Part shown: piece by piece, positions 1 to 64,000 of the stretch
Layout of the letters: every line of letters starts with the position of its first letter
Position numbering within the stretch: the stretch's first letter is position 1
Assembly: GCF_004103735.1 (NCBI RefSeq)
Contig: NZ_CP035281.1
Location: 2,232,001 to 2,296,000 of the forward strand
Direction of reading: 5' to 3'
Length of the DNA stretch: 64,000 nucleotides
DNA from: Aminipila luticellarii
Lineage (GTDB): Bacteria; Bacillota; Clostridia; Peptostreptococcales; Anaerovoracaceae
Made by a program: the position numbers and the translations under genes
The notes under the pieces: model-generated
The model's input: the letters and a program-made list of their open reading frames with translations, nothing else
What the model was told of the DNA's origin: nothing
Databases searched by the model: none

Positions 1-661
1 TCTCTTTTAAATCCTCCAGCACCGAATGGTCTTCTTCTCCGAAAATAATGCGAAAAGTTTCTTCGGTCCGAAGCAGGCCGGTGGTATAAAAATCCGCCTC
101 TGTTACCTTCGGATAAATATCCTCTTCTTTCAGAGAAGCCACCAATGCTTTTCCTTCCTCCATCAAAGGCAGATCTGCCTGACCGTAATACCACCTTTTT
201 AAATTTCCCTCTGTGGTGCCGTGCCGAATCAGATGAATATAGGATTTAGGCTTTCGGGGCTCCGTATGAGCGGTGGCTTTCACGACTTGAGGAAGTCCGC
301 AGAATATTCGGGTGACCGTATCCGCTTGACCGCTGAGATAGATCAGGATCCGGCCGTTCATTTCCCGCCACGCCCGCAAAGTCTTATCCATGGGAACGAC
401 CCCCTGGGATATGTCGGCACATACAATAATTTTATCCTGAAGGTTTGATCGATTTGCTTCCAGAATATCTTTTGCTTCTATTCCTTGTTTGGTGCAGGCC
501 AAAGTGAACTGCTCCAATCCGTAAATCACCTTCTTGGAAAAGTCTATGTCAAGTTTTTCTTCTTCTCCAACGCAGTAAAAAATGTCCTGTTCCTTTATAT
601 TGAACTGTTTTTTTACGTACTCCAGCTTTCCCTGATATACGCCTCCAAATATGAGCTCCAT
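1..661 (-). CDS. CobU-like domain fused to histidine phosphatase (CobC-like), partial at window edge
   Basis: Reading the minus strand from an ATG at 661 gives about 220 residues open to the window edge. Residues 1-125 look like a CobU-type nucleotide-binding fold: a glycine loop GGVYQGKLEYV at the start, then VCADISQGVVPMD and a WREMNGRIL segment. From about residue 137 a phosphoglycerate-mutase/CobC signature begins (LIRHGTTEGN, catalytic His), followed by YYGQADLPL. CobC removes the 5'-phosphate of alpha-ribazole phosphate in cobalamin assembly. It sits 15 nt after cobS in the same direction, so it belongs to that operon. The N-terminal domain may be a degenerate second CobU; its activity is not established. 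The C-terminus lies outside the window. Confidence 0.75.
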   Translation of the reverse strand, partial: MELIFGGVYQGKLEYVKKQFNIKEQDIFYCVGEEEKLDIDFSKKVIYGLEQFTLACTKQGIEAKDILEANRSNLQDKIIVCADISQGVVPMDKTLRAWREMNGRILIYLSGQADTVTRIFCGLPQVVKATAHTEPRKPKSYIHLIRHGTTEGNLKRWYYGQADLPLMEEGKALVASLKEEDIYPKVTEADFYTTGLLRTEETFRIIFGEEDHSVLEDLKE

Positions 662-676
662 GTTTCGTCCTTTCTT

Positions 677-1528
677 TTATAAAACTGCCAGTGTCAGCAC
701 ACCTGCACATTCCGCTATGGTCAACGCATAACCCGCTATGTCTCCGCTCATGCCCCCAAGCTGTTTTCTTCCATACCGCATCATCATAAAATGCACAATT
801 CCGGTTACTGCCGCCGCAATTCCCACTATATAAAATTTTGCAATTACGAGATACTGCTGTGCCCGATCGCTGACAGGCAATAAATAGCCTCCAAATTCAT
901 GGATAATCGCCAGATGGCCTGTCAGCAAAGCTAACAGGAGCATGATACCCATTATGCCGATCAGTACGGCCTCATACTTTTTATTGATGTGCTCATCATA
1001 GCTTGCATTATACTGGCTGTGCCCGATGGGCCGGTATTTTAATACACCGTACCCGGAGCAGGCTCTGGATACCACAGGGATGAAAAGCAGTCCGCTCATC
1101 CTCGGATACAGATTCGAATAGCTATACTGCTCCAGCAGAGCCCATACAGCTGAAAACATCACGACAAAGAGCAGCACCACACTGATGACCGCAAAAGCAC
1201 CTACGTGAGAATCCTTTAAAATCCGTTGTCTCTCTTCCAGCTCACGCCTGGACAAAATCGCATCACAGCAGTCCATGAACCCGTCCAGATGAATAAATCC
1301 GCTGACTGCAAAAGGATAGATGGTCAGGGCGGCTACCTGTAAGGGCAAGGGCAGATGGAACAGATCCATTCCCTTATATAAAATATACCATAATACGCCC
1401 ATTAAAATTCCGATCAATGGGAAAAATACCAGCTGCAAGCGCCTTAAACCATTGTCCCACAGCTTGCAGGGGCAAGGAACTGCAAAGAAATTTCCCCATG
1501 CCATGAAAAAGGCTGTTACATATTTCAT
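677..1528 (-). CDS. cobS: Adenosylcobinamide-GDP ribazoletransferase (cobalamin synthase)
   Basis: A 283-residue polytopic membrane protein. CobS joins adenosylcobinamide-GDP to alpha-ribazole (phosphate), giving adenosylcobalamin (phosphate) at the membrane. Family marks are the conserved acidic loop HLDGFMDCCDA near residues 80-90 (Mg2+ binding) and RACSGYGVLKYRPIG near 160, plus several hydrophobic helices. The length is slightly above the usual 250. The start overlaps the end of cobU by 4 nt (ATGA), which implies translational coupling. With cobU and the phosphatase fusion it forms a nucleotide-loop assembly operon. Confidence 0.9.
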   Translation of the reverse strand: MKYVTAFFMAWGNFFAVPCPCKLWDNGLRRLQLVFFPLIGILMGVLWYILYKGMDLFHLPLPLQVAALTIYPFAVSGFIHLDGFMDCCDAILSRRELEERQRILKDSHVGAFAVISVVLLFVVMFSAVWALLEQYSYSNLYPRMSGLLFIPVVSRACSGYGVLKYRPIGHSQYNASYDEHINKKYEAVLIGIMGIMLLLALLTGHLAIIHEFGGYLLPVSDRAQQYLVIAKFYIVGIAAAVTGIVHFMMMRYGRKQLGGMSGDIAGYALTIAECAGVLTLAVL

Positions 1529-2103
1529 GCTTTAAAACTCCTTTTATACTCTATTACATTACCAAAAGAAACCTCTATGACACGCTCACAGATTTCCGCC
1601 AGCGTTTTGTCGATAAAGGCCAGTCCGCGCCGATAGTCTTCTGTCAGGACATCATACGCCGCAGCTTCCCCATATATATAATCCGATACAAATACCGTAT
1701 TTCCTGTGCGCACCGCAAATTCCCGCAGCTCTTCCGCTACTCTTTCAGCCGCTTCACCATCCACACTTCCATCAGCTTTGAACATTTCATTGGAAAGAAG
1801 AGCGGTCACACTGTCTAAAAGAAAAACGCCGTGCGGATCAGCCCCGTCTTTTTTTAAGTTCGAAGAAGACGTGTTTTCACACAGGCACCGGCATATGTTT
1901 TCGCTTTGCTCGACTGTCTTAAATCCCCAGCCTTCGCGTTCTTTCACATGTCTTGCAATGCGGGTCAGATCTTCTTCATCCGCCGGTTTCATGGTCGCCA
2001 CATAATATAATGCCGCATTCTTTTCATGCGCCATATCTCTGGCAATATTTTGTGCATACATGGATTTTCCATTTTTACATCCACCGCTGATAAAAACATT
2101 CAT
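1525..2103 (-). CDS. cobU: Adenosylcobinamide kinase / adenosylcobinamide-phosphate guanylyltransferase
   Basis: 192 residues. CobU phosphorylates adenosylcobinamide and then transfers GMP from GTP to it. The P-loop is SGGCKNGKSMYA at residues 6-17; YYVATMKPADEED and RIARHVKEREGW follow the family pattern, and VFLLDSVTALLSNEM matches the Walker-B-like region. The C-terminal FVSDYIYGE stands where the family has a 'VSNEVG' type motif. First gene of the minus-strand cob operon; the intergenic region with the permease gene (2104-2232) is divergent. Confidence 0.88.
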   Translation of the reverse strand: MNVFISGGCKNGKSMYAQNIARDMAHEKNAALYYVATMKPADEEDLTRIARHVKEREGWGFKTVEQSENICRCLCENTSSSNLKKDGADPHGVFLLDSVTALLSNEMFKADGSVDGEAAERVAEELREFAVRTGNTVFVSDYIYGEAAAYDVLTEDYRRGLAFIDKTLAEICERVIEVSFGNVIEYKRSFKA

Positions 2104-2158
2104 TTTTCTGTTTCTCCTACTTTAAAGCTGCATTCATGGGGTTTTTTACCAACTTTTA

Positions 2159-2187
2159 TTGTATCACAAAAGCCCCTATGATATAAT
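2159..2187 (+). promoter_or_regulatory. Sigma-A type promoter of the DMT permease gene
   Basis: TTGTAT at 2159-2164 and TATAAT at 2182-2187 are separated by exactly 17 bp. The hexamers lie 45 nt before the downstream start codon. Seen directly; transcription is inferred. Confidence 0.6.
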
Positions 2188-2232
2188 AATTTGTCTGTAG
2201 ATATTTTATTTATTTAGTAAAGGAAGTGCATT

Positions 2233-3171
2233 ATGAGTAAAAAAGTAAGAGCTAATATTTTACTTCTGTTGACCGCCCTTATATGGGGATCTGCTTTTGT
2301 GGCACAAATAAAGGGTATGGACAATCTTGGCCCGTTCTCGTTTGCCTGCATCAGAAATCTGGTAGGAGCTGTTTTTCTGATTCCGGTTATTTTTGTGCTG
2401 GATAAATTAGACCTGAATCATGCGCAAGAACCGGATGCAGAAAAAACAGAGGCCGAGAAAAAAGCAGAAAGAAAAATCCTGCTGACCGGCGGCATTGCCT
2501 GCGGCCTTGCCTTATTTGTTGCAGGTTCTCTGCAGCAGGTAGGCCTCATGTATACCACAGCCGGGAAAGGCGGATTTATTACAGCTCTCTATATTGTGAT
2601 TGTTCCTATTCTGGGATTATTTCTGAAAAAGAAGGTCAGACCAATTATCTGGGGCTGCGTGGCTGTGGCCGCCGTGGGTCTGTATCTGCTGTGCATCAAG
2701 GAAGGTTTCACCATCGGACTTGGAGATTTGCTGATTCTGATCTGTTCCTTTGGATTCTCCATACATATTCTGATCATCGACCATTTTTCCCCTAAAACAG
2801 ATGGGGTTCGTATGTCCTGTATCCAGTTCTTCATTGTGGGCATACTTTCGGGAATCGTGATGTTCGCTGTAGAAACTCCAAATCTTCACGATATTTTGAT
2901 TTCTTGGATGCCTATCGTATATTCCGGCGTTCTTTCCTCCGGTGTTGCCTATACCCTCCAGATCGTGGCGCAAAAAGATACCGACCCGACTGTGGCATCC
3001 TTGCTGCTCAGTCTTGAATCGGTATTTGCGGTTCTTTCCGGTATGATTGTCCTTCACGAAGTACTGTCCGGCAGAGAGATCTTAGGCTGCATATTAATGT
3101 TCTCTTCCATTATTGTGGCGCAGCTGCCTTCAAAAGCAGACCGGCTTTCACAGGGAAATCCTTCTGCCTGA
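2233..3171 (+). CDS. EamA/DMT-family permease
   Basis: A 312-residue membrane protein with about ten hydrophobic helices and two EamA repeats. The N-terminal LTALIWGSAFVA and the late segment LLSLESVFAVLSGMIVLHE are the usual landmarks of the 10-TMS drug/metabolite exporter group. A charged insert rich in Glu and Lys (residues 58-78) separates helices 2 and 3. The preceding GGAAG gives a Shine-Dalgarno site. Substrate cannot be read from the sequence. It stands alone, diverging from the cob operon. Confidence 0.8.
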   Translation: MSKKVRANILLLLTALIWGSAFVAQIKGMDNLGPFSFACIRNLVGAVFLIPVIFVLDKLDLNHAQEPDAEKTEAEKKAERKILLTGGIACGLALFVAGSLQQVGLMYTTAGKGGFITALYIVIVPILGLFLKKKVRPIIWGCVAVAAVGLYLLCIKEGFTIGLGDLLILICSFGFSIHILIIDHFSPKTDGVRMSCIQFFIVGILSGIVMFAVETPNLHDILISWMPIVYSGVLSSGVAYTLQIVAQKDTDPTVASLLLSLESVFAVLSGMIVLHEVLSGREILGCILMFSSIIVAQLPSKADRLSQGNPSA

Positions 3172-3185
3172 CAGCGGGAGAAACA

Positions 3186-5837
3186 TTATAATATATGGAT
3201 ATATTCATCAAGGGAGATGTCTTTTGCAAAGGCATCTCCCTTTGCTTGGTCGCAGCTCACCTTTGTCAAATAGGCTATTTCCGACTGTCTGGAGACCCCT
3301 GTAACGATGGACTTTGCATGGATAGACCGTGTCATTTGCAGGATAGAGTCAATCATTTCCGGGGGCCGGTTCTTATCCAAAATGTCCGGCTCGAATTTAA
3401 CAAAATCCACACCGGTCTTATAAAGTGCCTCCAGCGGCAGGTACCGTTCTTTATATTCTCCTATGATACAGTCGGAACCCATGTCATGAATACAGCGGAC
3501 GATCTTTTCTACCAAATGCTTTTTTTCAAACAGGATTTCTTCGGAAATTTCGAAAGAAAAATATTCTCCCGGAACGTTATATCGGTCTTTTATTCGCTGT
3601 AATTTATGGATGAAATCCGTCACATTGAAATGGTTTCTATGGAGTGTGATGGATATAGGCATGCAATTTCTGCCCTTGTCCAGATGTTTCCTGAACCTTT
3701 TACATATTTCTTCATAAATAAAACTATCTAAGCACATAATCAAGCCTCTTCGTTCAAAAACACCTGTATATTGCTGCGGCAGTAATGTACCTTTTTCTGG
3801 ATGCTCCCAGACAGCATAGGCATCCCCATTACATAGTGCTCTCGTTCTTAAGTCATATCGCGGCTCCACATAAATTTTAAATTCTCCGTTTCTAAAAGCT
3901 CTATACATGGTATTTTCCAGCTTTTTTTCAAATAATATTTTTTCCAGAAGCTTGACATCATAATAAGATATGATCACATTGTTCTTCTCTTTGTTTATTT
4001 CATTTTTCAGTGCCATGCCTGCCCGTTCCTTGGCCAAATTCAAATCCATGGTTATATCCCGTATGACGTAGACTCCGCATTCCAATTTAAAATTAGTCTC
4101 TATAATACATTTTCCGATTCGAACCAAACGTTCCTCCAGTTGACTTTCCCCTTCATATTTCATTAAGATCATCATATGCTCCGCATAATTCCTGCACACG
4201 ATCTCATCATCATCCAAATACTTGGATATGCCCAAAAATACACTTCGAATCAGTTCATCTCCCCGAATATGTCCGTAATTTTCATTATATACGCCAAAGT
4301 TATGCAGATTTGTATCTACTAAAGCATAGGAACACTCCATTTTACTGATGATTTCCTTTGCCTTCCTATCAAAGTAGTTCATGCTCATACCGCCGGTGAC
4401 CCCATCGCTGTAAGCAATCTCTTCCAGCAAGCCTTTCTCTTCTTTTATTCTTCTGGACTGATAGAATAAAAGAAGAATTGGAAGCGTCAAGAACATGGCC
4501 CACATCAGAACAGCCAGAATCAATATTCTCACGCCGTCCGTCCCAAGACCGCCTCCTTTCGATAAGCTTACTAAATATAGATCTTGAATGGGAAGGGGCA
4601 TGTACGCCGCAAATTTCTTTTTTCCGTCTGCCATAAAGGTAAAGGTTCCCGAACTTTTTTGTTCTAATGTGGCAGTCAAATTTGCAGGTCTGTATTCCGG
4701 TTCAATGATTCTGGGCGTTTGACTCAAATACTCAAATAAATTTTCCTGATTTACAAAAGAGGTTTCCGATTGCCTGCTCCACAAAATATTTCCGGCTTTA
4801 TCTATGATGACCATGTCGTACTTGTCGGAAGCTCCGTTAATAAGAGAGGCACTGCAAATTTTATTGATGTCGAAAATCGTGCCTATGGATTTATAAGGCA
4901 CCCCATCCAGGCGAAGTCCTGTGGCAGGCACAATATAATTGATCAAAGTGCTTCCGCTGAAATAGTCTGCTGTGACAAAGAAACCTTCCTTTGCACTGTA
5001 ATCCGCCCCCTCTTCCAGCTTGGTCTTATTGTCGGGTTCCACAGAATTTCCGGTATACAGGAGGTTTCCTTTTTCATCTACAAAAAATATTGCCTCATAT
5101 CCATACTCTCTTTTTTCTGCTTCCACGTATTCCATCATTTTATTTTTGGTCATTTGGGTTCCCATGCTGGAAGTTAGATTTTTAAAAGCAGAGAGATTAT
5201 GCGAGATGCAGTTTAACTGCTGTGATATAAACCGGTTAGTGCTCTTGCAGCTGTTCATGGCATCTTCGGCCGCTTTATCAACCTTTTTAGAATAAATATC
5301 TTGAAAGAAAATGGCGGAAAGAAGAATGCATAAAAGACATGTGACCCCTATGATAATTTTATATTTCTTCAAATCCTTTAGGTTATGATCCTTTTGTTCC
5401 TCAAACTTTATGTCAAAAGGTTTTACAAAAGGTTTATGGGGACGCTTCTCGAAATGCTCTTTTATGTAGACAAGCTGTTGGACTCTTTTATGAGAGATGT
5501 CTTCCAGTAATATTCTGATGATGTTGCTGCTGCTGCTTTCTAAAAGCTTCATCTTACATTGGAGGATCTTATAATCTTCTCCGGCGAACTGCACACAGAA
5601 TTCAAAGGACTCGTCGCTTTTCCCGGTGATCAGCATGTTTTGAAAATAATCAATGGAAAAATGCTCCTGAAGCTGAACCACATCTGTTTTTCGTACTCCA
5701 TATTCTACAAAGTATTGAAAATATTGACTTGCATCATAGGTTCTTCCTTCTTTACCATCTTTTATTAGAATTACGGTCATACTGTCCATATCTACTTCAA
5801 GTGTTAAGTAAAACCTTTCTGCAGTTTTCAAAACCAT
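3186..5837 (-). CDS. Membrane sensor protein with degenerate GGDEF and EAL domains
   Basis: 883 residues. The N-terminal 130 residues form a soluble PAS-like region. Hydrophobic helices near 158-178 and 433-455 flank an extracellular Cache-like sensor. A GGDEF domain follows with RGDEL near residue 525 in place of GG(D/E)EF, then an EAL domain whose signature reads GDAYAVWEH near 669 instead of E-A-L-x-R-W. The DDFGTG loop is replaced by GEYKERYLP. ExxE is partly kept (FSFEISEEI). The missing catalytic residues suggest neither synthesis nor hydrolysis of c-di-GMP, so a binding or protein-interaction role is more likely. Monocistronic. Confidence 0.8.
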   Translation of the reverse strand: MVLKTAERFYLTLEVDMDSMTVILIKDGKEGRTYDASQYFQYFVEYGVRKTDVVQLQEHFSIDYFQNMLITGKSDESFEFCVQFAGEDYKILQCKMKLLESSSSNIIRILLEDISHKRVQQLVYIKEHFEKRPHKPFVKPFDIKFEEQKDHNLKDLKKYKIIIGVTCLLCILLSAIFFQDIYSKKVDKAAEDAMNSCKSTNRFISQQLNCISHNLSAFKNLTSSMGTQMTKNKMMEYVEAEKREYGYEAIFFVDEKGNLLYTGNSVEPDNKTKLEEGADYSAKEGFFVTADYFSGSTLINYIVPATGLRLDGVPYKSIGTIFDINKICSASLINGASDKYDMVIIDKAGNILWSRQSETSFVNQENLFEYLSQTPRIIEPEYRPANLTATLEQKSSGTFTFMADGKKKFAAYMPLPIQDLYLVSLSKGGGLGTDGVRILILAVLMWAMFLTLPILLLFYQSRRIKEEKGLLEEIAYSDGVTGGMSMNYFDRKAKEIISKMECSYALVDTNLHNFGVYNENYGHIRGDELIRSVFLGISKYLDDDEIVCRNYAEHMMILMKYEGESQLEERLVRIGKCIIETNFKLECGVYVIRDITMDLNLAKERAGMALKNEINKEKNNVIISYYDVKLLEKILFEKKLENTMYRAFRNGEFKIYVEPRYDLRTRALCNGDAYAVWEHPEKGTLLPQQYTGVFERRGLIMCLDSFIYEEICKRFRKHLDKGRNCMPISITLHRNHFNVTDFIHKLQRIKDRYNVPGEYFSFEISEEILFEKKHLVEKIVRCIHDMGSDCIIGEYKERYLPLEALYKTGVDFVKFEPDILDKNRPPEMIDSILQMTRSIHAKSIVTGVSRQSEIAYLTKVSCDQAKGDAFAKDISLDEYIHIL

Positions 5838-6188
5838 ACGAAATCTCTCCTTGCTTAACTCTTAACGTCCTATAAAAAATTTGTCGAATTATGGGTATTC
5901 CTGTAAATTTATTCCATGTGCCATGCAAGTATCAATATAGCACTGAGACGTTGAAAAGTCAAGCCTTTGTTGTTTTTATTCCGCTTCTATAACTGGGTAA
6001 ATAAAGTTAAATAGGATGTATAATTATACTTTTTGTTGTTGAAATACAAAACTAATATTTTTTTGATTTGAACTTTCTTTTTTAAGATAAAACAGCAGGC
6101 ATTGCCATAAATCGGCTTTGCCTGCTGTCCATCTTGTCCTGAAATTTAAACACATTTTTAAAAGGAGAAAAGTAATTTCTTTATACGC
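5838..6188. other. Intergenic region, 351 bp
   Basis: AT-rich spacer. It holds the likely minus-strand promoter of the GGDEF/EAL gene (TTGATA at 5930-5935, TAAATT at 5906-5911, 18-bp spacing) and a terminator at 6092-6128 for the small gene to its right. No further coding signal was seen. Confidence 0.5.
6092..6128 (-). terminator. Intrinsic terminator of the small gene at 6189
   Basis: The arms ACAGCAGGCATTGCC and GGCTTTGCCTGCTGT pair with a short loop and two mismatches. On the minus strand the stem is followed by TTTTATC. Confidence 0.7.
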
Positions 6189-6380
6189 TTAATAAACCTT
6201 GCCGTTTTCCAGATAATCTTTGAGCTTTTGAGCCTGTAATCCTTCGCTTTTAGCAAAGTCTCGGAGGAATTGCTGCACTTCGGGATTATCCACTTCATAA
6301 GAAAAATCCATAAAATCCCGCACTCTTTCCTGAGTGTCCAGTAAAGCCTTCTTTAAATAATCTTCTGAATCAAATTTCAT
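6189..6380 (-). CDS. Small helical protein of unknown function
   Basis: 63 residues starting MKFDSEDYLKKALLD. I chose the ATG at 6380 rather than an upstream ATG because GGAGGTTAAT lies directly before it. The sequence is predicted to be almost all helix, charged and without cysteines or membrane segments. It resembles helical ferritin-like or spore-coat-like small proteins only in general character. It is transcribed alone with its own terminator. Confidence 0.55.
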   Translation of the reverse strand: MKFDSEDYLKKALLDTQERVRDFMDFSYEVDNPEVQQFLRDFAKSEGLQAQKLKDYLENGKVY

Positions 6381-6572
6381 ATTAACCTCCATAGCCGTTA
6401 AATTCATATTAGTTATTATCCTTCAATCCAAACAAATTATACCGGAGAATTCCAAATTCTTTATTTTTATCAGCAGGCCAAACACATGTAGGAATATATT
6501 TAGAAAAAAGGTACATACTTCTACTGTTTACAATGAAAAATCCAGGCAGGAGATAAAAAAGGGGTGATAAGG

Positions 6573-7763
6573 ATGCTATTAATAAAAAACGGGAAAATAC
6601 TGACTATGACCGGTTCAGTTATCGAGCCGGGAGAGGTATGGATCAAAGGCCAAAAAATAGTTGACGTGGGCAAAAATCTAAAGATAAGCGGTGAGGAACC
6701 CGTTCAAATCATAGATGCAAAAGATCTTTGGGTTTTGCCGGGTCTCATCGAGGCTCACTGTCATATCGGTATCACGGAGGAAAAAAAAGGATTTGAAGGT
6801 GACGACTGCAATGAAATGAAAGATCCCATCACCCCATATATAAGAGGACTGGATGCTATTAATCCCATGGATTCCGCTTTCCACAATGCCGTCAGCTCCG
6901 GAATTACTTCTGTCATGGCCGGTCCCGGCAGCGCCAATGTCGTCGGCGGGCAATTTGCTTTTATCAAGACCTTCGGCAGATCCATTGATGAAATGGCTGT
7001 TCTTCAGCCATCTGCCATGAAGGTAGCTTTCGGTGAAAATCCCAAATCCAACTACAACGAACTGGAAAAAATTCCGACTACCAGAATGACCATAGCCGCC
7101 TTATTGAGGGAAGAGCTTTATAAAGCGAAGCAATATCAGTTGGAAAAAATCAGCAGCCAAAAGTCCGGCGAACCTTTTGAAGTGGATTTCAGGAAAGAAT
7201 GCTGGCTTCCGGTCTTAAATAAAAAAATTCCTTTAAAAGCACATGTCCATAGAACGGACGATATTTTGACAGCCATACGAATTGCGAAGGAATTTGATTT
7301 AAACTTGACTTTAGATCATTGCACCGAAGGCTATTTAATTGCAGAGCTCATAAAAGAATCCGGCTTTCCTGCCATAATCGGTCCCGGATTTGCCTCCAGA
7401 AGTAAAATCGAAACGCAGAACATGGATTTCAAAAATGCTGGTATCTTAAGTAAAGCCGGCGTTAAGGTAGCCATAACAACCGATCACCCCGTATCCAGAA
7501 TTCAATATCTCCCGATCTGTGCCGGATATGCGGTAAAAGAAGGTCTTCCTATGGAAGAAGGATTAAAATCCATTACGATTAATGCAGCCGAAATCTGTAG
7601 AGTTTCAGACAGGGTCGGCAGCATTGAACCAGGAAAAGACGCTGATATCGCTATTTTTGACGGAAATCCTATGAACGTTTTTACCAACACCATTTATACC
7701 ATTATTAACGGTAAGATTGTTTACAGCAAGGAGCATTCGGATCATAGTGAAAAACTGCTATAA
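6573..7763 (+). CDS. Metal-dependent amidohydrolase, imidazolonepropionase-like
   Basis: About 397 residues. Starts MLLIKNGKILTM at an ATG preceded by GGGGTGAT; a GTG 9 nt upstream is also possible. The amidohydrolase fold is marked by LPGLIEAHCHIG (HxH metal ligands, residues 55-65), KAHVHRTDD near 225, LDHCTEG near 250, and ITTDHPV near 305. The C-terminus, ending in GKDADIAIFDGNP, completes the composite beta sandwich. It belongs to the branch of predicted imidazolonepropionase-like hydrolases that includes peptidase-like members; substrate unknown. No linked hut genes are present, which argues against a histidine pathway role. Single-gene unit ended by a terminator. Confidence 0.8.
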   Translation: MLLIKNGKILTMTGSVIEPGEVWIKGQKIVDVGKNLKISGEEPVQIIDAKDLWVLPGLIEAHCHIGITEEKKGFEGDDCNEMKDPITPYIRGLDAINPMDSAFHNAVSSGITSVMAGPGSANVVGGQFAFIKTFGRSIDEMAVLQPSAMKVAFGENPKSNYNELEKIPTTRMTIAALLREELYKAKQYQLEKISSQKSGEPFEVDFRKECWLPVLNKKIPLKAHVHRTDDILTAIRIAKEFDLNLTLDHCTEGYLIAELIKESGFPAIIGPGFASRSKIETQNMDFKNAGILSKAGVKVAITTDHPVSRIQYLPICAGYAVKEGLPMEEGLKSITINAAEICRVSDRVGSIEPGKDADIAIFDGNPMNVFTNTIYTIINGKIVYSKEHSDHSEKLL

Positions 7764-7777
7764 AGACAGCAGTTTTT
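7750..7777 (+). terminator. Intrinsic terminator, overlapping the stop codon
   Basis: AAAAACTGCT (7750-7759) pairs perfectly with AGCAGTTTTT (7768-7777). The TAA stop of the amidohydrolase lies in the loop. Could work in both directions, also ending the small minus-strand gene at 7794. Confidence 0.8.
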
Positions 7778-7793
7778 CATCAAGTATCCATCC

Positions 7794-7928
7794 TCACCCT
7801 CCTATAGGTTCAGAATCACCATATCCTCCGGGTACCAGACAATTTCCGTCCGCATCCTTTTCAGGGCAGTCATTGGGCCGTTTGCCGGTCTTTATTTCAA
7901 TCTTGTAATTTTTTTGCTCCTTTTTCAT
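7794..7928 (-). CDS. Small Gly/Pro/Lys-rich protein of unknown function
   Basis: 44 residues read on the minus strand from ATG 7928 to TGA 7794, beginning MKKEQKNYKIEIKTGKRP and ending in a Gly-rich tail (LVPGGYGDSEPIGG). A strong GGAGGTGC site lies 6-7 nt upstream. It has two cysteines (near 20 and 29) and no membrane segment. I do not recognise a family. It faces the terminator it shares with the amidohydrolase gene. Confidence 0.55.
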   Translation of the reverse strand: MKKEQKNYKIEIKTGKRPNDCPEKDADGNCLVPGGYGDSEPIGG

Positions 7929-8060
7929 ATAAGCACCTCCTCTTAACCTTTATATATATCTTTCTACAAAGCGGCTAAATTTATAGGTGAAAGAATATGG
8001 TTTTCAGAGACTTCATAAATGTAAAATTATTGCACATACTAAAAAACGGAGGTGATAAAT

Positions 8061-8237
8061 ATGGATTATTTAAAGAGACGGGACAGTAATGCAGAAGCTT
8101 ATCGAAAAGCACATCGTGCTGAATCCAGTGACAGTACTCAAAATAAGGTCAGTAACAAAAGCACTCAGGACTCACAACAGAGCACTGGAAATGCCAGAAA
8201 TGAGGCTCAAAATAGTCAGAATGCTAAATCAAAATAA
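8061..8237 (+). CDS. Small Asn/Gln/Ser-rich hydrophilic protein
   Basis: 58 residues starting MDYLKRRDSNAEAYRKAHRA. The ATG at 8061 is preceded by GGAGGTGATAAAT, an ideal ribosome site, so I prefer it to an ATA/ATG start 9 nt upstream. The second half is low complexity, dominated by Asn, Gln and Ser. Such hydrophilic small proteins are common among sporulation-linked proteins in Clostridia, but no known motif proves that here. Confidence 0.6.
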   Translation: MDYLKRRDSNAEAYRKAHRAESSDSTQNKVSNKSTQDSQQSTGNARNEAQNSQNAKSK

Positions 8238-8272
8238 ATTCTACTATTTGTAGCCTTAAAAGAAGCTGTATC

Positions 8273-8306
8273 AAATAGACACACTCGTCTATGAGCGTGT
8301 CTATTT
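8273..8306 (+). terminator. Intrinsic terminator, possibly bidirectional
   Basis: AAATAGACACACTC pairs with GAGCGTGTCTATTT with one G-T pair, and is followed by CTCTTTTCT. It lies between convergent genes. Confidence 0.75.
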
Positions 8307-8317
8307 CTCTTTTCTAT

Positions 8318-8704
8318 TTATTCCCTTGTGGGAACAATCTCCGTCCAGTATCCGTCCGGATCTGAGATGAAATAAATGCCTATATCCGGATTTTCAAAGC
8401 AGATTATTCCCATTTCTTTATGTTTTTTATAGGCTGCTTCATAATCATCCACTTTAAATCCGATATGACTCTCATTATCTCCCAGATTGTACGCTTCCTT
8501 TCTGTCTCTGTACCAGGTAAGCTCCAGAAGCATGGCATCCTGACCGCCCTGTGAATTGTCCGAGCCTAGAAATACAATGGCATAAGCTCCATCTTCCGCA
8601 TCTATTCTTCTTATTTCCTTAAGCCCCAATGCTTCTTTATAAAATCTCATGGATTTATCTAAATCAAAAACAGTTATACAGGAATGATATGCTGTGAATT
8701 TCAT
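8318..8704 (-). CDS. VOC-family protein (glyoxalase I-like)
   Basis: 128 residues with two beta-alpha-beta-beta-beta modules of the vicinal oxygen chelate fold. MKFTAYHSCITVFDLDKSM places a His in the first metal position; LLELTWYRD carries the Glu, ESHIGFKVDD the second His, and PDGYWTEIVP the C-terminal Glu. This H/E/H/E pattern fits lactoylglutathione lyase. In an organism without glutathione the substrate could be another thiol adduct. Single gene. Confidence 0.8.
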   Translation of the reverse strand: MKFTAYHSCITVFDLDKSMRFYKEALGLKEIRRIDAEDGAYAIVFLGSDNSQGGQDAMLLELTWYRDRKEAYNLGDNESHIGFKVDDYEAAYKKHKEMGIICFENPDIGIYFISDPDGYWTEIVPTRE

Positions 8705-8796
8705 ACGGTACCCTCCTTATGTTCATCCTACACTTTAATTTTTATTTTAATGATAGTTTAACATAAATTCTTTCCTTCTTAAACTACTATTTTATA

Positions 8797-9300
8797 GTGA
8801 CATTTTTAACCACGGTTAAAGATCCGGATCTTGCAGATAATAAAGGTATGGAAGGTAAATTTGCAAGAGAAAAACTGAATGGAGATGGGAGAAGAACGGT
8901 CGAAGCAAACGAAGCGTTAAAAGCGGTTATTATTTTTGCAATCGGCTTTGTTGGTTACGGCGTAATAGAAATTTTATTTAGGGGGTATACGCACTGGTCT
9001 ATGCTTTTGACCGGCGGAGCCTGTCTTCTTACCCTTTATTATTTAAATGTGCAGTTCAATAAGGTCTCCATGGTTTGGAAGGCCTTAATAGGAGCCTTCG
9101 TCATCACCGCCTATGAACTGGCTGTAGGTGTTATTGTGAATCTTTTATTTCATTTCAATGTGTGGGACTATTCAGAGCAGCCTTTTGATTTCTTAGGCCA
9201 GATTTGTCCTCTATTTACTTTTTTATGGTTTTTATTATGTCTGCTTTTGTTGGCCGTTTCTAAAATCTTCTACCGTAGGAACCGATATTTAACACCTTAA
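8797..9300 (+). CDS. Membrane protein, CmpB-type putative ABC transporter permease family
   Basis: Up to 167 residues with four hydrophobic helices. The segment HFNVWDYSEQPFDFLGQIC is typical of the small family once named ABC_trans_CmpB (DUF1113), which has no proven transport role. The start is uncertain: GTG at 8797 has no clear ribosome site, and an ATG at 8848 gives a 150-residue protein that keeps all helices. A perfect inverted repeat at 9298-9328 follows. Confidence 0.65.
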   Translation: MTFLTTVKDPDLADNKGMEGKFAREKLNGDGRRTVEANEALKAVIIFAIGFVGYGVIEILFRGYTHWSMLLTGGACLLTLYYLNVQFNKVSMVWKALIGAFVITAYELAVGVIVNLLFHFNVWDYSEQPFDFLGQICPLFTFLWFLLCLLLLAVSKIFYRRNRYLTP

Positions 9301-9328
9301 TTTAACACCAGTCTGCCCTGTTAAATTA
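9298..9328 (+). terminator. Inverted repeat after the CmpB-like gene
   Basis: TAATTTAACA and TGTTAAATTA form a perfect 10-bp stem around an 11-nt loop. No long T tract follows, so terminator function is uncertain. Confidence 0.4.
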
Positions 9329-9462
9329 TTAAACTATACTTTTCTTAATTCTGTTCAACAATTTACCTTATTACAATATAATAGACAATAAAAAGAATTC
9401 TCTGAATTTTATTTTGCCCAACAAATAGTACATTGTATACTTGTTATTTTATCCAAAAACTC

Positions 9463-9490
9463 TTTACTTTTATGAAAAAAAATGTACAAT
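9463..9490 (+). promoter_or_regulatory. Possible promoter of the liv operon
   Basis: TTTACT (9463-9468) and TACAAT (9485-9490) with a 16-bp A-rich spacer, 41 nt before livJ. The -35 match is modest. Confidence 0.35.
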
Positions 9491-9530
9491 GGAATATAAC
9501 TGAATAGAATATTGAGGAGGAAAAATTATC

Positions 9531-10769
9531 ATGAGGAAATTATCATTATTGTTGGTACTCGCCTTAGTAGTATCAACAGTTTTTGTTGGCTGCGGCAGCA
9601 AGGACGGCGGAGACAACGCAGCAAAGGGTCCTGCCGGCGTTACCATAAGCGGAGATGTTATAAAAATCGGCGTATTTGAGCCAACCACCGGTGAAAACGG
9701 AGGCGGCGGTATGCAGGAGGTTCTTGGCGCCCGTTACGCAAACCAGATGATGCCTACGGTCGATATCAACGGCACTACTTATAAGCTTCAATTAGAAGAA
9801 GTAGACAATCAATCCGACAAGTCTGCCGCTGTAACAGCAGCTCAGTCTCTCATCAGCAAGGGCGTAGCAGCCGTTATCGGTTCTTATGGTTCAGGTGTTG
9901 CGATTGCTGCCGGATCCACCTTTGCGAGTGCCGGTGTTCCTGCCGTTGGATGTTCCTGCACCAATCCGCAGGTAACCTTGGGCAATGACTTTTATTTCAG
10001 AGCCTGCTTCTTAGATCCGTTTCAGGGAACTGTTATGGCTTCCTACGCAACGGATGCCGGTTACAAGACTGCTGCAGTTATAAGCCAGAACGGCGATGAC
10101 TATTCCACAGGCCTTGCCGGATATTTCAAGAAATCTTTTGGCGAGTTAGGCGGAACTATTGTGGCTGACGAAACCTATCAGACAAATGAATCCGATTTTA
10201 ATGCAATTCTTACAAAAGTAAAATCCGCTAATCCGGACTGTATCTTTATTCCATCATCGATTAATACAGCTACTCTGATCTTACCTCAAATTGCTGCCAA
10301 CGGCATCAAGGCTCAGGTCTTAGCCGGTGACACTTGGGAAAATGCAGCGATTATTTCCAAGGATGCAGTTGGAGTTGCCTTCTCAACCTTCTTTGATGAA
10401 AATGATGAAAGCAATCCGGTTGCAGCTGAATTTGTAAAAGGCTTTAAAGACTACTTGAATTCTGATCCAAAGAACATTGCTCTTAATGCAAACACGGACA
10501 CAGTTGCCGCTGTATCTGCTTTAGGGTATGATTCTTATACATCTATTTACGAAGCATTGAAGAGTCTGGATGGAAAAGAAGGCGATCTGACTTCAGTTGC
10601 TATCCGCGATGCTCTTACAAAAGTAAGCTTTGACGGTGTAACAGGTCACATTTCCTTTGATGAAAACGGGGATGCCATCAAGGATACTGCTTATATCAAG
10701 ACAGTTGATCAGGAATCCTTGACTTCTAAAGAGTTCAAATTTATTAAGACTCAGACCGTAAAAAAATAA
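9531..10769 (+). CDS. livJ: Branched-chain amino acid ABC transporter, substrate-binding lipoprotein
   Basis: 412 residues. The signal peptide ends in a lipobox (VFVGC, Cys near residue 21), so the protein is anchored outside the membrane. The mature part is a type I periplasmic-binding fold: IKIGVFEPTTGENG, a long stretch with AAVIGSYGSGVAIA, and GVPAVGCSCTNPQV, as in LivJ/Leu-Ile-Val-binding proteins. It captures leucine, isoleucine, valine or related ligands and passes them to LivHM. A GAGGAGG site precedes the ATG. First gene of livJHMGF, separated from livH by a GC-rich hairpin. Confidence 0.9.
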   Translation: MRKLSLLLVLALVVSTVFVGCGSKDGGDNAAKGPAGVTISGDVIKIGVFEPTTGENGGGGMQEVLGARYANQMMPTVDINGTTYKLQLEEVDNQSDKSAAVTAAQSLISKGVAAVIGSYGSGVAIAAGSTFASAGVPAVGCSCTNPQVTLGNDFYFRACFLDPFQGTVMASYATDAGYKTAAVISQNGDDYSTGLAGYFKKSFGELGGTIVADETYQTNESDFNAILTKVKSANPDCIFIPSSINTATLILPQIAANGIKAQVLAGDTWENAAIISKDAVGVAFSTFFDENDESNPVAAEFVKGFKDYLNSDPKNIALNANTDTVAAVSALGYDSYTSIYEALKSLDGKEGDLTSVAIRDALTKVSFDGVTGHISFDENGDAIKDTAYIKTVDQESLTSKEFKFIKTQTVKK

Positions 10770-10838
10770 CAAACCCTTAGCAATATTCCATTTTCATAGC
10801 ATGACATGTTGACAGAATGATCTATTGTACAAAACGAT

Positions 10839-10868
10839 GCGGTAGGGGGGCAGAGTGCCTCCCCCCGC
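10839..10868 (+). terminator. GC-rich hairpin between livJ and livH (partial terminator)
   Basis: GCGG-TA-GGGGGG pairs with CCTCCCCCCGC and is followed by TTTATTTCTTTATT. Placed just after the binding-protein gene, it probably makes livJ mRNA more abundant than the permease genes, as is common in such operons. Confidence 0.6.
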
Positions 10869-10899
10869 TTTATTTCTTTATTAGGAGGCTTTAAAAACA

Positions 10900-11787
10900 A
10901 TGACAGCAACAGCTTTTTTTTCATATTGCTTAGCGGGTATGTCCATAGGTAGTATATATGCGCTGATTGCCATCGGTTACACCATGGTGTATGGTATTCT
11001 CAGGCTCATAAACTTCGCTCACGGAGATATTTTTATGATGGCCGCATACTTCATGATATTCGCGATGGTGGATCACCAGATCCCATGGTATTTTTCCATG
11101 GTCATCATGATAGTCAGTACGGTCCTTCTGGGAGTCGTCATCGAAAAGCTGGCCTATAAGCCGCTTCGGAACGCACCAAGAATGTCCATTATGATTTCTG
11201 CAATCGGTGTTTCTTACCTTCTGCAGAACCTGGCTACGTACTTATTTTCCGCACTTCCAAAACAGTATCCGTCTATTCCGGTACTAAATAAGACGATCGC
11301 ACTCGGAGGTGTTTCAACTTCTCTTGTAACCTTTATTACACCGATTATTACGATCCTTTTCGTCGTACTGCTTATGCTCTTAATTAAATATACCAAGATG
11401 GGCATGGCGATGCGAGCCGTATCCAAAGACTTTGAAGCGGCACAGTTAATGGGAATCAAGATAAACAGTGTAATCAGCTTTACCTTTGTAATAGGCTGCT
11501 TTCTGGCTGCGGTAGGTTCCATGCTTTACTTTACACCAAGACCCTCTGTCTTTCCTCTGGCGGGTTCCCTTCCGGGGCTTAAATGCTTTATCGCAGCCGT
11601 ATTCGGAGGGATCGGAAGCATCCCGGGTGCCGTTGTCGGCGGCTTCATTATCGGGTTTTCAGAAACCTTTATTAAAGCCGCAGGTTATTCAGAATTTAGT
11701 GATGTATTCACATTTGTATTATTAATTGTCGTATTGATGTTCAGGCCAACCGGTCTGTTCGGTGAAAATTTGGCGGAGAAGGTGTAA
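10900..11787 (+). CDS. livH: Branched-chain amino acid ABC transporter permease LivH
   Basis: 295 residues, about eight hydrophobic helices. GMSIGSIYALIAIGYTMVYG near the N-terminus, INFAHGDIFMM, and the coupling segment MRAVSKDFEAAQLMGI (residues 168-183) are standard LivH features. It forms the channel with LivM. TTAGGAGGC supplies the ribosome site. Ends 2 nt before livM. Confidence 0.92.
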   Translation: MTATAFFSYCLAGMSIGSIYALIAIGYTMVYGILRLINFAHGDIFMMAAYFMIFAMVDHQIPWYFSMVIMIVSTVLLGVVIEKLAYKPLRNAPRMSIMISAIGVSYLLQNLATYLFSALPKQYPSIPVLNKTIALGGVSTSLVTFITPIITILFVVLLMLLIKYTKMGMAMRAVSKDFEAAQLMGIKINSVISFTFVIGCFLAAVGSMLYFTPRPSVFPLAGSLPGLKCFIAAVFGGIGSIPGAVVGGFIIGFSETFIKAAGYSEFSDVFTFVLLIVVLMFRPTGLFGENLAEKV

Positions 11788-11789
11788 TT

Positions 11790-12866
11790 ATGACAAAGAA
11801 ATCAAAAACTATTTGTACCATAATTGCATTGCTGGTACTGGCAGGAATGATCGTTTCAGTGAACGAATTCACTTCGCAGTCCTCCATGCTCCGCACAGTA
11901 TTGCAATTAGGTTCAATTTATGCTCTTGCAGCAGTATCCATGAACTTATTGAACGGCTTCACAGGCTTATTCTCACTGGGTCAGGCAGGTTTTATGGCAA
12001 TTGGAGCTTATACCTATGCGGTCTTTACCATTCCGGTGAACAGCAAACCGATCGTATATTATCTCTACGGTGTTTCCGACCTGCTTGCCAATGTGGAGCT
12101 GCCTTCTTGGGTCGGACTGATCCTTGCTGGGCTGATGGCCGCATTGCTGGCTGCTGTTATCGGTGCCCCGGTGCTCCGATTGAAGAGCGACTATTTTGCC
12201 ATCGCAACACTGGGATTTTCTGAAATTGTACGTATTTTAGTAGCAAGTTCTCCATTTAACACGATTACGAACGGTTCTCTGGGACTCAAATTGATACCGG
12301 GCTATCATTCTTACTACACGCCGTTTATTATCGTATTCATCTGCATCGTCATCATTGCCCTACTGATCAAAAGCTCTTACGGCCGCGCATTTAAGGCGAT
12401 CCGTGAAGATGAAATTGCAGCAGAAGCGATGGGTATCAACCTGGCAAGGCACAAACAGCTGTCTTTTATCATCAGCTCGTTCTTTGCAGGCATATCCGGT
12501 GCTCTTTTAGCCATGTACCTTGGAGCCGTTACCTCCACTACATTCCCAATCATGCTGACCTACAACATTCTTCTTATCGTTGTAATAGGCGGAATCGGAA
12601 GCATTACAGGGAGCATCATCTCGGCGTTCCTCATTACGGCGGCTAAAGAGTGGTGGCTGCGTTTTCTGGATCAGACTATGATTATTGCGGGTATCCATGT
12701 TCCTTTCCTCCGAACAGGTTTCCGAATGGTCGTCTTCTCCGTTATCTTAATGGTGGTCGTTCTTTTCTGGCGAAGAGGCATCATGGGACAGAAAGAATTC
12801 TCATGGGACGGCATTTATCGTTTCTTCACCCGAAAATCCCGCAAAGGAGGTGCTGTTCATGAGTAA
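11790..12866 (+). CDS. livM: Branched-chain amino acid ABC transporter permease LivM
   Basis: 358 residues, polytopic. Family marks include NLLNGFTGLFSLGQAGFMAI and the coupling loop FKAIREDEIAAEAMGI near residue 205, then GGIGSITGSIISAF. Pairs with LivH as the membrane part of the importer. Its end overlaps livG by 8 nt, so the two are translated together. Confidence 0.92.
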   Translation: MTKKSKTICTIIALLVLAGMIVSVNEFTSQSSMLRTVLQLGSIYALAAVSMNLLNGFTGLFSLGQAGFMAIGAYTYAVFTIPVNSKPIVYYLYGVSDLLANVELPSWVGLILAGLMAALLAAVIGAPVLRLKSDYFAIATLGFSEIVRILVASSPFNTITNGSLGLKLIPGYHSYYTPFIIVFICIVIIALLIKSSYGRAFKAIREDEIAAEAMGINLARHKQLSFIISSFFAGISGALLAMYLGAVTSTTFPIMLTYNILLIVVIGGIGSITGSIISAFLITAAKEWWLRFLDQTMIIAGIHVPFLRTGFRMVVFSVILMVVVLFWRRGIMGQKEFSWDGIYRFFTRKSRKGGAVHE

Positions 12867-13698
12867 GCAGAACCTGCTTCGCGTTTCAGACGCGACCATG
12901 CAGTTTGGAGGTGTAGTTGCCCTTAACAACCTGAATCTGGAGTTGAACAAGGGTGAAATCATCGGTCTGATCGGTCCTAACGGTGCCGGTAAGACCACTG
13001 CCTTCAATGTTATAACCGGCGTTTATTCCCCCACCAACGGAGAAATCACCTTTGACGGGGAAGTGATTGCCTCCAATTTTCCTCATGGCAAAATGAAAGC
13101 ACTGTATGCCGGTCAAAATGCCGGTAAATATACAAAATCCGTTGTTCCCACACCGGATAAAATAACGAAGAAGGGCATTGCGAGAACCTTTCAGAATATC
13201 AGATTGTTCAAAGATCTGACGGTATTCGAAAACGTCTTGATTGCAAAGCATTTAAATATCAAATCCAATGTCTTTGCCGCCACCTTTATGCTGAACCGGA
13301 AGGAAGAGCAGCAAATGCGGGAAGAAACCATGGAGCTTTTAAAGATTCTTGATTTGGAAACCCATAAGGATGATATAGCAAGCTCTCTTCCATACGGCAA
13401 ACAGCGGCATCTGGAAATAGCCAGAGCACTGGCGACCAAACCGAAGCTGCTGCTGCTCGATGAGCCTGCTGCCGGTATGAATCCGCAGGAATCGGATGAG
13501 CTAAAGAACTTTGTAGCGCGCATTCGCGATGATTTTAATTTATCCATCCTCACGATTGAGCATCACATGCAGTTCGTTATGGGTATCTGTGACCGCATTT
13601 ATGTTCTGGACTACGGTACTTTAATTGCAGAAGGTATTCCATCGGAAATTCAAAATAACCCGAAGGTTATTGAGGCTTATTTGGGGGTAGACGAGTAA
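12859..13698 (+). CDS. livG: Branched-chain amino acid ABC transporter ATP-binding protein LivG
   Basis: About 279 residues from the ATG at 12859, which follows AAAGGAGGTGCTGTTC; the GTG at 12850 lies inside that ribosome site. Walker A is GPNGAGKTTAFN, the signature region reads LPYGKQRHLEIARALA, and Walker B is LLLLDEPAAGM. The LivG subfamily insert between Walker A and the signature is present. It powers import with LivF. Its TAA shares an A with the livF start (TAATG). Confidence 0.93.
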   Translation: MSKQNLLRVSDATMQFGGVVALNNLNLELNKGEIIGLIGPNGAGKTTAFNVITGVYSPTNGEITFDGEVIASNFPHGKMKALYAGQNAGKYTKSVVPTPDKITKKGIARTFQNIRLFKDLTVFENVLIAKHLNIKSNVFAATFMLNRKEEQQMREETMELLKILDLETHKDDIASSLPYGKQRHLEIARALATKPKLLLLDEPAAGMNPQESDELKNFVARIRDDFNLSILTIEHHMQFVMGICDRIYVLDYGTLIAEGIPSEIQNNPKVIEAYLGVDE

Positions 13699-14402
13699 TG
13701 TTAAAAATAGAAAACTTAAATGTATTTTATGGCGGTATCCATGCCCTCCGGGGAATAAGCTTAGAGGTTCCCGATCGCAAGATCATTTCTTTGATCGGAG
13801 CCAATGGAGCAGGTAAGAGTACGACACTGAAAGCCATTATGGGGCTTGTGCCGAAGTCGGAAGGCAAGGTCGCCTTTGATGAAAAAGATATTACTTCCGC
13901 ACAAACAAAAGACATCGTAGGGTCCGGTATCGTCCTCTGTCCGGAAGGCCGCCGGGTCTTCCCCGACCTGACCATAGCGGAAAACCTGACTCTTGGGGCT
14001 TATCTGAGAAAGGATAAGGAACAAATAAAAAAAGACAAGCAATGGGTCTATGAACTGTTTCCAAGGCTCCTTGAAAGAGAATGGCAGCTGGCCGGAACCC
14101 TTTCCGGCGGCGAGCAGCAAATGCTTGCCGTAGGGCGCGCCATTATGAGCAAGCCAAAGCTGCTTATGCTGGATGAACCCTCTCTGGGTCTGGCTCCTCT
14201 GGTAGTCAAGGATATTTTTTCCATCATCCGACAAATTAATGATGCCGGTGTGAATATCCTGCTGATCGAGCAGAATGCCAAAGCCGCACTGGAAATCGCT
14301 GACCACGCGTACGTTATGGAAACGGGCAGCATTACCCTTTCCGGCACAGGCAAAGAGCTTCTTGCCAGTGATCTGGTCAAAAAAGCCTATCTGGGTGAAT
14401 AA
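13698..14402 (+). CDS. livF: Branched-chain amino acid ABC transporter ATP-binding protein LivF
   Basis: 234 residues. Starts MLKIENLNVFYGGIHALRG; Walker A GANGAGKSTTLKA, signature LSGGEQQMLAVGRA, Walker B LLMLDEPSLGL, and the H-loop region LLIEQNAKAAL where LivF proteins keep Gln in place of His. Last gene of the operon; a strong terminator follows directly. Confidence 0.93.
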   Translation: MLKIENLNVFYGGIHALRGISLEVPDRKIISLIGANGAGKSTTLKAIMGLVPKSEGKVAFDEKDITSAQTKDIVGSGIVLCPEGRRVFPDLTIAENLTLGAYLRKDKEQIKKDKQWVYELFPRLLEREWQLAGTLSGGEQQMLAVGRAIMSKPKLLMLDEPSLGLAPLVVKDIFSIIRQINDAGVNILLIEQNAKAALEIADHAYVMETGSITLSGTGKELLASDLVKKAYLGE

Positions 14403-14403
14403 A

Positions 14404-14460
14404 AAAATAAAGGAGTGTTTCATCGTGTTATCAGAACCGTATGAGACACTCCTTTTATTT
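14404..14460 (+). terminator. Bidirectional intrinsic terminator between livF and the mutase gene
   Basis: AAATAAAGGAGTGTTTCAT pairs with ATGAGACACTCCTTTTATTT, flanked by A and T runs, between convergent genes. Confidence 0.85.
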
Positions 14461-14466
14461 TTTGTT

Positions 14467-16098
14467 TTAAAGCTTATGAATATCTAAATCCTTATAAGCC
14501 TCTAGGAACGGCCTCAGCTTTTCTGCGATCTGCCTGCAGCCCCCTTCTCGATTGGATTCGATATTGAGCGGCATAATGGGGTCGTGCAGAGATTTTCTTA
14601 AAAGACACCAGCCGTCACCGTGTTCCTCATCAAAGTTTACGCGAACCCCTTCATAATTGGGTTCCACAATACTCATTCCACAGTGGCATAAACAACAGCC
14701 CTCTTCCTCCACCGGAACAATATATCCCTCTTCATTACGTCTTGCACAAGGTTTCATCGACGTCCACAATCTGAAATCGTCAATAATCCTATCGCCATAG
14801 GCGGCGAAATCCTCACAGGTGATAGGCATCCGCACTTCTACGGCCTCAGCTGGCTCTTTCAGCTCTGAAATCAGGCTGCTTAAGGTTCTACCCCCAGCAG
14901 CTAGCTTTGCTGTCTTAATAACGATTTTAGCAGCCAGATAAGCTCCGTCATCCAAAAAATAATTTTCTTTTAATGCCGCATGACCGGAGGTTTCAATCGC
15001 AAGCTGACATTCTGTTCCCTCCGAATTTAACCGAACTGCTTCATTGATCACATTTTTATAGCCTCTTTTAAAGCGCCTATGCTTCAATCCAAGATTCTTC
15101 TCAAGAAAGACCGTCAACTGATCACTGGTAATGCTGTCGGTGACCACCGTTGTTCCCGGGTGTTCTTCGGCAACCAAGGCGGATGCCAACGCTACGATTC
15201 CATTTCTGCTGATTTCATGCCCTTTGTGATCCACGGCGGAAGACCGGTCTACGTCCGTATCAAATATCAGCCCTAAATCTGCCTGATTTTCCAAGACCCT
15301 CTTACAGACAGACTCCATAGCAGCCTTGTCCTCTGGATTCGGTGCGTGATTGGGGAAGGTTCCGTCCGGCTCCAGAAACTGACTGGCAGAAATGTCCGCA
15401 CCCAACGGTCTCAAAACCCTTTCCGCATAAAACCCGCCGCCGCCATTACCTGCATCCACCACGATTTTCAAGCCTTTGAGCGGCATCTCATAACACTGCG
15501 GATGTTTCACACCAGCCTTTATTTTATCCTTTAAAAATTCGCAGTACACGTCCATTAAATTCGTACGGACCGCCTCATGATCTGATTCACCTGAGCCGGT
15601 TCGAGCAAGAACTCCACGGTTTCTCTCTCCCAACCTGCTCAGCTCCTCATCGGACTCCGCATAGGAAATGATCTTGGTTATATCCTTTTTATTCAAGCCG
15701 CCCTCTTTATCAAAATACTTGAACCCATTTCTGTTAAAGGGCAGATGACTGGCCGTTATCATAATCGCTCCATGACAGTTGAATTCAGGGAAAACAGTTG
15801 CCATGAACATAGCCGGAGTCGATGCTAATCCGCAGTTTAAAACCGTCACACCATATGGAACAAGTCCCTTTAAAATTCCCTGCATCAATTTCTTTCCGGA
15901 GAGTCTGGGATCATATCCTACTGCAACTTTTATCTGTTCGGGTTCTTCCCCGGTCTTTTCAGAAAGCCACTTTAAAAAAGCCGATGCCAAATGCTCCGCT
16001 TCTGCCTGCCCCAAATTGGGCTCTTCTCCTTCTACTCCAGGCATTGCAACCCCTCTGATGTCACTTCCGTTCTGTAACTTTTTGTAATCACGACTCAT
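14467..16098 (-). CDS. Phosphomannomutase/phosphoglucomutase (alpha-D-phosphohexomutase)
   Basis: 543 residues with the four domains of the superfamily. The phosphoserine loop reads MITASHLPFNRNGFKYF near residue 115-131 (usual TASHNP). The metal loop is FDTDVDRSSAVD near 280 (usual DGDxDR), the sugar-binding loop ETSGHAAL near 370 matches E-x-SGH, and the C-terminal phosphate-binding loop is RKSLHDP. It interconverts hexose 1- and 6-phosphates. Its length fits the long PMM/PGM branch with insertions. Stands alone, convergent with livF. Confidence 0.85.
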   Translation of the reverse strand: MSRDYKKLQNGSDIRGVAMPGVEGEEPNLGQAEAEHLASAFLKWLSEKTGEEPEQIKVAVGYDPRLSGKKLMQGILKGLVPYGVTVLNCGLASTPAMFMATVFPEFNCHGAIMITASHLPFNRNGFKYFDKEGGLNKKDITKIISYAESDEELSRLGERNRGVLARTGSGESDHEAVRTNLMDVYCEFLKDKIKAGVKHPQCYEMPLKGLKIVVDAGNGGGGFYAERVLRPLGADISASQFLEPDGTFPNHAPNPEDKAAMESVCKRVLENQADLGLIFDTDVDRSSAVDHKGHEISRNGIVALASALVAEEHPGTTVVTDSITSDQLTVFLEKNLGLKHRRFKRGYKNVINEAVRLNSEGTECQLAIETSGHAALKENYFLDDGAYLAAKIVIKTAKLAAGGRTLSSLISELKEPAEAVEVRMPITCEDFAAYGDRIIDDFRLWTSMKPCARRNEEGYIVPVEEEGCCLCHCGMSIVEPNYEGVRVNFDEEHGDGWCLLRKSLHDPIMPLNIESNREGGCRQIAEKLRPFLEAYKDLDIHKL

Positions 16099-16193
16099 GA
16101 TACGTGCCTCCTCTTATGTAAAATACTGTGCGATTTATTTTCTTTAAACGGATATAGTATATATGAATTTCACCTATACGTCCACTGAATACG

Positions 16194-16228
16194 AAAAACT
16201 GCTCTCATCTTATTTAAGAGCAGTTTTT
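16194..16228 (-). terminator. Intrinsic terminator of the stalk-domain protein gene
   Basis: AAAAACTGCTCT and AGAGCAGTTTTT form a perfect 12-bp stem around an 11-nt loop. It ends the minus-strand gene at 16252. Confidence 0.85.
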
Positions 16229-16251
16229 CATATTTGATATTCGTTTTTAAA

Positions 16252-17193
16252 TTATTCCAAAGCGTCTATAAAGCTGCTGGAAACTACTGTATACCCATCC
16301 TTGAGGGCAGGAGACAAATCCATTTTGTCCAGTCGGTCCAGTTCCTTTATATCTTTCGTCAAATGGGTGAAGGTAAATTCAGCCTCTCCAATCGTCAATT
16401 CGATCTTCATATCATTTTTAGTCAGCACGACAGGCTTCTGGTTGGAGGTCCACTCTACTTTGTATCCCTTCGCTTCCGCCGCACTTCTGAGCGGTACATA
16501 TTTTGGATCTTCCTTTACCGGAGGAACCTGGGCTTCCGCCTGATCATCCAAAATAATCACCATTTCAGGAGCGGTCTGAGCTGGAATACTTCTCGTGGAT
16601 ATGGTATAAAGAACCACACAGGCTTTATTTTTTATGTCCGCAGCCGTAAAGGCCTTGTCACTTCCCTTTGCATCGACGATTTGAGTATCCTCTGACAAAT
16701 TCAGCTTTAACGTATTATCCTGATTTACAAGGGCATCATCGTATACAGATACATCCATGGCACTGCTGTCCTCCCGGATAATAAAGCCCACTGCCTGTGA
16801 GGTCTGAGGCGGAATGCTCATGGTCATCACCGCATTTGCAGGAAGGATGGCCGTAATCCTCATATCTTTTTTCAGATCCTTGGCTTCAAGCCGTTTTCCG
16901 GATTTCTGATCTACAACGAAAGCCTTCTGATCCATATAAAAGATCATGCCTATTTTATCGTTTTCTATCTGAACCCTGTAATAATCCCCCTGATCTTCTA
17001 CGCTGGAAATGGTTCCTTCTTCTGTTATATATTGATGCTCCTGCTGTTTTTCGTCCTCTGAAACGGAAATGACCTGGTTTACCTTCTGGTCGGCTGCCTT
17101 TTGGTTTCCGGCTTCTGCAAAAGCCGTAACAGACATGAGCATAGTCAAGCAAAGTACCCCCGATAGTATTTTCATAATAGATTTCTTCTTCAT
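16252..17193 (-). CDS. Secreted protein with copper amine oxidase N-terminal-like (stalk) domain
   Basis: 313 residues with a signal peptide cut near TAFAEA (residue 25-28). The middle section is a beta-rich region of unknown type. The last 80 residues, from YVPLRSAAEAKGYKVEW, match the stalk domain named after copper amine oxidase, which in Firmicutes is a cell-wall surface module without amine oxidase activity. AAGGAGAGATT precedes the start. Single gene with its own terminator. Confidence 0.75.
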   Translation of the reverse strand: MKKKSIMKILSGVLCLTMLMSVTAFAEAGNQKAADQKVNQVISVSEDEKQQEHQYITEEGTISSVEDQGDYYRVQIENDKIGMIFYMDQKAFVVDQKSGKRLEAKDLKKDMRITAILPANAVMTMSIPPQTSQAVGFIIREDSSAMDVSVYDDALVNQDNTLKLNLSEDTQIVDAKGSDKAFTAADIKNKACVVLYTISTRSIPAQTAPEMVIILDDQAEAQVPPVKEDPKYVPLRSAAEAKGYKVEWTSNQKPVVLTKNDMKIELTIGEAEFTFTHLTKDIKELDRLDKMDLSPALKDGYTVVSSSFIDALE

Positions 17194-17279
17194 AATCTCT
17201 CCTTCTCATTTTCACCAGTGTAATGTTCTTTTTAATTTTAGACTGCAATACCTCTTAAAAAGTTCCATGAATCATACAA

Positions 17280-17325
17280 AAATCCGTCCTGCTGATTAAA
17301 AACATTCAATCAACAGGACGGATTT
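17280..17325 (-). terminator. Intrinsic terminator of htpG
   Basis: AAATCCGTCCTGCTGATT pairs with AATCAACAGGACGGATTT with one mismatch; T tract on the minus strand. Confidence 0.88.
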
Positions 17326-17350
17326 CGTGAAATAATATGCTAGGACGAAC

Positions 17351-19270
17351 TTACATTAAGCTGCATATGGCATTAGAAAATTCAATCGGATCTTCCACAG
17401 GCATTCCTTCAATCAACAGTGCCTGATTATATAAAAGCTTTGCATATTCCTTTACTTTATCCTTATCGTTTTCAAATGCGGATTTAAGAGCTTCAAATAC
17501 CTTATGGTTCGCATTGATTTCCAGGACCTTTTCCGCTGAAACCTTATCATTGTTTGCAGGAATAGAGTTCAGAACCTTTTCCATTTCGATGGAGATTTCG
17601 CCATTACTGGTCAAGCAGACCGGATGGCTCTTCAACCGCTGAGAAACTCTTACTTCTGAAACCTTTCCTTCCAACGCTTCTTTCATGGCCGCAAAGAGAT
17701 CTTTATTTTCTTCAGCCTGTTTTTCCATGGCCTCTTTTTCTTCTGCTGTCTCTTCTATTCCTAAGTCATCACTTGAAACGGATTTAAACTGTTTTTCATC
17801 AACAGCACTGATGATCTTGATGGCAAACTCATCGATTTCATCCGTACAGTAAAGAATTTCATACCCCTTATCCTTAAGCATTTCAGTCTGCGGCTGTTTA
17901 TCCAGCTGCTCCCTGCTCTCGCCGCAGGCATAATAAATATATTTCTGATCTTCCTTCATTCTTGAAACATATTCAGAGAATGTAACCAATTTCTTTTCGG
18001 AAGAAGAGTAGAACATCAACAATTCTTTTACGGCATCCTTATGCATGCCAAATTCATTGTACGCACCAAATTTGAGCTGCATGCCGAAGTTTTCAAAGAA
18101 CTTCTCGTATTTTTCTCTGTCTGTATTCAACATGTCAAGCAGCTCAGATTTAATCTTCTTTTCCAGTCTCACAGCGATTGCTTTAAGCTGTCTGTCATGC
18201 TGCAGCATTTCTCTGGAGATATTCAGGGATAAGTCCTGAGAGTCCACCAGACCTTTTACAAAGCTGAAATAATCCGGCAGAAGATCTGCGCACTTGTCCA
18301 TGATCAAAACACCGCTGGAATAAAGCTGCAGACCTTTTTCATACTCTTTCGTATAGTAGTTATACGGCGTTCTGGCCGGAACATATAACAGGGCATTATA
18401 GGTGGATACCCCCTCTACATTGGTATGAATGACTCTGGCCGGATCTTCAAAATCGAAGAATTTTTCCTTGTAGAACTGATTGTATTCTTCCGCCGTAATA
18501 GCTCCCTTGCTCTTTTTCCAGATCGGAACCATACTGTTCAGTGTTTCATCTTCTCTATATGTCTCGTATTCAGGTGTATAGTCCTTATCTGCTTTCTGTT
18601 CTTCTGTTGCCTCTTTCATTTTATGCTTTTCCACATTCATTTTAATTGGGTAACGAATGTAGTCTGAATATTTTTTAATCAGCTCTTTAATTCTGTGTTC
18701 GTGGAGATATTCTCCGTACTTTTCATCTTCCGTATCTTCTTTAATGTACAAAATAATCTGAGTCCCTACATCCTCTTTATCGCACTCTGTAACGCTGTAG
18801 CCGTCTGCTCCCGTAGATTCCCACATATATGCCTGATCCTGCCCGTATCGTTTACTTAGGACCTCTATTTTGGAAGCTACCATAAATGCAGAATAGAAGC
18901 CGACACCGAACTGTCCGATAATATCAATGTCTTCCTTGTTTTCCATTTTATCTGCATTTTCCTGCTTGAATTGAAGAGACCCGCTCTGAGCAATGGTGCC
19001 TAGGTTATTTTCAAGCTCTTCCTTGGACATACCGATACCATTATCCGTTATCGTCAAAGTCCTAGCTTCACTGTCCGCAGTCAGCCTGATGTAAAAATCC
19101 TCTCTGGAAATGCCGGTGTTTTCAGACAAGGTCAAATAATACAGCTTGTCGATGGCATCACTTGCATTTGAAATAATTTCTCTCAGGAAAATCTCTTTAT
19201 GGGTGTAAATAGAGTTAATCATTAAGTCCAGCAATCTTTTGGACTCCGCTTTGAATTGCTTCTTTGCCAT
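17351..19270 (-). CDS. htpG: Hsp90-family chaperone HtpG
   Basis: 639 residues, full length. The N-terminal GHKL ATPase carries [13 protein letters not shown] (Asn and Asp for Mg-ATP), TDNGIGMS, and [13 protein letters not shown]. The middle domain has the catalytic-loop segment NISREMLQ, and the dimerisation domain ends [12 protein letters not shown]. HtpG folds client proteins in the cytoplasm. The gene is alone and has a CIRCE inverted repeat 69 nt upstream, so HrcA repression is expected. Confidence 0.95.
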
Positions 19271-19338
19271 GGTATATTCCCTCTTTCTCTGTAATGTAAT
19301 AGTATATGATTCGTATATAAAATACCCCGTTTATCGTT

Positions 19339-19365
19339 CTGGCACTCACTAAATAAGAGTGCTAA
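19339..19365 (-). promoter_or_regulatory. CIRCE operator (HrcA-binding site)
   Basis: On the minus strand TTAGCACTC - 9 bp - GAGTGCCAG, against the consensus TTAGCACTC-N9-GAGTGCTAA; one half is perfect and the other differs at the last positions. It lies 69 nt upstream of htpG. Confidence 0.85.
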
Positions 19366-19591
19366 CAAATATAATATACATCGACATCCAGCAAAAATCA
19401 AGTCAAAAAACAAAAAAAAATAGAAACAAAGCTTGTATTTTTCCTTCTCTTTTTTTATCAACATTTTCTAATAGATAAAAGTAGCGCAGCAGTTTTGAAG
19501 CTACTACGCTAACAAGCCTAATTTTTTAAAGATGTCTGAAAAAAACGAATTCTTACTGCTACGAGCTGCCTGTTGATCCGCCCATACTCGT

Positions 19592-21001
19592 TTAGGACAT
19601 GGCAAAACCAAATATTATATATCCAACAAAGGATATGCCTGTAACAATTCCTATATACGGAAGCTGTGCAACTGCATAATCTACATTATTAATCCGGCAG
19701 GCTGAAGCTGATAGCAGCGTTACATCTGAATAGAAGCAAGCCTGCGCACCAAAGCATGCAGCTGAAATAATCGCTCCCAGTGTAAGGGGTATACTTGCGC
19801 CGCTTGAAGCCGCCAGCGGCAGAATGATTGGAGTACATACGGCAGGGATGCTCCAGATATTGCCTGTTGCGAAACATACAATGCCTATGAGTATGAATGC
19901 GATTGCCGGAAGCCACGCTGCGCTCATATACGGACCTGCAACGTCGATCAGGTAGTCAGGTAATCCGATAAGGTTGATGGATTCTCTATAAAATAATGAT
20001 GTAACAAGTACAACTGCTATGAAAAGCATATCTTCAAGCCCCTTGTAGCAAGCGTCACAGAATTTTCCGAGACTCATCATCCTGGTCGGAACGAACAGAA
20101 GAAAGCAAGAGAAGATACCACAGCTTACACCATAAAGGATATCCCCCAGCCATACGGTTACAATTATAACTACTGCCATTGGTACGATGAATGCCCACAG
20201 ATGTGGTGTTATTTCTTTTTCTTCCTTGGCATTATCCGTGATAGCGCCCATTACCTCACCCAGCTCATCACTTTGGTTCTGCATGTTGCTTGATGGCGGC
20301 CAAAGCTGTCCGGTTTCTGCGACCCTCTGATAGGCCTTCTTAATACCGCCCATCTTAGGAACGATTCCCAAAATGACCAGAAGTACGAAAATTACACAGA
20401 TAAACGGATAAAAAAAGTATGGCATAATATGGTAGTAAATGCTCATTGCACTGCCGCCGACTACTGCCGCTTCCGGCTGTTGTTCAAAGATTCCGGAGAA
20501 GAACACCACCCATGCGGAAATTGGTATGATCAGACAAACCGGAGCCGACGTGGTATTGATGATGTAGCAAAGCATTTCTCTTGGGGTCTTGTATTCATCT
20601 GAAAGGGTAAGTACACAGTTTGCCGTAACCAGGATGCTGAGGTAGTCGTCGATAAAAATTATAACTCCGCATAACCAAGTCATTAACAACACTTGTTTCT
20701 CTGACTTGATATACTTTCTGGCTAAGTCTCCTATTGCCACAGCTCCCTTTGACTGTCTGAGCAGCTGTACGAAGCATCCGAACAGCAGACAAATAATAAC
20801 GATATAGTTATTGTCTGCATCACATGATGCGGAAAGTAATGCATCCATCATGGGCATGAAGAACGCTGCCTTGTAGTAAAATATGTATCCGAGTATACCA
20901 GATAACATGATACTCAGGATACACTTCTTAGTTATTAGCGCGAATACTAAGAAACCCAGCGCTGGAATTAAGGTGATGATTCCTAAATTAGTCCCGTCCA
21001 T
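19592..21001 (-). CDS. NhaC-family Na+/H+ antiporter-like transporter
   Basis: 469 residues with about eleven hydrophobic segments. IDDYLSILVTANCV (near 120) and TTSAPVCLIIPISAW (near 152) are typical of NhaC-type carriers, some of which exchange organic substrates. It is the third gene of the glycyl-radical operon, 38 nt after the activase, so it most likely imports the substrate or exports a product of that enzyme. A weak inverted repeat (AGTAGC/GCTACT near 19480-19500) may end the operon. Confidence 0.8.
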   Translation of the reverse strand: MDGTNLGIITLIPALGFLVFALITKKCILSIMLSGILGYIFYYKAAFFMPMMDALLSASCDADNNYIVIICLLFGCFVQLLRQSKGAVAIGDLARKYIKSEKQVLLMTWLCGVIIFIDDYLSILVTANCVLTLSDEYKTPREMLCYIINTTSAPVCLIIPISAWVVFFSGIFEQQPEAAVVGGSAMSIYYHIMPYFFYPFICVIFVLLVILGIVPKMGGIKKAYQRVAETGQLWPPSSNMQNQSDELGEVMGAITDNAKEEKEITPHLWAFIVPMAVVIIVTVWLGDILYGVSCGIFSCFLLFVPTRMMSLGKFCDACYKGLEDMLFIAVVLVTSLFYRESINLIGLPDYLIDVAGPYMSAAWLPAIAFILIGIVCFATGNIWSIPAVCTPIILPLAASSGASIPLTLGAIISAACFGAQACFYSDVTLLSASACRINNVDYAVAQLPYIGIVTGISFVGYIIFGFAMS

Positions 21002-21039
21002 AGCGTTTCCTTTCTCTTAAATCAATAATAAATAATTTT

Positions 21040-21975
21040 TCATACTCTACCCAAAATTTCCACCTTTAAATTTATTTCATTTTTAAAATAAGTTCCTATT
21101 TCTGTCAGACGCTCTTCTGCCGGCTGTTGAAAGTCCTCCTGTGTGCCGCCCACGTTTCTTTTCTTGCTGATGCCAAGGCTGTGGTAGGGGAGCAGATTTA
21201 CCCGTTTCACGCCGATTTCTCTGTAAAGTTCGCCTGTGCGTTTGATTATATCGCCGCTGTCATTCACTCCTCTGATGAGAGGCATTCTCATGATCAGCTT
21301 ATCCGCCGTTCTTGCATCTGCTGCGAGCATTCTCAGGTTGTCAAGGATCAGCTGATTGCTGACTCCCGTGTACTGTCTGTGAACTTCATCATCAATGGAC
21401 TTCATATCATAAAGAATGTCTGTGACGTTCTCCTTGAGAGCCATTTTCATGAGAGCCTGTGAATCCCCAAAACCACATGTATCCAGACACATGTTGATTC
21501 CTCGTTTACCCGCTTCATCGATGAGCCTGCATACAAAGTCTGCGTGCATGAGGATTTCTCCTCCGCTGACTGTAATACCGCCCCCTGTGTTTTCATAAAA
21601 GCCTTTATCCTGCTCGGCTACGCGGAGTATTTCATCTATGCTCATTCGCTTGGCTACAGGTCTTAAGGCCTGTGCATAGCACTCGTCCGTACACTGGAGG
21701 CACACGTCACATTTCGCTCTGTCAATGACAACTCCCTCTTCCGGATTTATTGTCACTGCACCTTTAGGGCATATCTTGACGCAGCATCCGCATCCGATGC
21801 AGTTGTTCGGCGACTTGATAAGCTGCTGCTGCGGGTCGATCAATTCAGGATTGTGACACCACTTACAGCTAAGGGGGCAGCCCTTTAAAAATACCGTTGT
21901 CCGGATACCGGGTCCGTCTTCTACGGAAAACTTCTGAAGGCTGCCCACAAGAACACTTTCAGGTGCATTACTCAT
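21040..21975 (-). CDS. Glycyl-radical enzyme activating protein (radical SAM)
   Basis: 311 residues. The radical-SAM cluster motif is CPLSCKWC near residue 31-38 (CxxxCxxC), preceded by VEDGPGIRTTVFLKG, the signature of PFL-activase-like enzymes. Two ferredoxin-type motifs follow: CIGCGCCVKICPKGA and CDVCLQCTDEC, so two auxiliary 4Fe-4S clusters are expected, as in activases of the dehydratase, lyase and decarboxylase branches. It creates the glycyl radical on the enzyme encoded 20 nt upstream using S-adenosylmethionine. Confidence 0.93.
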   Translation of the reverse strand: MSNAPESVLVGSLQKFSVEDGPGIRTTVFLKGCPLSCKWCHNPELIDPQQQLIKSPNNCIGCGCCVKICPKGAVTINPEEGVVIDRAKCDVCLQCTDECYAQALRPVAKRMSIDEILRVAEQDKGFYENTGGGITVSGGEILMHADFVCRLIDEAGKRGINMCLDTCGFGDSQALMKMALKENVTDILYDMKSIDDEVHRQYTGVSNQLILDNLRMLAADARTADKLIMRMPLIRGVNDSGDIIKRTGELYREIGVKRVNLLPYHSLGISKKRNVGGTQEDFQQPAEERLTEIGTYFKNEINLKVEILGRV

Positions 21976-21995
21976 TAAAACGCCCCCCCATCTTA

Positions 21996-24374
21996 CTAAT
22001 TCTGTGATAAGTGTGCCGTTCTGTAGATAATGGTATCCTGCGCACTCTTATCCAGTTCCGTAAAGTATGCCATGTAACCTGCTACACGAACCATAAGGCC
22101 CTTGTAATTTTCCGGCTTTTCCTGGGCCTTCTTAAGGGTTTCATTATCTACCACATTTATTTGTATATGTTGTCCGCCGTCTTCAAAATACGTCTTGATG
22201 ACACCCTCGATAATGTTTAGGCCGTCTTCTCCCTGAACGCCTTTCGGATCAAAACGCAGGTTGTACAGCGCACCTTCGTGTAATGCTTCGTTTACCATAC
22301 TGGCAACGGATTTAACTGTCGCTGTGGGTCCATTCATGTCTCTTCCCATCATCGGTGAGGACGCATCGCAAAATGGCTCTCCTGCCAGTCTTCCGTCAGG
22401 AAGTGCTCCCGTAACGGCCCCATGCGGAATATTCATAGTCTGGGAATCAATACCGAAAGCATAGTATCCACCTCTGGCATCGTTCCATTCCTGAACAATA
22501 TTTGCAATATAGTCCATCATCTCCTTATAGATGCTGTCCACGTGCTCTAAATTGTTTCCATATTTCTCCGGCTTGTTCAGCAGAAGCTGACGAAGCCTTT
22601 CCTGTCCTTCAAAATTGCTATCGCACGCTCTGATCAGTTCATCCATCGTCAGATCTTTATCCTGGAATACGCACTTCTCTACTGCTGCAATGGAATCTGC
22701 CAGGTTCGCCGGTCCTGTAACGTACAAGCCTGCTGTTGAATACTTTGCTCCGCCGTGCTGTACGGATTTGCCGCTTTCAACGCATCCTCTGGTTACCATC
22801 GATGCGAAAATGACAGGGTATCTGTTCATGTGAATGCTCTGCATTAGGTTGTATCCGATTCGGATCATATCATAATGATGGATGATCTGTTTCTTGAGAG
22901 CATCCTTAAACTCTTCTATATTCTTAAATTTTCTCGGATCTCCGGTTTCAATTCCTATAAGCTTGCCTGTAGCGGGGTCAACACCGTTATGCAGAACAAA
23001 TTCAAGCATCTTGCCCATGTTCACATATCCGGCATCCGGTGAACCGTCTGTTCCTCCGCCTCCGGGCCCCGGCTGAATACAGCCGACGATGGTCCAGTCC
23101 CTTGCTTCTTCCAGGTTGCTTCCTCGGCCTTTGCCAAGGCACATCTTTATCGCCGGGCCGTCATTAAAGAATCCCGGATTTGCCTGCCCTTCCTGAATCA
23201 TCCGGCATCCGAACTTAATAAGTTCTTCGGGCGTTTCTTCCCAGACTCTTAATGCCATTACTGGCTGTTTTACTTGAAGCTCGCTTGCCGCTTCCAGGCA
23301 AAGATAGGATAAGTCGTTTGTTGCATCCTTGCCCTCCGAAGTCTGTCCGCCCACAACCAGAATTTGCCACATTGGATAACCTGCAAAGGCGGTAGCATAC
23401 CAGTTGTCTCTTACTTCATATACTTCACAGCTTTTGAGATAGAGGCATTCCAGCATTTCCAAGGCTTCCTCTCTTGTGATGTTCTTCTCGTCGATTACAT
23501 CCTTTTTGTAGAACTTCCACATATACTGATCAAACCTGCCGAATCCGCATGCGGTCGTACAAACTTCAATGTAAAAATAAACGTGTACGAACCATACTGC
23601 CTGAATCGCCTGCTGGAAAGTCTGCGGCGGGTTTTCAGGAACAACTCTGCAGTTTTCCGCAATAGTAAGGAGTTCCTTCTTTCTCTTCTCATCTGTGCAT
23701 TCTGAAGCCATTCTTTCGGCTTCATCTGCCATTCTGCGGGCGTAAGTGATAAGTCCTTCGCTCTGAATGATACATGCTTTCCAGAAATCTACCTTGGCCT
23801 GTTCCTCCATGGTCTGCGGAACCGTATTCTCAATGTTCCGCTGACACTCTTCCATATACCCTCGGATTCCTACTGCGAGAATGTTTTCGTGGTCGCACAC
23901 AGTTTCACCTGAAACACCATTCTCAAGACCTACACAAATGATGTCATCTTTCTCAAGTTCGCGAATGTGTGCCGGAAGCGCGGCCTGTGCCAGGTCCTCC
24001 ATGGACTTACCCTCCCAGTACTTAAGTGTTTCGAGAATAGTCTCCTTATCTTCCGGTGAAATATAATATGGATCCTTGCTTCTTGTAGAAAATTCATCAA
24101 TATCGCTGATATACCATGAACTGGATTGGAATTCCGGGTGCAGATTGGCACCTCTGTATGCATTTGTTGCTGTTCCTACGATGAGTTCATCCTCCATGAT
24201 CAGTGGTGTCATGTTTTCCATAATGTGTCTGACCACCTTGGCTCTGAAAATAGGAACTGCATCACCAGCAAATTTCTGATAGGCTTCCGTTGCCAGAACC
24301 AGTCTCTCTGCCGTAATGGTTGGAATAGTTTCGAAATACTTTTCCTTCATTCTCTTCACTCTCGGTGTTAACAT
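21996..24374 (-). CDS. Glycyl-radical enzyme (PFL-like superfamily), substrate unknown
   Basis: About 792 residues from the ATG at 24374, which has GGAGG upstream; a TTG 21 nt earlier only extends the tail. The C-terminal radical loop is VRVAGYMAYFTEL, with the radical Gly about 28 residues before the end. The active-site loop reads VGCIQPGPGGGG near residue 430: the thiyl Cys is present, but the residue two on is Gln. Diol, choline, hydroxyproline and sulfonate eliminases and arylacetate decarboxylases usually have Glu there, and PFL has Cys-Cys. It is therefore not pyruvate formate-lyase and may catalyse a C-C, C-N or other cleavage. First gene of an operon with its activase and an antiporter; a divergent AraC regulator lies upstream. 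Confidence 0.9.
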   Translation of the reverse strand: MLTPRVKRMKEKYFETIPTITAERLVLATEAYQKFAGDAVPIFRAKVVRHIMENMTPLIMEDELIVGTATNAYRGANLHPEFQSSSWYISDIDEFSTRSKDPYYISPEDKETILETLKYWEGKSMEDLAQAALPAHIRELEKDDIICVGLENGVSGETVCDHENILAVGIRGYMEECQRNIENTVPQTMEEQAKVDFWKACIIQSEGLITYARRMADEAERMASECTDEKRKKELLTIAENCRVVPENPPQTFQQAIQAVWFVHVYFYIEVCTTACGFGRFDQYMWKFYKKDVIDEKNITREEALEMLECLYLKSCEVYEVRDNWYATAFAGYPMWQILVVGGQTSEGKDATNDLSYLCLEAASELQVKQPVMALRVWEETPEELIKFGCRMIQEGQANPGFFNDGPAIKMCLGKGRGSNLEEARDWTIVGCIQPGPGGGGTDGSPDAGYVNMGKMLEFVLHNGVDPATGKLIGIETGDPRKFKNIEEFKDALKKQIIHHYDMIRIGYNLMQSIHMNRYPVIFASMVTRGCVESGKSVQHGGAKYSTAGLYVTGPANLADSIAAVEKCVFQDKDLTMDELIRACDSNFEGQERLRQLLLNKPEKYGNNLEHVDSIYKEMMDYIANIVQEWNDARGGYYAFGIDSQTMNIPHGAVTGALPDGRLAGEPFCDASSPMMGRDMNGPTATVKSVASMVNEALHEGALYNLRFDPKGVQGEDGLNIIEGVIKTYFEDGGQHIQINVVDNETLKKAQEKPENYKGLMVRVAGYMAYFTELDKSAQDTIIYRTAHLSQN

Positions 24375-24509
24375 GTTGCCTTGTCCTCCTTCCAATTTTA
24401 ACTTGCTATCATGATACAGGATGTTAAATTAGAAGACAACAATCCACTTGCCCATTTTTTTAATTGTGTTGTTGATTGGAAAAGGGGATATAAATCCGTC
24501 TTAAACGCT

Positions 24510-24543
24510 CTAATTAGCTTGCTGTAATCACTAATTAGCTTGC
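24510..24543. promoter_or_regulatory. Direct-repeat operator candidate for the AraC regulator
   Basis: CTAATTAGCTTGC occurs at 24510-24522 and again at 24531-24543, a 21-bp period equal to two helical turns. This is the layout bound by tandem AraC-type HTH pairs. It lies in the divergent region between the glycyl-radical operon and the regulator. Confidence 0.6.
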
Positions 24544-24660
24544 CAAAAAAGCCATTAAAAAGCTTTTCCTCGTTTCCTGATCTGTTATATAATATATATA
24601 GGAGTGTGTGTTAAGACTTCGTTTTAATCAGGCCGCTTAGTTTCTAAGGAGGTGTTCGGC

Positions 24661-26526
24661 GTGTTATTTAAAAAAACAACATATCTCGATAGCTTTCCAA
24701 TCAGCATAACCATTGCAAGGGTTACAGAATATCCTTTTCATTACCATCAGGATGTTGAATTTATCTATGTTCTCAAGGGTGAAATCCGTCTGAAAAACGT
24801 ATGTCATCATTATTTGCTGAAAGAAGGGGATATTTTCACCAACAGCGGTCATGAAATCCACGGTTTGACCGCAACAGATAAAGAAAATGTTGTAGCCATC
24901 ATAGAAGTCAGTAATCGCTTTTTCACACAGTATTTTCCAACCTTAGGCAAGGCCTGTTTCATGTCCTATGTAAACAATGATAAATATCTTAAGATGGATA
25001 CGCTCCGGAAAATGCTTCTTCACATTCTTCTGGATTACTCCAGGAGAAGCTTTAATTATGAAAGCACCTGCATCGATCAGATGATCGAAGTCATAAAATA
25101 CCTAAACCAGTACTTCAACTTGTTCGCTTTCGAGGATCGGGTCGTGGTGAATTTTCAAAAAGATGATTCCGTGGCCGTCGATCGGATCAGCCGAATCATA
25201 AATTATGTATACGAACATCACGCAAGCAAAATCACGCTGGAGGATCTTGCAGAAAGAGAGCACCTAAGTACCTTTTATATATCCCATCTTATCCGGGATT
25301 ATATGGGCATAAACTTTCAGGAATTTCTCTGTTTTGCCAGAGTTGAAATGTCGGAAATACGCCTGTTGGAAACAGATCGCAAAATTAGCGAGATAGCAAA
25401 GGATGTAGGTTTTTCAACCACTTCCTACTATGAAAAATTCTTCACCAAGTGGTTTGGCCATACGCCGCTGGAATACCGTCAGCTTTATACGTCACACATT
25501 CTAAGCCCCGCAAGGCCTGTACGGCTCAAAACGCTTTCTGACAATCAGGCTGTCAGTCTCATTAGACGATGTATGTCTGCTGTAAGAGATCAGGAAAAAA
25601 GCTCCTCTGTTATAAACCGCCTTCATCTCACGGTTGACGTAAACCCTGAGCAGACGCCTATTATGAATATCCATCACGTCCTTGAAGTAGTTATAACCCA
25701 TGAAGATTACCGCATAATGGGTGAACGGCTTTTTAATATGCTCTATGACCTCAACCCTTCCAGGGTTCTCGTCGCTTTCCGGCCGGAAGACAGCGAAGCA
25801 ACCACAGCGCTGATTGCCAACCGTCTCAGTTTCATTGGATATGAGGTATCTACCGTATGCGACACCAGCTTATGCTGCACTTCTTCGGCAGGGTATGACT
25901 CCATAGCCGCAGCTGTCAATATATTTCAATCCTGCTTCACTTTAGAGAAAGCCCTCCTGCATTGCAGATTACGAGATCAAGGGGAACCTTCCAGAATGCT
26001 AAAAGGAACCCCTTCTTGCATCACGTCCTGCCTCATTCCTAAGCCTTCTTTTTACGCATACCGGCTGCTTCGAAATATAAAAGGAAAGCTTCTTTACTGG
26101 GGAAAATATTATTACGTGATAAAAAATGACTGGTCTGAAAGAGATTCGTATACTCTGGTGGTCATAAATTATAATGACGGCATACAGCATCTTTCCATGC
26201 GCAATGCCAGCGTCTACGAAGCAAAGGACATCATCAGTTCCTTTAAGGATGAGCTCAATGTAGATTTCAGTGTTCCGGTTGAGTCCGGTCAATATGTTAT
26301 CGCAAAATACGCATTATCAAATTCCAATTCCATTTTCGCACATATGTCGCATCTGGGATTTTCTGAAACGGTTCCTCTGCCAGAAGCCTGGGTCCATATG
26401 CTGAATACAGAACCCCCTTCACAAGTGAGCGTGGAGAATGTTGATGATAAGCTTAATATAAGCTCTGCTATAAATGGGGCAGGAATTCATATTATTGTAG
26501 TTAAGAAAGTTGGCCGCACCGATTAG
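24661..26526 (+). CDS. AraC-family transcriptional regulator with cupin and GH39-like regions
   Basis: About 621 residues from the GTG at 24661, placed 6 nt after AAGGAGGTG. Residues 10-100 form a cupin sensor (PFHYHQDVEFIYVLKGEI). The AraC DNA-binding domain is at about 178-280, with two HTHs: LEDLAEREHLSTFYISHLI and ISEIAKDVGFSTTSYYEKFF. The C-terminal 330 residues resemble the degenerate GH39/xylosidase-like tail found in some large AraC proteins. It diverges from the glycyl-radical operon and is the obvious candidate for its substrate-responsive regulator. Confidence 0.85.
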   Translation: MLFKKTTYLDSFPISITIARVTEYPFHYHQDVEFIYVLKGEIRLKNVCHHYLLKEGDIFTNSGHEIHGLTATDKENVVAIIEVSNRFFTQYFPTLGKACFMSYVNNDKYLKMDTLRKMLLHILLDYSRRSFNYESTCIDQMIEVIKYLNQYFNLFAFEDRVVVNFQKDDSVAVDRISRIINYVYEHHASKITLEDLAEREHLSTFYISHLIRDYMGINFQEFLCFARVEMSEIRLLETDRKISEIAKDVGFSTTSYYEKFFTKWFGHTPLEYRQLYTSHILSPARPVRLKTLSDNQAVSLIRRCMSAVRDQEKSSSVINRLHLTVDVNPEQTPIMNIHHVLEVVITHEDYRIMGERLFNMLYDLNPSRVLVAFRPEDSEATTALIANRLSFIGYEVSTVCDTSLCCTSSAGYDSIAAAVNIFQSCFTLEKALLHCRLRDQGEPSRMLKGTPSCITSCLIPKPSFYAYRLLRNIKGKLLYWGKYYYVIKNDWSERDSYTLVVINYNDGIQHLSMRNASVYEAKDIISSFKDELNVDFSVPVESGQYVIAKYALSNSNSIFAHMSHLGFSETVPLPEAWVHMLNTEPPSQVSVENVDDKLNISSAINGAGIHIIVVKKVGRTD

Positions 26527-26585
26527 ATTATTCGCGGCATACAAAATGATGCCGGGCTATAAGCCCTGCATTGCCCATCAAAAGG

Positions 26586-26626
26586 AGGTTTAACATGGCT
26601 AAAAAAAGAGGTTTAACATGGCTAAA
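26586..26626 (+). repeat. Tandem duplication around the hicB-like start
   Basis: The 18-bp unit AGGTTTAACATGGCTAAA occurs at 26586-26603 and 26609-26626 (23-bp period), copying the ribosome site and start codon. Confidence 0.85.
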
Positions 26627-26773
26627 TATGTTTATCCGGCAGTATTTACAAAAGAAGACGAAGGCGGTTACTATGGAGCTGGGACTGTAATAGAGCAAAA
26701 AGAAAACCCCACAATTTCAATAATCGTGGGGTTTTCTTTTTGCTTTTTAATATGTTTAAAACTAACGTTTTGA
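26618..26773 (+). pseudogene. HicB-like antitoxin remnant
   Basis: The reading frame from ATG 26618 begins MAKYVYPAVFTKEDEGGYY, which matches the start of HicB antitoxins (K-Y-x-Y-P-A-x-F then E-x-x-G-G-Y). After 19 residues the family pattern (SFPDLPGC) is lost, and the frame runs through the terminator into the 3' end of rpsI. No hicA is present. I read it as a decayed fragment, not a working antitoxin. Confidence 0.55.
26697..26741 (-). terminator. Bidirectional terminator after rpsI
   Basis: AAAAAGAAAACCCCAC and GTGGGGTTTTCTTTTT form a perfect 16-bp stem with A and T runs at its ends, 21 nt past the rpsI stop codon. Confidence 0.92.
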
Positions 26774-27157
26774 GAACTGAGATGCTCTTCTTGCTTTCTT
26801 TAAACCATATTTCTTTCTTTCCTTCATACGAGGGTCTCTTGTTAAGAATCCGGCAGCCTTAAGTGCAGCTCTGAAAGCTTCCTTGTCAGCTACGCAAAGG
26901 GCTCTTGAGATACCGTGTCTTAAAGCACCGGCCTGACCTGTAAATCCGCCGCCAGTTACAGTAGCGATTACGTCAAACTTGCCTTCACAGCCAGCAACCT
27001 CAAAAGGTCTTCTAACTTCTCTCTTAACGATTTCCATTCCGAAATATTCTTCAAGCGGCTTCTTGTTTACGATGATTTCACCTTTTCCAGGGATTAATCG
27101 AACTCTAGCAACTGAAGATTTTCTTCTGCCTGTTCCTTGATACTGAATCTTTGCCAT
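26762..27157 (-). CDS. rpsI: 30S ribosomal protein S9
   Basis: 131 residues, standard length. Starts [19 protein letters not shown] and ends [12 protein letters not shown], the basic tail that reaches the P-site t[22 protein letters not shown] is the conserved core. It follows rplM by 18 nt, the universal rplM-rpsI pair, and is closed by a perfect terminator. Confidence 0.98.
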
Positions 27158-27175
27158 TGTCTATTCCTCCCCTTC

Positions 27176-27604
27176 CTAAAATTCCCAAACTTCGGGTTTC
27201 TGAGCTGCATGGTCGTGTTCAGGACCAGCATAAACCTTTAGTTTTTTGTACATCTGTCTGCCAAGTTTACCGTTTGGCATCATGCCTTTTACTGCATGTC
27301 GGATTATTTCGTCTGGCTTCTTAGCCTGTAACTTTTCAAAAGTGATTTCTCTCAGACCGCCTGGATATCCAGTATGTCTCTTGTAAATCTTTTCTTTTCT
27401 CTTCTTACCGGTTACTTCTACTTTCTCCGCATTGATAACGATTACATAGTCTCCGCAATCAACGTGTGGTGTGTAGATTGGCTTTTTCTTACCTCTAAGA
27501 ATAGCGGCAACCTCGGATGCAAGTCTGCCAAGAGTCTTACCCTCAGCATCGATTACATACCACTTATGCTCTACTTCATGAGGCTTTGCGATAAATGATT
27601 TCAT
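27176..27604 (-). CDS. rplM: 50S ribosomal protein L13
   Basis: 142 residues from ATG 27604 (GAGGAAGAAC upstream); an in-frame start 15 nt earlier is less likely. [32 protein letters not shown] and [16 protein letters not shown] are diagnostic. First gene of rplM-rpsI, preceded by a roughly 160-nt structured leader and a strong promoter. Confidence 0.98.
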
Positions 27605-27766
27605 GTTCTTCCTCCTCACCTACTAAAATTGATTTCTTGAACCAATCACTTTCGGCAACTTTACTATAACGTTGCGGGTCACGGCCGGTCCTTCCCAGCC
27701 TGCACCCTTATGAAAAAAACCCTAGGGTCTTTGACATTCTTAATGAGGCATTGTCACACACAATGC
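27605..27766 (-). ncRNA. 5' leader of rplM-rpsI, candidate ribosomal-protein autoregulatory leader
   Basis: About 160 nt lie between the predicted start of transcription and rplM. It contains several short stems on the minus strand: GCATTGT/ACAATGC close to the 5' end, a CCCTAGGG palindrome, and GCAAC...GTTGC (near 27655-27675). Firmicutes often control this operon by an L13 leader RNA; whether this sequence fits that model needs a covariance search. Confidence 0.45.
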
Positions 27767-27772
27767 AGGATA

Positions 27773-27801
27773 ATTTTACACGTTTTCAGGCCTCAAGTCA
27801 A
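27773..27801 (-). promoter_or_regulatory. Sigma-A promoter of rplM-rpsI
   Basis: On the minus strand TTGACT (27801-27796), exactly 17 bp, then TAAAAT (27778-27773). Near-consensus, as expected for a ribosomal protein operon. Confidence 0.8.
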
Positions 27802-27825
27802 TAAAAATTTTTATTTTACAACTTG

Positions 27826-28140
27826 CTATTTTAATTTCGCTACTTCAATAAGTTCAGAAAACTTTTTCATGATATAGCCGTAATTTTCCCTGACGTGGGG
27901 CAGCTTACATTGGCTGCAATCCTTTATGCCGTCCTCCGTATATCTGAAATTCCCTCCGCATTTATCCTTTAAAGCGTACAATGGGCAATAGCAGAACAAA
28001 CAATTAAACTCTTCCGGCTTATCTGTTTTGTGACAAGGGAAATATTCGCATTTAGAATGATTAAAAAATGCAAACTGCTTTCCATGCCAATCGGGTATTT
28101 CTTGATTGTTTTCTTGAAGTTCCTTCTTCTCTTCTTCCAT
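27826..28140 (-). CDS. Cysteine-rich small-domain protein
   Basis: 104 residues with nine or so Cys in a dense pattern: CEYFPCHK, FNCLFCYCPLY, CGGNFRYTE and IKDCSQCKLPH. This matches the metal-binding Cys-rich small domain (Pfam family zf-like), often found near corrinoid genes in anaerobes. Zinc or Fe-S binding is likely; function is unproven. It lies 15 nt after murI on the same strand and may be cotranscribed with it. Confidence 0.75.
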   Translation of the reverse strand: MEEEKKELQENNQEIPDWHGKQFAFFNHSKCEYFPCHKTDKPEEFNCLFCYCPLYALKDKCGGNFRYTEDGIKDCSQCKLPHVRENYGYIMKKFSELIEVAKLK

Positions 28141-28155
28141 GACTTTTCCTCCGTA

Positions 28156-28944
28156 TTAATGCTCTTTCGCCTTTATCAATAACTTCTCTGACAGTTTTAT
28201 CATGCGGTCTTCGTTCAATGTATTGAGAATCCTCACCTGCCCAAGCTCCTTCTCCGGCCGCAGTATTTTATTTCTCCGGAGCTTTCTTTGAAGCTGTCTG
28301 GCCGTGCCCAGCCCTCCGTCATAAATGTCCACCTCATGACCGATTACATTCACAATGCTTTCTTTTATAAAGGGGTAATGCGTACATCCCAGTACGACTG
28401 CCTTCACATGCTCACATAAGCTTCTATCCAGAAGGCTGTCCAAAAATGCCTCCAATTCTTCCCCCTGTAATTTTCCGTTCTCTACGAACTCCATCAGTCC
28501 TCCACAGGGTACCGGAATAATTGTAGCATATTCTTCATATTTGTTCATCAGATTTCTAAACTTTCTCTCTGCCAAAGTCATGGGCGTTGCCATGACCAGA
28601 ATCTTTTCACCTTCGTTGTTTAAAGCTGCAGGTTTCAAGGCAGGCTCCACACCGATAATGGGAATATCCTTATATTTATTTCTCAAATACTCCGCTGCGG
28701 CACTGGTTGCCGTGTTACAGGCTATTACAATAGCCTTGGCGCCCTGCTCCAATAAAAATTCCACATTTTTTTCGGTCAGATTTCTTACTTCTGCGGTGGT
28801 CTTTATTCCATAAGGGGCATTTTTTGAATCCCCAAAATAAATGTAATTTTCGTGAGGCATCATTTTAATGGCTTCATTCAGCACACTGATTCCTCCAACG
28901 CCCGAATCCAAAAAGGCAATCGGGTTGTCATATTTCTCTACCAT
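28156..28944 (-). CDS. murI: Glutamate racemase
   Basis: 262 residues. Makes D-glutamate for peptidoglycan. FLDSGVGGISVLNEA near the N-terminus, YFGDSKNAPYG, VIACNTATSAAAE (first catalytic Cys, near residue 76) and VVLGCTHYPF (second catalytic Cys, near 187) are the signature motifs. Complete and of normal length. Confidence 0.96.
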   Translation of the reverse strand: MVEKYDNPIAFLDSGVGGISVLNEAIKMMPHENYIYFGDSKNAPYGIKTTAEVRNLTEKNVEFLLEQGAKAIVIACNTATSAAAEYLRNKYKDIPIIGVEPALKPAALNNEGEKILVMATPMTLAERKFRNLMNKYEEYATIIPVPCGGLMEFVENGKLQGEELEAFLDSLLDRSLCEHVKAVVLGCTHYPFIKESIVNVIGHEVDIYDGGLGTARQLQRKLRRNKILRPEKELGQVRILNTLNEDRMIKLSEKLLIKAKEH

Positions 28945-29151
28945 ACTAGTTATACCTGTATCCCAATTTTAATTGTATATTATTATTCCACTTGCATTGC
29001 CAAAAGTATCCGTTCAACTTGCTAATATTGGATGGAAATGGACAAATGCATTAAAAGACATATTACCATAATATACTTTATCCTCACAAATTTCACTAAT
29101 AACCTTTATTTTTTATAAATTTTTTAGAAACTGGCCGTGCTTTTTATACTA

Positions 29152-29192
29152 AAAAGCACAGCTAAGGGCTTTTGCCCTTTTGCTGTGCTTCT
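29152..29192 (-). terminator. Intrinsic terminator of the SLH peptidase gene
   Basis: AAGCACAGCTAAGGGC and GCCCTTTTGCTGTGCTT pair around TTTT; the minus strand continues with TTTTTAG. Confidence 0.85.
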
Positions 29193-29210
29193 CGCTCTGC
29201 CGTGTGACGG

Positions 29211-31592
29211 CTACTTTAATAGATCGTTCATTCGCTGGAACATGACTGCAAGCTCAGCTCTCGTAGTGGTATCCTGTGGTGCCAGTCTGCCGTCCTTCCC
29301 ATTGATTATACCATTACCTACCGCCCATGCTATGGCTCCGTTCGCATAAGAGGAGACCTGTGCATGATCGCTAAATCCGTTCAATGCTCCTGATTTGGTT
29401 ACGTCAATATTTTTATACTGTGCATATCTGTACAGTATGCACGCAAGCTGCTCCCTTGTCAGGTCACCGGAAGGATTGAAAGAATTCTCCCCCATTCCCG
29501 ATACGATTCCGTTACCGCTGGCCCAGCTTACCGCTCCCGCATAATACTGACCGGACTTCACATCCGCAAAGCCCGCAGCGGTCGCAGACGGTTCTCCCTC
29601 CAGCCTGTGAAGCATGGTCACGATCATGGCTCGATTTGTTGTAAGGTTTGGTGCGAAGCTGTCTCCGCTTACACCCTTCATAATTCCTTTATCCATAACG
29701 AACTGCACTGCTTCAGCAAACCAGCTGTTCTTTTTTACATCCGAGAATTTATTGCTCACGGATTTATCGGTTCCGTTTTCAGTTCCCGTATTTACAGCCG
29801 GTTTTTCTTCCTTCACGATCGGAGTGGTGCTCTTGTTTGAAGAAGAGTGGTGCTTACCACCACCGCTGCTCGGGATTCCCGTTCCGCCTACCATATTAAT
29901 TGAATAAGAAGGCAGTTTATTTTCCGACAATACGGAAGGTGTAAATACTTCTGAATCGGAACCATGCTCTGCTATGAAGGCTCGAAGCTCCGCCAGTATG
30001 GTCTTCGCATAACCGAAGGCTTCTTCGGATACAGCCTTTCCGAGAGCCGTCGCTTTTGTTTCCGCAAGAGCAGGACTGTAAGCATAAATGGTCTTCATGG
30101 AGCTATCCACGGCTTCCTGCTGTTCAATCAGCTTCTTCTGGTAATTCTCCCAGAACAGCTTTACGTTTGCCCCATATCGATCTCTGTCATTGTCGCACAG
30201 ATCGTTTATAGCTGCACATACCCAGGACATAGAAGTATCCGCAGGAAAATCCTTATCCCCTAACACTTCTTCGATATTATCTATATCCGGCATATATTCT
30301 GTTTTATAAATCCCGGAAGTATCTGTAATCAGATTGGAGTAAAATGGAAGATATACGGAAAACTCCGCCCTGGACATAGACTGCCATTGGACGACAGACA
30401 ATGCGTCCGGCATATCTTTTCGCAGCTCGAAGATATGACACTCAGCTTGCCGTTCATTACCTATGCCATAGAGTTTGGTGTCCTCATTATAGTCGTATGC
30501 CGTACCTTCTCCTCTATAGGCTAAAAATCTCAGAACATCATAGGTGCTGAGCTGTCTGTCTGCGGTAAAGGTCATTGGCGTGTAAACAGGATCGATATAC
30601 ATGCCCTTCACATAAGTTCCGTCCTTTTTTTGTCTGTCTTTTGAACCCACATCTATAGCCGCAGCTTGTGCCGGATTCAGATAGTTCACTCCCTGCCAAT
30701 ATCTCACGTACTGGCCGGCTCCGTGATCCTTAGTGGTATATGTAGAGCCTATATCAATCTTGTGAATGTCCTCACACTTTATATCCGGATTTGCCGTCAG
30801 CTGTGATGAAACCAAGAAGCCCTTATCAAACGGAAGGCTGATTAAGTCCTTGGAAGCTACCACATTCTGCGTGTCATTGACATCTACCTCTATGGTTCCC
30901 AGCATATTCGGGTTGACGGCAACTTGACCTGCCTGCAGGCGAACTGCCGCATACTGGTGTCCCGACAGGATTTCAAAATCCCATACCTCGTTTTTATCAC
31001 TGATGCTTATCTGATTGCATTCGCCCGCACCGTATTGATCCAGAATGGCCGCCAATTTTTCTACCCCATCTCTGGCAGTCTTAGCCTGCATCAGAATCAC
31101 CTGTGCCAGTGAGACTTCACACAGTGCCCCGTCAACCGAATCAGCCGCATCAACAGCATCATTGCAATAGGTCGAAACAGTAGCACTTACCGCCACACCG
31201 TTTTCGTTTACACCCGCTTCACCGTAAGCCACTGCAAGAATATTGCCGTCCTCATCCAGGACTGCTTCATCCATATTAATAGAATCACGCATGACAGTAT
31301 ATCGGTAAGTATGTGCCGGATACGGCATGGAAAAACCATAAGAATCCTCATACAAATCACCGTCAGCATGGTCTGCGGCAGGTATTACCTCAAAGACTTT
31401 ATCGTAAAGCTTTCCTATGTCCTCACAACGTCCCACATAAACTGAACCGCTTTTCGAATAATCACTCCCCACATACACCCCTGTGCAGGCAAAAGCCGTC
31501 GAAGCACCCGTAAAAAGCAAAGCCGCTGTAAGGGACAGGGATAACACCCCGCCTAGTGCTTTTCTCCATTTTTTACAATAATTCCCTTTCAT
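29211..31592 (-). CDS. SLH-anchored C69-family dipeptidase (PepD-like)
   Basis: 793 residues. After a signal peptide ending AFA, the next residue is Cys36 in ACTGVYVGSDYSKSGS, the N-terminal nucleophile arrangement of C69 (Ntn) dipeptidases. VGRCED and AYGEAGVNENGVAVSATVS are further family marks. The catalytic part runs to about 560. A low-complexity Ser/Lys linker follows, then three S-layer homology repeats (about 615-793; KFSDVKKNSWFAEAVQFV is the first). It should hydrolyse peptides at the cell surface while held on the secondary cell-wall polymer. Confidence 0.88.
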   Translation of the reverse strand: MKGNYCKKWRKALGGVLSLSLTAALLFTGASTAFACTGVYVGSDYSKSGSVYVGRCEDIGKLYDKVFEVIPAADHADGDLYEDSYGFSMPYPAHTYRYTVMRDSINMDEAVLDEDGNILAVAYGEAGVNENGVAVSATVSTYCNDAVDAADSVDGALCEVSLAQVILMQAKTARDGVEKLAAILDQYGAGECNQISISDKNEVWDFEILSGHQYAAVRLQAGQVAVNPNMLGTIEVDVNDTQNVVASKDLISLPFDKGFLVSSQLTANPDIKCEDIHKIDIGSTYTTKDHGAGQYVRYWQGVNYLNPAQAAAIDVGSKDRQKKDGTYVKGMYIDPVYTPMTFTADRQLSTYDVLRFLAYRGEGTAYDYNEDTKLYGIGNERQAECHIFELRKDMPDALSVVQWQSMSRAEFSVYLPFYSNLITDTSGIYKTEYMPDIDNIEEVLGDKDFPADTSMSWVCAAINDLCDNDRDRYGANVKLFWENYQKKLIEQQEAVDSSMKTIYAYSPALAETKATALGKAVSEEAFGYAKTILAELRAFIAEHGSDSEVFTPSVLSENKLPSYSINMVGGTGIPSSGGGKHHSSSNKSTTPIVKEEKPAVNTGTENGTDKSVSNKFSDVKKNSWFAEAVQFVMDKGIMKGVSGDSFAPNLTTNRAMIVTMLHRLEGEPSATAAGFADVKSGQYYAGAVSWASGNGIVSGMGENSFNPSGDLTREQLACILYRYAQYKNIDVTKSGALNGFSDHAQVSSYANGAIAWAVGNGIINGKDGRLAPQDTTTRAELAVMFQRMNDLLK

Positions 31593-32052
31593 CTTTTCCT
31601 CCTTTTTGTTTTACTCTTTTATGCCAAATCTCTGTCTTTAAAATAACAGAATTATCGGAATTGTCAAATTCAATAATTTGTAAGAAATTACTTTTTATAG
31701 ATTTCTATAGAGTAGTTCGCATAAAAATTGATTTTGTATACAAAGGAAGTATGAGTTTTCCGAATTTAAATGAAAAAACATACCTTATCCGTTAAATTTA
31801 TGTATCTTCCTGTTTTATCTATTTTTTTTATAATTTTGTGACACTTTACACTACTTTGCTGTATGTGTACCAATTACCGACGATATACTGTTATTTCCAC
31901 CTATCTATTCACAATATGGAATTTTAGTCCGATTTATTCGGAATAAATCCAAATTTATGAGATTCGTCGTTTCTCCTTTGTTTTATCACCAAATCTTTGC
32001 ATACGTCCAATATAATACTCTCATCAACAAAATGTAAATTGGAGGGAAATTT
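31593..32052. other. Intergenic region, 460 bp
   Basis: AT-rich divergent spacer between the SLH peptidase and the lipoprotein gene. A TATAAT at 32011-32016 suggests a plus-strand promoter, but I see no good -35. GGAGGG at 32041-32046 is the ribosome site of the lipoprotein. No RNA or coding feature recognised. Confidence 0.5.
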
Positions 32053-32643
32053 ATGAAAAAGGTTACTACACTTCTATTAATTGGTTCTTTAGTCGCTGTT
32101 TTAAGTTTGTCGGGATGCAGCTCTTCCAGTGCGGAAGAATCAGATAAAGATACATCTGCGACGGTTCAAGCCGAAACGGTACAGGGGCTTCAGTACGGGC
32201 AGATCAAATCTATTGATGAAAATCAAATGACCATTGCTCTAGGTACTGTAAATTCCGCGCCTTCTCCTGATGGAAAACAAACTGCGGCTTCCGACGGACA
32301 GACGCCGTCCGCCGTTCAAGCACCACCGGAAGGACAAACGCCGCCGGCAAAACCATCCGGAGAAGATACGAAGGGAGGCCAGCCTCCTGAAAAACCGGAT
32401 GGACAAAATCCGCCGGATGGAAATCCTGCGCCAAACGGTGACCAGTCCGGTGCTTCCAATAAGAGTAACATTACCCTTACGGATCAGACACTGACCGTTA
32501 CCATCGCGGATTCCACTACGGTGGGATATATGAACAGCAGTACTTCCAGTGCTGCCATCTCAGACTTATCCGTGGGAACCACCATCGCCGTAAAATTAGG
32601 CGAAGATGGCAAAACAGCCGAACAAATACTGATTATTAAATAG
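32053..32643 (+). CDS. Proline-rich lipoprotein of unknown function
   Basis: 196 residues. The signal peptide ends at LSLSGC (Cys near 22), so it is a membrane-anchored lipoprotein. Residues 75-135 are a disordered stretch of Pro, Gly, Gln and Lys with repeated GQ-PP units. The outer parts form two short beta-rich segments (QYGQIKSIDENQMTIAL and GTTIAVKLGEDGKTAEQI) that together resemble one OB/DUF5666-like barrel interrupted by the Pro-rich insert. Single gene. Confidence 0.7.
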   Translation: MKKVTTLLLIGSLVAVLSLSGCSSSSAEESDKDTSATVQAETVQGLQYGQIKSIDENQMTIALGTVNSAPSPDGKQTAASDGQTPSAVQAPPEGQTPPAKPSGEDTKGGQPPEKPDGQNPPDGNPAPNGDQSGASNKSNITLTDQTLTVTIADSTTVGYMNSSTSSAAISDLSVGTTIAVKLGEDGKTAEQILIIK

Positions 32644-32658
32644 TGCCATACTAAACGG

Positions 32659-32681
32659 AACCCCGTGTCCAACACGGGGTT
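32659..32681 (+). terminator. Intrinsic terminator of the lipoprotein gene
   Basis: AACCCCGTG pairs with CACGGGGTT and is followed by TTCTTTT. Confidence 0.88.
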
Positions 32682-32696
32682 TTCTTTTATACAAAA

Positions 32697-32727
32697 GAGG
32701 CGAACCTTATGCTTTAAGGTCCGCCTC
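32697..32727 (-). terminator. Intrinsic terminator of metNIQ
   Basis: GAGGCGAACCTTA pairs with TAAGGTCCGCCTC with one mismatch; the minus strand continues with TTTTG. Confidence 0.88.
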
Positions 32728-32751
32728 TTCCTCTATATTGTTTGCACTTTT

Positions 32752-33591
32752 TTATTTCTCAAAAGGAACCACTGCTCCATCGTATTTGTCATTGATAAAT
32801 TTTTTGATCTCGTCTGATTTCAAAACCTTCACCAAAGCCTTTACGCCTTCGCTGTCTTCATTTCCTTCCTTCACAGCAACGACATTTACATAGTTTTTAG
32901 CGGCTTCTGAATCCGAAGTCTCATATGCAACGGCATCATTTTTTACAGAGAATCCGGCCTGTAACGCATAATTCCCGTTTAGCGTTACGAAAGCAACTTC
33001 CTTGATTACCCGTGAAACCTGCGCAGCTACCAGCTCTTCAATTTTAACGCCGTATGGATTCTCCTTTATATCATTTACCGTAGCTTCCAACCCAACGCCG
33101 TCTTTCAGCTTAATCACACCATTGTCCTGCAACAGAAGCAAAGCTCTCGCCTCATTGGTAGTGTCGTTTGGTATTGCTATAACATCTCCCTTCGCCAAAT
33201 CCTTCAAATCTTTCTTGGTTCCCGGGTAAATGCCAAACGGTTCGTAATGAATATCTCCGGCATCCACAAGATGCGTTCCGTTTTTCGTATTAAAATCCTT
33301 TAAATACGTAATGTGCTGAAAATAATTTGCATCAAAATCGCCGCTTTCCACCACTTCATTTGGCTGAACATAATCGTCAAACACTGTGACCTGCAAATCC
33401 CAGCCCTCTTTGGCAAGAATTTCTTTCGCCTTTTCCAATATCTCTGAATGTGGGGTAGCCGATGCCGCCACCTTAATTGGCTTTAAGGCTGCGGAATCCG
33501 TCGTTTCCTTTTTTGTTTCAGCTCCGCATCCTGCCAATAGACCAGCCGCCAAGGCAACGGACAGCACTCCTGCTAAAATTCTTTTCTTCAT
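32752..33591 (-). CDS. metQ: Methionine ABC transporter substrate-binding lipoprotein
   Basis: 279 residues. Lipobox LLAGC (Cys near 22). The NlpA/MetQ core includes IKVAASATPHSEILE, VFDDYVQPNEVVESGDFDANYFQH and GIYPGTKKDLKDL, all hallmark segments. Binds methionine outside the membrane for MetNI. Last gene of metN-metI-metQ, 25 nt after metI. Confidence 0.93.
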   Translation of the reverse strand: MKKRILAGVLSVALAAGLLAGCGAETKKETTDSAALKPIKVAASATPHSEILEKAKEILAKEGWDLQVTVFDDYVQPNEVVESGDFDANYFQHITYLKDFNTKNGTHLVDAGDIHYEPFGIYPGTKKDLKDLAKGDVIAIPNDTTNEARALLLLQDNGVIKLKDGVGLEATVNDIKENPYGVKIEELVAAQVSRVIKEVAFVTLNGNYALQAGFSVKNDAVAYETSDSEAAKNYVNVVAVKEGNEDSEGVKALVKVLKSDEIKKFINDKYDGAVVPFEK

Positions 33592-33616
33592 AAAATATTC
33601 CTCCCTACTTTCTTTC

Positions 33617-34276
33617 TTATTTTCTTTTATCTAAACGTTCAGACACTCTCATGCCTACAGTTTGAAACACTTGAACCAGTACGATCAGCAAAAGGACCGT
33701 GACCATCATAATATTCGTCTGGTATCTATAATACCCATAACGGACAGCAATATCCCCCAGGCCTCCGCCTCCGACCGTACCCGCCATAGCGGAGTATCCA
33801 AGAATGGTTCCTATGGCAATGGTGGCTCCTACGATAATGGAGGTTCTGGCTTCTACCAGCAGAACTCTTGTGATAATAGAGAAGGTTCCCGCACCCATGG
33901 AAAGAGCGGCTTCTACCACTCCGTAATCCACTTCCTTTATAGAGGATTCTACCATTCTGGCAATGAAAGGAATGGCCGCTACCACCAGCGGAACGATTGT
34001 AGCTGTGGAGCCGTAGCTTTTTCCTACAAGAAAGCTGGTGAAAGGGATGATTACAATCAGTAAAATTAAAAATGGAATGCTTCGAACCACATTGGCGATG
34101 AAATCCAAAACCTTGTAAAGCACAAGATTCGGTTTTAACCCCTCTTTATCTGAAACAGCCAGCAATACACCCATAGGCAGTCCAAATGCATAGCCTAACA
34201 GGGTAGATACCAACGTCATATAGAGGGTTTCGCCCGTCCCTTTGATCAGCATATTTATAATCTCACTATTCCACAT
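33617..34276 (-). CDS. metI: Methionine ABC transporter permease
   Basis: 219 residues, five helices. The EAA coupling loop is VEAALSMGAGTFSIITRVLL near 140, and SIPFLILLIVIIPFT is typical of MetI. Overlaps the metN end by 11 nt. Confidence 0.93.
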   Translation of the reverse strand: MWNSEIINMLIKGTGETLYMTLVSTLLGYAFGLPMGVLLAVSDKEGLKPNLVLYKVLDFIANVVRSIPFLILLIVIIPFTSFLVGKSYGSTATIVPLVVAAIPFIARMVESSIKEVDYGVVEAALSMGAGTFSIITRVLLVEARTSIIVGATIAIGTILGYSAMAGTVGGGGLGDIAVRYGYYRYQTNIMMVTVLLLIVLVQVFQTVGMRVSERLDKRK

Positions 34277-35303
34277 CGTCCATCACCTCCTCCAGTTCCA
34301 GTCCATGCTCCGTCAAATACTTTTTTATATCTGCCTGAACAGCCTTGTCTTCCGGGATACCTAAAATCATCTCACCCTTGGCAACTCCGCCTACGTTTTT
34401 TGTATCTGCCTTCAATATATTTACAGGCGTCCCAAATTTTAGAACCATGTTAGCAATCACCGGTTCAAATGCAGAATTCTCGGAAAAGACAATACGGATT
34501 TTAGCTGTTTTTTCCAGCAGTTTTTTCTGCCTTTTTTCTCCCGTCCACGCATCTTCCTCCTTTTGCCCAATGATCAATTCCCTGGCCTTCTTGGATTTTG
34601 GATGATTGAAAATATCAACCATCGTGCCCTGTTCGATGATCTGACCTTTGTCCACAATGGCAACATGGGTACAAATTTTTCGCACCACTGCCATTTCATG
34701 GGTTATGATGACAATCGTAATCCCATATTTATTATTAATCTCTTGAAGCAGCTCTAAAATAGACTCTGTTGTCTGGGGATCCAACGCACTGGTAGCTTCA
34801 TCGCAAAGAAGGATTTTGGGATTTACAGCCAAGGCTCTGGCTATGGCCACCCTCTGCTTCTGTCCTCCCGACAGCTGGGATGGATACGCATCTGCCTTAT
34901 CACTTAAACCTACCGTCTCCAGTAATTGTTCCGCTTTTTCCCTTGCTTCTTTCTTTTTTACACCTTGAATAATAAGAGGAAAGGATATATTGTCGATTAC
35001 ATTTTTCTGCATGAGCAGATTGAAATGCTGAAAGATCATGGATATTTCACTTCTTTTTCTTCTCAGCTCCTTTTCGGTCAATTCCCCCAATTCTTCTCCC
35101 TCTATCAGAACTGCACCCGTTGTGGGTTTTTCCAGATAATTCAGGCACCGGACCAGTGTACTTTTGCCTGCTCCGGACATTCCGATAATGCCAAAGATCT
35201 CCCCTCTTTGAATTTGCAGATTGATGTCTTTCAGTGCTTCTACCTCAGTCCCCTTAGATTGAAACACTTTTGACACGTTTTTTACTTCTATCACAGGATT
35301 CAC
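34266..35303 (-). CDS. metN: Methionine ABC transporter ATP-binding protein
   Basis: About 345 residues. I chose the GTG at 35303 (protein starts with M/V-NPVIEVKNVSKVF) because AAAGGAGG lies 9 nt before it; the ATG at 35336 would place that ribosome site inside the gene. Walker A GMSGAGKSTLVR, signature LSGGQKQRVAIARA, Walker B ILLCDEATSAL. The C-terminal 75 residues are the NIL domain that senses methionine. I see no S-box or T-box in the short upstream region. Confidence 0.93.
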   Translation of the reverse strand: MNPVIEVKNVSKVFQSKGTEVEALKDINLQIQRGEIFGIIGMSGAGKSTLVRCLNYLEKPTTGAVLIEGEELGELTEKELRRKRSEISMIFQHFNLLMQKNVIDNISFPLIIQGVKKKEAREKAEQLLETVGLSDKADAYPSQLSGGQKQRVAIARALAVNPKILLCDEATSALDPQTTESILELLQEINNKYGITIVIITHEMAVVRKICTHVAIVDKGQIIEQGTMVDIFNHPKSKKARELIIGQKEEDAWTGEKRQKKLLEKTAKIRIVFSENSAFEPVIANMVLKFGTPVNILKADTKNVGGVAKGEMILGIPEDKAVQADIKKYLTEHGLELEEVMDDVE

Positions 35304-35635
35304 TCTTTTTTTCCTCCTTTGCCGATCTATTTCCATGAACCCTGCGGATCATATCACAAATGTAGACAGGGTTTCAAAAAATGAAGGCAGGTACACGCAT
35401 GTACCTGCCTTTCTATAATCTATACGTATAAGCTCAGACTACAAATCGGATAATCAGATGCACACGCAAATAATCCATGATGCCGCACATGTACATACAC
35501 ATGTAATCATAGAAGTTCATCATTCTATTGTTCATCATTTGACTATTTATTATCCTCATGACTATCCTCTTTATATTTCATACTAATCCTACAGAATTTA
35601 TGATTAAATATACCACGCAGGATTCCCGTTGTCAA
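35304..35635. other. Intergenic region, 332 bp
   Basis: Between the metN start and the chemoreceptor stop. Holds the terminator at 35384-35411 and several imperfect palindromes (ACATGTACATACACATGT near 35488, repeated TTCATCATT). No riboswitch was recognised. Confidence 0.5.
35384..35411 (-). terminator. Intrinsic terminator upstream of metN
   Basis: AAGGCAGGTACA and TGTACCTGCCTT form a perfect 12-bp stem with CATTTTTT after it on the minus strand. It probably ends the chemoreceptor transcript, though it also precedes metN and might attenuate read-through. Confidence 0.8.
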
Positions 35636-37645
35636 CTAGATTTTGAACTGTGAAGCGACGCCCTGCAATGCATGAGCCTGTTTTGACAGTTCATCACTGG
35701 CTGCCGAGCTTTCCTCCGCAGTGGCCGCATTGGTCTGTACCACGGAACTGATCTGTTCCACTCCGTCTAAGGTCTGCTTCAATGCTGTTGCCTGTCCCAC
35801 AGATGCAGAGGAGATTTCATTGATCAGATCTACTGTCTGGGATACCCCTTCAATGACCTGTCCCAGCATCTCTCCGGTCTGGTTCGCAATCTGGGTTCCG
35901 TTCTCTACCGCTTTCACCGTCTCTTCTATCAGGTGAGTCGTATCCTTTGCTGCTTCCGCCGATTTGCTCGCCAAATTACGGACTTCATCCGCTACTACTG
36001 CAAAGCCCTTTCCGGCTTCTCCCGCCCGGGCAGCCTCTACCGCCGCATTCAGAGCCAGAATGTTGGTCTGGAAAGCGATGTCTTCGATGACCTTAATGAT
36101 CTTTCCGATCTCTGCGGACTTTTCATTGATCTCCGCAATGGCCTCTATCATATGTCTCATCTGCTCATTGCTCTGATCTGCCGTTCCGCCTACCAGTCTG
36201 ACCTGCTCCGAAGCACTCGTAGCCTGATCGGCGTTCTTCGTGACACGCTCGGACAGTTCGTTGATCGTGGCGGTCAATTCCTGGGTCGTGCTGGCCTGAT
36301 TGGTCGCTCCCTGTGCCAGCATCTGTGCCGCATTGGCGATCTGGCCGGAGCCGCTTGCCACCTTCTCCGAGGTTTCTATAATTCGTCCTATGGTATCCTT
36401 GAACACACTGGATACTTGGAGCAGAGAGGTCTTAAGCTTGGCGAACTCTCCCTCATAGGACTGCTTTAGCTGAATGTCCAGATGTCCCGCCGCAAATTCA
36501 TCCAAGGAAGCCGAGACCTCGTCGATATAATCTATGTACTGTCTCAGTCTGACTACCAGACTCCGCATGGAATCCGCCAGTCTTCCGGTCTCATCCGAGG
36601 TATTTATATCAATATCCGCATCCAGATTGCCCTTCGCCAATTCATTGGTGATATCCGTCAGCTTCCGAAGTGGGGCTACGATATGTTTCACTACCACAAT
36701 CATCACCAGACACAATATGATAATTGCGGCAATATACACGAGCGAAATATTACGCTTGGTCGCGTCCGTAACCTTCATGAAATCCTTTTCAGGAATAATA
36801 TAGATGACCTTCCATTTTGCATCTCTGGTCGCCTTTACCACACCAAAGCAGGCTTCGCCGTTATCCTTCAATTTGATGACCTGATTAGTCGGTTTCTGTA
36901 TCTCATTCAACATCTCCTGACTAAATCCAGCCTTTTCCACGTTCTGTAACAAAAGCTTGGAATCCTTACTTGCTAAAATGGAATTGCTTGCTGAAACTAA
37001 CATCTTATATGCATTTTTATAATTGCTCTTTGACTGAACTACTCTATCACTTAGTTCATTTATTGTAACATCTATAGCTGAAACACCGATTACTTTTGAG
37101 TCGCTGGAATCATACAGCGGTACGGCTACCGTAATGATCATATTTCCGGTGTCCGAATCCTGATACGGTTCTGTTATGATAAATCCGTCATCCAGTTCTT
37201 TCTGCTGGTCAAAGTAATACTCCCTATCCTTTAAACTAAAGCTGGAATCCGGAATCCACCCTGCACCGTCTAACCCCACGTTCGTCTCGGAGGTGACGAC
37301 ATAAGCAGATAAGATTTCCTCACTGTTTTTATCTGTAATTCTTTTCAGCGTATCATAACAGCTTGTAAATAAAGGATTTGCCGTCAACTGTTCTGTTGTG
37401 GTAGCCTGCGTAAGCAGATTCCTTATTTCCGTATTGCTTGCGATCTGATCTGCAATGGCAATGTATTTCGTAAAGTATTCATCAATTTCTGATGTGACTG
37501 CCTGCGTAGATAACTGTGCAATATCTTGTTCGTCTGTAACTGCCGTTTTTACTACAGTATTGATGGTAACCAAAGCGGAAATAATCATTGCCAGAATCGC
37601 GACGCCGCCTATGCTCACCATAATTTTTGTCTTAAGGCTTTTCAT
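35636..37645 (-). CDS. Methyl-accepting chemotaxis protein (MCP 1)
   Basis: 669 residues. TM1 at about 9-30, an extracellular dCache sensor ([34 protein letters not shown]), TM2 near 300-320 ([18 protein letters not shown]), HAMP, then the cytoplasmic hairpin whose tip reads [20 protein letters not shown]. Dense Glu/Gln methylation helices flank it. No C-terminal CheR-binding pentapeptide is seen. The ligand is unknown; dCache receptors often bind amino acids. The C-terminal 340 residues are almost the same as the truncated MCP next door. Confidence 0.92.
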
Positions 37646-37740
37646 TACTTTATAGTGCTCCTTTCAGTCTGGTACACGGAGGTACCCCTAATAATAAAAT
37701 TTCAGCTATACACATATTAGCACCATGCTCCCCAAAAATC

Positions 37741-37782
37741 CAGCAAAACCCAAAAAATTCTGACATTTTTTGGGTTTTGCTG
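37741..37782 (-). terminator. Intrinsic terminator of MCP 2
   Basis: CAGCAAAACCCAAAAAAT pairs with ATTTTTTGGGTTTTGCTG around a short loop. Follows the MCP 2 stop on the minus strand. Confidence 0.88.
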
Positions 37783-37814
37783 TTTAAAAATTTTATATTT
37801 TTGATTTTTATGCC

Positions 37815-38886
37815 TTATTTTAGTTTAAAATGCAAAGCAACATCCTTCAAACTATTAGCCTGTTTTGACAGTTCATCACTGGCTGCCGAGCTTTCCTCCG
37901 CAGTGGCTGCATTGGTCTGTACCACGGAACTGATCTGTTCCACTCCGTCTAAGGTCTGCTTCAATGCTGTTGCCTGTCCCACAGATGCAGAGGAGATTTC
38001 ATTGATCAGATCTACTGTCTGGGATACCCCTTCAATGACCTGTCCCAGCATCTCTCCGGTCTGGTTCGCAATCTGGGTTCCGTTCTCTACCGCTTCACCG
38101 TCTCTTCTATCCTTTGCTGCTTCCGCCGATTTGCTCGCCAAATTACGGACTTCATCCGCTACTACTGCAAAGCCCTTTCCGGCTTCTCCGGCCCGGGCAG
38201 CCTCTACCGCCGCATTCAGAGCCAGAATGTTGGTCTGGAAAGCGATGTCTTCGATGACCTTAATGATCTTTCCGATCTCTGCGGACTTTTCATTGATCTC
38301 CGCAATGGCCTCTATCATATGTCTCATCTGCTCATTGCTCTGATCTGCCGTTCCGCCTACCAGTCTGACTTGCTCCGAAGCACTCGTAGCCTGATCGGCG
38401 TTCTTCGTGACACGCTCGGACAGTTCGTTGATCGTGGCGGTCAATTCCTGAGTCGTGCTGGCCTGATTGGTCGCTCCCTGTGCCAGCATCTGTGCCGCAT
38501 TGGCGATCTGGCCGGAGCCGCTTGCCACCTTCTCCGAGGTCTCTATGATTCGCCCTATGGTATCCTTGAACACACTGGATACTTGGAGCAGAGAGGTCTT
38601 AAGCTTGGCGAACTCTCCCTCATAGGACTGCTTTAGCTGAATGTCCAGATGGCCCGCCGCAAATTCATCCAAGGAAGCCGAGACCTCGTCGATATAATCT
38701 ATGTACTGTCTCAGTCTAACTACCAGACTCCGCATGGAATCCGCCAGTCTTCCGGTCTCATCCGAGGTATTTATATCAATATCCGCATCCAGATTGCCCT
38801 TCGCCAGTTCATTGGTCATAGCAGTCAGTTTTCGGAGCGGGGCAACGATGCTTCTGGCAACAAGAGCAATGACCGCAAACAGAAAG
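37815..38886 (-). pseudogene. Decapitated methyl-accepting chemotaxis protein (MCP 2)
   Basis: HAMP plus signalling domain only. The minus-strand frame can be followed upstream of Met 38819 through [10 protein letters not shown] and part of TM2 to a breakpoint near 38886, where LysR sequence in the other direction begins. The sensor domain and TM1 are gone. The rest is nearly identical to MCP 1, but a net 15-nt loss (one T plus a 14-nt block between TATC repeats, near 38096-38112) removes 5 residues after the hairpin tip. Five is not a multiple of the heptad, so the coiled-coil register would break. Probably not functional as a receptor. Confidence 0.85.
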
Positions 38887-39178
38887 CGGATGATGGAATC
38901 TCAGATATATTGAAAGCCATCAGATCAGACCTAACGTCCGCTTTGTTGAAAAAGAGGATTATGCGATAATGGCTATGGTGGACAATGGGCTGGGAATCAG
39001 TGTGCTGCCGGAGTTGGTGTTAAAGGATACGGCTCGTAAAATTGTGATTAAGAAACTGGATATTCCGGCGTACAGGGATATAGGAATCGTTGTTAAAAAT
39101 AAAAAAATGCTTACGGCCTCAGCGCAAAAGTTCGTGTCATATGTGCAGGAATGGATCACAGAGGAATATAATTCATAG
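38886..39178 (+). pseudogene. LysR-family regulator, 3' fragment (copy)
   Basis: Encodes the last ~90 residues of the effector domain of the LysR protein at 54418-55302, including VDNGLGISVLPELVLKD and the C-terminus. A 1-nt deletion (TATATTTG to TATATTG near 38910) breaks the frame. The HTH is absent, so this is a remnant. Confidence 0.88.
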
Positions 39179-39198
39179 TGGAAGGAGTGAATAAACTT

Positions 39199-39899
39199 AT
39201 GGGTAGACCAATCGGAATCCTTTGCCCTTGTGAAGGAGAATTCAAGCCGTATGAAGAGGCTTTTAAAGAAGAAACAGGAAGAGCAGTGCGGGGCTGACCT
39301 TTTTAGAGGGAACCATAGCCGGCACTCAGGCAGTCTTTGTAGTATCCGGCGTGTGTAAGGTCAATGCAGCTCTTGCGGCGCAGATGATGATCGATATGTA
39401 TGAAGTGCGATTCCTTATCAATTCAGGAACAGCCGGCGGTATGGCACGGCACGTTGGATTGCTGGATACCGCCGTATCTACGGAAATCTGTTACCACGAT
39501 GTCAATCCGGTAAACTTAGTAGAGCTATATCCGTTTATGGCTGCGGAGACCCCATACTTTAAAGCGGATGAAAAACTGCTTCAAGCAGCAAGAATAGCAG
39601 AAGGACATCCCTTTACTCAGAATTCATTTTGGACGGATGGCCACAGGTGAAAAATTTGTGTGGACAAAGCGAAAGGAAATCAATGAACAATTTTCACCCT
39701 TATGTGCCGATATGGAAACTGCAGCCGTTGCGCATACTTGCTATGTAAACAAGGTCCCTTTATTGCAGTGCGGTCTATAACGGATACGGAGGAGCACAGC
39801 GGGGTCGACAATTGTGAAGCCAACTTTCTGACAGCAGCCAAGCGTTCAAAAGAGTTTGTTGTACAGCTGCTTCAAGAAATATCAACAAATAATTTATAA
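39199..39899 (+). pseudogene. MTA/SAH nucleosidase-like gene, frameshifted copy
   Basis: Copy of the gene at 53687-54397. It has lost an A in a short run near 39280 (first frameshift), AGC near 39598, two nt near 39620, one and two nt near 39660-39670, and a T near 39760. The frame is destroyed early, so no active enzyme can be made. RBS and start codon are intact. Confidence 0.9.
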
Positions 39900-39993
39900 T
39901 TTGACAGAAAATTACAGACCCAAATATTGCTAAAAAACCGTTTCCGTGATAATATATCTGATAAGAAGATAAGGAAACGAAGAAATACATATT

Positions 39994-41337
39994 TTATGTG
40001 GGCATCTTAATATGTATGGAGTCAGTGATGCAACCTGCCGTATCTCCGAATTGAATAAAACTTAAGCAAAGGAGAAGGAACGCATCAATGACAAAAAAAG
40101 CAAGCATTAAGACAAAGCTCGTACTTTTTTTCGGACTACTGATTTTGATAATGGTCTTTATACAGGGAGTGGTATCTTTTGTTGAACTGACGAAAGCCCA
40201 TAACTCGGCGATTGCAGCAGAGAAGCAAAAGTTTGATGTAGAGATAAAACCAGTGTTGACAACCTCAAAGCACGGTTCCGCCAGTAAAATGACCAGAACT
40301 TCCAGAACAATGGTAAAGCCGCAGCTCATGATCATTCCGTACCGAACGCCGCCCAAAATTCGTTCCGGCTTTTTCGCACCGAAGTTCTGTCCGGTAAACG
40401 TCATGACTGCCAGACTAAAACTCATAAAAGGCAGTATAATAAAGCCGTCCAGCCTGCTGAATGCGCTCCATGCCGCCATCACGTCGGAACCCAAACTGTT
40501 GATATGACTTTGAACCACAATATTGGAAAAATTGATGACCACACTTTGCAGTCCAATAGGTAATCCCAATGCAATAATCCGTTTTAAAAGAAAGCCTATG
40601 CTCCCCTTATCCTTTTCCTCTGACTGTACCGGATAATCCGATTCTTTCACCGGATCTTCTGTTTTCATCCCTGCGATCTTCTTTTTAATGGCTATAAAGA
40701 CAAGGGCTGCCGCCAGAGCTTGGGCAAGACATGTAGCAATGGCCGTACCCTCAACATCCATACCAAGAATTCCTATAAAAATAAGATCCAGCACCACATT
40801 TACCACACAAGCTGCGCTGAGAAAATAAAGAGGGGTTCTGGAATCCCCCATGGCCTGCATACTCGCAGCCCCCATGTTATAGATCAGCATGGGCAGCATA
40901 CCGGCGAAACAAAAAGTCAGAAAGCTGTTTGCCTGCCGAAAAACATCTCCCGGCGTATCCATCCTACTCAAAAAATCAGAGGAAAAGATCACGCCCATTA
41001 CGGAGCACAGAATTCCGAAGAGCACCGTAAAGATGGCTGCTGCACGGATTGTTTGTGCCAATTTTTTATTGTCTCCGGCACCTACATACTGTGCCAGTAT
41101 GATTCCGGCACCGTTTGCCATGCCTGTAAAAAAGTTGACCATCAATATGGTGATGGAAGACGCCGTACCCACCGCCGCCAAGGCTGTGCTTCCCAGAAAC
41201 CTTCCCACAATGATGGAATCTGTAATATAGTACACCTGCTGTAAAAAGTTTCCCAGCAGCAGCGGTATCGCAAAAAAAAGAAGCTGCTTTGGAATGCTGC
41301 CCTCTGTCAAGTTATTACTGCCAGTTTTTGCAAACAT
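39994..41337 (-). pseudogene. MATE-family efflux transporter, C-terminus replaced
   Basis: The frame is open for 447 residues, but only the first ~358 are MATE: NLTEGSIPKQLLFFAIPLLLGN, GTASSITILMVNFFTGMANGAG, and MLIYNMGAASMQAMGDSRTP. After EPCFEVVNTG the sequence is antisense to the MCP 3 fragment, so the last 89 residues are unrelated. By chance they include one hydrophobic stretch ([17 protein letters not shown]). The normal last helices are missing. Probably non-functional, although a chimera could still be produced. Overlaps ybaK by 23 nt, suggesting they were an operon. Confidence 0.8.
40088..40262 (+). pseudogene. MCP 3 N-terminal fragment (copy)
   Basis: Encodes the first ~54 residues of the receptor at 51774-53498 ([18 protein letters not shown]1, up to DVEIK), then a 1-nt deletion and the breakpoint into MATE sequence. 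Start codon and AAAGGAGAAGG ribosome site are kept, so a short membrane peptide of up to 139 residues could be made, its tail being antisense to MATE. Confidence 0.88.
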
Positions 41338-41785
41338 CTATCCACCCCTCAAAATCAGAATATTGTTCCAGCTCATCTATAGTCAGCTCTATGGCACTGT
41401 TACTGCTTCCGCAGGCCGGAAACACCGTCTCAAAACGTTTCAGGGATTCATCTAAATAAACCGTGACATCCTCTTGTATTCCAAAAGGACAGACCCCTCC
41501 CACAGCATGTCCTATCCGTTCCTCAACTTCCTCCGGGCTGAGCATCTTTGCCTTTGTATGAAAGGTTCCTTTATATTTTCCGTTGTCAATTCTGGCATCT
41601 CCCGCCATAACGATCAACACCGGTTTTTCTTCCACCTTGAAGGACATGGTCTTCGCAATCCTTTCGGGTTCACATCCTACTGCTGATGCGGCAAGCTCCA
41701 CTGTTGCACTGGACACATCAAACTCTAAAATCCGGTCTTCCATATTGAATTTCCTAAAATATTCTCTGCACTTTTCAATCGCCAT
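41315..41785 (-). CDS. YbaK/EbsC-family aminoacyl-tRNA deacylase
   Basis: 156 residues from the ATG at 41785 preceded by GGAGGAAGAG; an ATG 12 nt earlier overlaps that site. Family marks: MSFKVEEKPVLIVMAGDARID and GGVCPFGI (the conserved GGV-x-P-x-G loop). Such proteins hydrolyse mischarged tRNA, typically Cys-tRNA(Pro) or Ala-tRNA(Pro). Precedes the damaged MATE gene with a short overlap. Confidence 0.85.
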   Translation of the reverse strand: MAIEKCREYFRKFNMEDRILEFDVSSATVELAASAVGCEPERIAKTMSFKVEEKPVLIVMAGDARIDNGKYKGTFHTKAKMLSPEEVEERIGHAVGGVCPFGIQEDVTVYLDESLKRFETVFPACGSSNSAIELTIDELEQYSDFEGWIDVCKNWQ

Positions 41786-41851
41786 CTCTTCCTCCATCTA
41801 TTATTCTTCTATGTTTATTTCTTTTCCATTTTACCATTAGTTTTTCAAAAA

Positions 41852-41891
41852 GAAAACTATAGCTCACAATTCCTTATAAGCTACAGTTTTC
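41852..41891 (-). terminator. Intrinsic terminator of the csoR-copA operon
   Basis: GAAAACTATAGCT and AGCTACAGTTTTC pair with one mismatch; the minus strand continues TTTTTG. Confidence 0.75.
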
Positions 41892-41920
41892 ATTGTTCCG
41901 ACTATTGATTTAAAAGTTCC

Positions 41921-42127
41921 CTACTCGATGATTTGTGTCACGGTGTATCCTGCCTGCTCCACAGCGGCTTTCAGCTCTTCTGTAGACACGGAAGAAGGGA
42001 TTTCTACTTTTGCTTCCTTGTGATCCAGATTCACATCTACCGTAGCACCCTTAAAGGATTCTAAAGCCTCCTTCACATGCTTTACACAGTTCTGACACAT
42101 CATTCCATCAATTTTTAATGTTACCAT
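41921..42127 (-). CDS. copZ: Possible independently translated CopZ-type copper chaperone within copA
   Basis: 68 residues from an internal ATG at 42127, in the same frame as copA. A near-perfect Shine-Dalgarno AGGAGG lies 7-8 nt before it, inside coding DNA. The domain has the MxCxxC copper site (MMCQNC) and the size of a stand-alone CopZ. Separate translation is an inference from the ribosome site. Confidence 0.5.
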   Translation of the reverse strand: MVTLKIDGMMCQNCVKHVKEALESFKGATVDVNLDHKEAKVEIPSSVSTEELKAAVEQAGYTVTQIIE

Positions 42128-44482
42128 TTTACTTTCCTCCTGATTTTTAAATGTATTTTCTTCGGCCATTAGCTGACCTGTATACCGGTTATTATTCCCA
42201 TCGGCGCCCCCTTTAAACATCTTTAACCGAAGAGCATTTGATACCACAAACACGCTGCTGCAGCTCATGGCTGCTGCGGCAAACATGGGATTTAAGCTCC
42301 ACCCGAATAGGGGATAAAAAACACCCGCCGCCAGCGGTATGCCCAGACAGTTATAAAAGAAGGCCCAGAACAAATTCTGTTTTATATTTCTGATAACAGC
42401 CTTGCTTAGCCGGATGGCGGTTACCACATCCAACAGATCATTTTTCATCAGAATAATGTCCGCACTCTCCACTGCCACATCCGTACCTGCTCCGATGGCA
42501 ATGCCTACATCTGCCCGAACCAGTGCCGGAGCATCGTTGATGCCGTCCCCTACCATAGCAACCTTTTTGCCCTGTTTCTGCAGGTCGGACAAGACCTTTT
42601 CCTTTTCCTGAGGCAGGACTTCTGAAATGATCTGATTCAGTTGGAGCTCTCTGCCGATTCCCTCGGCGGTTTTTTTATTGTCTCCTGTCAGCATCGTGAC
42701 CTGAATATTCATATCCCTCAAGGCTTTAATAGCACTCTTGCTGGTGGATTTGACCACATCTGCAACTGCAATAATCCCGATTAAATTCTTAGAATCAGCA
42801 AAGAGCATCGGCGTTTTTCCTTCCGAAGCCAATTGATCCAGCCGGGTCTCGTGCAGGGAGACATGAATACCATTCTCTTCCATCATTCTTTGATTCCCGG
42901 CCAAATAGGTCTGATCTCCAATGACTGCTTTTACCCCTTTGCCGGATACAGATTGAAAATCCCTGACCGGCTCTATAGGGCTCTGCTCCTGCTCTATATA
43001 GTTCATGATCGCCTCGGCCAGCGGATGCTCGCTCCCCTTCTCCAGTCCTCCTGCAATAGCAAGGAGCCTTTCTTTCGTCACGTGAATTGGCAGGACATCT
43101 GTTACAATTGGTTTTCCCTCTGTAATGGTCCCGGTCTTATCCAATACCACACAGTCTACGCTGTGTGCCAATTCTAAAGCTTCTCCGGATTTTATTAAAA
43201 TACCGTTTTCCGCACCCTTGCCGGTACCCACCATAATGGCTACCGGCGTTGCCAGACCCAATGCACACGGGCAGGAAATGACCAGGACGGCAATCGCTTT
43301 GGATAGAGCAAATTCAAACGCTGCTCCCGTCAAAATCCATACGGCCGCAGTGAGCACTGCAATGCCTATGACCACCGGAACAAAGATCCCTGCTATTTTA
43401 TCCGCCAGTTTAGCGATGGGTGCTTTCGTTGCACTGGCATCCTCCACCAGCCTAATGATCTGCGAAAATGTAGTGTCTGCCCCTACTCTTGTAGCTTTAA
43501 CTTTTATAAATCCAGACTTATTGGTAGTCGCTGCGATCACATCCATGCCCGGTTCCTTGTAGACCGGCAGGCTTTCGCCTGTAATGGCCGCTTCATCCAC
43601 ACTGGTGTTTCCCTCCAGGATCGTTCCGTCCACAGGGATGCTGCTTCCTGGCTTTATGAGAACGATTTCTCCGGCTGCCACTTCTTCCACCGGAACCTGC
43701 AGCTGCTGTCCCTGTCTTTCCACCCATGCGGTTTTAGGAGCCAGATCCATTAATTTAGTCAGAGCTTCACTGGTTTTCCCTTTCGATCTTGCCTCTAAAA
43801 ACTTGCCCAGCGTAATTAACGTCAAAATGGTTGCGGCTGATTCAAAATATAAGTCCATACTATATTTTGATACCATGTGCATATCCGCCATTCCCATTCC
43901 ATAGCTCATCCGGTAAATAGCGAAGATGCCATACAGCAAGGCTGCCGAGGAGCCTATGGCAATCAGGCTGTCCATATTAGGTGCGCCATGAAATAAGGTC
44001 TTAAATCCTTTTGTAAAATAATTTTGGTTGATATATACAATCGGCAGACACAGCAGAAATTGCGTGAACGCAAAAGTGATTGCATTTTCATGGCCCATAA
44101 GGAAGCCCGGCAAGGGCAGATGGAGCATATGACCCATAGCAAGATACATCAGCGGAATCAGAAATCCAAAGGAGATCCACAGTCGTTTTTTCATATTCTG
44201 TAATTGCTCTTCTACCGGATTACTTTTGGAACCTTCCGCCTTTATATCTTTTACCTTTCTCAAATTTTGCGATTCCTCCAAAGAAGCACCGTACCCTGCA
44301 TGTTCTACCGCTGTAATGATCTGTTGATCGGATAAGGCGCTTTCTTCGTATTCCACCTGCATGCTGTTTGTCAACAGGTTTACGCTTACATTCAAAACTC
44401 CGGGGAGCTTCGTCACACTTTTTTCAACGTGTGATGAGCAGGCGGAGCATGTCATGCCGGTCACGTTAAATTTTTGTTTCAT
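41921..44482 (-). CDS. copA: Copper-exporting P-type ATPase with C-terminal CopZ domain
   Basis: 853 residues. N-terminal HMA domain with GMTCSAC (residues 9-15), P1B transmembrane motif CPCALG near 400, phosphorylation motif DKTGTITEG near 448, and the GDGINDAPAL hinge. Residues 786-853 are a second, C-terminal HMA domain (MVTLKIDGMMCQNCVKHV) that looks like a free CopZ chaperone joined in frame. The linker DNA still contains AGGAGGAAAGTAAA before Met786 (42127), so CopZ may also be made on its own. Exports Cu+ at the membrane. Downstream of csoR. Confidence 0.93.
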   Translation of the reverse strand: MKQKFNVTGMTCSACSSHVEKSVTKLPGVLNVSVNLLTNSMQVEYEESALSDQQIITAVEHAGYGASLEESQNLRKVKDIKAEGSKSNPVEEQLQNMKKRLWISFGFLIPLMYLAMGHMLHLPLPGFLMGHENAITFAFTQFLLCLPIVYINQNYFTKGFKTLFHGAPNMDSLIAIGSSAALLYGIFAIYRMSYGMGMADMHMVSKYSMDLYFESAATILTLITLGKFLEARSKGKTSEALTKLMDLAPKTAWVERQGQQLQVPVEEVAAGEIVLIKPGSSIPVDGTILEGNTSVDEAAITGESLPVYKEPGMDVIAATTNKSGFIKVKATRVGADTTFSQIIRLVEDASATKAPIAKLADKIAGIFVPVVIGIAVLTAAVWILTGAAFEFALSKAIAVLVISCPCALGLATPVAIMVGTGKGAENGILIKSGEALELAHSVDCVVLDKTGTITEGKPIVTDVLPIHVTKERLLAIAGGLEKGSEHPLAEAIMNYIEQEQSPIEPVRDFQSVSGKGVKAVIGDQTYLAGNQRMMEENGIHVSLHETRLDQLASEGKTPMLFADSKNLIGIIAVADVVKSTSKSAIKALRDMNIQVTMLTGDNKKTAEGIGRELQLNQIISEVLPQEKEKVLSDLQKQGKKVAMVGDGINDAPALVRADVGIAIGAGTDVAVESADIILMKNDLLDVVTAIRLSKAVIRNIKQNLFWAFFYNCLGIPLAAGVFYPLFGWSLNPMFAAAAMSCSSVFVVSNALRLKMFKGGADGNNNRYTGQLMAEENTFKNQEESKMVTLKIDGMMCQNCVKHVKEALESFKGATVDVNLDHKEAKVEIPSSVSTEELKAAVEQAGYTVTQIIE

Positions 44483-44497
44483 CCCTTCATCTCCTGT

Positions 44498-44761
44498 CTA
44501 TTTCATTATCTTACCCAACATCCCGATTAATTCATCGATTTTTTCTTCTCTTTCCTGTGCCGTCTCCGCGTTATTCACACAAGATTTAAGATGTGCCGAT
44601 AAGACCTCTCTGTTCGTAGTATTTAAAATAGCGGCAGCCGCCATAAGCTGATGTGAAATGTCAATACAATATCTGTCCTCCTCCACCATTTTTATAATGC
44701 CGTCAATCTGCCCTCTAGCTGTTTTCAACAGTTTTAATACTTTACCTTTATCTGCTTTCAA
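44498..44761 (-). CDS. csoR: Copper-sensing transcriptional repressor CsoR
   Basis: 87 residues, all-helical CsoR/RcnR family. The Cu(I) ligands are present in the expected spacing: Cys32 (RYCIDI), His57 and Cys61 (SAHLKSC). ARGQIDGIIKMVEEDRYC is the family signature. Represses the operon until copper binds. First gene, 15 nt before copA, with an operator at its promoter. Confidence 0.92.
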   Translation of the reverse strand: MKADKGKVLKLLKTARGQIDGIIKMVEEDRYCIDISHQLMAAAAILNTTNREVLSAHLKSCVNNAETAQEREEKIDELIGMLGKIMK

Positions 44762-44792
44762 TAGAAGAATCTCCTTGTCATTTAGTATTTAA

Positions 44793-44810
44793 CCACCCCA
44801 CGGGGGTGTA
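44793..44810 (-). promoter_or_regulatory. CsoR operator
   Basis: GC-rich imperfect palindrome ACACCCCCGTGGGGTGGT on the minus strand, in AT-rich surroundings and just after the -10 box. CsoR sites have such a G/C-rich core. Confidence 0.7.
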
Positions 44811-44815
44811 GTTAT

Positions 44816-44844
44816 AATTTACAATAAAAAAAACATTTTGTCAA
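44816..44844 (-). promoter_or_regulatory. Promoter of csoR-copA
   Basis: Minus strand TTGACA (44844-44839), 17 bp, TAAATT (44821-44816). A consensus -35 with the operator overlapping the start of transcription. Confidence 0.75.
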
Positions 44845-44848
44845 CCCG

Positions 44849-44874
44849 TACTCTACAAATAAAAAGGGATTGGG
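44849..44874 (+). repeat. 26-bp target-site duplication, left copy
   Basis: Identical to 45939-45964. Directly abuts the TGTAGG end of the insertion sequence. Confidence 0.85.
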
Positions 44875-45938
44875 TGTAGGATTACAATACATGTGTTACA
44901 TTAAGACAAAAAATAAATACGGGAAACGCTAAAATTGTGTTATGCTTAATTCCTCACAAACCAAAACATCACAAATTGGAGGTCTCCCGTATGGCAAGTA
45001 TAACACAAGATATGAAATATCGTCTATCCTTAATTAAATATGCTCAAAGATTTGGCGTTACAAAAGCTGCTATCAGATATCATCACAACAGGCAATATAT
45101 TTATCGTTGGTTGCGTAGATATGATGGTTCTATTGAGTCCCTGAGAGAACTTTCTCGTAAGCCTCATTCCCATAAAAATCAGCATACTGCAAATGAGCTT
45201 AAACTCATTCATGATATGCGTCGTAGGAATCCAAATGCAGGTCTTGTTGTCTTTTGGGTCAAACTGCGACAGCGTGGGTATTCCAGATCCATTACTGGGC
45301 TTTATCGAGTACTAATCAAGCAATCTTTGATCCCTAAGAAACCTCAGAATCCTAAATATATTGCTAAAAAATATGAGCAAATGGAGTATCCAGGTCAAAG
45401 AGTACAAATTGATGTTAAATTTGTTCCATCCTCTTGCCTTGTTGGCGAAGCTTCTGATAAGAAATTCTATCAATATACTGCTATTGATGAATTCTCTCGT
45501 TTTAGATATCTTGCTGCTTTTGAGGAACACAGCTCTTATTCTGCTTCTGAATTCCTTAAACAAGTTATTAAAGCTTTCCCATTTAAGATCGTGTTCAGAC
45601 CGATAATGGACAGGAATTTACAAAACGTCTTGGTACTTCTAAAAATCCAACGTTAACGCTATTCCAACGGACTCTTAAGGAACAAGGTATTATCCATAAA
45701 ATGATAAGGCCTTATACTCCAAGACATAATGGTAAAGTGGAACGCTCACATCGTAAGGATAATGAATATTTTTATGCGATAGCAAAGTTCTACTCATTCA
45801 ATGATTTTAAATTACAACTAAAAAAGCATAATGCAAACTACAATAACTTTCCTATGCGCCCTTTGGGCTGGGTTTCCCCAAGAGAAACTCTATTTAATTT
45901 TTTGAAGCACGGTGTAACATATGTTTGACAAACCTACA
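44875..45938 (+). mobile_element. IS481-like insertion sequence (1064 bp)
   Basis: Ends TGTAGG...CCTACA. About 25-bp imperfect terminal inverted repeats: TGTAGGATTACAATACATG on the left and, reversed, TGTAGGTTTGTCAAACATA on the right. It carries one DDE transposase gene and is bounded by perfect 26-bp direct repeats. Inserted just upstream of the csoR promoter. Confidence 0.88.
44991..45928 (+). pseudogene. IS481-like transposase with a frameshift
   Basis: Begins MASITQDMKYRLSLIKY after GGAGGTCTCCCGT. N-terminal HTH, then the integrase core: QVQIDVK-type first Asp (GQRVQIDVKFVP) and, after the shift, TDNGQEF with the second Asp and HNGKVERSHRKD with the Glu. Near 45590-45600 the frame moves, splitting the gene into a first part ending at 45656 and a second from about 45600 to 45928. 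All DDE residues remain, so a 1-nt error or mutation is enough to explain it; the copy is probably inactive. Confidence 0.85.
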
Positions 45939-45964
45939 TACTCTACAAATAAAAAGGGATTGGG
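45939..45964 (+). repeat. 26-bp target-site duplication, right copy
   Basis: Same sequence as 44849-44874 (starts TACTCTACAAATAAAAAGGG). Confidence 0.85.
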
Positions 45965-46088
45965 ATTCTCTGAAAATCAAACTAGAGATATATAAATATA
46001 TTATACTTGTATATATCGTTACAGGTTATATAATAATATTATACAGATTACACAATTTATACTATAAAAACAGGAAAGGAACAATGCC

Positions 46089-46484
46089 ATGCAAAAAGTA
46101 TTGAAGTATTTACGAGAAAATCCGTTTTATATCGGAACCTGTGACGGAGATCAGCCCCACGTCCGCCCTTTTGGCGCAGTGGCAGAATTTGAAGGAAAGA
46201 TTTATATCGTCACCAGCAATCAGAAAAAGTGCTATAAGCAGATGATACAAAATCCGAAGGTAGAGATCAGCACCATGAGCAAAGATGGTACATGGATTCG
46301 AATAGAAGGAAAAGTTGTTCGTGATGATCGAAGAGAAGCCCGCGTCCAAATGATGGACGAAAACCGCGAAGCATTGAGCGGCATGTATTCTGTGGACGAT
46401 CATCTCATGGAAGTACTGTATCTCCAGGACGCTACCGCAACGATCTATTCTTTTACAAAGGAGCCGGAAGTAATAAGCTTCTAA
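46089..46484 (+). CDS. Pyridoxamine 5'-phosphate oxidase-family flavoprotein
   Basis: 131 residues forming one split-barrel FMN-binding domain. ENPFYIGTCDGDQPHVRPFG, IYIVTSNQKKCYKQM and NPKVEISTMSKDGTWIRIEG are characteristic of the small clostridial PPOX group. Such proteins bind FMN or F420-like cofactors; the true reaction is unknown. GGAAAGGAAC supplies the ribosome site. Single gene downstream of the insertion sequence. Confidence 0.85.
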   Translation: MQKVLKYLRENPFYIGTCDGDQPHVRPFGAVAEFEGKIYIVTSNQKKCYKQMIQNPKVEISTMSKDGTWIRIEGKVVRDDRREARVQMMDENREALSGMYSVDDHLMEVLYLQDATATIYSFTKEPEVISF

Positions 46485-46519
46485 TAGGATTTCGTTACGA
46501 GCTAACACATCAGATGGGG

Positions 46520-46549
46520 AAAGGGGGCAGAAAATGCCTCCTTTTTTTT
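46520..46549 (+). terminator. Intrinsic terminator of the PPOX gene
   Basis: AAGGGGGCA pairs with TGCCTCCTT, followed by TTTTTT. Confidence 0.85.
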
Positions 46550-46782
46550 GCATAATTTTAGCATAATTAGTATAAATAATTTGTGACTGAATATATATTA
46601 CTAACCTGATTTTCTGCCTTTTCATATCTTTTACCGCTTCTCTATAGCAAAATAGGACTTACCTGCTTCATTTAGCTCTTATGAATAACAACGGTAATGA
46701 TTTTCTTTGTACACTGCTATTAATTCAAGCAGCCGGGATTACTGCTTGGTGGCTGGTCACTTTCCTGTCAGGAGGTGATGTT

Positions 46783-46869
46783 ATGGTTACATACGAATGT
46801 CTTTTCAGTTATTCTCTTGTAATTATCGGAATTATCTCAACCTGTATCACGATCATGCACAAAAAATAG
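46783..46869 (+). CDS. Putative holin-like toxin (Hol-Tox), type I toxin-antitoxin candidate
   Basis: 28 residues, MVTYECLFSYSLVIIGIISTC then ITIMHKK. The ATG at 46783 follows CAGGAGGTGATGTT, one of the strongest ribosome sites in the window, so I prefer it to an in-frame start 102 nt upstream. The layout (M-x-x-Y-E-x-L, one transmembrane helix, basic tail) matches the short Firmicute family called putative holin-like toxins, which act with an antisense RNA. AACAACCACC directly after the stop and CTAACCACTATCC further on could belong to the antisense or terminator region. Confidence 0.6.
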   Translation: MVTYECLFSYSLVIIGIISTCITIMHKK

Positions 46870-47055
46870 AACAACCACCTAAACCGACAATTCAGATGGC
46901 TGTCTATTAAATATCAGTCTTTGGACTAACCACTATCCCTGAAAGCAGTAATCCCTTGCTAGACTATACTGTATATATTTATGAGTAAACACAATTTTTA
47001 TTCTGATTCTTTTTCAAGAAACACAATTTTTTATATCAAGGCCTTAGTATTCCCT

Positions 47056-48414
47056 TTACTCCCTTGATAAAATCACAATATCATACCCGTCCTTTGAGCT
47101 ATCCGTTTCATACAGCTCTACAATATCGCCCTGTTTCAGATTTCCCGTAAAGACTTTATATTCTTCGTCACTGGTTACTTTATACATCACTGCATTACTG
47201 GATATCTGATAGGTCTTTCCACCTATCACAACTGAACTTCTTGCATTGGCACTTTCTGTCACTCCCTGCTGCACATCTGCTTTGATCTTATCTGCGGAAA
47301 GCGCTGTATATTGTGAATTCAAGCTGATCTTATATACGGCAGTATTGCTGAACCCATTGCTGCTGAGTTTAGGAGCACTCCAATCCTGTACGGTGCTTTT
47401 GTCATTCGTCAAGGTGTCCATTTTTTTGCCGTCTATAAATCCTACTATTTTTTGTACCGTATTTCCGTCATCGTTACTGCTTTTCCAACACTCATTTAAA
47501 ACAGAATAACCCGTTGAAGCTGTCTTGGTATCTGTTTTTGAGCTGCCGGATTGATTGTTTCCGGTGTTACTGCTTGTGTCTGATGTCGTACTGTCCCCGG
47601 CCGGTATGGTTTTTCCATCTCTGTTTAAGAGTACAATATCGTAAGCCTTGTCACCATCCGTATCATATAAGTTTACATAATCATCCTGCTTTAAGTTGCC
47701 GCTATAAACCCTATATGCCTTATCCTCCGTCCATTGATACATGACTACCGTCTTTTCAAGGTCATATTTCCCAGAAGATAGCGTTACGGAGCTCCTGCTG
47801 TCACTGCTTTCCACTTTTCCTGATTTGGAAGCTGAGACCGCATTCACTTTCGTCATGTTTCCCTGCTGGTCCACTTTTGCCTGCCACAGCTGAGGAGATT
47901 CTATTTTAGCGGATATGGCATTATAATACGAGTAGTCTATCAGGATATTCATCGTCTTGCCGTCTTTATATCCAATCACATGAGCCATTTTATCCCCATT
48001 GACGTTTGCATCCTTGTCACATTCATTAAAAACGCAGTACGAGGTGGTATAGGTCACTGCAGAACTGGTTGAAGTATTTTCTGACTCGGCCGGCTGCGTC
48101 CCTGTTTCTCCTTTTGAACTCGTCGTAATCTGCACAGTTTTAGTGGTATTGTCATAGTCGATACCAATCCCCAGTAATTCACTTACCTTTCGAATAGGAA
48201 TATAGGTTGTCCCTTTGTAGTTGATACTGAACGGCACGATACTACCGTCTGACAGCTGATAGTTTTCTCCCAGCTTCACCGCATCCTTTCCATTCACAGT
48301 TATATTTGCTGCATTGAACTGTGCCTGGATGTTATCCGCCAGTGCTGTTGTTGGAATAACCAGCAAACAGGCTAAAATAAACCCCATAATAAACCCCTTA
48401 CACTGTTTTTTCAT
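47056..48414 (-). CDS. Secreted stalk-domain protein with two tandem beta repeats
   Basis: 452 residues with a signal peptide (cleaved after TTALA). Residues 40-95 form a copper-amine-oxidase-like stalk domain (YKGTTYIPIRKVSELLGI). Two homologous ~150-residue repeats follow, beginning SYCVFNECDKDANVNGDK and GYSVLNECWKSSNDDGNT and ending LKQDDYVNLYDTDGDKAYDI and LKQGDIVELYETDSSKDGYD. A Ser/Thr/Asn-rich linker separates them. Likely a wall-associated protein of unknown role. Single gene. Confidence 0.78.
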   Translation of the reverse strand: MKKQCKGFIMGFILACLLVIPTTALADNIQAQFNAANITVNGKDAVKLGENYQLSDGSIVPFSINYKGTTYIPIRKVSELLGIGIDYDNTTKTVQITTSSKGETGTQPAESENTSTSSAVTYTTSYCVFNECDKDANVNGDKMAHVIGYKDGKTMNILIDYSYYNAISAKIESPQLWQAKVDQQGNMTKVNAVSASKSGKVESSDSRSSVTLSSGKYDLEKTVVMYQWTEDKAYRVYSGNLKQDDYVNLYDTDGDKAYDIVLLNRDGKTIPAGDSTTSDTSSNTGNNQSGSSKTDTKTASTGYSVLNECWKSSNDDGNTVQKIVGFIDGKKMDTLTNDKSTVQDWSAPKLSSNGFSNTAVYKISLNSQYTALSADKIKADVQQGVTESANARSSVVIGGKTYQISSNAVMYKVTSDEEYKVFTGNLKQGDIVELYETDSSKDGYDIVILSRE

Positions 48415-48561
48415 TTTAAACTTCCTCCTTTTCCCAATAAAAGTTAAAATATGTTACTTGCCTACATTCTATACCTCTTCGGGAGCACAATCAACCTTCT
48501 TTATGCAAGATTTCTCCTTTTGAATTCACAGAGCAAGTGCAACAAATGTACGGGCTATTAT

Positions 48562-49641
48562 TTATTTAAAAACGTTAATTGTACCGGCATCGTTCAAATG
48601 TTTAAGAAGCGACAGGGCGATCGGAAATCCGAACACGCCGATGACTCCAAATAAGTTTGCTCCAAGAAAGATGCAAAATAAGGTCACCACCGGATGCAAC
48701 CCCAGCTGACTGCCAACGATCTTCGGTTCGATGATATTTCTGATAACGGTGATGAAAAGGTATAGTACCAGCAGGGACACAGCGGTCTGATAATCCCTCT
48801 GCAATAAATTAATAAGGACCCACGGAATCATAATTCCTCCGGTACCCAAAACCGGAAGGATATCAAATAAAGCAATGGTCAGGGCTATGATAATCGCATT
48901 ATTCATTTGAATAAGAGAAAGTCCGATGGACAGCTCTATAAACGTAATGGACATGATGATCGCATAGGAACGAATCACTACGAACAGCGTGTTGACAATA
49001 TACTTCTTTATGCTTAAAATAATTTCTCTTCCTTTGGGAGAGAATTGTCTTAACGTAAATCGGACCAGGATGTTGTAATCCATAGCAATAAAGAAGGTAG
49101 AAATAATCATAATCAAAATTTTAATAAAAAATCCCGGTAAAGACGAAGCAATATTAGAAATCATTCCGATTAAGGACAAAGACATTTCTGTCACATTGGC
49201 ACCCAGGGAATTTACAAATTGGTCAAAGTCTGCATTAAACTTATCTATAAACGTAGGGGACAAGGCGTCGAGAGCGTCCTCTATCCCGTGAAAGCTGTTC
49301 AGTAAAAAGGGCTCCAGCTGATTTTCATAGAGGATCGGCAGCTGTGAAATAAGGGCGGTAACGGTCGCTATCAGTTTCACGCCAAGTAATGCAATCAACA
49401 CGCCAATAGTACTGTAAAATACGAACACCAAAACAAGAGATACCCATTTAGTCGGTATCTTCGTAAACGCTGAAATACGTCTGGACGGTTTTTGCAGTAA
49501 AAAAGCAAATATAAAAGCAAAAAGAAACGGACTGACTAAATTAAAAAGATATTTCAGTGAAACATATACAATTAAAACAATTAGCAACGCATAAACTGCA
49601 TTCACTATAAACGATTTTTTTTTGCTATATTGAGATTCCAT
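48562..49641 (-). CDS. AI-2E family transporter
   Basis: 359 residues with about eight hydrophobic helices. FLFAFIFAFLLQKPSRRISAF near the N-terminus and the late block IIEPKIVGSQLGLHPVVTLFCI are the family signature. Members include exporters and Na+/H+ antiporters; the autoinducer role is proven for few. It ends a minus-strand run after the methyltransferase-like gene (18 nt gap). Confidence 0.85.
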   Translation of the reverse strand: MESQYSKKKSFIVNAVYALLIVLIVYVSLKYLFNLVSPFLFAFIFAFLLQKPSRRISAFTKIPTKWVSLVLVFVFYSTIGVLIALLGVKLIATVTALISQLPILYENQLEPFLLNSFHGIEDALDALSPTFIDKFNADFDQFVNSLGANVTEMSLSLIGMISNIASSLPGFFIKILIMIISTFFIAMDYNILVRFTLRQFSPKGREIILSIKKYIVNTLFVVIRSYAIIMSITFIELSIGLSLIQMNNAIIIALTIALFDILPVLGTGGIMIPWVLINLLQRDYQTAVSLLVLYLFITVIRNIIEPKIVGSQLGLHPVVTLFCIFLGANLFGVIGVFGFPIALSLLKHLNDAGTINVFK

Positions 49642-49659
49642 CTAGTCCTCCAGTCAAGA

Positions 49660-50568
49660 TCAACATGATGTTAATTTAAAACATAAGCTGCGGATATAAT
49701 ATTTTTTATTGTCCCGAAAAGGCCATATCCAACATTTTTTGTATGGTTCATACTGCTTTACCAATTCGTAGAGATGGTTATAACCCTGTCTGGCACCTGC
49801 TACGCCGCCGCCTTGCAGAAAAAACGCATCAATTTTATCGTATTCCTCCTGAGCAATCAGCCCGCCGATCATATCCTCATAAGCCAGCATTTGATTTCGC
49901 TCCGACAATTCCATCACATCAAAATAGGAAAACAGCCAGCCCCCTTCTTTCACCAGTGAAAGCAGACTCCGGTTATAATCCTCTGCTAAAATATTTGCAA
50001 TCGGTGCGGCTTCCTGCATCAGCCTGTCAGTATATTCGGAATCAAAAGCGGCTATTTGTGTAAACGGAACAATCAGCTGGGAGTGAACAGCACCGGATAT
50101 CACTAAAGAATATGGACGATTATCCAGCAGTTCACCCAGGCTGTCCTTCACCGAGCTCAGATGCTTCTTGACGAACTGCACCACGCTCTCCGGGTTTTCT
50201 TTTCTTTTGATTTTATCAAGGGTCTCCGTTACAAAATCTTCCCCATAAAATCCCGTGAATTCTATGTTTCCTTCCAATATAATTTTCTCTTTCTCCTGCC
50301 TGCTCAGCTGCTGCCGTTCTAAAGCTTTCTCCATACTGTTATAATCATAATCGACTAATGTTAAAGATTCCACATGCTTTAATAAACGCCGTAAATCTAC
50401 ATCCTCACAACGCCCTGCTCCTAAAATCACGGCGTCCTTTATACCGGCAGAAGAAAAAATCTGTTCGTTTAAAACGGAATGAAGCGTATTTCTGTGCTGT
50501 TCCCACCGCTTCCATCTTTCATGACAGCCTTCATCTGCATTATATTGCTCATAAATATTTAATATCAT
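49660..50568 (-). CDS. Methyltransferase-like protein of unknown function
   Basis: 302 residues. AVILGAGRCEDVDLRRLL (residues 45-62) and ESLTLVDYDYNSM resemble motif I and the acidic end of beta 2 in class I SAM-dependent methyltransferases. The later SLVISGAVHSQLIVP and EGGWLFSYFDVME fit beta 4 and beta 5. No specific family recognised. Probably cotranscribed with the AI-2E family gene. Confidence 0.65.
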   Translation of the reverse strand: MILNIYEQYNADEGCHERWKRWEQHRNTLHSVLNEQIFSSAGIKDAVILGAGRCEDVDLRRLLKHVESLTLVDYDYNSMEKALERQQLSRQEKEKIILEGNIEFTGFYGEDFVTETLDKIKRKENPESVVQFVKKHLSSVKDSLGELLDNRPYSLVISGAVHSQLIVPFTQIAAFDSEYTDRLMQEAAPIANILAEDYNRSLLSLVKEGGWLFSYFDVMELSERNQMLAYEDMIGGLIAQEEYDKIDAFFLQGGGVAGARQGYNHLYELVKQYEPYKKCWIWPFRDNKKYYIRSLCFKLTSC

Positions 50569-50664
50569 TTATTTTTCCTTTTACAACGAAAATCCTGTTT
50601 CTTATTATTTTACCATATCGATCAAATATTATAAACCTACTAATATATTGAAAGCCGGTGCTTT

Positions 50665-51531
50665 TTATATAACAAAGCTGTCATATTTTTGCACATTTAA
50701 GAACTCCTCTATTTTTTCTGCATCCCGGTATCCTTTTTGGTATAACTGATGCAACACAGCCTTATTCTTGGTCAGGGTATCTGCTCCTTCTATGTTATCC
50801 GGAGCGATAATCACCGCTTTTCCCTGAGCTTCCAGTTTTTTAGTCAGGAGAACACTCTCGTTGTATCGTTTCGCCCTCAGTGCCAAATTTTTCGCCGCTT
50901 CCGGATATTGATGCCGCAGCAGCCTTGCAAGCTTTTCATCTTTTCCGGGCGAACGGATGACATCCCGAGGCTTCGTGAGGATTACCACCACTTTATCACA
51001 TCCGTCTGAAAAAGCCCTTCGGATCGGCACCGGATCTCCTAGTGCCCCGTCGAAGTAAAGGGTATCCTCAATCAAATACGGCTTGCAGACTACAGGAATG
51101 GAGGATGAGGCTTTCAGTATGCCATAATTGTTCTGACTCAAATCCGTCTTCTCAAAATACTTTATTTTTCCGCTGACGGCTTCTGAGGCAACCACCTTCA
51201 TCTCGGCCGGATTCGTTATCAGCCCTTGATAATTCAGTGGATTCTCCCCGTTCTCATTACTAAGAGCCCCATATACATAGTCTAAATCTATATAAGATCC
51301 CTTTCTAATAAAATTATGCAGGCTCATATATTTTCTTCTGAATGGATATTCAAAATAAAATGCAAAATTACGTTTTCTCTGTCCTGCCAAAAAAGAGGCA
51401 ATATTTGCACTTCCGGCAGAAACGCCTATGCAGTAATCAAATGTGATTTTTTTATCCATGCAATAATCAAACACGCCTGCTCCATAAATTCCTCTAAGTC
51501 CGCCTCCCACATCCACAATTCCCGTTTTCAT
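50665..51531 (-). CDS. Patatin-like phospholipase
   Basis: 288 residues from the ATG at 51531 after GGGAGGTACGA; an upstream in-frame ATG adds 20 residues with no ribosome site. The oxyanion loop is VGGGLRGIYGAGV, the nucleophile elbow GVSAG (Ser near residue 42), and the Asp of the dyad is in FDGALGDPVP near 157. Predicted serine lipid acyl hydrolase, like YjjU/RssA bacterial patatins. Alone on its transcript. Confidence 0.88.
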   Translation of the reverse strand: MKTGIVDVGGGLRGIYGAGVFDYCMDKKITFDYCIGVSAGSANIASFLAGQRKRNFAFYFEYPFRRKYMSLHNFIRKGSYIDLDYVYGALSNENGENPLNYQGLITNPAEMKVVASEAVSGKIKYFEKTDLSQNNYGILKASSSIPVVCKPYLIEDTLYFDGALGDPVPIRRAFSDGCDKVVVILTKPRDVIRSPGKDEKLARLLRHQYPEAAKNLALRAKRYNESVLLTKKLEAQGKAVIIAPDNIEGADTLTKNKAVLHQLYQKGYRDAEKIEEFLNVQKYDSFVI

Positions 51532-51734
51532 TCGTACCTCCCACCTTTTCAGCCTTTTTGCATTTTCACAGGTCTGAATATTATCGTTCATTTCTTAGTA
51601 TATATTTACAGTTTAATCCCGGCCTGCTAAAATTTCAACTCTTTGATTCCGCCTTGTTTAATCTTTTAGGAGTCCTTGTTCCCTGCCAAAATAACCTATT
51701 GCACATACCATTTATCTTTTTTGGTATACAAAAA

Positions 51735-51760
51735 CTCGCTGAAGCTTGAACCTCAGCGAG
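51735..51760 (-). terminator. Intrinsic terminator of MCP 3
   Basis: CTCGCTGA and TCAGCGAG form a perfect stem with TTTTT after it on the minus strand. Confidence 0.88.
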
Positions 51761-51773
51761 CTCTTCTATCGGT

Positions 51774-53498
51774 CTATTTAAATTTGAAGTGCTGAATCAG
51801 TTCTTTCAGCATAGTGGCCTGAGCCGACATTTCTTCACTTGATGCGGCACTTTCCTCTGCAGTAGCGCTATTCATCTGAATTACCTCAGATACATGCGTC
51901 AGTCTGGAATTCACCTCTCCAATGGTCCTTTCCTGTAAAATAGCTGCATCTGCAATATGCTGGATGACTTCTGACGATTTTTCAGCGCTTGAAATAATAT
52001 CGTTTAAGGAGTCCGCCGTTTCAGAAACAATGGACGTACCGTTGGAAATGGCATTCATAGAGTGTTCAATTAATTCAGAGGTATTCTTTGCACTCTCTGC
52101 CGATTTTCCTGCCAGATTCCGAACTTCATCTGCCACGACAGCAAAACCTTTACCGGCCTCTCCTGCACGAGCCGCCTCCACAGCAGCATTAAGTGCAAGA
52201 ATATTCGTTTGGAACGCAATGTCGTCAATGGTCTTGATGATCTTCCCAATTTCGCTGGAAGCATAACTGATCTTATCCATGGCTTCTATCATTTTTTGCA
52301 TCTGCTGTTTCCCCTGAACGGAGGCAATGCTGGAATCATCCGCAATTTTCTTAGCCTGCTCCGCATCATTAGAGGTTTGCTGAATATTAAGCGTCATATC
52401 ATTTACAAAATCAGATAATTCTTCAATCGCTGCTGTTTGCTCCGTAGCACCCTGAGCCAGCGTTTGCGAACCGGCAGCCACCTGATCCGAGCCGCGCGCC
52501 ACTTCATCCGAAGAAGTATTGATCTGGGCTAAAGTATTTGAAATATTCACGGAGAATTTATGAATGGAATCATTAATTCCTGACAAATCTCCCTGATAAT
52601 CCGTCTTGGATTGTAAAATAAAGTTCCCATCGGAGAAATTCTTCATGGTGTCATCGATGTCGTGAAGAATTTCACTTAAATGATTAACCGTTTGCTTCGT
52701 TGCCAAGGATAATGTCTCTAATTCATCTCCGCTGGCTATGTCCGGAACCGGGGAATGCAGATCACCCTGTCCCAAAAGCTCCAAACGCTGGGTAATACTT
52801 TTTAACCGTCTTGTCATTTTTTCGGCAATAACAGTCATGGATACAATCGCAAGTGCGCCCATGGCCCCGCCGCATATAACAATACCGATCAAAGAAAGCC
52901 GTTTCGTCATCTGATAGTGGCTGATTGTTTTTTCTATATCTTCATAATAATTGCCGGTACTGATATACCAGCCATACGGCTCATATTCCTCCGTAAACGC
53001 ACGCTTTAGGAAGCTGCCTTCTTTATCCGGTTTTGTGAAGTAAAACTCTGTAAAATCACCGCCCTTGTGATTACCGGCTTTAATCAGATTCTGAATAAAG
53101 TATGTCCCTTCCAAATCCTTTTCGTTAAATCTCTGCTTTCCTTCATAGGCTGGATTCATATGTACCATGCAGGTTCCGTCTGCCAAATCTGCCCAGAAAT
53201 ATCCGTCACCGCCGTTATATCTGGTATCCCTCACAATTTCTTTCGCCGCGTTCATTTCTTCATCATGTGTGATTTCGCCGTCCAAGTATCGCTGATGATT
53301 TACATCCAGAACACTGATTAGATTGTCAACACTGGTTTTTATCTCTACATCAAACTTTTGCTTCTCTGCTGCAATCGCCGAGTTATGGGCTTTCGTCAGT
53401 TCAACAAAAGATACCACTCCCTGTATAAAGACCATTATCAAAATCAGTAGTCCGAAAAAAAGTACGAGCTTTGTCTTAATGCTTGCTTTTTTTGTCAT
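51774..53498 (-). CDS. Methyl-accepting chemotaxis protein (MCP 3), single-Cache sensor
   Basis: 574 residues. TM1 at about 12-34, then a single Cache_2-type sensor ([52 protein letters not shown]), TM2 near 195-215, HAMP, and the signalling hairpin with [20 protein letters not shown]. sCache_2 domains of this type often sense small organic acids. Its 5' portion is duplicated in inverted orientation at 40088-40262. Confidence 0.92.
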
Positions 53499-54711
53499 TG
53501 ATGCGTTCCTTCTCCTTTGCTTAAGTTTTATTCAATTCGGAGATACGGCAGGTTGCATCACTGACTCCATACATATTAAGATGCCCACATAAAATATGTA
53601 TTTCTTCGTTTCCTTATCTTCTTATCAGATATATTATCACGGAAACGGTTTTTTAGCAATATTTGGGTCTGTAATTTTCTGTCAAATTATAAATTATTTG
53701 TTGATATTTCTTGAAGCAGCTGTACAACAAACTCTTTTGAACGCTTGGCTGCTGTCAGAAAGTTGGCTTCACAATTGTCGACCCCGCTGTGCTCCTCCGT
53801 ATCCGTTATAGACCGCACTGCAATAAAAGGGACCTTGTTTACATAGCAAGTATGCGCAACGGCTGCAGTTTCCATATCGGCACATAAGGGTGAAAATTGT
53901 TCATTGATTTCCTTTCGCTCTTTGTCCACCACAAATTTTTCACCTGTGGCCATCCGTCCAAAATGAATCTTCTGAGTAAAGGGATGTCCTTCTGCTGCTA
54001 TTCTTGCTGCTTGAAGCAGTTTTTCATCCGCTTTAAAGTATGGGGTCTCCGCAGCCATAAACGGATATAGCTCTACTAAGTTTACCGGATTGACATCGTG
54101 GTAACAGATTTCCGTAGATACGGCGGTATCCAGCAATCCAACGTGCCGTGCCATACCGCCGGCTGTTCCTGAATTGATAAGGAATCGCACTTCATACATA
54201 TCGATCATCATCTGCGCCGCAAGAGCTGCATTGACCTTACACACGCCGGATACTACAAAGACTGCCTGAGTGCCGGCTATGGTTCCCTCTAAAAAGGTCA
54301 GCCCCGCACTGCTCTTCCTTGTTTCTTCTTTAAAAGCCTCTTCATACGGCTTGAATTCTCCTTCACAAGGGCAAAGGATTCCGATTGGTCTACCCATAAG
54401 TTTATTCACTCCTTCCACTATGAATTATATTCCTCTGTGATCCATTCCTGCACATATGACACGAACTTTTGCGCTGAGGCCGTAAGCATTTTTTTATTTT
54501 TAACAACGATTCCTATATCCCTGTACGCCGGAATATCCAGTTTCTTAATCACAATTTTACGAGCCGTATCCTTTAACACCAACTCCGGCAGCACACTGAT
54601 TCCCAGCCCATTGTCCACCATAGCCATTATCGCATAATCCTCTTTTTCAACAAAGCGGACGTTAGGTCTGATCTGATGGCTTTCAAATATATCTGAGATT
54701 CCATCATCCGC
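53323..54711 (-). repeat. Source copy of the 1.38 kb inverted duplication
   Basis: The intact version of the sequence repeated in reverse at 38886-40262. It runs from inside the MCP 3 coding region through mtnN into the LysR gene. The two copies flank a 13 kb segment in inverted orientation. Confidence 0.9.
53687..54397 (-). CDS. 5'-methylthioadenosine/S-adenosylhomocysteine nucleosidase-like protein
   Basis: 236 residues from the ATG at 54397 (AAGGAG upstream); a GTG at 54418 overlapping the LysR stop is possible. INSGTAGGMARHVGLLDTAVS carries the G-T-A-G-G phosphorylase motif. FSPLCADMETAAVAHTCYVN has the catalytic ME pair, and AVRSITDTEE carries the Asp. It should remove adenine from MTA or SAH, or cleave a related nucleoside. 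Directly follows a LysR gene; duplicated as a pseudogene at 39.2 kb. Confidence 0.85.
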   Translation of the reverse strand: MGRPIGILCPCEGEFKPYEEAFKEETRKSSAGLTFLEGTIAGTQAVFVVSGVCKVNAALAAQMMIDMYEVRFLINSGTAGGMARHVGLLDTAVSTEICYHDVNPVNLVELYPFMAAETPYFKADEKLLQAARIAAEGHPFTQKIHFGRMATGEKFVVDKERKEINEQFSPLCADMETAAVAHTCYVNKVPFIAVRSITDTEEHSGVDNCEANFLTAAKRSKEFVVQLLQEISTNNL

Positions 54712-55302
54712 ACTTTCATCCAATTTGATATACGGATATTCAGTAAGTGCGGAAACAGGCAGAAAGAGATGGTCTGCTAAATCATGATTGCTTGGCAGAA
54801 TGGCCACAAAAGGATCTCTTCGGAGAAAAATTGCTTCCAATGGCTGTCTGGTGGGAATTTTGACAAAAGCGCAATCCACACGCCCGTTTATGACCCAGTC
54901 CTCCAAATCTTCATTATTGCTTCCATGCAGCAGTTCAAATTGAATCTTAGGGAAATCGGCATGGAATCTTTTTATAATACCCGGAAGCCATTGCGCCGAC
55001 ACACTGGTAAAGGTCCCTACCCGGACAAGACCGAATTCTAATCGGTGTATTTCATTGATTTTTTCAGATAAATTATGCTGTCCGTTGCATATGGTTTGAA
55101 AATACGGCAAAAGCTGCTGGCCGTCGGCAGTGATGCGAACTCCTGAACGATCCCGCATCATCAGCTTTAAATCACAGTCGCTTTCTAATGCATTCATCAT
55201 ATGACTTAATCCGGATTGGGTGTATCCCAAGGTTTCAGCAGCTTTTGTTAAGCTTCCCAACTCAATCGTTTTCAGAAAAGCCTCATATTGAGAAATGTTC
55301 AT
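54418..55302 (-). CDS. LysR-family transcriptional regulator
   Basis: 294 residues from the ATG at 55302 after GGGAGGGATATTGTA. The winged HTH is at 1-60 (SLTKAAETLGYTQSGLSHMM), then a periplasmic-binding-like effector domain (LVRVGTFTSVSAQWLPGII; VDNGLGISVLPELVLKD). Its stop codon touches the mtnN reading frame, so LysR and nucleosidase are probably cotranscribed. Ligand unknown. Confidence 0.92.
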   Translation of the reverse strand: MNISQYEAFLKTIELGSLTKAAETLGYTQSGLSHMMNALESDCDLKLMMRDRSGVRITADGQQLLPYFQTICNGQHNLSEKINEIHRLEFGLVRVGTFTSVSAQWLPGIIKRFHADFPKIQFELLHGSNNEDLEDWVINGRVDCAFVKIPTRQPLEAIFLRRDPFVAILPSNHDLADHLFLPVSALTEYPYIKLDESADDGISDIFESHQIRPNVRFVEKEDYAIMAMVDNGLGISVLPELVLKDTARKIVIKKLDIPAYRDIGIVVKNKKMLTASAQKFVSYVQEWITEEYNS

Positions 55303-55522
55303 TACAATATCCCTCCCTTTCATGAATTTTTTTCATCAATGTGATGAAAAAGATGCGTTTTACTAATTTAGTAATTAGTATTATAGTTAAAACAGAAAGA
55401 GATAGCAAGAGCAAAAAAGCAATATGGTAAAACCTAAAAAGAAAAATCTGCAAGGAATAGTTCCGGCAGGAAATAAGAAAAATAATTTATATCACAGTTC
55501 ATATTAAGAGAAAGAAAGGAAG

Positions 55523-55645
55523 ATGAGTATGTATTGGTTCAGCGATTTAGATTTTCAGTATTCACATTTTAACACAGTAGGAAAAGCTCTTCAGCTTTTA
55601 ACTGTAGTTGCGTTTATTGGTTCATTTTGTCTCGATTTGATTTAG
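55523..55645 (+). CDS. Possible small membrane protein
   Basis: 40 residues, MSMYWFSDLDFQYSHFNTVG then one hydrophobic helix (LQLLTVVAFIGSFCLDLI). GAAAGGAAG lies upstream. It is followed by a bidirectional terminator. No family recognised; could be a small membrane peptide or a chance ORF. Confidence 0.4.
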   Translation: MSMYWFSDLDFQYSHFNTVGKALQLLTVVAFIGSFCLDLI

Positions 55646-55725
55646 AGCAATGGATGATTTACCGAAAAAGGTTCATGTTGCTTTATCTTTTCTAAGGCAT
55701 TCAGCTATCTCTCAAATCATTTAAA

Positions 55726-55760
55726 AAAGGACTTCGCTTGTGAATAAGCCGCAGTCCTTT
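55726..55760. terminator. Bidirectional intrinsic terminator
   Basis: AAAGGACT and AGTCCTTT enclose a smaller GCTT/AAGC stem and are followed by TTTTTAC. Confidence 0.75.
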
Positions 55761-55842
55761 TTTACTTACTTGTAATCATATTTTGTAATATTATAGTGTT
55801 CCCTTCAAAGAAACGGAAATTCTACAATCCTTTTGTTGATTT

Positions 55843-55968
55843 TTATTTTTCATAAGCTAATAAAACAACATCCTTGCCTTCTTTTGTTTTGATCTGGTCT
55901 TGTATGCCGTTTAGCGTTTCAATATCTTTTGCTGTAATATCTGCAAAACTCATGCTTTTTGTATCCAT
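55843..55968 (-). CDS. Small acidic/basic protein of unknown function
   Basis: 41 residues, MDTKSMSFADITAKDIETLN to the end DVVLLAYEK. AAAGGATAAAGAAAT precedes the ATG at 55968. Mixed-charge helix followed by a beta-like tail. Clean start and stop within otherwise non-coding DNA support a real gene; no family recognised. Confidence 0.5.
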   Translation of the reverse strand: MDTKSMSFADITAKDIETLNGIQDQIKTKEGKDVVLLAYEK

Positions 55969-56116
55969 ATTTCTTTATCCTTTCATGATTCAAATGATAG
56001 GAATAGTTTGCCCTGTGGGTTTAAAAATATGTGGAGCCTTTCCTTGTGAAATTTTATTTTATTTGTAAAAATAAAACATTTTTAAATTTTTACCTAATGC
56101 TATGCGGGATCAAAAT

Positions 56117-56608
56117 TTATCTGAGTCTATAGATGGATTTCAGTAAAGAAATGCCCGTCTCCGTTTTAAAAACATGCTCCATTACATTACGGATATTGGC
56201 TTCTAAATAATTACTTTCATCTGCATTTACGAGGTAGTCTGCTTCTATCAAAATCTGATAATCCATTCCCTCTATATTCCTTAAAGTGTGATGATGCCCA
56301 ACCAAAAAGATTACGCGTTCAATAAATTCATCCGGATAGCCGGAATCCTTAAGAAACTCTTTGGCCAAAATTTCACCTTCCATTTCTTGATGCTGACCAT
56401 CGGTATTCCCATACCTTTCACGGCACAGAGGACATGCAATATCATGCAGAATAGAAGCAGCTTCAAGGACGGCTTGTGTTTTGCTGTCCAGTTTTTCACA
56501 TTCTCCAATGGTCTTTGCATAAGCATATACTTTCATAAAATGATTGATGTCATGAAGATTTCCATCGGAATATTTAATCATCTTTGTTACAATTTCTGAA
56601 ATGTTCAT
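56117..56608 (-). CDS. HD-domain phosphohydrolase-like protein
   Basis: 163 residues. The HD fold is shown by DINHFMKVYAYAKTI (first His), ILHDIACPLC (HD pair near residue 53) and FLVGHHHTL near 102, giving the H...HD...H(H) metal pattern. Members hydrolyse nucleotides or phosphate esters. Two cysteines sit next to the HD pair. Possibly in one transcript with the gene upstream (32 nt gap). Confidence 0.8.
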   Translation of the reverse strand: MNISEIVTKMIKYSDGNLHDINHFMKVYAYAKTIGECEKLDSKTQAVLEAASILHDIACPLCRERYGNTDGQHQEMEGEILAKEFLKDSGYPDEFIERVIFLVGHHHTLRNIEGMDYQILIEADYLVNADESNYLEANIRNVMEHVFKTETGISLLKSIYRLR

Positions 56609-56640
56609 ATGTTAGTCCTCTCTATTCTTACTTTGCCATA

Positions 56641-57024
56641 TCAATGCTCTATCAGGGTTCTCCAATTATCTAACTTTCCTTCCAATAGTAAGATCAGTAC
56701 ATCAATAGAGCGGCGTACATTAATTTTTCGAGCTTTAACTTCTTTGAATCCTGCAGTTATAATCCCCTGCCTGTCCGGTGATACTTCTGAAACAAATTGC
56801 TTCATCAGCTGATTGAATCTTTGTGACTCATTTTGAAACCTTCCGGCAGCAAAATCTTGCTGTGCCTGCGAAATGATTTTCTTTTTATATTCGGAATCGC
56901 TGATTTCTGTTTTCTTACTCGTGAAAACATAGTTATCATTAAAATCTGGTAATTTAATCCCGGCTATCGAACCAGTCCCCCAAAATCGGCGGAACTGTGT
57001 TGCCGTATCACTATGAACCTTCAC
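56641..57024 (-). CDS. Hypothetical protein
   Basis: 127 residues, mostly helical and charged, no signal peptide or membrane helix. A mid-protein helix AQQDFAAGRFQNESQRFNQL and a C-terminal DVLILLLEGKLDNWRTLI stand out. GCAGGGAGTGAAGG upstream provides a fair ribosome site. I do not recognise a family. Confidence 0.5.
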   Translation of the reverse strand: MKVHSDTATQFRRFWGTGSIAGIKLPDFNDNYVFTSKKTEISDSEYKKKIISQAQQDFAAGRFQNESQRFNQLMKQFVSEVSPDRQGIITAGFKEVKARKINVRRSIDVLILLLEGKLDNWRTLIEH

Positions 57025-57422
57025 TCCCTGCCCCCTTTTTTAATGAACTGCCGCCAAATACAACCGTTCCTATACACACTTTTATAATACATATATCGGC
57101 CACTGTTGCAAAAACAATACTACACGATTTACAGATTAACCCACCCGCCATGAAGCCCATTAATGGCAACGAGGTTCAAAATTTGAGTTTCGTATTGCTT
57201 GAATTTTAACTTGCAAAAGGAAACCAAAATACCATTATAGCAACATAATTATGTATATGGGACATATGGAGCAAATAAGTGTAAAAAATATAATGTACAA
57301 ACCACATTTCAGGTGCCAAAAACCACATTTCACATGCCAATGGTTGAATAATAGAAAAAAATAATATAGACATGTATTGACAGGACTATTCTTAATATAT
57401 TTATAAAAGGGGGAACATTAGT
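57025..57422. other. Intergenic region, 398 bp, with a direct repeat
   Basis: AT-rich divergent spacer. At 57300-57341 the unit ACCACATTTCA-xx-TGCCA occurs twice in tandem (about 21-bp period), perhaps a remnant of an insertion-sequence end. The NlpC-like gene promoter follows at 57377-57405. Confidence 0.5.
57377..57405 (+). promoter_or_regulatory. Promoter of the NlpC/P60-like gene
   Basis: TTGACA (57377-57382), 17 bp, TTTATA (57400-57405); consensus -35 and acceptable -10, 18 nt before the start codon region with AAAGGGGG. Confidence 0.5.
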
Positions 57423-58130
57423 ATGAGAACTAAAGATAGGATTTCTATTCGGTGTATGGTAATGATTTTGTGCGTTACGATCTGTTTCAGTATGATGGGA
57501 ACAGAAGCTTTTGCAAGTAGTAATTCGGAGGAAAAATTACTAGATGATACTACAATATGCGATGAGGGACAAGTTTTTAGAGACCAGAATACAGTTGATG
57601 CTAATCCAGAAATTGTTTTTCAAAATAGAGCCGCATCAAAAAATACATGGAAGAACATTCGTAATCAGACAGACAAAGGAAATATCTTAATTACTAAAGA
57701 TGATAACACTCCAGTTATTGATCATGGACATTGTGCATTGGTTTATAGTGCAGGGAATCAGACTGCCGAAATTTTTGGGAAGGGCTGCATCAGTGGCATA
57801 TATGATTTTGAAGATACTACTTGGGCAAGTAAAAATAGAGTTCGGTTATACTATCCCGCTACTGCTAGTTATGACGAAAGAAAAGCTGCGGCAGATTATG
57901 CTGCAAAAAATCTAGTCGGTATGAAATATAGTGTGCTTGCAAGTGTCGGTGATAGTAAGTACCTAAATTGTGCTACACTTGTTTGGCGGTCATATAATCA
58001 ACTAGGGCTTTTGTTAGGTTATAATTTTAAGGATAATAAACAAATAACATGTACTCCAAAAGCATTGGTTGAAGGTCCGGGCAATATGACAATTAAAATA
58101 CAAAAGAATTGGCCAGGAACAGATTGGTAG
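57423..58130 (+). CDS. Secreted permuted NlpC/P60 (YiiX-like) hydrolase candidate
   Basis: 235 residues with a signal peptide ending EAFAS. After a 60-residue spacer, GNILITKDDN and HGHCALVYS provide the Gly-Asp-like and His elements, and later YLNCATLVWRSYNQLG supplies the nucleophile Cys (near residue 186). This His-before-Cys order is that of permuted NlpC/P60 (YiiX/YaeF) proteins, which act on amide or ester bonds in wall peptides or lipids. Expressed ahead of an unknown lipoprotein. Confidence 0.7.
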   Translation: MRTKDRISIRCMVMILCVTICFSMMGTEAFASSNSEEKLLDDTTICDEGQVFRDQNTVDANPEIVFQNRAASKNTWKNIRNQTDKGNILITKDDNTPVIDHGHCALVYSAGNQTAEIFGKGCISGIYDFEDTTWASKNRVRLYYPATASYDERKAAADYAAKNLVGMKYSVLASVGDSKYLNCATLVWRSYNQLGLLLGYNFKDNKQITCTPKALVEGPGNMTIKIQKNWPGTDW

Positions 58131-58201
58131 ATATTATAAAACCAGAATAGTCCTGTTAAATTAAGTATTTTTAAATGGTAAAAGTTAATAAAGGAATCAA
58201 T

Positions 58202-59353
58202 ATGATAAATTATAAATTTGTAAAACTGCTATTTGTATTTTTTATGATATTTTGCTTAGTGGGCTGCACAGCAAAAAAAGAAACCGACAATATCACCACC
58301 GAGGTGTTAATAAATAAAGGCTTTCCTAAGGATATAAATGTAACTTTATTTTATAAGCAATATAAGGATTTGATTGGAATACAAAGATCTGAAACCTATA
58401 ATCTCAACAATAAAGGTCTTTCAAAAACAGAAATGCAGTATATACAGGGATGTTATAGTATTTTCCCTCAAAAATCATTAACAGCAATTTCAAATAATCT
58501 GGGCTATAAAGATGAAGATGCTTTAATACAAGCATTTGGGCAACCTTTTATTTATAAGAAATATGAATTAGGAGAAATATTTTTATTTGAAGGCGTTGTT
58601 GTGGGGAAAGATACTTTTACAGTTTTTCTAAATATAGATGGTAAAATCAAAACCGTTAAAATAAATCATCCCTCTGGTAATGCCGCAATCGGTATTTGCC
58701 ATGAAAAAAATGATGTTTATGTGGTATCTTCCAGTGAAGATCAAACTGAAATAGTATTATATAAAATAGATATAAATAATTGTAATTTAAAAATGTATAA
58801 TATTCCCGTATCAAATTTCGGCTTGAATCGAGTGCTTTTATATACAGATTCTAATTTAGTGCACAATAATATCTTGTATGTAATTCCTAAAACCATGGAT
58901 GGATATACATCTTATATATTAATGTATAACTTAAAAGACAATATATGTAAGAAGATTCATAACAAAAATGGAGTTTCATCTAATATTTTTGATATGGGAG
59001 ATAAGCTTCTAGTATTAAATCGGGGATACACAAAAGGGTCTTCCTCTATGGACAGTTTGTATATAGACTACTATGACTATGACCTCGGTTTCTTATGCTC
59101 CGAAGGTATTCCTTTTGAAAAAAATATGCAAATGGAGTTCATAATGAGAAACTTTTGCTATTACTATGACAACAAAATTATGGGAACAATTAATTCAATA
59201 GATGATAACCGAAAAAACTATGTTTTTATCTATGACATGAACAAAAAGCAGCTAATATATTTTTCTAAATTAATACAAAATGATGAAAAACTATTACTTA
59301 ATGATGATTTATTTACGTATAAGAAAAATAATGATAGCTATCATATATTTTAA
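58202..59353 (+). CDS. Lipoprotein of unknown function
   Basis: About 383 residues from the ATG at 58202 (AAAGGAATCAAT upstream). Signal peptide FVKLLFVFFMIFCLVGC with the lipobox Cys near 21. The mature part is beta-rich and AT-rich in codon use, with several blade-like repeats (VYVVSSSEDQTEIVLYKIDI, GYTSYILMYNL, KNYVFIYDMNKKQLIYF), suggesting a beta-propeller. Follows the NlpC-like gene by 71 nt. Confidence 0.65.
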   Translation: MINYKFVKLLFVFFMIFCLVGCTAKKETDNITTEVLINKGFPKDINVTLFYKQYKDLIGIQRSETYNLNNKGLSKTEMQYIQGCYSIFPQKSLTAISNNLGYKDEDALIQAFGQPFIYKKYELGEIFLFEGVVVGKDTFTVFLNIDGKIKTVKINHPSGNAAIGICHEKNDVYVVSSSEDQTEIVLYKIDINNCNLKMYNIPVSNFGLNRVLLYTDSNLVHNNILYVIPKTMDGYTSYILMYNLKDNICKKIHNKNGVSSNIFDMGDKLLVLNRGYTKGSSSMDSLYIDYYDYDLGFLCSEGIPFEKNMQMEFIMRNFCYYYDNKIMGTINSIDDNRKNYVFIYDMNKKQLIYFSKLIQNDEKLLLNDDLFTYKKNNDSYHIF

Positions 59354-59370
59354 CAGTAGAGTGAGATGCG

Positions 59371-59485
59371 ACAAAAACTGGACGCCCTAAGTGCTCCGGA
59401 AGGAGGTCAATCCATATGTAGAACAAAATAGGTAGCTATGATTGCCTATTTACAGGGACGGGGGTGCGGAAGTCGCACGCCCTGA
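59371..59485 (+). other. Structured, possibly RNA-like stretch cut by IS256
   Basis: Successive stems: CTCCGGAAGGAG, AAATAGG...CCTATTT, and GGGGGTGCG-GAAGT-CGCACGCCC. No open frame of weight on the plus strand. The insertion sequence enters in the last arm's 3' side (CGCCCTGA target). Confidence 0.4.
59478..59485 (+). repeat. 8-bp target-site duplication, left
   Basis: CGCCCTGA, repeated at 60977-60984; the length is typical of IS256-family elements. Confidence 0.8.
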
Positions 59486-60976
59486 GAGACTGTAAATAAT
59501 TTTGTGCTAATTAATTAAACAAACCTTCCAGGTTAATGTTAAAATAAATATTAATCTGGGAGGATTTTTTTATGGCAAGACAAAGAAAATTGACAGAGGA
59601 ACGCAGAAGCTTAATTAATCAGCTTCTGTCTACCTACAAACCTGAAGATACGAATGATGTGCATTCAATGCTGAAAGATTTGCTAGGTGACACTCTACAA
59701 GGTATGCTTGAAGCAGAACTGGAGGATCAACTCGGCTATTCTAAGTACGATTACAAGAACAAAGAAACCGACAACCGCAGAAATGGTTTCAGCAAGAAAA
59801 CGGTAACTTCCTCAATGGGAGGCATTTCTCTTGATATTCCAAGAGATCGTGACGGTGATTTCGAACCGCAGATTGTCAAAAAACATCAGACGGATGTCTC
59901 AAACATCGAAGATCAGGTGCTATCCATGTATGCCAAAGGGATGACCACAAGAGATATCACCGAGCATCTGCAAAGCGTTTATGGAGTAGATGCATCTGCA
60001 TCTATGATATCAAAGATGACGGACAGAATTCTGCCCATAGCTAAGGAATGGCAGAACCGCCCCCTTTGCCGCAAATATGCAGTTGTCTTTATGGATGCCG
60101 TCCATTACAATGTCAGGCAGGACAATGCTGTCATTAAGAAGGCTGTTTACGTAGCTATCGGCATAAAGCTTGACGGAACCAAAGAAGTCATGGGGATGTG
60201 GATTGGTGGCAACGAAAGTGCTAAATACTGGCTGGGTGTTCTGAATGAAATCAAAAACCGAGGAACAGAGGATATTTTCATCGTTTCTGTCGATGGGTTG
60301 ACTGGATTTACGGATGCCATACACGCTGTGTATCCATATGCGGAGATACAGCGCTGTATTGTTCATCAGATTCGCTATTCCACCAGGTTCGTCTCCTACA
60401 AGGATATCAAGCCTTTCATGGTGGATTTGAAGCTGGTCTATCAGGCTTCTACTGAAGAAATCGCGTTGCAGCAGCTAGAATCTCTGGATGATAAATGGGG
60501 CAAAAAATATCCGAGCACCATAAGTTCGTGGAGGAATAACTGGGCTGAGCTTTCGACCTATTTCAAGTATCCTTCAGAACTTCGAAAGCTAATCTATACG
60601 ACAAATTCCATTGAGAATTTTAACCGACAACTCCGGAAGGTAACCAAGTCCAAAACAATCTTTCCGACAGATGATTCCCTGTTTAAAATGCTGTATCTTG
60701 CGATGAACGACATCACGGCAAAGTGGGTGGGCAGACCAAGAGACTGGACAAGGATTTTGGAGCAGCTCATCATCTATTTTGATGGCAGGATTTCATTATC
60801 TGACGTGGAATAAACCAGAAAATTAATAGAAGGCTGCCAGTTTTAATTGACAGCCTTAAAGTCATGTGCAAGAATATATTAAACTTAAATTATTCTAATT
60901 TTGTGCTGTTTAAATTACAGTCTAATATTTTACATTAACCTGGAAAAGCAGAAAGCACAAAATTATTTACACTACC
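59486..60976 (+). mobile_element. IS256-family insertion sequence (about 1491 bp)
   Basis: Terminal inverted repeats share a perfect TGTAAATAATTTTGTGCT (59491-59508 and, reversed, 60954-60971); a second inner pair (CCAGGTTAATGTTAAAAT) follows. One transposase gene and 8-bp target duplications. Looks complete and recent. Confidence 0.9.
59572..60813 (+). CDS. IS256-family (mutator-type) transposase
   Basis: 413 residues, intact. EAELEDQLGYSKYDY and DNRRNGFSKKTV are the N-terminal family block. The DDE core has VVFMDAVHYNVRQ (first Asp), IFIVSVDGLTGFTDAI (second Asp) and RKLIYTTNSIENFNRQLRK (Glu). C-x2-H-like motif RCIVHQIR is present. GGGAGGATTTTTTT upstream. Confidence 0.95.
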   Translation: MARQRKLTEERRSLINQLLSTYKPEDTNDVHSMLKDLLGDTLQGMLEAELEDQLGYSKYDYKNKETDNRRNGFSKKTVTSSMGGISLDIPRDRDGDFEPQIVKKHQTDVSNIEDQVLSMYAKGMTTRDITEHLQSVYGVDASASMISKMTDRILPIAKEWQNRPLCRKYAVVFMDAVHYNVRQDNAVIKKAVYVAIGIKLDGTKEVMGMWIGGNESAKYWLGVLNEIKNRGTEDIFIVSVDGLTGFTDAIHAVYPYAEIQRCIVHQIRYSTRFVSYKDIKPFMVDLKLVYQASTEEIALQQLESLDDKWGKKYPSTISSWRNNWAELSTYFKYPSELRKLIYTTNSIENFNRQLRKVTKSKTIFPTDDSLFKMLYLAMNDITAKWVGRPRDWTRILEQLIIYFDGRISLSDVE

Positions 60977-60984
60977 CGCCCTGA
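60977..60984 (+). repeat. 8-bp target-site duplication, right
   Basis: CGCCCTGA, matching 59478-59485. Confidence 0.8.
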
Positions 60985-61119
60985 TAAACGCACAGATGCT
61001 CTCCACCAAAATATTTTCTTCCTGAATACCTTGCAACTGGTACTGTTGTTTGACCGTCAGCTGATTATTCGATGTGGTACTTCCCTGTATCCTCTTTATA
61101 ATACATAGGATGGCTCTCT

Positions 61120-62004
61120 TTATTTTTTTCGTTTTTTAGCACTTATCTGTACCTTTTTTGTTGTTGGTTTCTTTACACTTGAATTGTCCGTCTTTATGGA
61201 AACCCACATGGCTCCTCCGGTATTCTTGGCATTTTTCGTATTGGTGCTTATTTCGATGAAATCAAATCTTTTTAGAAATTTAGATAGCTTTGCATCCCCA
61301 TAATTCCTAACGTCAAAATCTGGATGTCTCTTTATTAGTTGTTGACCCAACTCACCCATGCCCATCACCTGACCATTATTCTCTGCTTCATTGATAATTT
61401 TTTTAATGGCAGACCGAATAGTAGATAAGTCCGTCATATTTTTCGACGGTTCACTTTTTCTCATTTTTTCATTGGAAGTTGGCACCAAACTTCTTTCCAA
61501 ATCAACATCGCCAGACTTTCCACCTATTTCAGGCTTGTTATCCAGTTCAAGCTCTTTATCTTCTTCTGCCGCAGCCAGGACCTCCAAATATTTGAATTGG
61601 TTGCAGGAGGCGATAAAAGGTTTTGGCGTTTTTCTTTCGCCCATCCCAACCACCAACATACCGGATTCCCTCAGTCTCGAAGATAACTTTGTAAAATCGC
61701 TGTCACTTGATACGATGCAAAAACCTTCCACATTGCCTGAATACAAGATATCCATGGCATCGATGATCATGGCTGAATCCGTGGCATTCTTCCCCACGGT
61801 ATAACCGTACTGTTGGATCGGCGTCACGGAATATTCCAGCAATATGTTTTTCCATGAGGCCGCAGTGGGACTTGTCCAATCCCCATATATCCTCTTATAG
61901 GTAGCCACACCGTAATTGGATATTTCATCTAAGATATATTTAATATATTTTGCCGAAACATTATCCGCGTCTATTAATACAGCAAATCGCTTTTCTTCAA
62001 GCAT
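61120..62004 (-). CDS. NYN-domain (LabA-like PIN) protein with OST-HTH/LOTUS domain
   Basis: About 294 residues from the ATG at 62004 after AAAAAAGGAGAAAAA; upstream in-frame ATG lacks a ribosome site. NYN nuclease fold: FAVLIDADNVSAKYI (first Asp pair), KNATDSAMIIDAMDILY and FCIVSSDSDFTKLSSRLRE (D-x-D). A charged linker leads to an OST-HTH/LOTUS module at about 195-270 (MGELGQQLIKRHPDFDVRNYG, KLSKFLKRFDFIEI), then a basic tail. Predicted to bind and perhaps cleave RNA. Confidence 0.88.
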   Translation of the reverse strand: MLEEKRFAVLIDADNVSAKYIKYILDEISNYGVATYKRIYGDWTSPTAASWKNILLEYSVTPIQQYGYTVGKNATDSAMIIDAMDILYSGNVEGFCIVSSDSDFTKLSSRLRESGMLVVGMGERKTPKPFIASCNQFKYLEVLAAAEEDKELELDNKPEIGGKSGDVDLERSLVPTSNEKMRKSEPSKNMTDLSTIRSAIKKIINEAENNGQVMGMGELGQQLIKRHPDFDVRNYGDAKLSKFLKRFDFIEISTNTKNAKNTGGAMWVSIKTDNSSVKKPTTKKVQISAKKRKK

Positions 62005-62376
62005 TTTTTCTCCTTTTTTCTCATTTAACTGCCTATGGGAAAAGTTTAAATGATTCATTCTATCATTCATAGTTTATTTTAAGGGCCTTTTCTCTATTTT
62101 GTATGTATTATCATAAAAAATGTATTCATTTCATCCTTTCATTCTCATCTCAGTTTAATAACTGCCTTTCCTGTTTATTTGTATAGAGCATAAGCATATC
62201 ATATTTAAAAAGTTTTTATTTCCTTTCATCTAATTATATATTAATTCTATGGATTATCAAAGAAATTACATTTAAAAAATCCAAGTTTTTCTTGTCATCG
62301 CCGCAAAATACTGGTTTAATTATTTCACATTATGTTCTCTACTAGAAAACATACTCCGAACCATTTACCTTCAATT
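62005..62376. other. Intergenic region, 372 bp
   Basis: Very AT-rich. Carries the NYN-gene ribosome site at its left edge. I see no gene, RNA or clear promoter. Confidence 0.5.
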
Positions 62377-62925
62377 CTATTCTATCTCCACTTGAAACTT
62401 GCCTTCACAGTTGATTTTTTTCTTTGTTTCGTATATTGTTGAATTAATGTTTTGAAATAATAAATATACATCAGTATTGATTTTTACAGTTTGTTGACCT
62501 TCTCTTATATTTACAACATGTTTATTCTGCATTGTTTCTTTTGTTATTTGGCTAACTAATTTTCTTGTTGCATCAATTTGTTTTTCTGTATATTCATTAT
62601 TTTGCGATTGCACTAAATATAAGAATTCTTTTTGATATAGCCGTTTAAATTTATGGTCTATTCTTTGATAGTGAAAATAAAAACGATTTTCAGATTCTAT
62701 GTTTTTATATTTACAAAGTATATCTTTAAACTCATTAGATGTCATATCTTTATTTTCAACAAGTTCTTCATTCAAAGAAAGTAATGTGTCAGAAAAAGAT
62801 ATGATATAGTCTGTATATATAAATTTCTTTATTGAATATAATTCAAAGCTAGTATATATTACAGAAAATATTAATAGTATAATTAATACTTTTTTCCCTT
62901 TTTCGGATAATATTATATTTTTCAT
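62377..62925 (-). CDS. Membrane-anchored hypothetical protein
   Basis: About 182 residues from the ATG at 62925 (GAGAGGTTGGAAA upstream). One N-terminal helix (KVLIILLIFSVIYTSFELY), then a helical, charged extracellular or cytoplasmic part, finishing with a short beta region (INCEGKFQVEIE). Strongly AT-rich codon use. No family recognised. Confidence 0.55.
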   Translation of the reverse strand: MKNIILSEKGKKVLIILLIFSVIYTSFELYSIKKFIYTDYIISFSDTLLSLNEELVENKDMTSNEFKDILCKYKNIESENRFYFHYQRIDHKFKRLYQKEFLYLVQSQNNEYTEKQIDATRKLVSQITKETMQNKHVVNIREGQQTVKINTDVYLLFQNINSTIYETKKKINCEGKFQVEIE

Positions 62926-63137
62926 TTTCCAACCTCTCTTTTTTGCCCTTAAATGCATATTATTAATTTATATGTTTTACAAACATCTATTTATTTATAT
63001 TCTGTGATATTTTAAGTTTATCTAATAAAAAATAATATAATGCGATTTCCACTCCCCTATGGCTAATACCTTAATTAACTGATCTTTATTTCGCACTTAT
63101 TTTCATCTACCTCCAACTTTTCCTGCTACCCGTAGTT

Positions 63138-63632
63138 TTATTTTATTTTTATATAATGAGGTTTGATTTTTTCTAAAAAAGCAATGTCTCTTTCTTCTTC
63201 GATGCTTAATGCTGTCAAATCAACAAGCAGACCGCTTGCTTTTTCCAATTCATCCGAAATCACTTGTAAAGTGTTTTCTATTTCATCTGAGTACTTTCCA
63301 TAGATAATTAATATATCTATATCGTTATGGGCAATACTGGGGTGTAGATTGACGATGACACTATTCTCTTCTGGCGATAGTTGCGATAGAAATGCCTGGC
63401 TTAAACAGTATTCATATACGAAAATCATTTTTTGTTTTTGTATGATGATTTCTCTTAGATTGCTATCCGTTAAGAACTTATAGCTGACATTTCTTGACCC
63501 AATATATTTTAACGCAAAATTGAGACTATCCAAGCGAACTTTTGGACTTCTAAAACATTTATAGTCATAGTACATTTGTCTTAATCTGGGGGTATCATCC
63601 AAAAAAGAAAGGAGTAGACTTTCCGTCTTCAT
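63138..63632 (-). CDS. Hypothetical protein following an HNH-like ORF
   Basis: 164 residues. Alpha-beta pattern with a central hydrophobic DIDILIIYGKYSDEI and a C-terminal EKIKPHYIKIK; no signal or membrane segment. Its ATG overlaps the stop of the upstream HNH-like ORF (TTAATG), so the two are translationally coupled. Not recognised; could be a partner in a small defence-type cassette. Confidence 0.55.
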   Translation of the reverse strand: MKTESLLLSFLDDTPRLRQMYYDYKCFRSPKVRLDSLNFALKYIGSRNVSYKFLTDSNLREIIIQKQKMIFVYEYCLSQAFLSQLSPEENSVIVNLHPSIAHNDIDILIIYGKYSDEIENTLQVISDELEKASGLLVDLTALSIEEERDIAFLEKIKPHYIKIK

Positions 63633-63814
63633 TAATATAAATTTTCAAATGTATTATCTGCCGTTTTACAATATGGGTCAATGTGTGCTTTTTCAACCAT
63701 GTCACCATTTTTACTAAATAACTCTTTTATACACGCCGGATTCATACACCTTCCCATTGATTCTGCATACAATCTTTTTTCAACATCCTTGTTTATATAC
63801 CTACTACTCATCAA
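63632..63814 (-). CDS. HNH-nuclease-like ORF, apparently truncated
   Basis: 60 residues. RLYAESMGRCMNPACIKELF gives the first Cys pair (CxxxxC), and VEKAHIDPYCKTADNTFENLY the H-x-x-P-Y and F-E-N-L of a beta-beta-alpha-metal HNH domain. The expected second half (CPNCH...) is missing: the frame stops right after ENLY. Either a truncated nuclease or a mini-protein working with the next gene. TAA overlaps the next ATG. Confidence 0.5.
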   Translation of the reverse strand: MMSSRYINKDVEKRLYAESMGRCMNPACIKELFSKNGDMVEKAHIDPYCKTADNTFENLY

Positions 63815-64000
63815 ATGTTCTCCTTGCTTATGATTAATCTATAAATTTCGTGTTATTACTATAATACAAACTTTATATAATCATATATTTTAAGTATACT
63901 TTTCTTTTCTACTTTTTGTGACATAGCCGTTCTTTCTTTTTCGACATAATTAGACATTTTTTACTACTAACCTTGCTGATTTTACGTATGATTTGTGTGA
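63815..64000. other. AT-rich window end
   Basis: Likely promoter region for the HNH-like unit (GGAGAAC at 63816-63822 is its ribosome site on the minus strand). Nothing else seen. Confidence 0.4.

Follow-up and report, generated by a model that had tools for sequence, protein, structure and literature searches.

IS481-related insertion sequences of Clostridia with 25-26 bp target duplications appear to integrate at a fixed distance from host promoters

The window, a 64,000-nucleotide stretch of the Aminipila luticellarii genome (contig NZ_CP035281.1, positions 2,232,001 to 2,296,000), contains a short IS481-like insertion sequence (IS) between two copies of a 26-bp sequence. This raises the question of whether so long a target site duplication (TSD) is made by the element itself, and if so, what fixes its length, since TSDs of IS481 members are given as 2-15 bp in the available part of PMC10045372, as opposed to 25-26 bp in the family of the window element. 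The original prediction had described perfect 26-bp direct repeats bounding TGTAGG/CCTACA ends, and this was borne out: the element starts with TGTAGG and ends with CCTACA, and the 26-mers at 44849-44874 and 45939-45964 are identical and adjoin both ends of the 1064-bp element. The repeat scores 26, compared with a best score of 14 in a control in which left and right flanks were swapped between loci (300 pairs), and is therefore not a product of chance. Two points absent from the original prediction are that the window copy falls 4 bp short of the length of the other full-length copies, and that its transposase gene is frameshifted, the frame being broken by a 4-bp deletion near 45591. The features of the element are as follows.

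44875..45938, plus strand: insertion sequence of the IS481-related long-TSD clade, defective copy, 1064 bp
44849..44874, no strand: left copy of the 26-bp target site duplication
45939..45964, no strand: right copy of the 26-bp target site duplication
44875..44900, plus strand: left terminal repeat region, TGTAGGATTACAATACATGTGTTACA
45913..45938, minus strand: right terminal repeat region, read on that strand as TGTAGGTTTGTCAAACATATGTTACA
44991..45656, plus strand: 5' part of the transposase gene, frameshifted, with ATG at 44991 behind GGAGG
45701..45928, plus strand: 3' part of the transposase gene, in a different frame

The source genome, a single contig of 2.75 Mb (label G000), contains nine full-length copies of the element, one right-truncated copy and one 39-bp remnant. 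The eight other full-length copies are 1068 bp long and carry an intact 313-aa frame behind a GGAGG ribosome-binding site. A perfect TSD flanks every one of the nine full-length copies, with a length of 26 bp in four and of 25 bp in five (26, 26, 25, 26, 25, 25, 25, 26 and 25 bp in L001-L008 and L010; L009 coincides with L005), and no two of the duplicated sequences are alike. Short duplications at the other copies had been named as a finding that would speak against the long TSD, and none was seen among these nine. The tenth copy (L011, G000:C1:704378-708284), 907 bp long, truncated at its right end and without a TSD, is decayed, as is the 39-bp remnant (L012, G000:C1:215000-216800). Because the nine copies duplicate unrelated sequences, the length of the TSD is intrinsic to the element and the target was not repeated beforehand. 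The opposite reading takes the 26-bp repeat as older than the insertion, either a repeated target or something left by another element, and the real TSD as short. It would have to account for nine unrelated repeats of 25-26 bp adjoining both ends, and for dozens of relatives that behave alike; nothing was found in its favour, it is ruled out by the nine different TSDs, and its probability is negligible. The suspicion that an empty site might already hold two 26-mers found no support in the csoR region of two same-genus genomes (G002, G003), where neither an IS nor a second 26-mer is present; a single 26-mer is also unseen in these two regions, the upstream DNA being too diverged to show one.

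Relatives of the element occur in 24 of 349 genomes of the family Anaerovoracaceae, the source genome included, and in 34 of 391 sampled genomes of the class Clostridia, with transposase identities of about 38-74%; for the named Clostridia genomes, the best 80 of 506 confirmed loci were taken. Mostly distant relatives were found at 31 viral-contig loci and further relatives in two phage records, and plasmids, among 30 of 72 records listed, yielded only distant IS481 members and one partial relative. For the measurement of TSDs, insertions were taken if both ends were recognised and both flanks were 45 bp or longer, with one insertion per distinct left flank, giving 87 clade insertions. A long TSD is present in 57 of these, with lengths of 24 bp (2 insertions), 25 bp (26), 26 bp (24) and 27 bp (5), and no long TSD was detected in the remaining 30 by the score used. 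True clade TSDs score about 20 or more, compared with the best of 14 in the 300 swapped-flank pairs. Four clade loci added later (L309, L310, L312, L241) have no TSD, and among the 31 viral-contig loci a TSD was seen in one (L270, 26 bp, with a promoter at TSD+4, i.e. beginning 4 bp beyond the TSD edge).

Some individual insertions deviate in other ways. In a Syntrophomonadaceae metagenome-assembled genome (L102, JAAZDI010000166.1), which is one of the 30, an exact 14-bp TSD adjoins both ends and there is no promoter at TSD+4; being about one helical turn shorter than the TSDs of its relatives, it may be an instance of the discrete steps described in the available text of PMC10045372. In three unrelated insertions (L028, L108, L152) an extra TG lies between the TSD and the left end (TG-TGT..), and these bases are possibly the junction bases of a circular intermediate.

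The intact transposase of the window family is a single open reading frame of 313 aa. It has a DDE core, matching rve at 51.2 bits (cut-off 32.6) and rve_3 at 33.4 bits (cut-off 26.5), and matches to HTH_23, HTH_28 and HTH_32 lie below their cut-offs. The best NCBIfam model is that of IS481 (NF033577), with 198.7 bits, below the curated cut-off of 224; relatives reach 207-214 bits, also under 224, and all 27 clade members matched against this model hit it. Like IS481, the clade has one DDE transposase, about 300 aa long and with a helix-turn-helix at its N terminus, and TGT..ACA ends, the exception being three copies in one genome (L031, L049 and L053, in G092) whose right end is ..AACTAAGA (..AGA) and not ..ACA, giving TNT..ANA termini. 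These resemble the TNT..AYA termini of IS481EU from Trichomonas, as given in the accessible part of PMC10045372. The predicted transposase structure has a mean pLDDT of 85.2 and a pTM of 0.58, and the nearest solved structures are IstA of IS21 (8q4d, E 8.9e-15), followed by PFV intasomes and TnsB, so that by fold the IS21, retroviral and TnsB transpososomes are nearest to the clade transposase. IS21 differs from the clade in having a second protein, IstB, and short TSDs.

A tree was built from 48 transposases (28 clade, 14 IS1202-type and 6 IS481 rows). The 28 clade rows lie on one side of a 99/98 branch, and a 100/100 branch sets apart the 14 IS1202-type rows, with the clade elsewhere; four plasmid IS481 rows fall beside the clade and two further IS481 rows outside it, and there is a long-branch warning elsewhere in the tree. 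With only six IS481 rows, the tree supports a clade that stands apart from the sampled IS481 and IS1202 members. Together with the TSD lengths, the sequence comparisons support the view that the long TSD characterises an entire clade of IS481-related elements in Clostridia, which are short (about 1.05-1.2 kb) and have a single ORF, and the earlier suggestion that the element may mark a separate group has held up to this extent.

The IS1202 family had been brought in for comparison, as a related family with duplications of similar length, and the window element could be thought of as a small member of it. A TSD of 25-26 bp falls within the 16-28 bp group of IS1202, TG..CA-type ends are shared, and promoter targeting, as described below, appears common to both. 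Nevertheless, the transposase is 313 aa long, compared with 394-507 aa in the published set (PMC10132070, as far as its available part shows), and scores only 44.2 bits (cut-off 250) on the ISNCY model (NF033594), which NCBI annotation puts on IS1202-type elements, as opposed to 198.7 bits on the IS481 model. The residue seven positions after the catalytic E is N in the window family, as opposed to the Q of the IS1202 criterion; in ten aligned rows this position is N in five, Q in three and G in two. The right end of the clade is TTGACAAACCTACA and not TTGACA, and the two groups are separate in the tree, each on one side of a well-supported branch. Membership of IS1202 was rejected on the ISNCY score and the tree position and is very improbable; the comparison stands for TSD length and target, and fails for the transposase.

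The window element is inserted upstream of a csoR-type gene, and the adjacent sequence reads, away from the left end, as a promoter.

44839..44844, minus strand: TTGACA, the -35 hexamer of the host promoter of csoR, 4 bp past the TSD edge
44816..44821, minus strand: -10 hexamer TAAATT of the csoR promoter, with a 17-bp spacer
44498..44761, minus strand: csoR-type metal-sensitive repressor gene (Pfam Trns_repr_metal) served by this promoter
41921-44482: putative copA-like P-type ATPase gene, following csoR, named from reading the ORF

In the source genome, nine of nine full copies have a sigma70-type promoter whose -35 hexamer lies at an offset of 28-30 from one end, the left end in eight cases and the right end in one. 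Promoters were scored with self-set weights based on the general consensus. Across the clade, a promoter with its -35 hexamer at 29-31 nt is found in 61 of 110 left flanks and 28 of 106 right flanks, compared with 1.4% of 5616 windows at other offsets, and among 84 insertions with both flanks the promoter is on the left only in 46, on the right only in 21, on both sides in 2 and on neither in 15. For a test tied to the TSD, the four insertions whose left end is shifted by 1-2 bp (L028, L091, L108, L152) were set aside from the 57 with a TSD, leaving 53. In 45 of these the -35 hexamer of a sigma70-type promoter stands at exactly TSD+4 (31 on the left, 14 on the right). Away from the 3-5 range, an offset is occupied in 0.51 of 53 insertions on average and in 3 of 53 at the most. 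TSDs of 25, 26 and 27 bp pair with -35 offsets of 29, 30 and 31, the offset minus the TSD being 4 in 42 of 53 TSD-plus-promoter pairs. Moreover, when the 53 left flanks are compared with no promoter model and without selecting a side, conservation is highest at +4, +5, +6, +27, +32 and +28. The four insertions with a shifted left end fit TSD+4 when the additional 1-2 bp are assigned to the element, and 24 of the 30 insertions without a long TSD keep a promoter with its -35 hexamer at 29-31 nt of one end (score of at least 5). A promoter register of the clade insertions is, on these sequence patterns, almost certain.

Eight of the 53 clean insertions failed the TSD+4 test. Two fell narrowly under the threshold (L008 at 5.3 and L092 at 5.4), and two (L094, L131) have TTGACA/TTGATG at +4 with no -10 hexamer, from which it could be that a -35 hexamer alone suffices. 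In L037, L063 and L157 nothing convincing is found at TSD+4. In L072 (CANQMH010000027.1) the TSD is an inverted repeat (ggttagtatttta/ttaaatactaacc) and TTGACA stands at +6 and not at +4.

Such a register bears on a rival explanation, namely that there is no targeting, that elements insert at random and that only intergenic sites upstream of promoters survive selection. Genes do stay intact with insertions in these positions. Selection of this kind, however, could not produce a 1-bp register at the TSD edge, with 45 of 53 insertions at +4 as opposed to at most 3 of 53 at any offset outside 3-5, and a conventional IS481 element under the same kind of selection has no register. In that control, from another Clostridia genome, 21 of 26 copies have a 6-bp TSD, and no offset is occupied by a promoter in more than one (left) or two (right) of the 26 copies; unlike the clade, the conventional IS481 tested is therefore without promoter targeting. 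Random insertion with selection is ruled out on these two counts and is scarcely credible. Among the papers listed in the literature search, judged by title and opening of the abstract, none dealt with promoter-register targeting by an IS, ISfinder and most subscription journals lying outside that search.

The targets also have the properties expected of working promoters. When oriented, clade targets show TTGA at -35 and an extended -10 element, TGnTATAAT, which is more than the promoter model required; the TTG of the -35 hexamer is present in 96-100% of them. A -10 hexamer follows a threshold-passing -35 hexamer in 93% of targets. For -35-like hexamers of matched quality in host sequence (365 kb), the figure is 5.2% of 7774, and for those in intergenic regions 9.3% of 1599. 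The csoR promoter itself, TTGACA-17-TAAATT, is conserved in the same-genus genome G003, which is without the IS. Downstream of these promoters in the source genome lie csoR, a MocR-type regulator gene, thrS (preceded by a T-box leader), genes for a GGDEF response regulator and an ArgZ-like enzyme, gmk, a polysaccharide deacetylase gene and greA, and the ninth copy (L005) has no downstream ORF by the rule used. Taking clade and IS1202-type elements together, RNA features on the right strand begin shortly after the predicted start, at 8, 11 and 19 nt for T-boxes, 10 nt for an L10 leader, 14 nt for a tRNA, 45 nt for tmRNA and 46 nt for SRP RNA; the other seven of the 14 RNA matches in the loci are further away or on the other side. 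Judged by what they lead into (T-box leaders, SRP RNA, csoR, gmk, greA), the predicted target promoters are real ones.

A comparable arrangement is seen in elements of IS1202 type (NF033594), which were collected from 299 sampled genomes of the phylum. Of 50 loci, 32 passed the filters (repeat score of at least 15, repeat length of at most 40, distinct, flanks of 130 bp or longer). After inspection, the edge of the TSD was shifted one base, nearly every repeat having begun with the apparent last base of the right end. With this edge the -35 hexamer stands directly at the TSD edge (TSD+0) on the left side in 29 of 32 insertions and on the right side in none, and in all 32 the best promoter on the left is no more than 3 bp from that edge. 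The TSDs range from about 14 to 29 bp, mostly 16-18 or 26-28. Among ten IS1202-type loci added later, six are without a TSD and the remaining four all fit the TSD+0 rule with the moved edge; all five plasmid copies of IS1202 type from Enterococcus and Klebsiella lack a TSD. Three of the Enterococcus plasmid copies (L305, L306, L307) lie, without a TSD, upstream of the resistance gene cfr(D), and in L305 a TTTACT-17-TAAAAT promoter, read by eye, begins 28 nt from the left end. The long-TSD IS1202 group is thus like the clade in its long TSDs and in insertion just upstream of the -35 hexamer, and unlike it in having a larger, distinct transposase, a near cut at the -35 hexamer (TSD+0, not +4) and a left end that alone faces the promoter, whereas either end does so in the clade. 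Two related families therefore keep two different constant distances from the -35 hexamer, IS1202 in one orientation and the clade in both. The paper defining the IS1202 family, in its available part, reports no conserved target for the long-TSD members (PMC10132070).

Taken together, these data make it highly probable that the window element belongs to a distinct IS481-related clade of autonomous-type DDE insertion sequences that integrate beside host promoters at a fixed register. One joining point lies 4 bp upstream of the -35 hexamer, at about -40 from the transcription start, and the other 25 or 26 bp further upstream, at about -65/-66. Filling of the staggered gap would produce the TSD of 25-26 bp, so that the duplicated segment would be the one from -40 to -66. 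The anchor appears to be the -35 end and not the -10 end of the promoter, since the hexamer stays at TSD+4 whether the TSD is 25, 26 or 27 bp, and does so in the few cases with a spacer of 16, 18 or 19 bp. With non-17-bp spacers the -35 hexamer is still at +4 in four of six clade cases, the others being at +5 and +8, and in IS1202-type insertions it is at the TSD edge in four of six. The promoter may be faced by either end of the clade element, the left being commoner (31:14).

Strand transfer would then be directed by a promoter complex, in the simplest case promoter-bound sigma/RNA polymerase, with the upstream DNA gripped by the transpososome, and such polymerase-guided integration is likely. 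Sigma region 4 sits at the -35 hexamer and the alpha C-terminal domains bind upstream of it. The side of polymerase serving as landing platform would be formed by sigma region 4 and the alpha C-terminal domains, which would hold the segment from -40 to -66. The wider proposal, that promoter-bound RNA polymerase is the landing platform for at least two IS families (the IS481-related long-TSD clade and long-TSD IS1202) and that TSDs of 16-28 bp represent its footprint, is favoured by a modest degree.

The main rival to this proposal is that the transposase itself reads promoter DNA of the -35/-10 kind with no host protein involved. The near-invariant TTG of the -35 hexamer would fit such recognition, as would the two insertions with a -35 hexamer and no -10 hexamer (L094, L131), and the TTGACA in the right end of the element means that its DNA-binding domain may know this hexamer. 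Nevertheless, a properly spaced -10 hexamer accompanies 93% of targets as opposed to 5-9% of host -35-like hexamers, the TG of the extended -10 element is conserved, and a 313-aa protein would need to recognise the two hexamers despite differences in spacer length, in the way that sigma does. Direct reading by the transposase is accordingly a minority possibility, though a substantial one, and its narrowest form, recognition of a bare -35 sequence, is strongly disfavoured by the frequency of -10 hexamers in targets relative to the 5.2% and 9.3% of the controls.

The ends of the element carry two halves of a further promoter, which a circular form would bring together.

45925..45930, plus strand: TTGACA of the right end, which would supply the -35 hexamer of a predicted circle-junction promoter
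44883..44888, plus strand: TACAAT of the left end, which would supply the -10 hexamer of this predicted promoter

The mobile form would be circular, with about 1 bp separating the two ends, and the junction so formed would constitute a strong promoter, TTGACA-17-TACAAT, expressing the transposase. Of 73 distinct end pairs, 62 give TTGACA-17-TACAAT or a near variant with a 1-bp joint; the junction promoter threshold is passed by every pair, compared with 10% in the reverse reading, and the median score is 13.5, compared with 5.6. The ends differ at the very places that a junction promoter requires, with TTGACA in the right end and TACAAT in the left, as expected of elements that move as circles, and circles formed in copy-out/paste-in transposition are known for IS3-type elements. 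A scan of viral contigs for circle junctions gave no matches. In IS1202-type elements such as L189, L190 and L206 the right end finishes with TTGACA and the left apparently has GATAAT/GATATT near position 15-20, so that by eye these ends seem able to form a junction promoter as well, with a spacer of about 3 bp.

Several known systems share parts of this behaviour. The ISAjo2 subgroup of IS1202 inserts at a fixed distance and orientation relative to the site of a host protein, 5 bp from the XerC site, and is unlike the clade in that its targets are dif/pdif and its TSD is 5 bp (PMC10132070, available part). TSD classes near 5, 15 and 25 bp are given for IS1202 and IS481EU in the portion of PMC10045372 at hand. 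IS481EU, the DNA transposons of parabasalids, are like the clade in being IS481-related, with TNT..AYA ends and TSDs of about 4, 15 or 25 bp (same source and portion). These are eukaryotic elements, compared here by description only, whereas the clade is a bacterial IS481-related lineage in which the class of about 25 bp is the rule. As to the origin of long TSDs, the available part of PMC10045372 offers a speculation about the geometry of the subunits and names no promoter target.

By landing upstream of the -35 hexamer, the element would leave the core promoter of the host gene intact, and insertion would be cheap for the host for this reason. Eukaryotic elements that target RNA polymerase III promoters are likewise cheap for their hosts. 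The yeast retrotransposons Ty1 and Ty3 integrate upstream of genes by tethering to a polymerase promoter complex, and are unlike the clade in being eukaryotic, in using RNA polymerase III and in having a 5-bp TSD.

The register offers a testable cause for long TSDs, which are left unexplained in the available parts of PMC10045372 and PMC10132070. The target of a bacterial transposon would be a promoter, perhaps a transcription complex, met with single-base precision, and the spread of such elements without the killing of genes would become explicable. Moreover, active -35 positions could be read from the genomes of uncultured bacteria by way of TSD edges. If RNA polymerase is indeed the platform, these elements would be bacterial counterparts of the yeast elements that use polymerase III promoters, and the edges of their TSDs would mark -35 positions.
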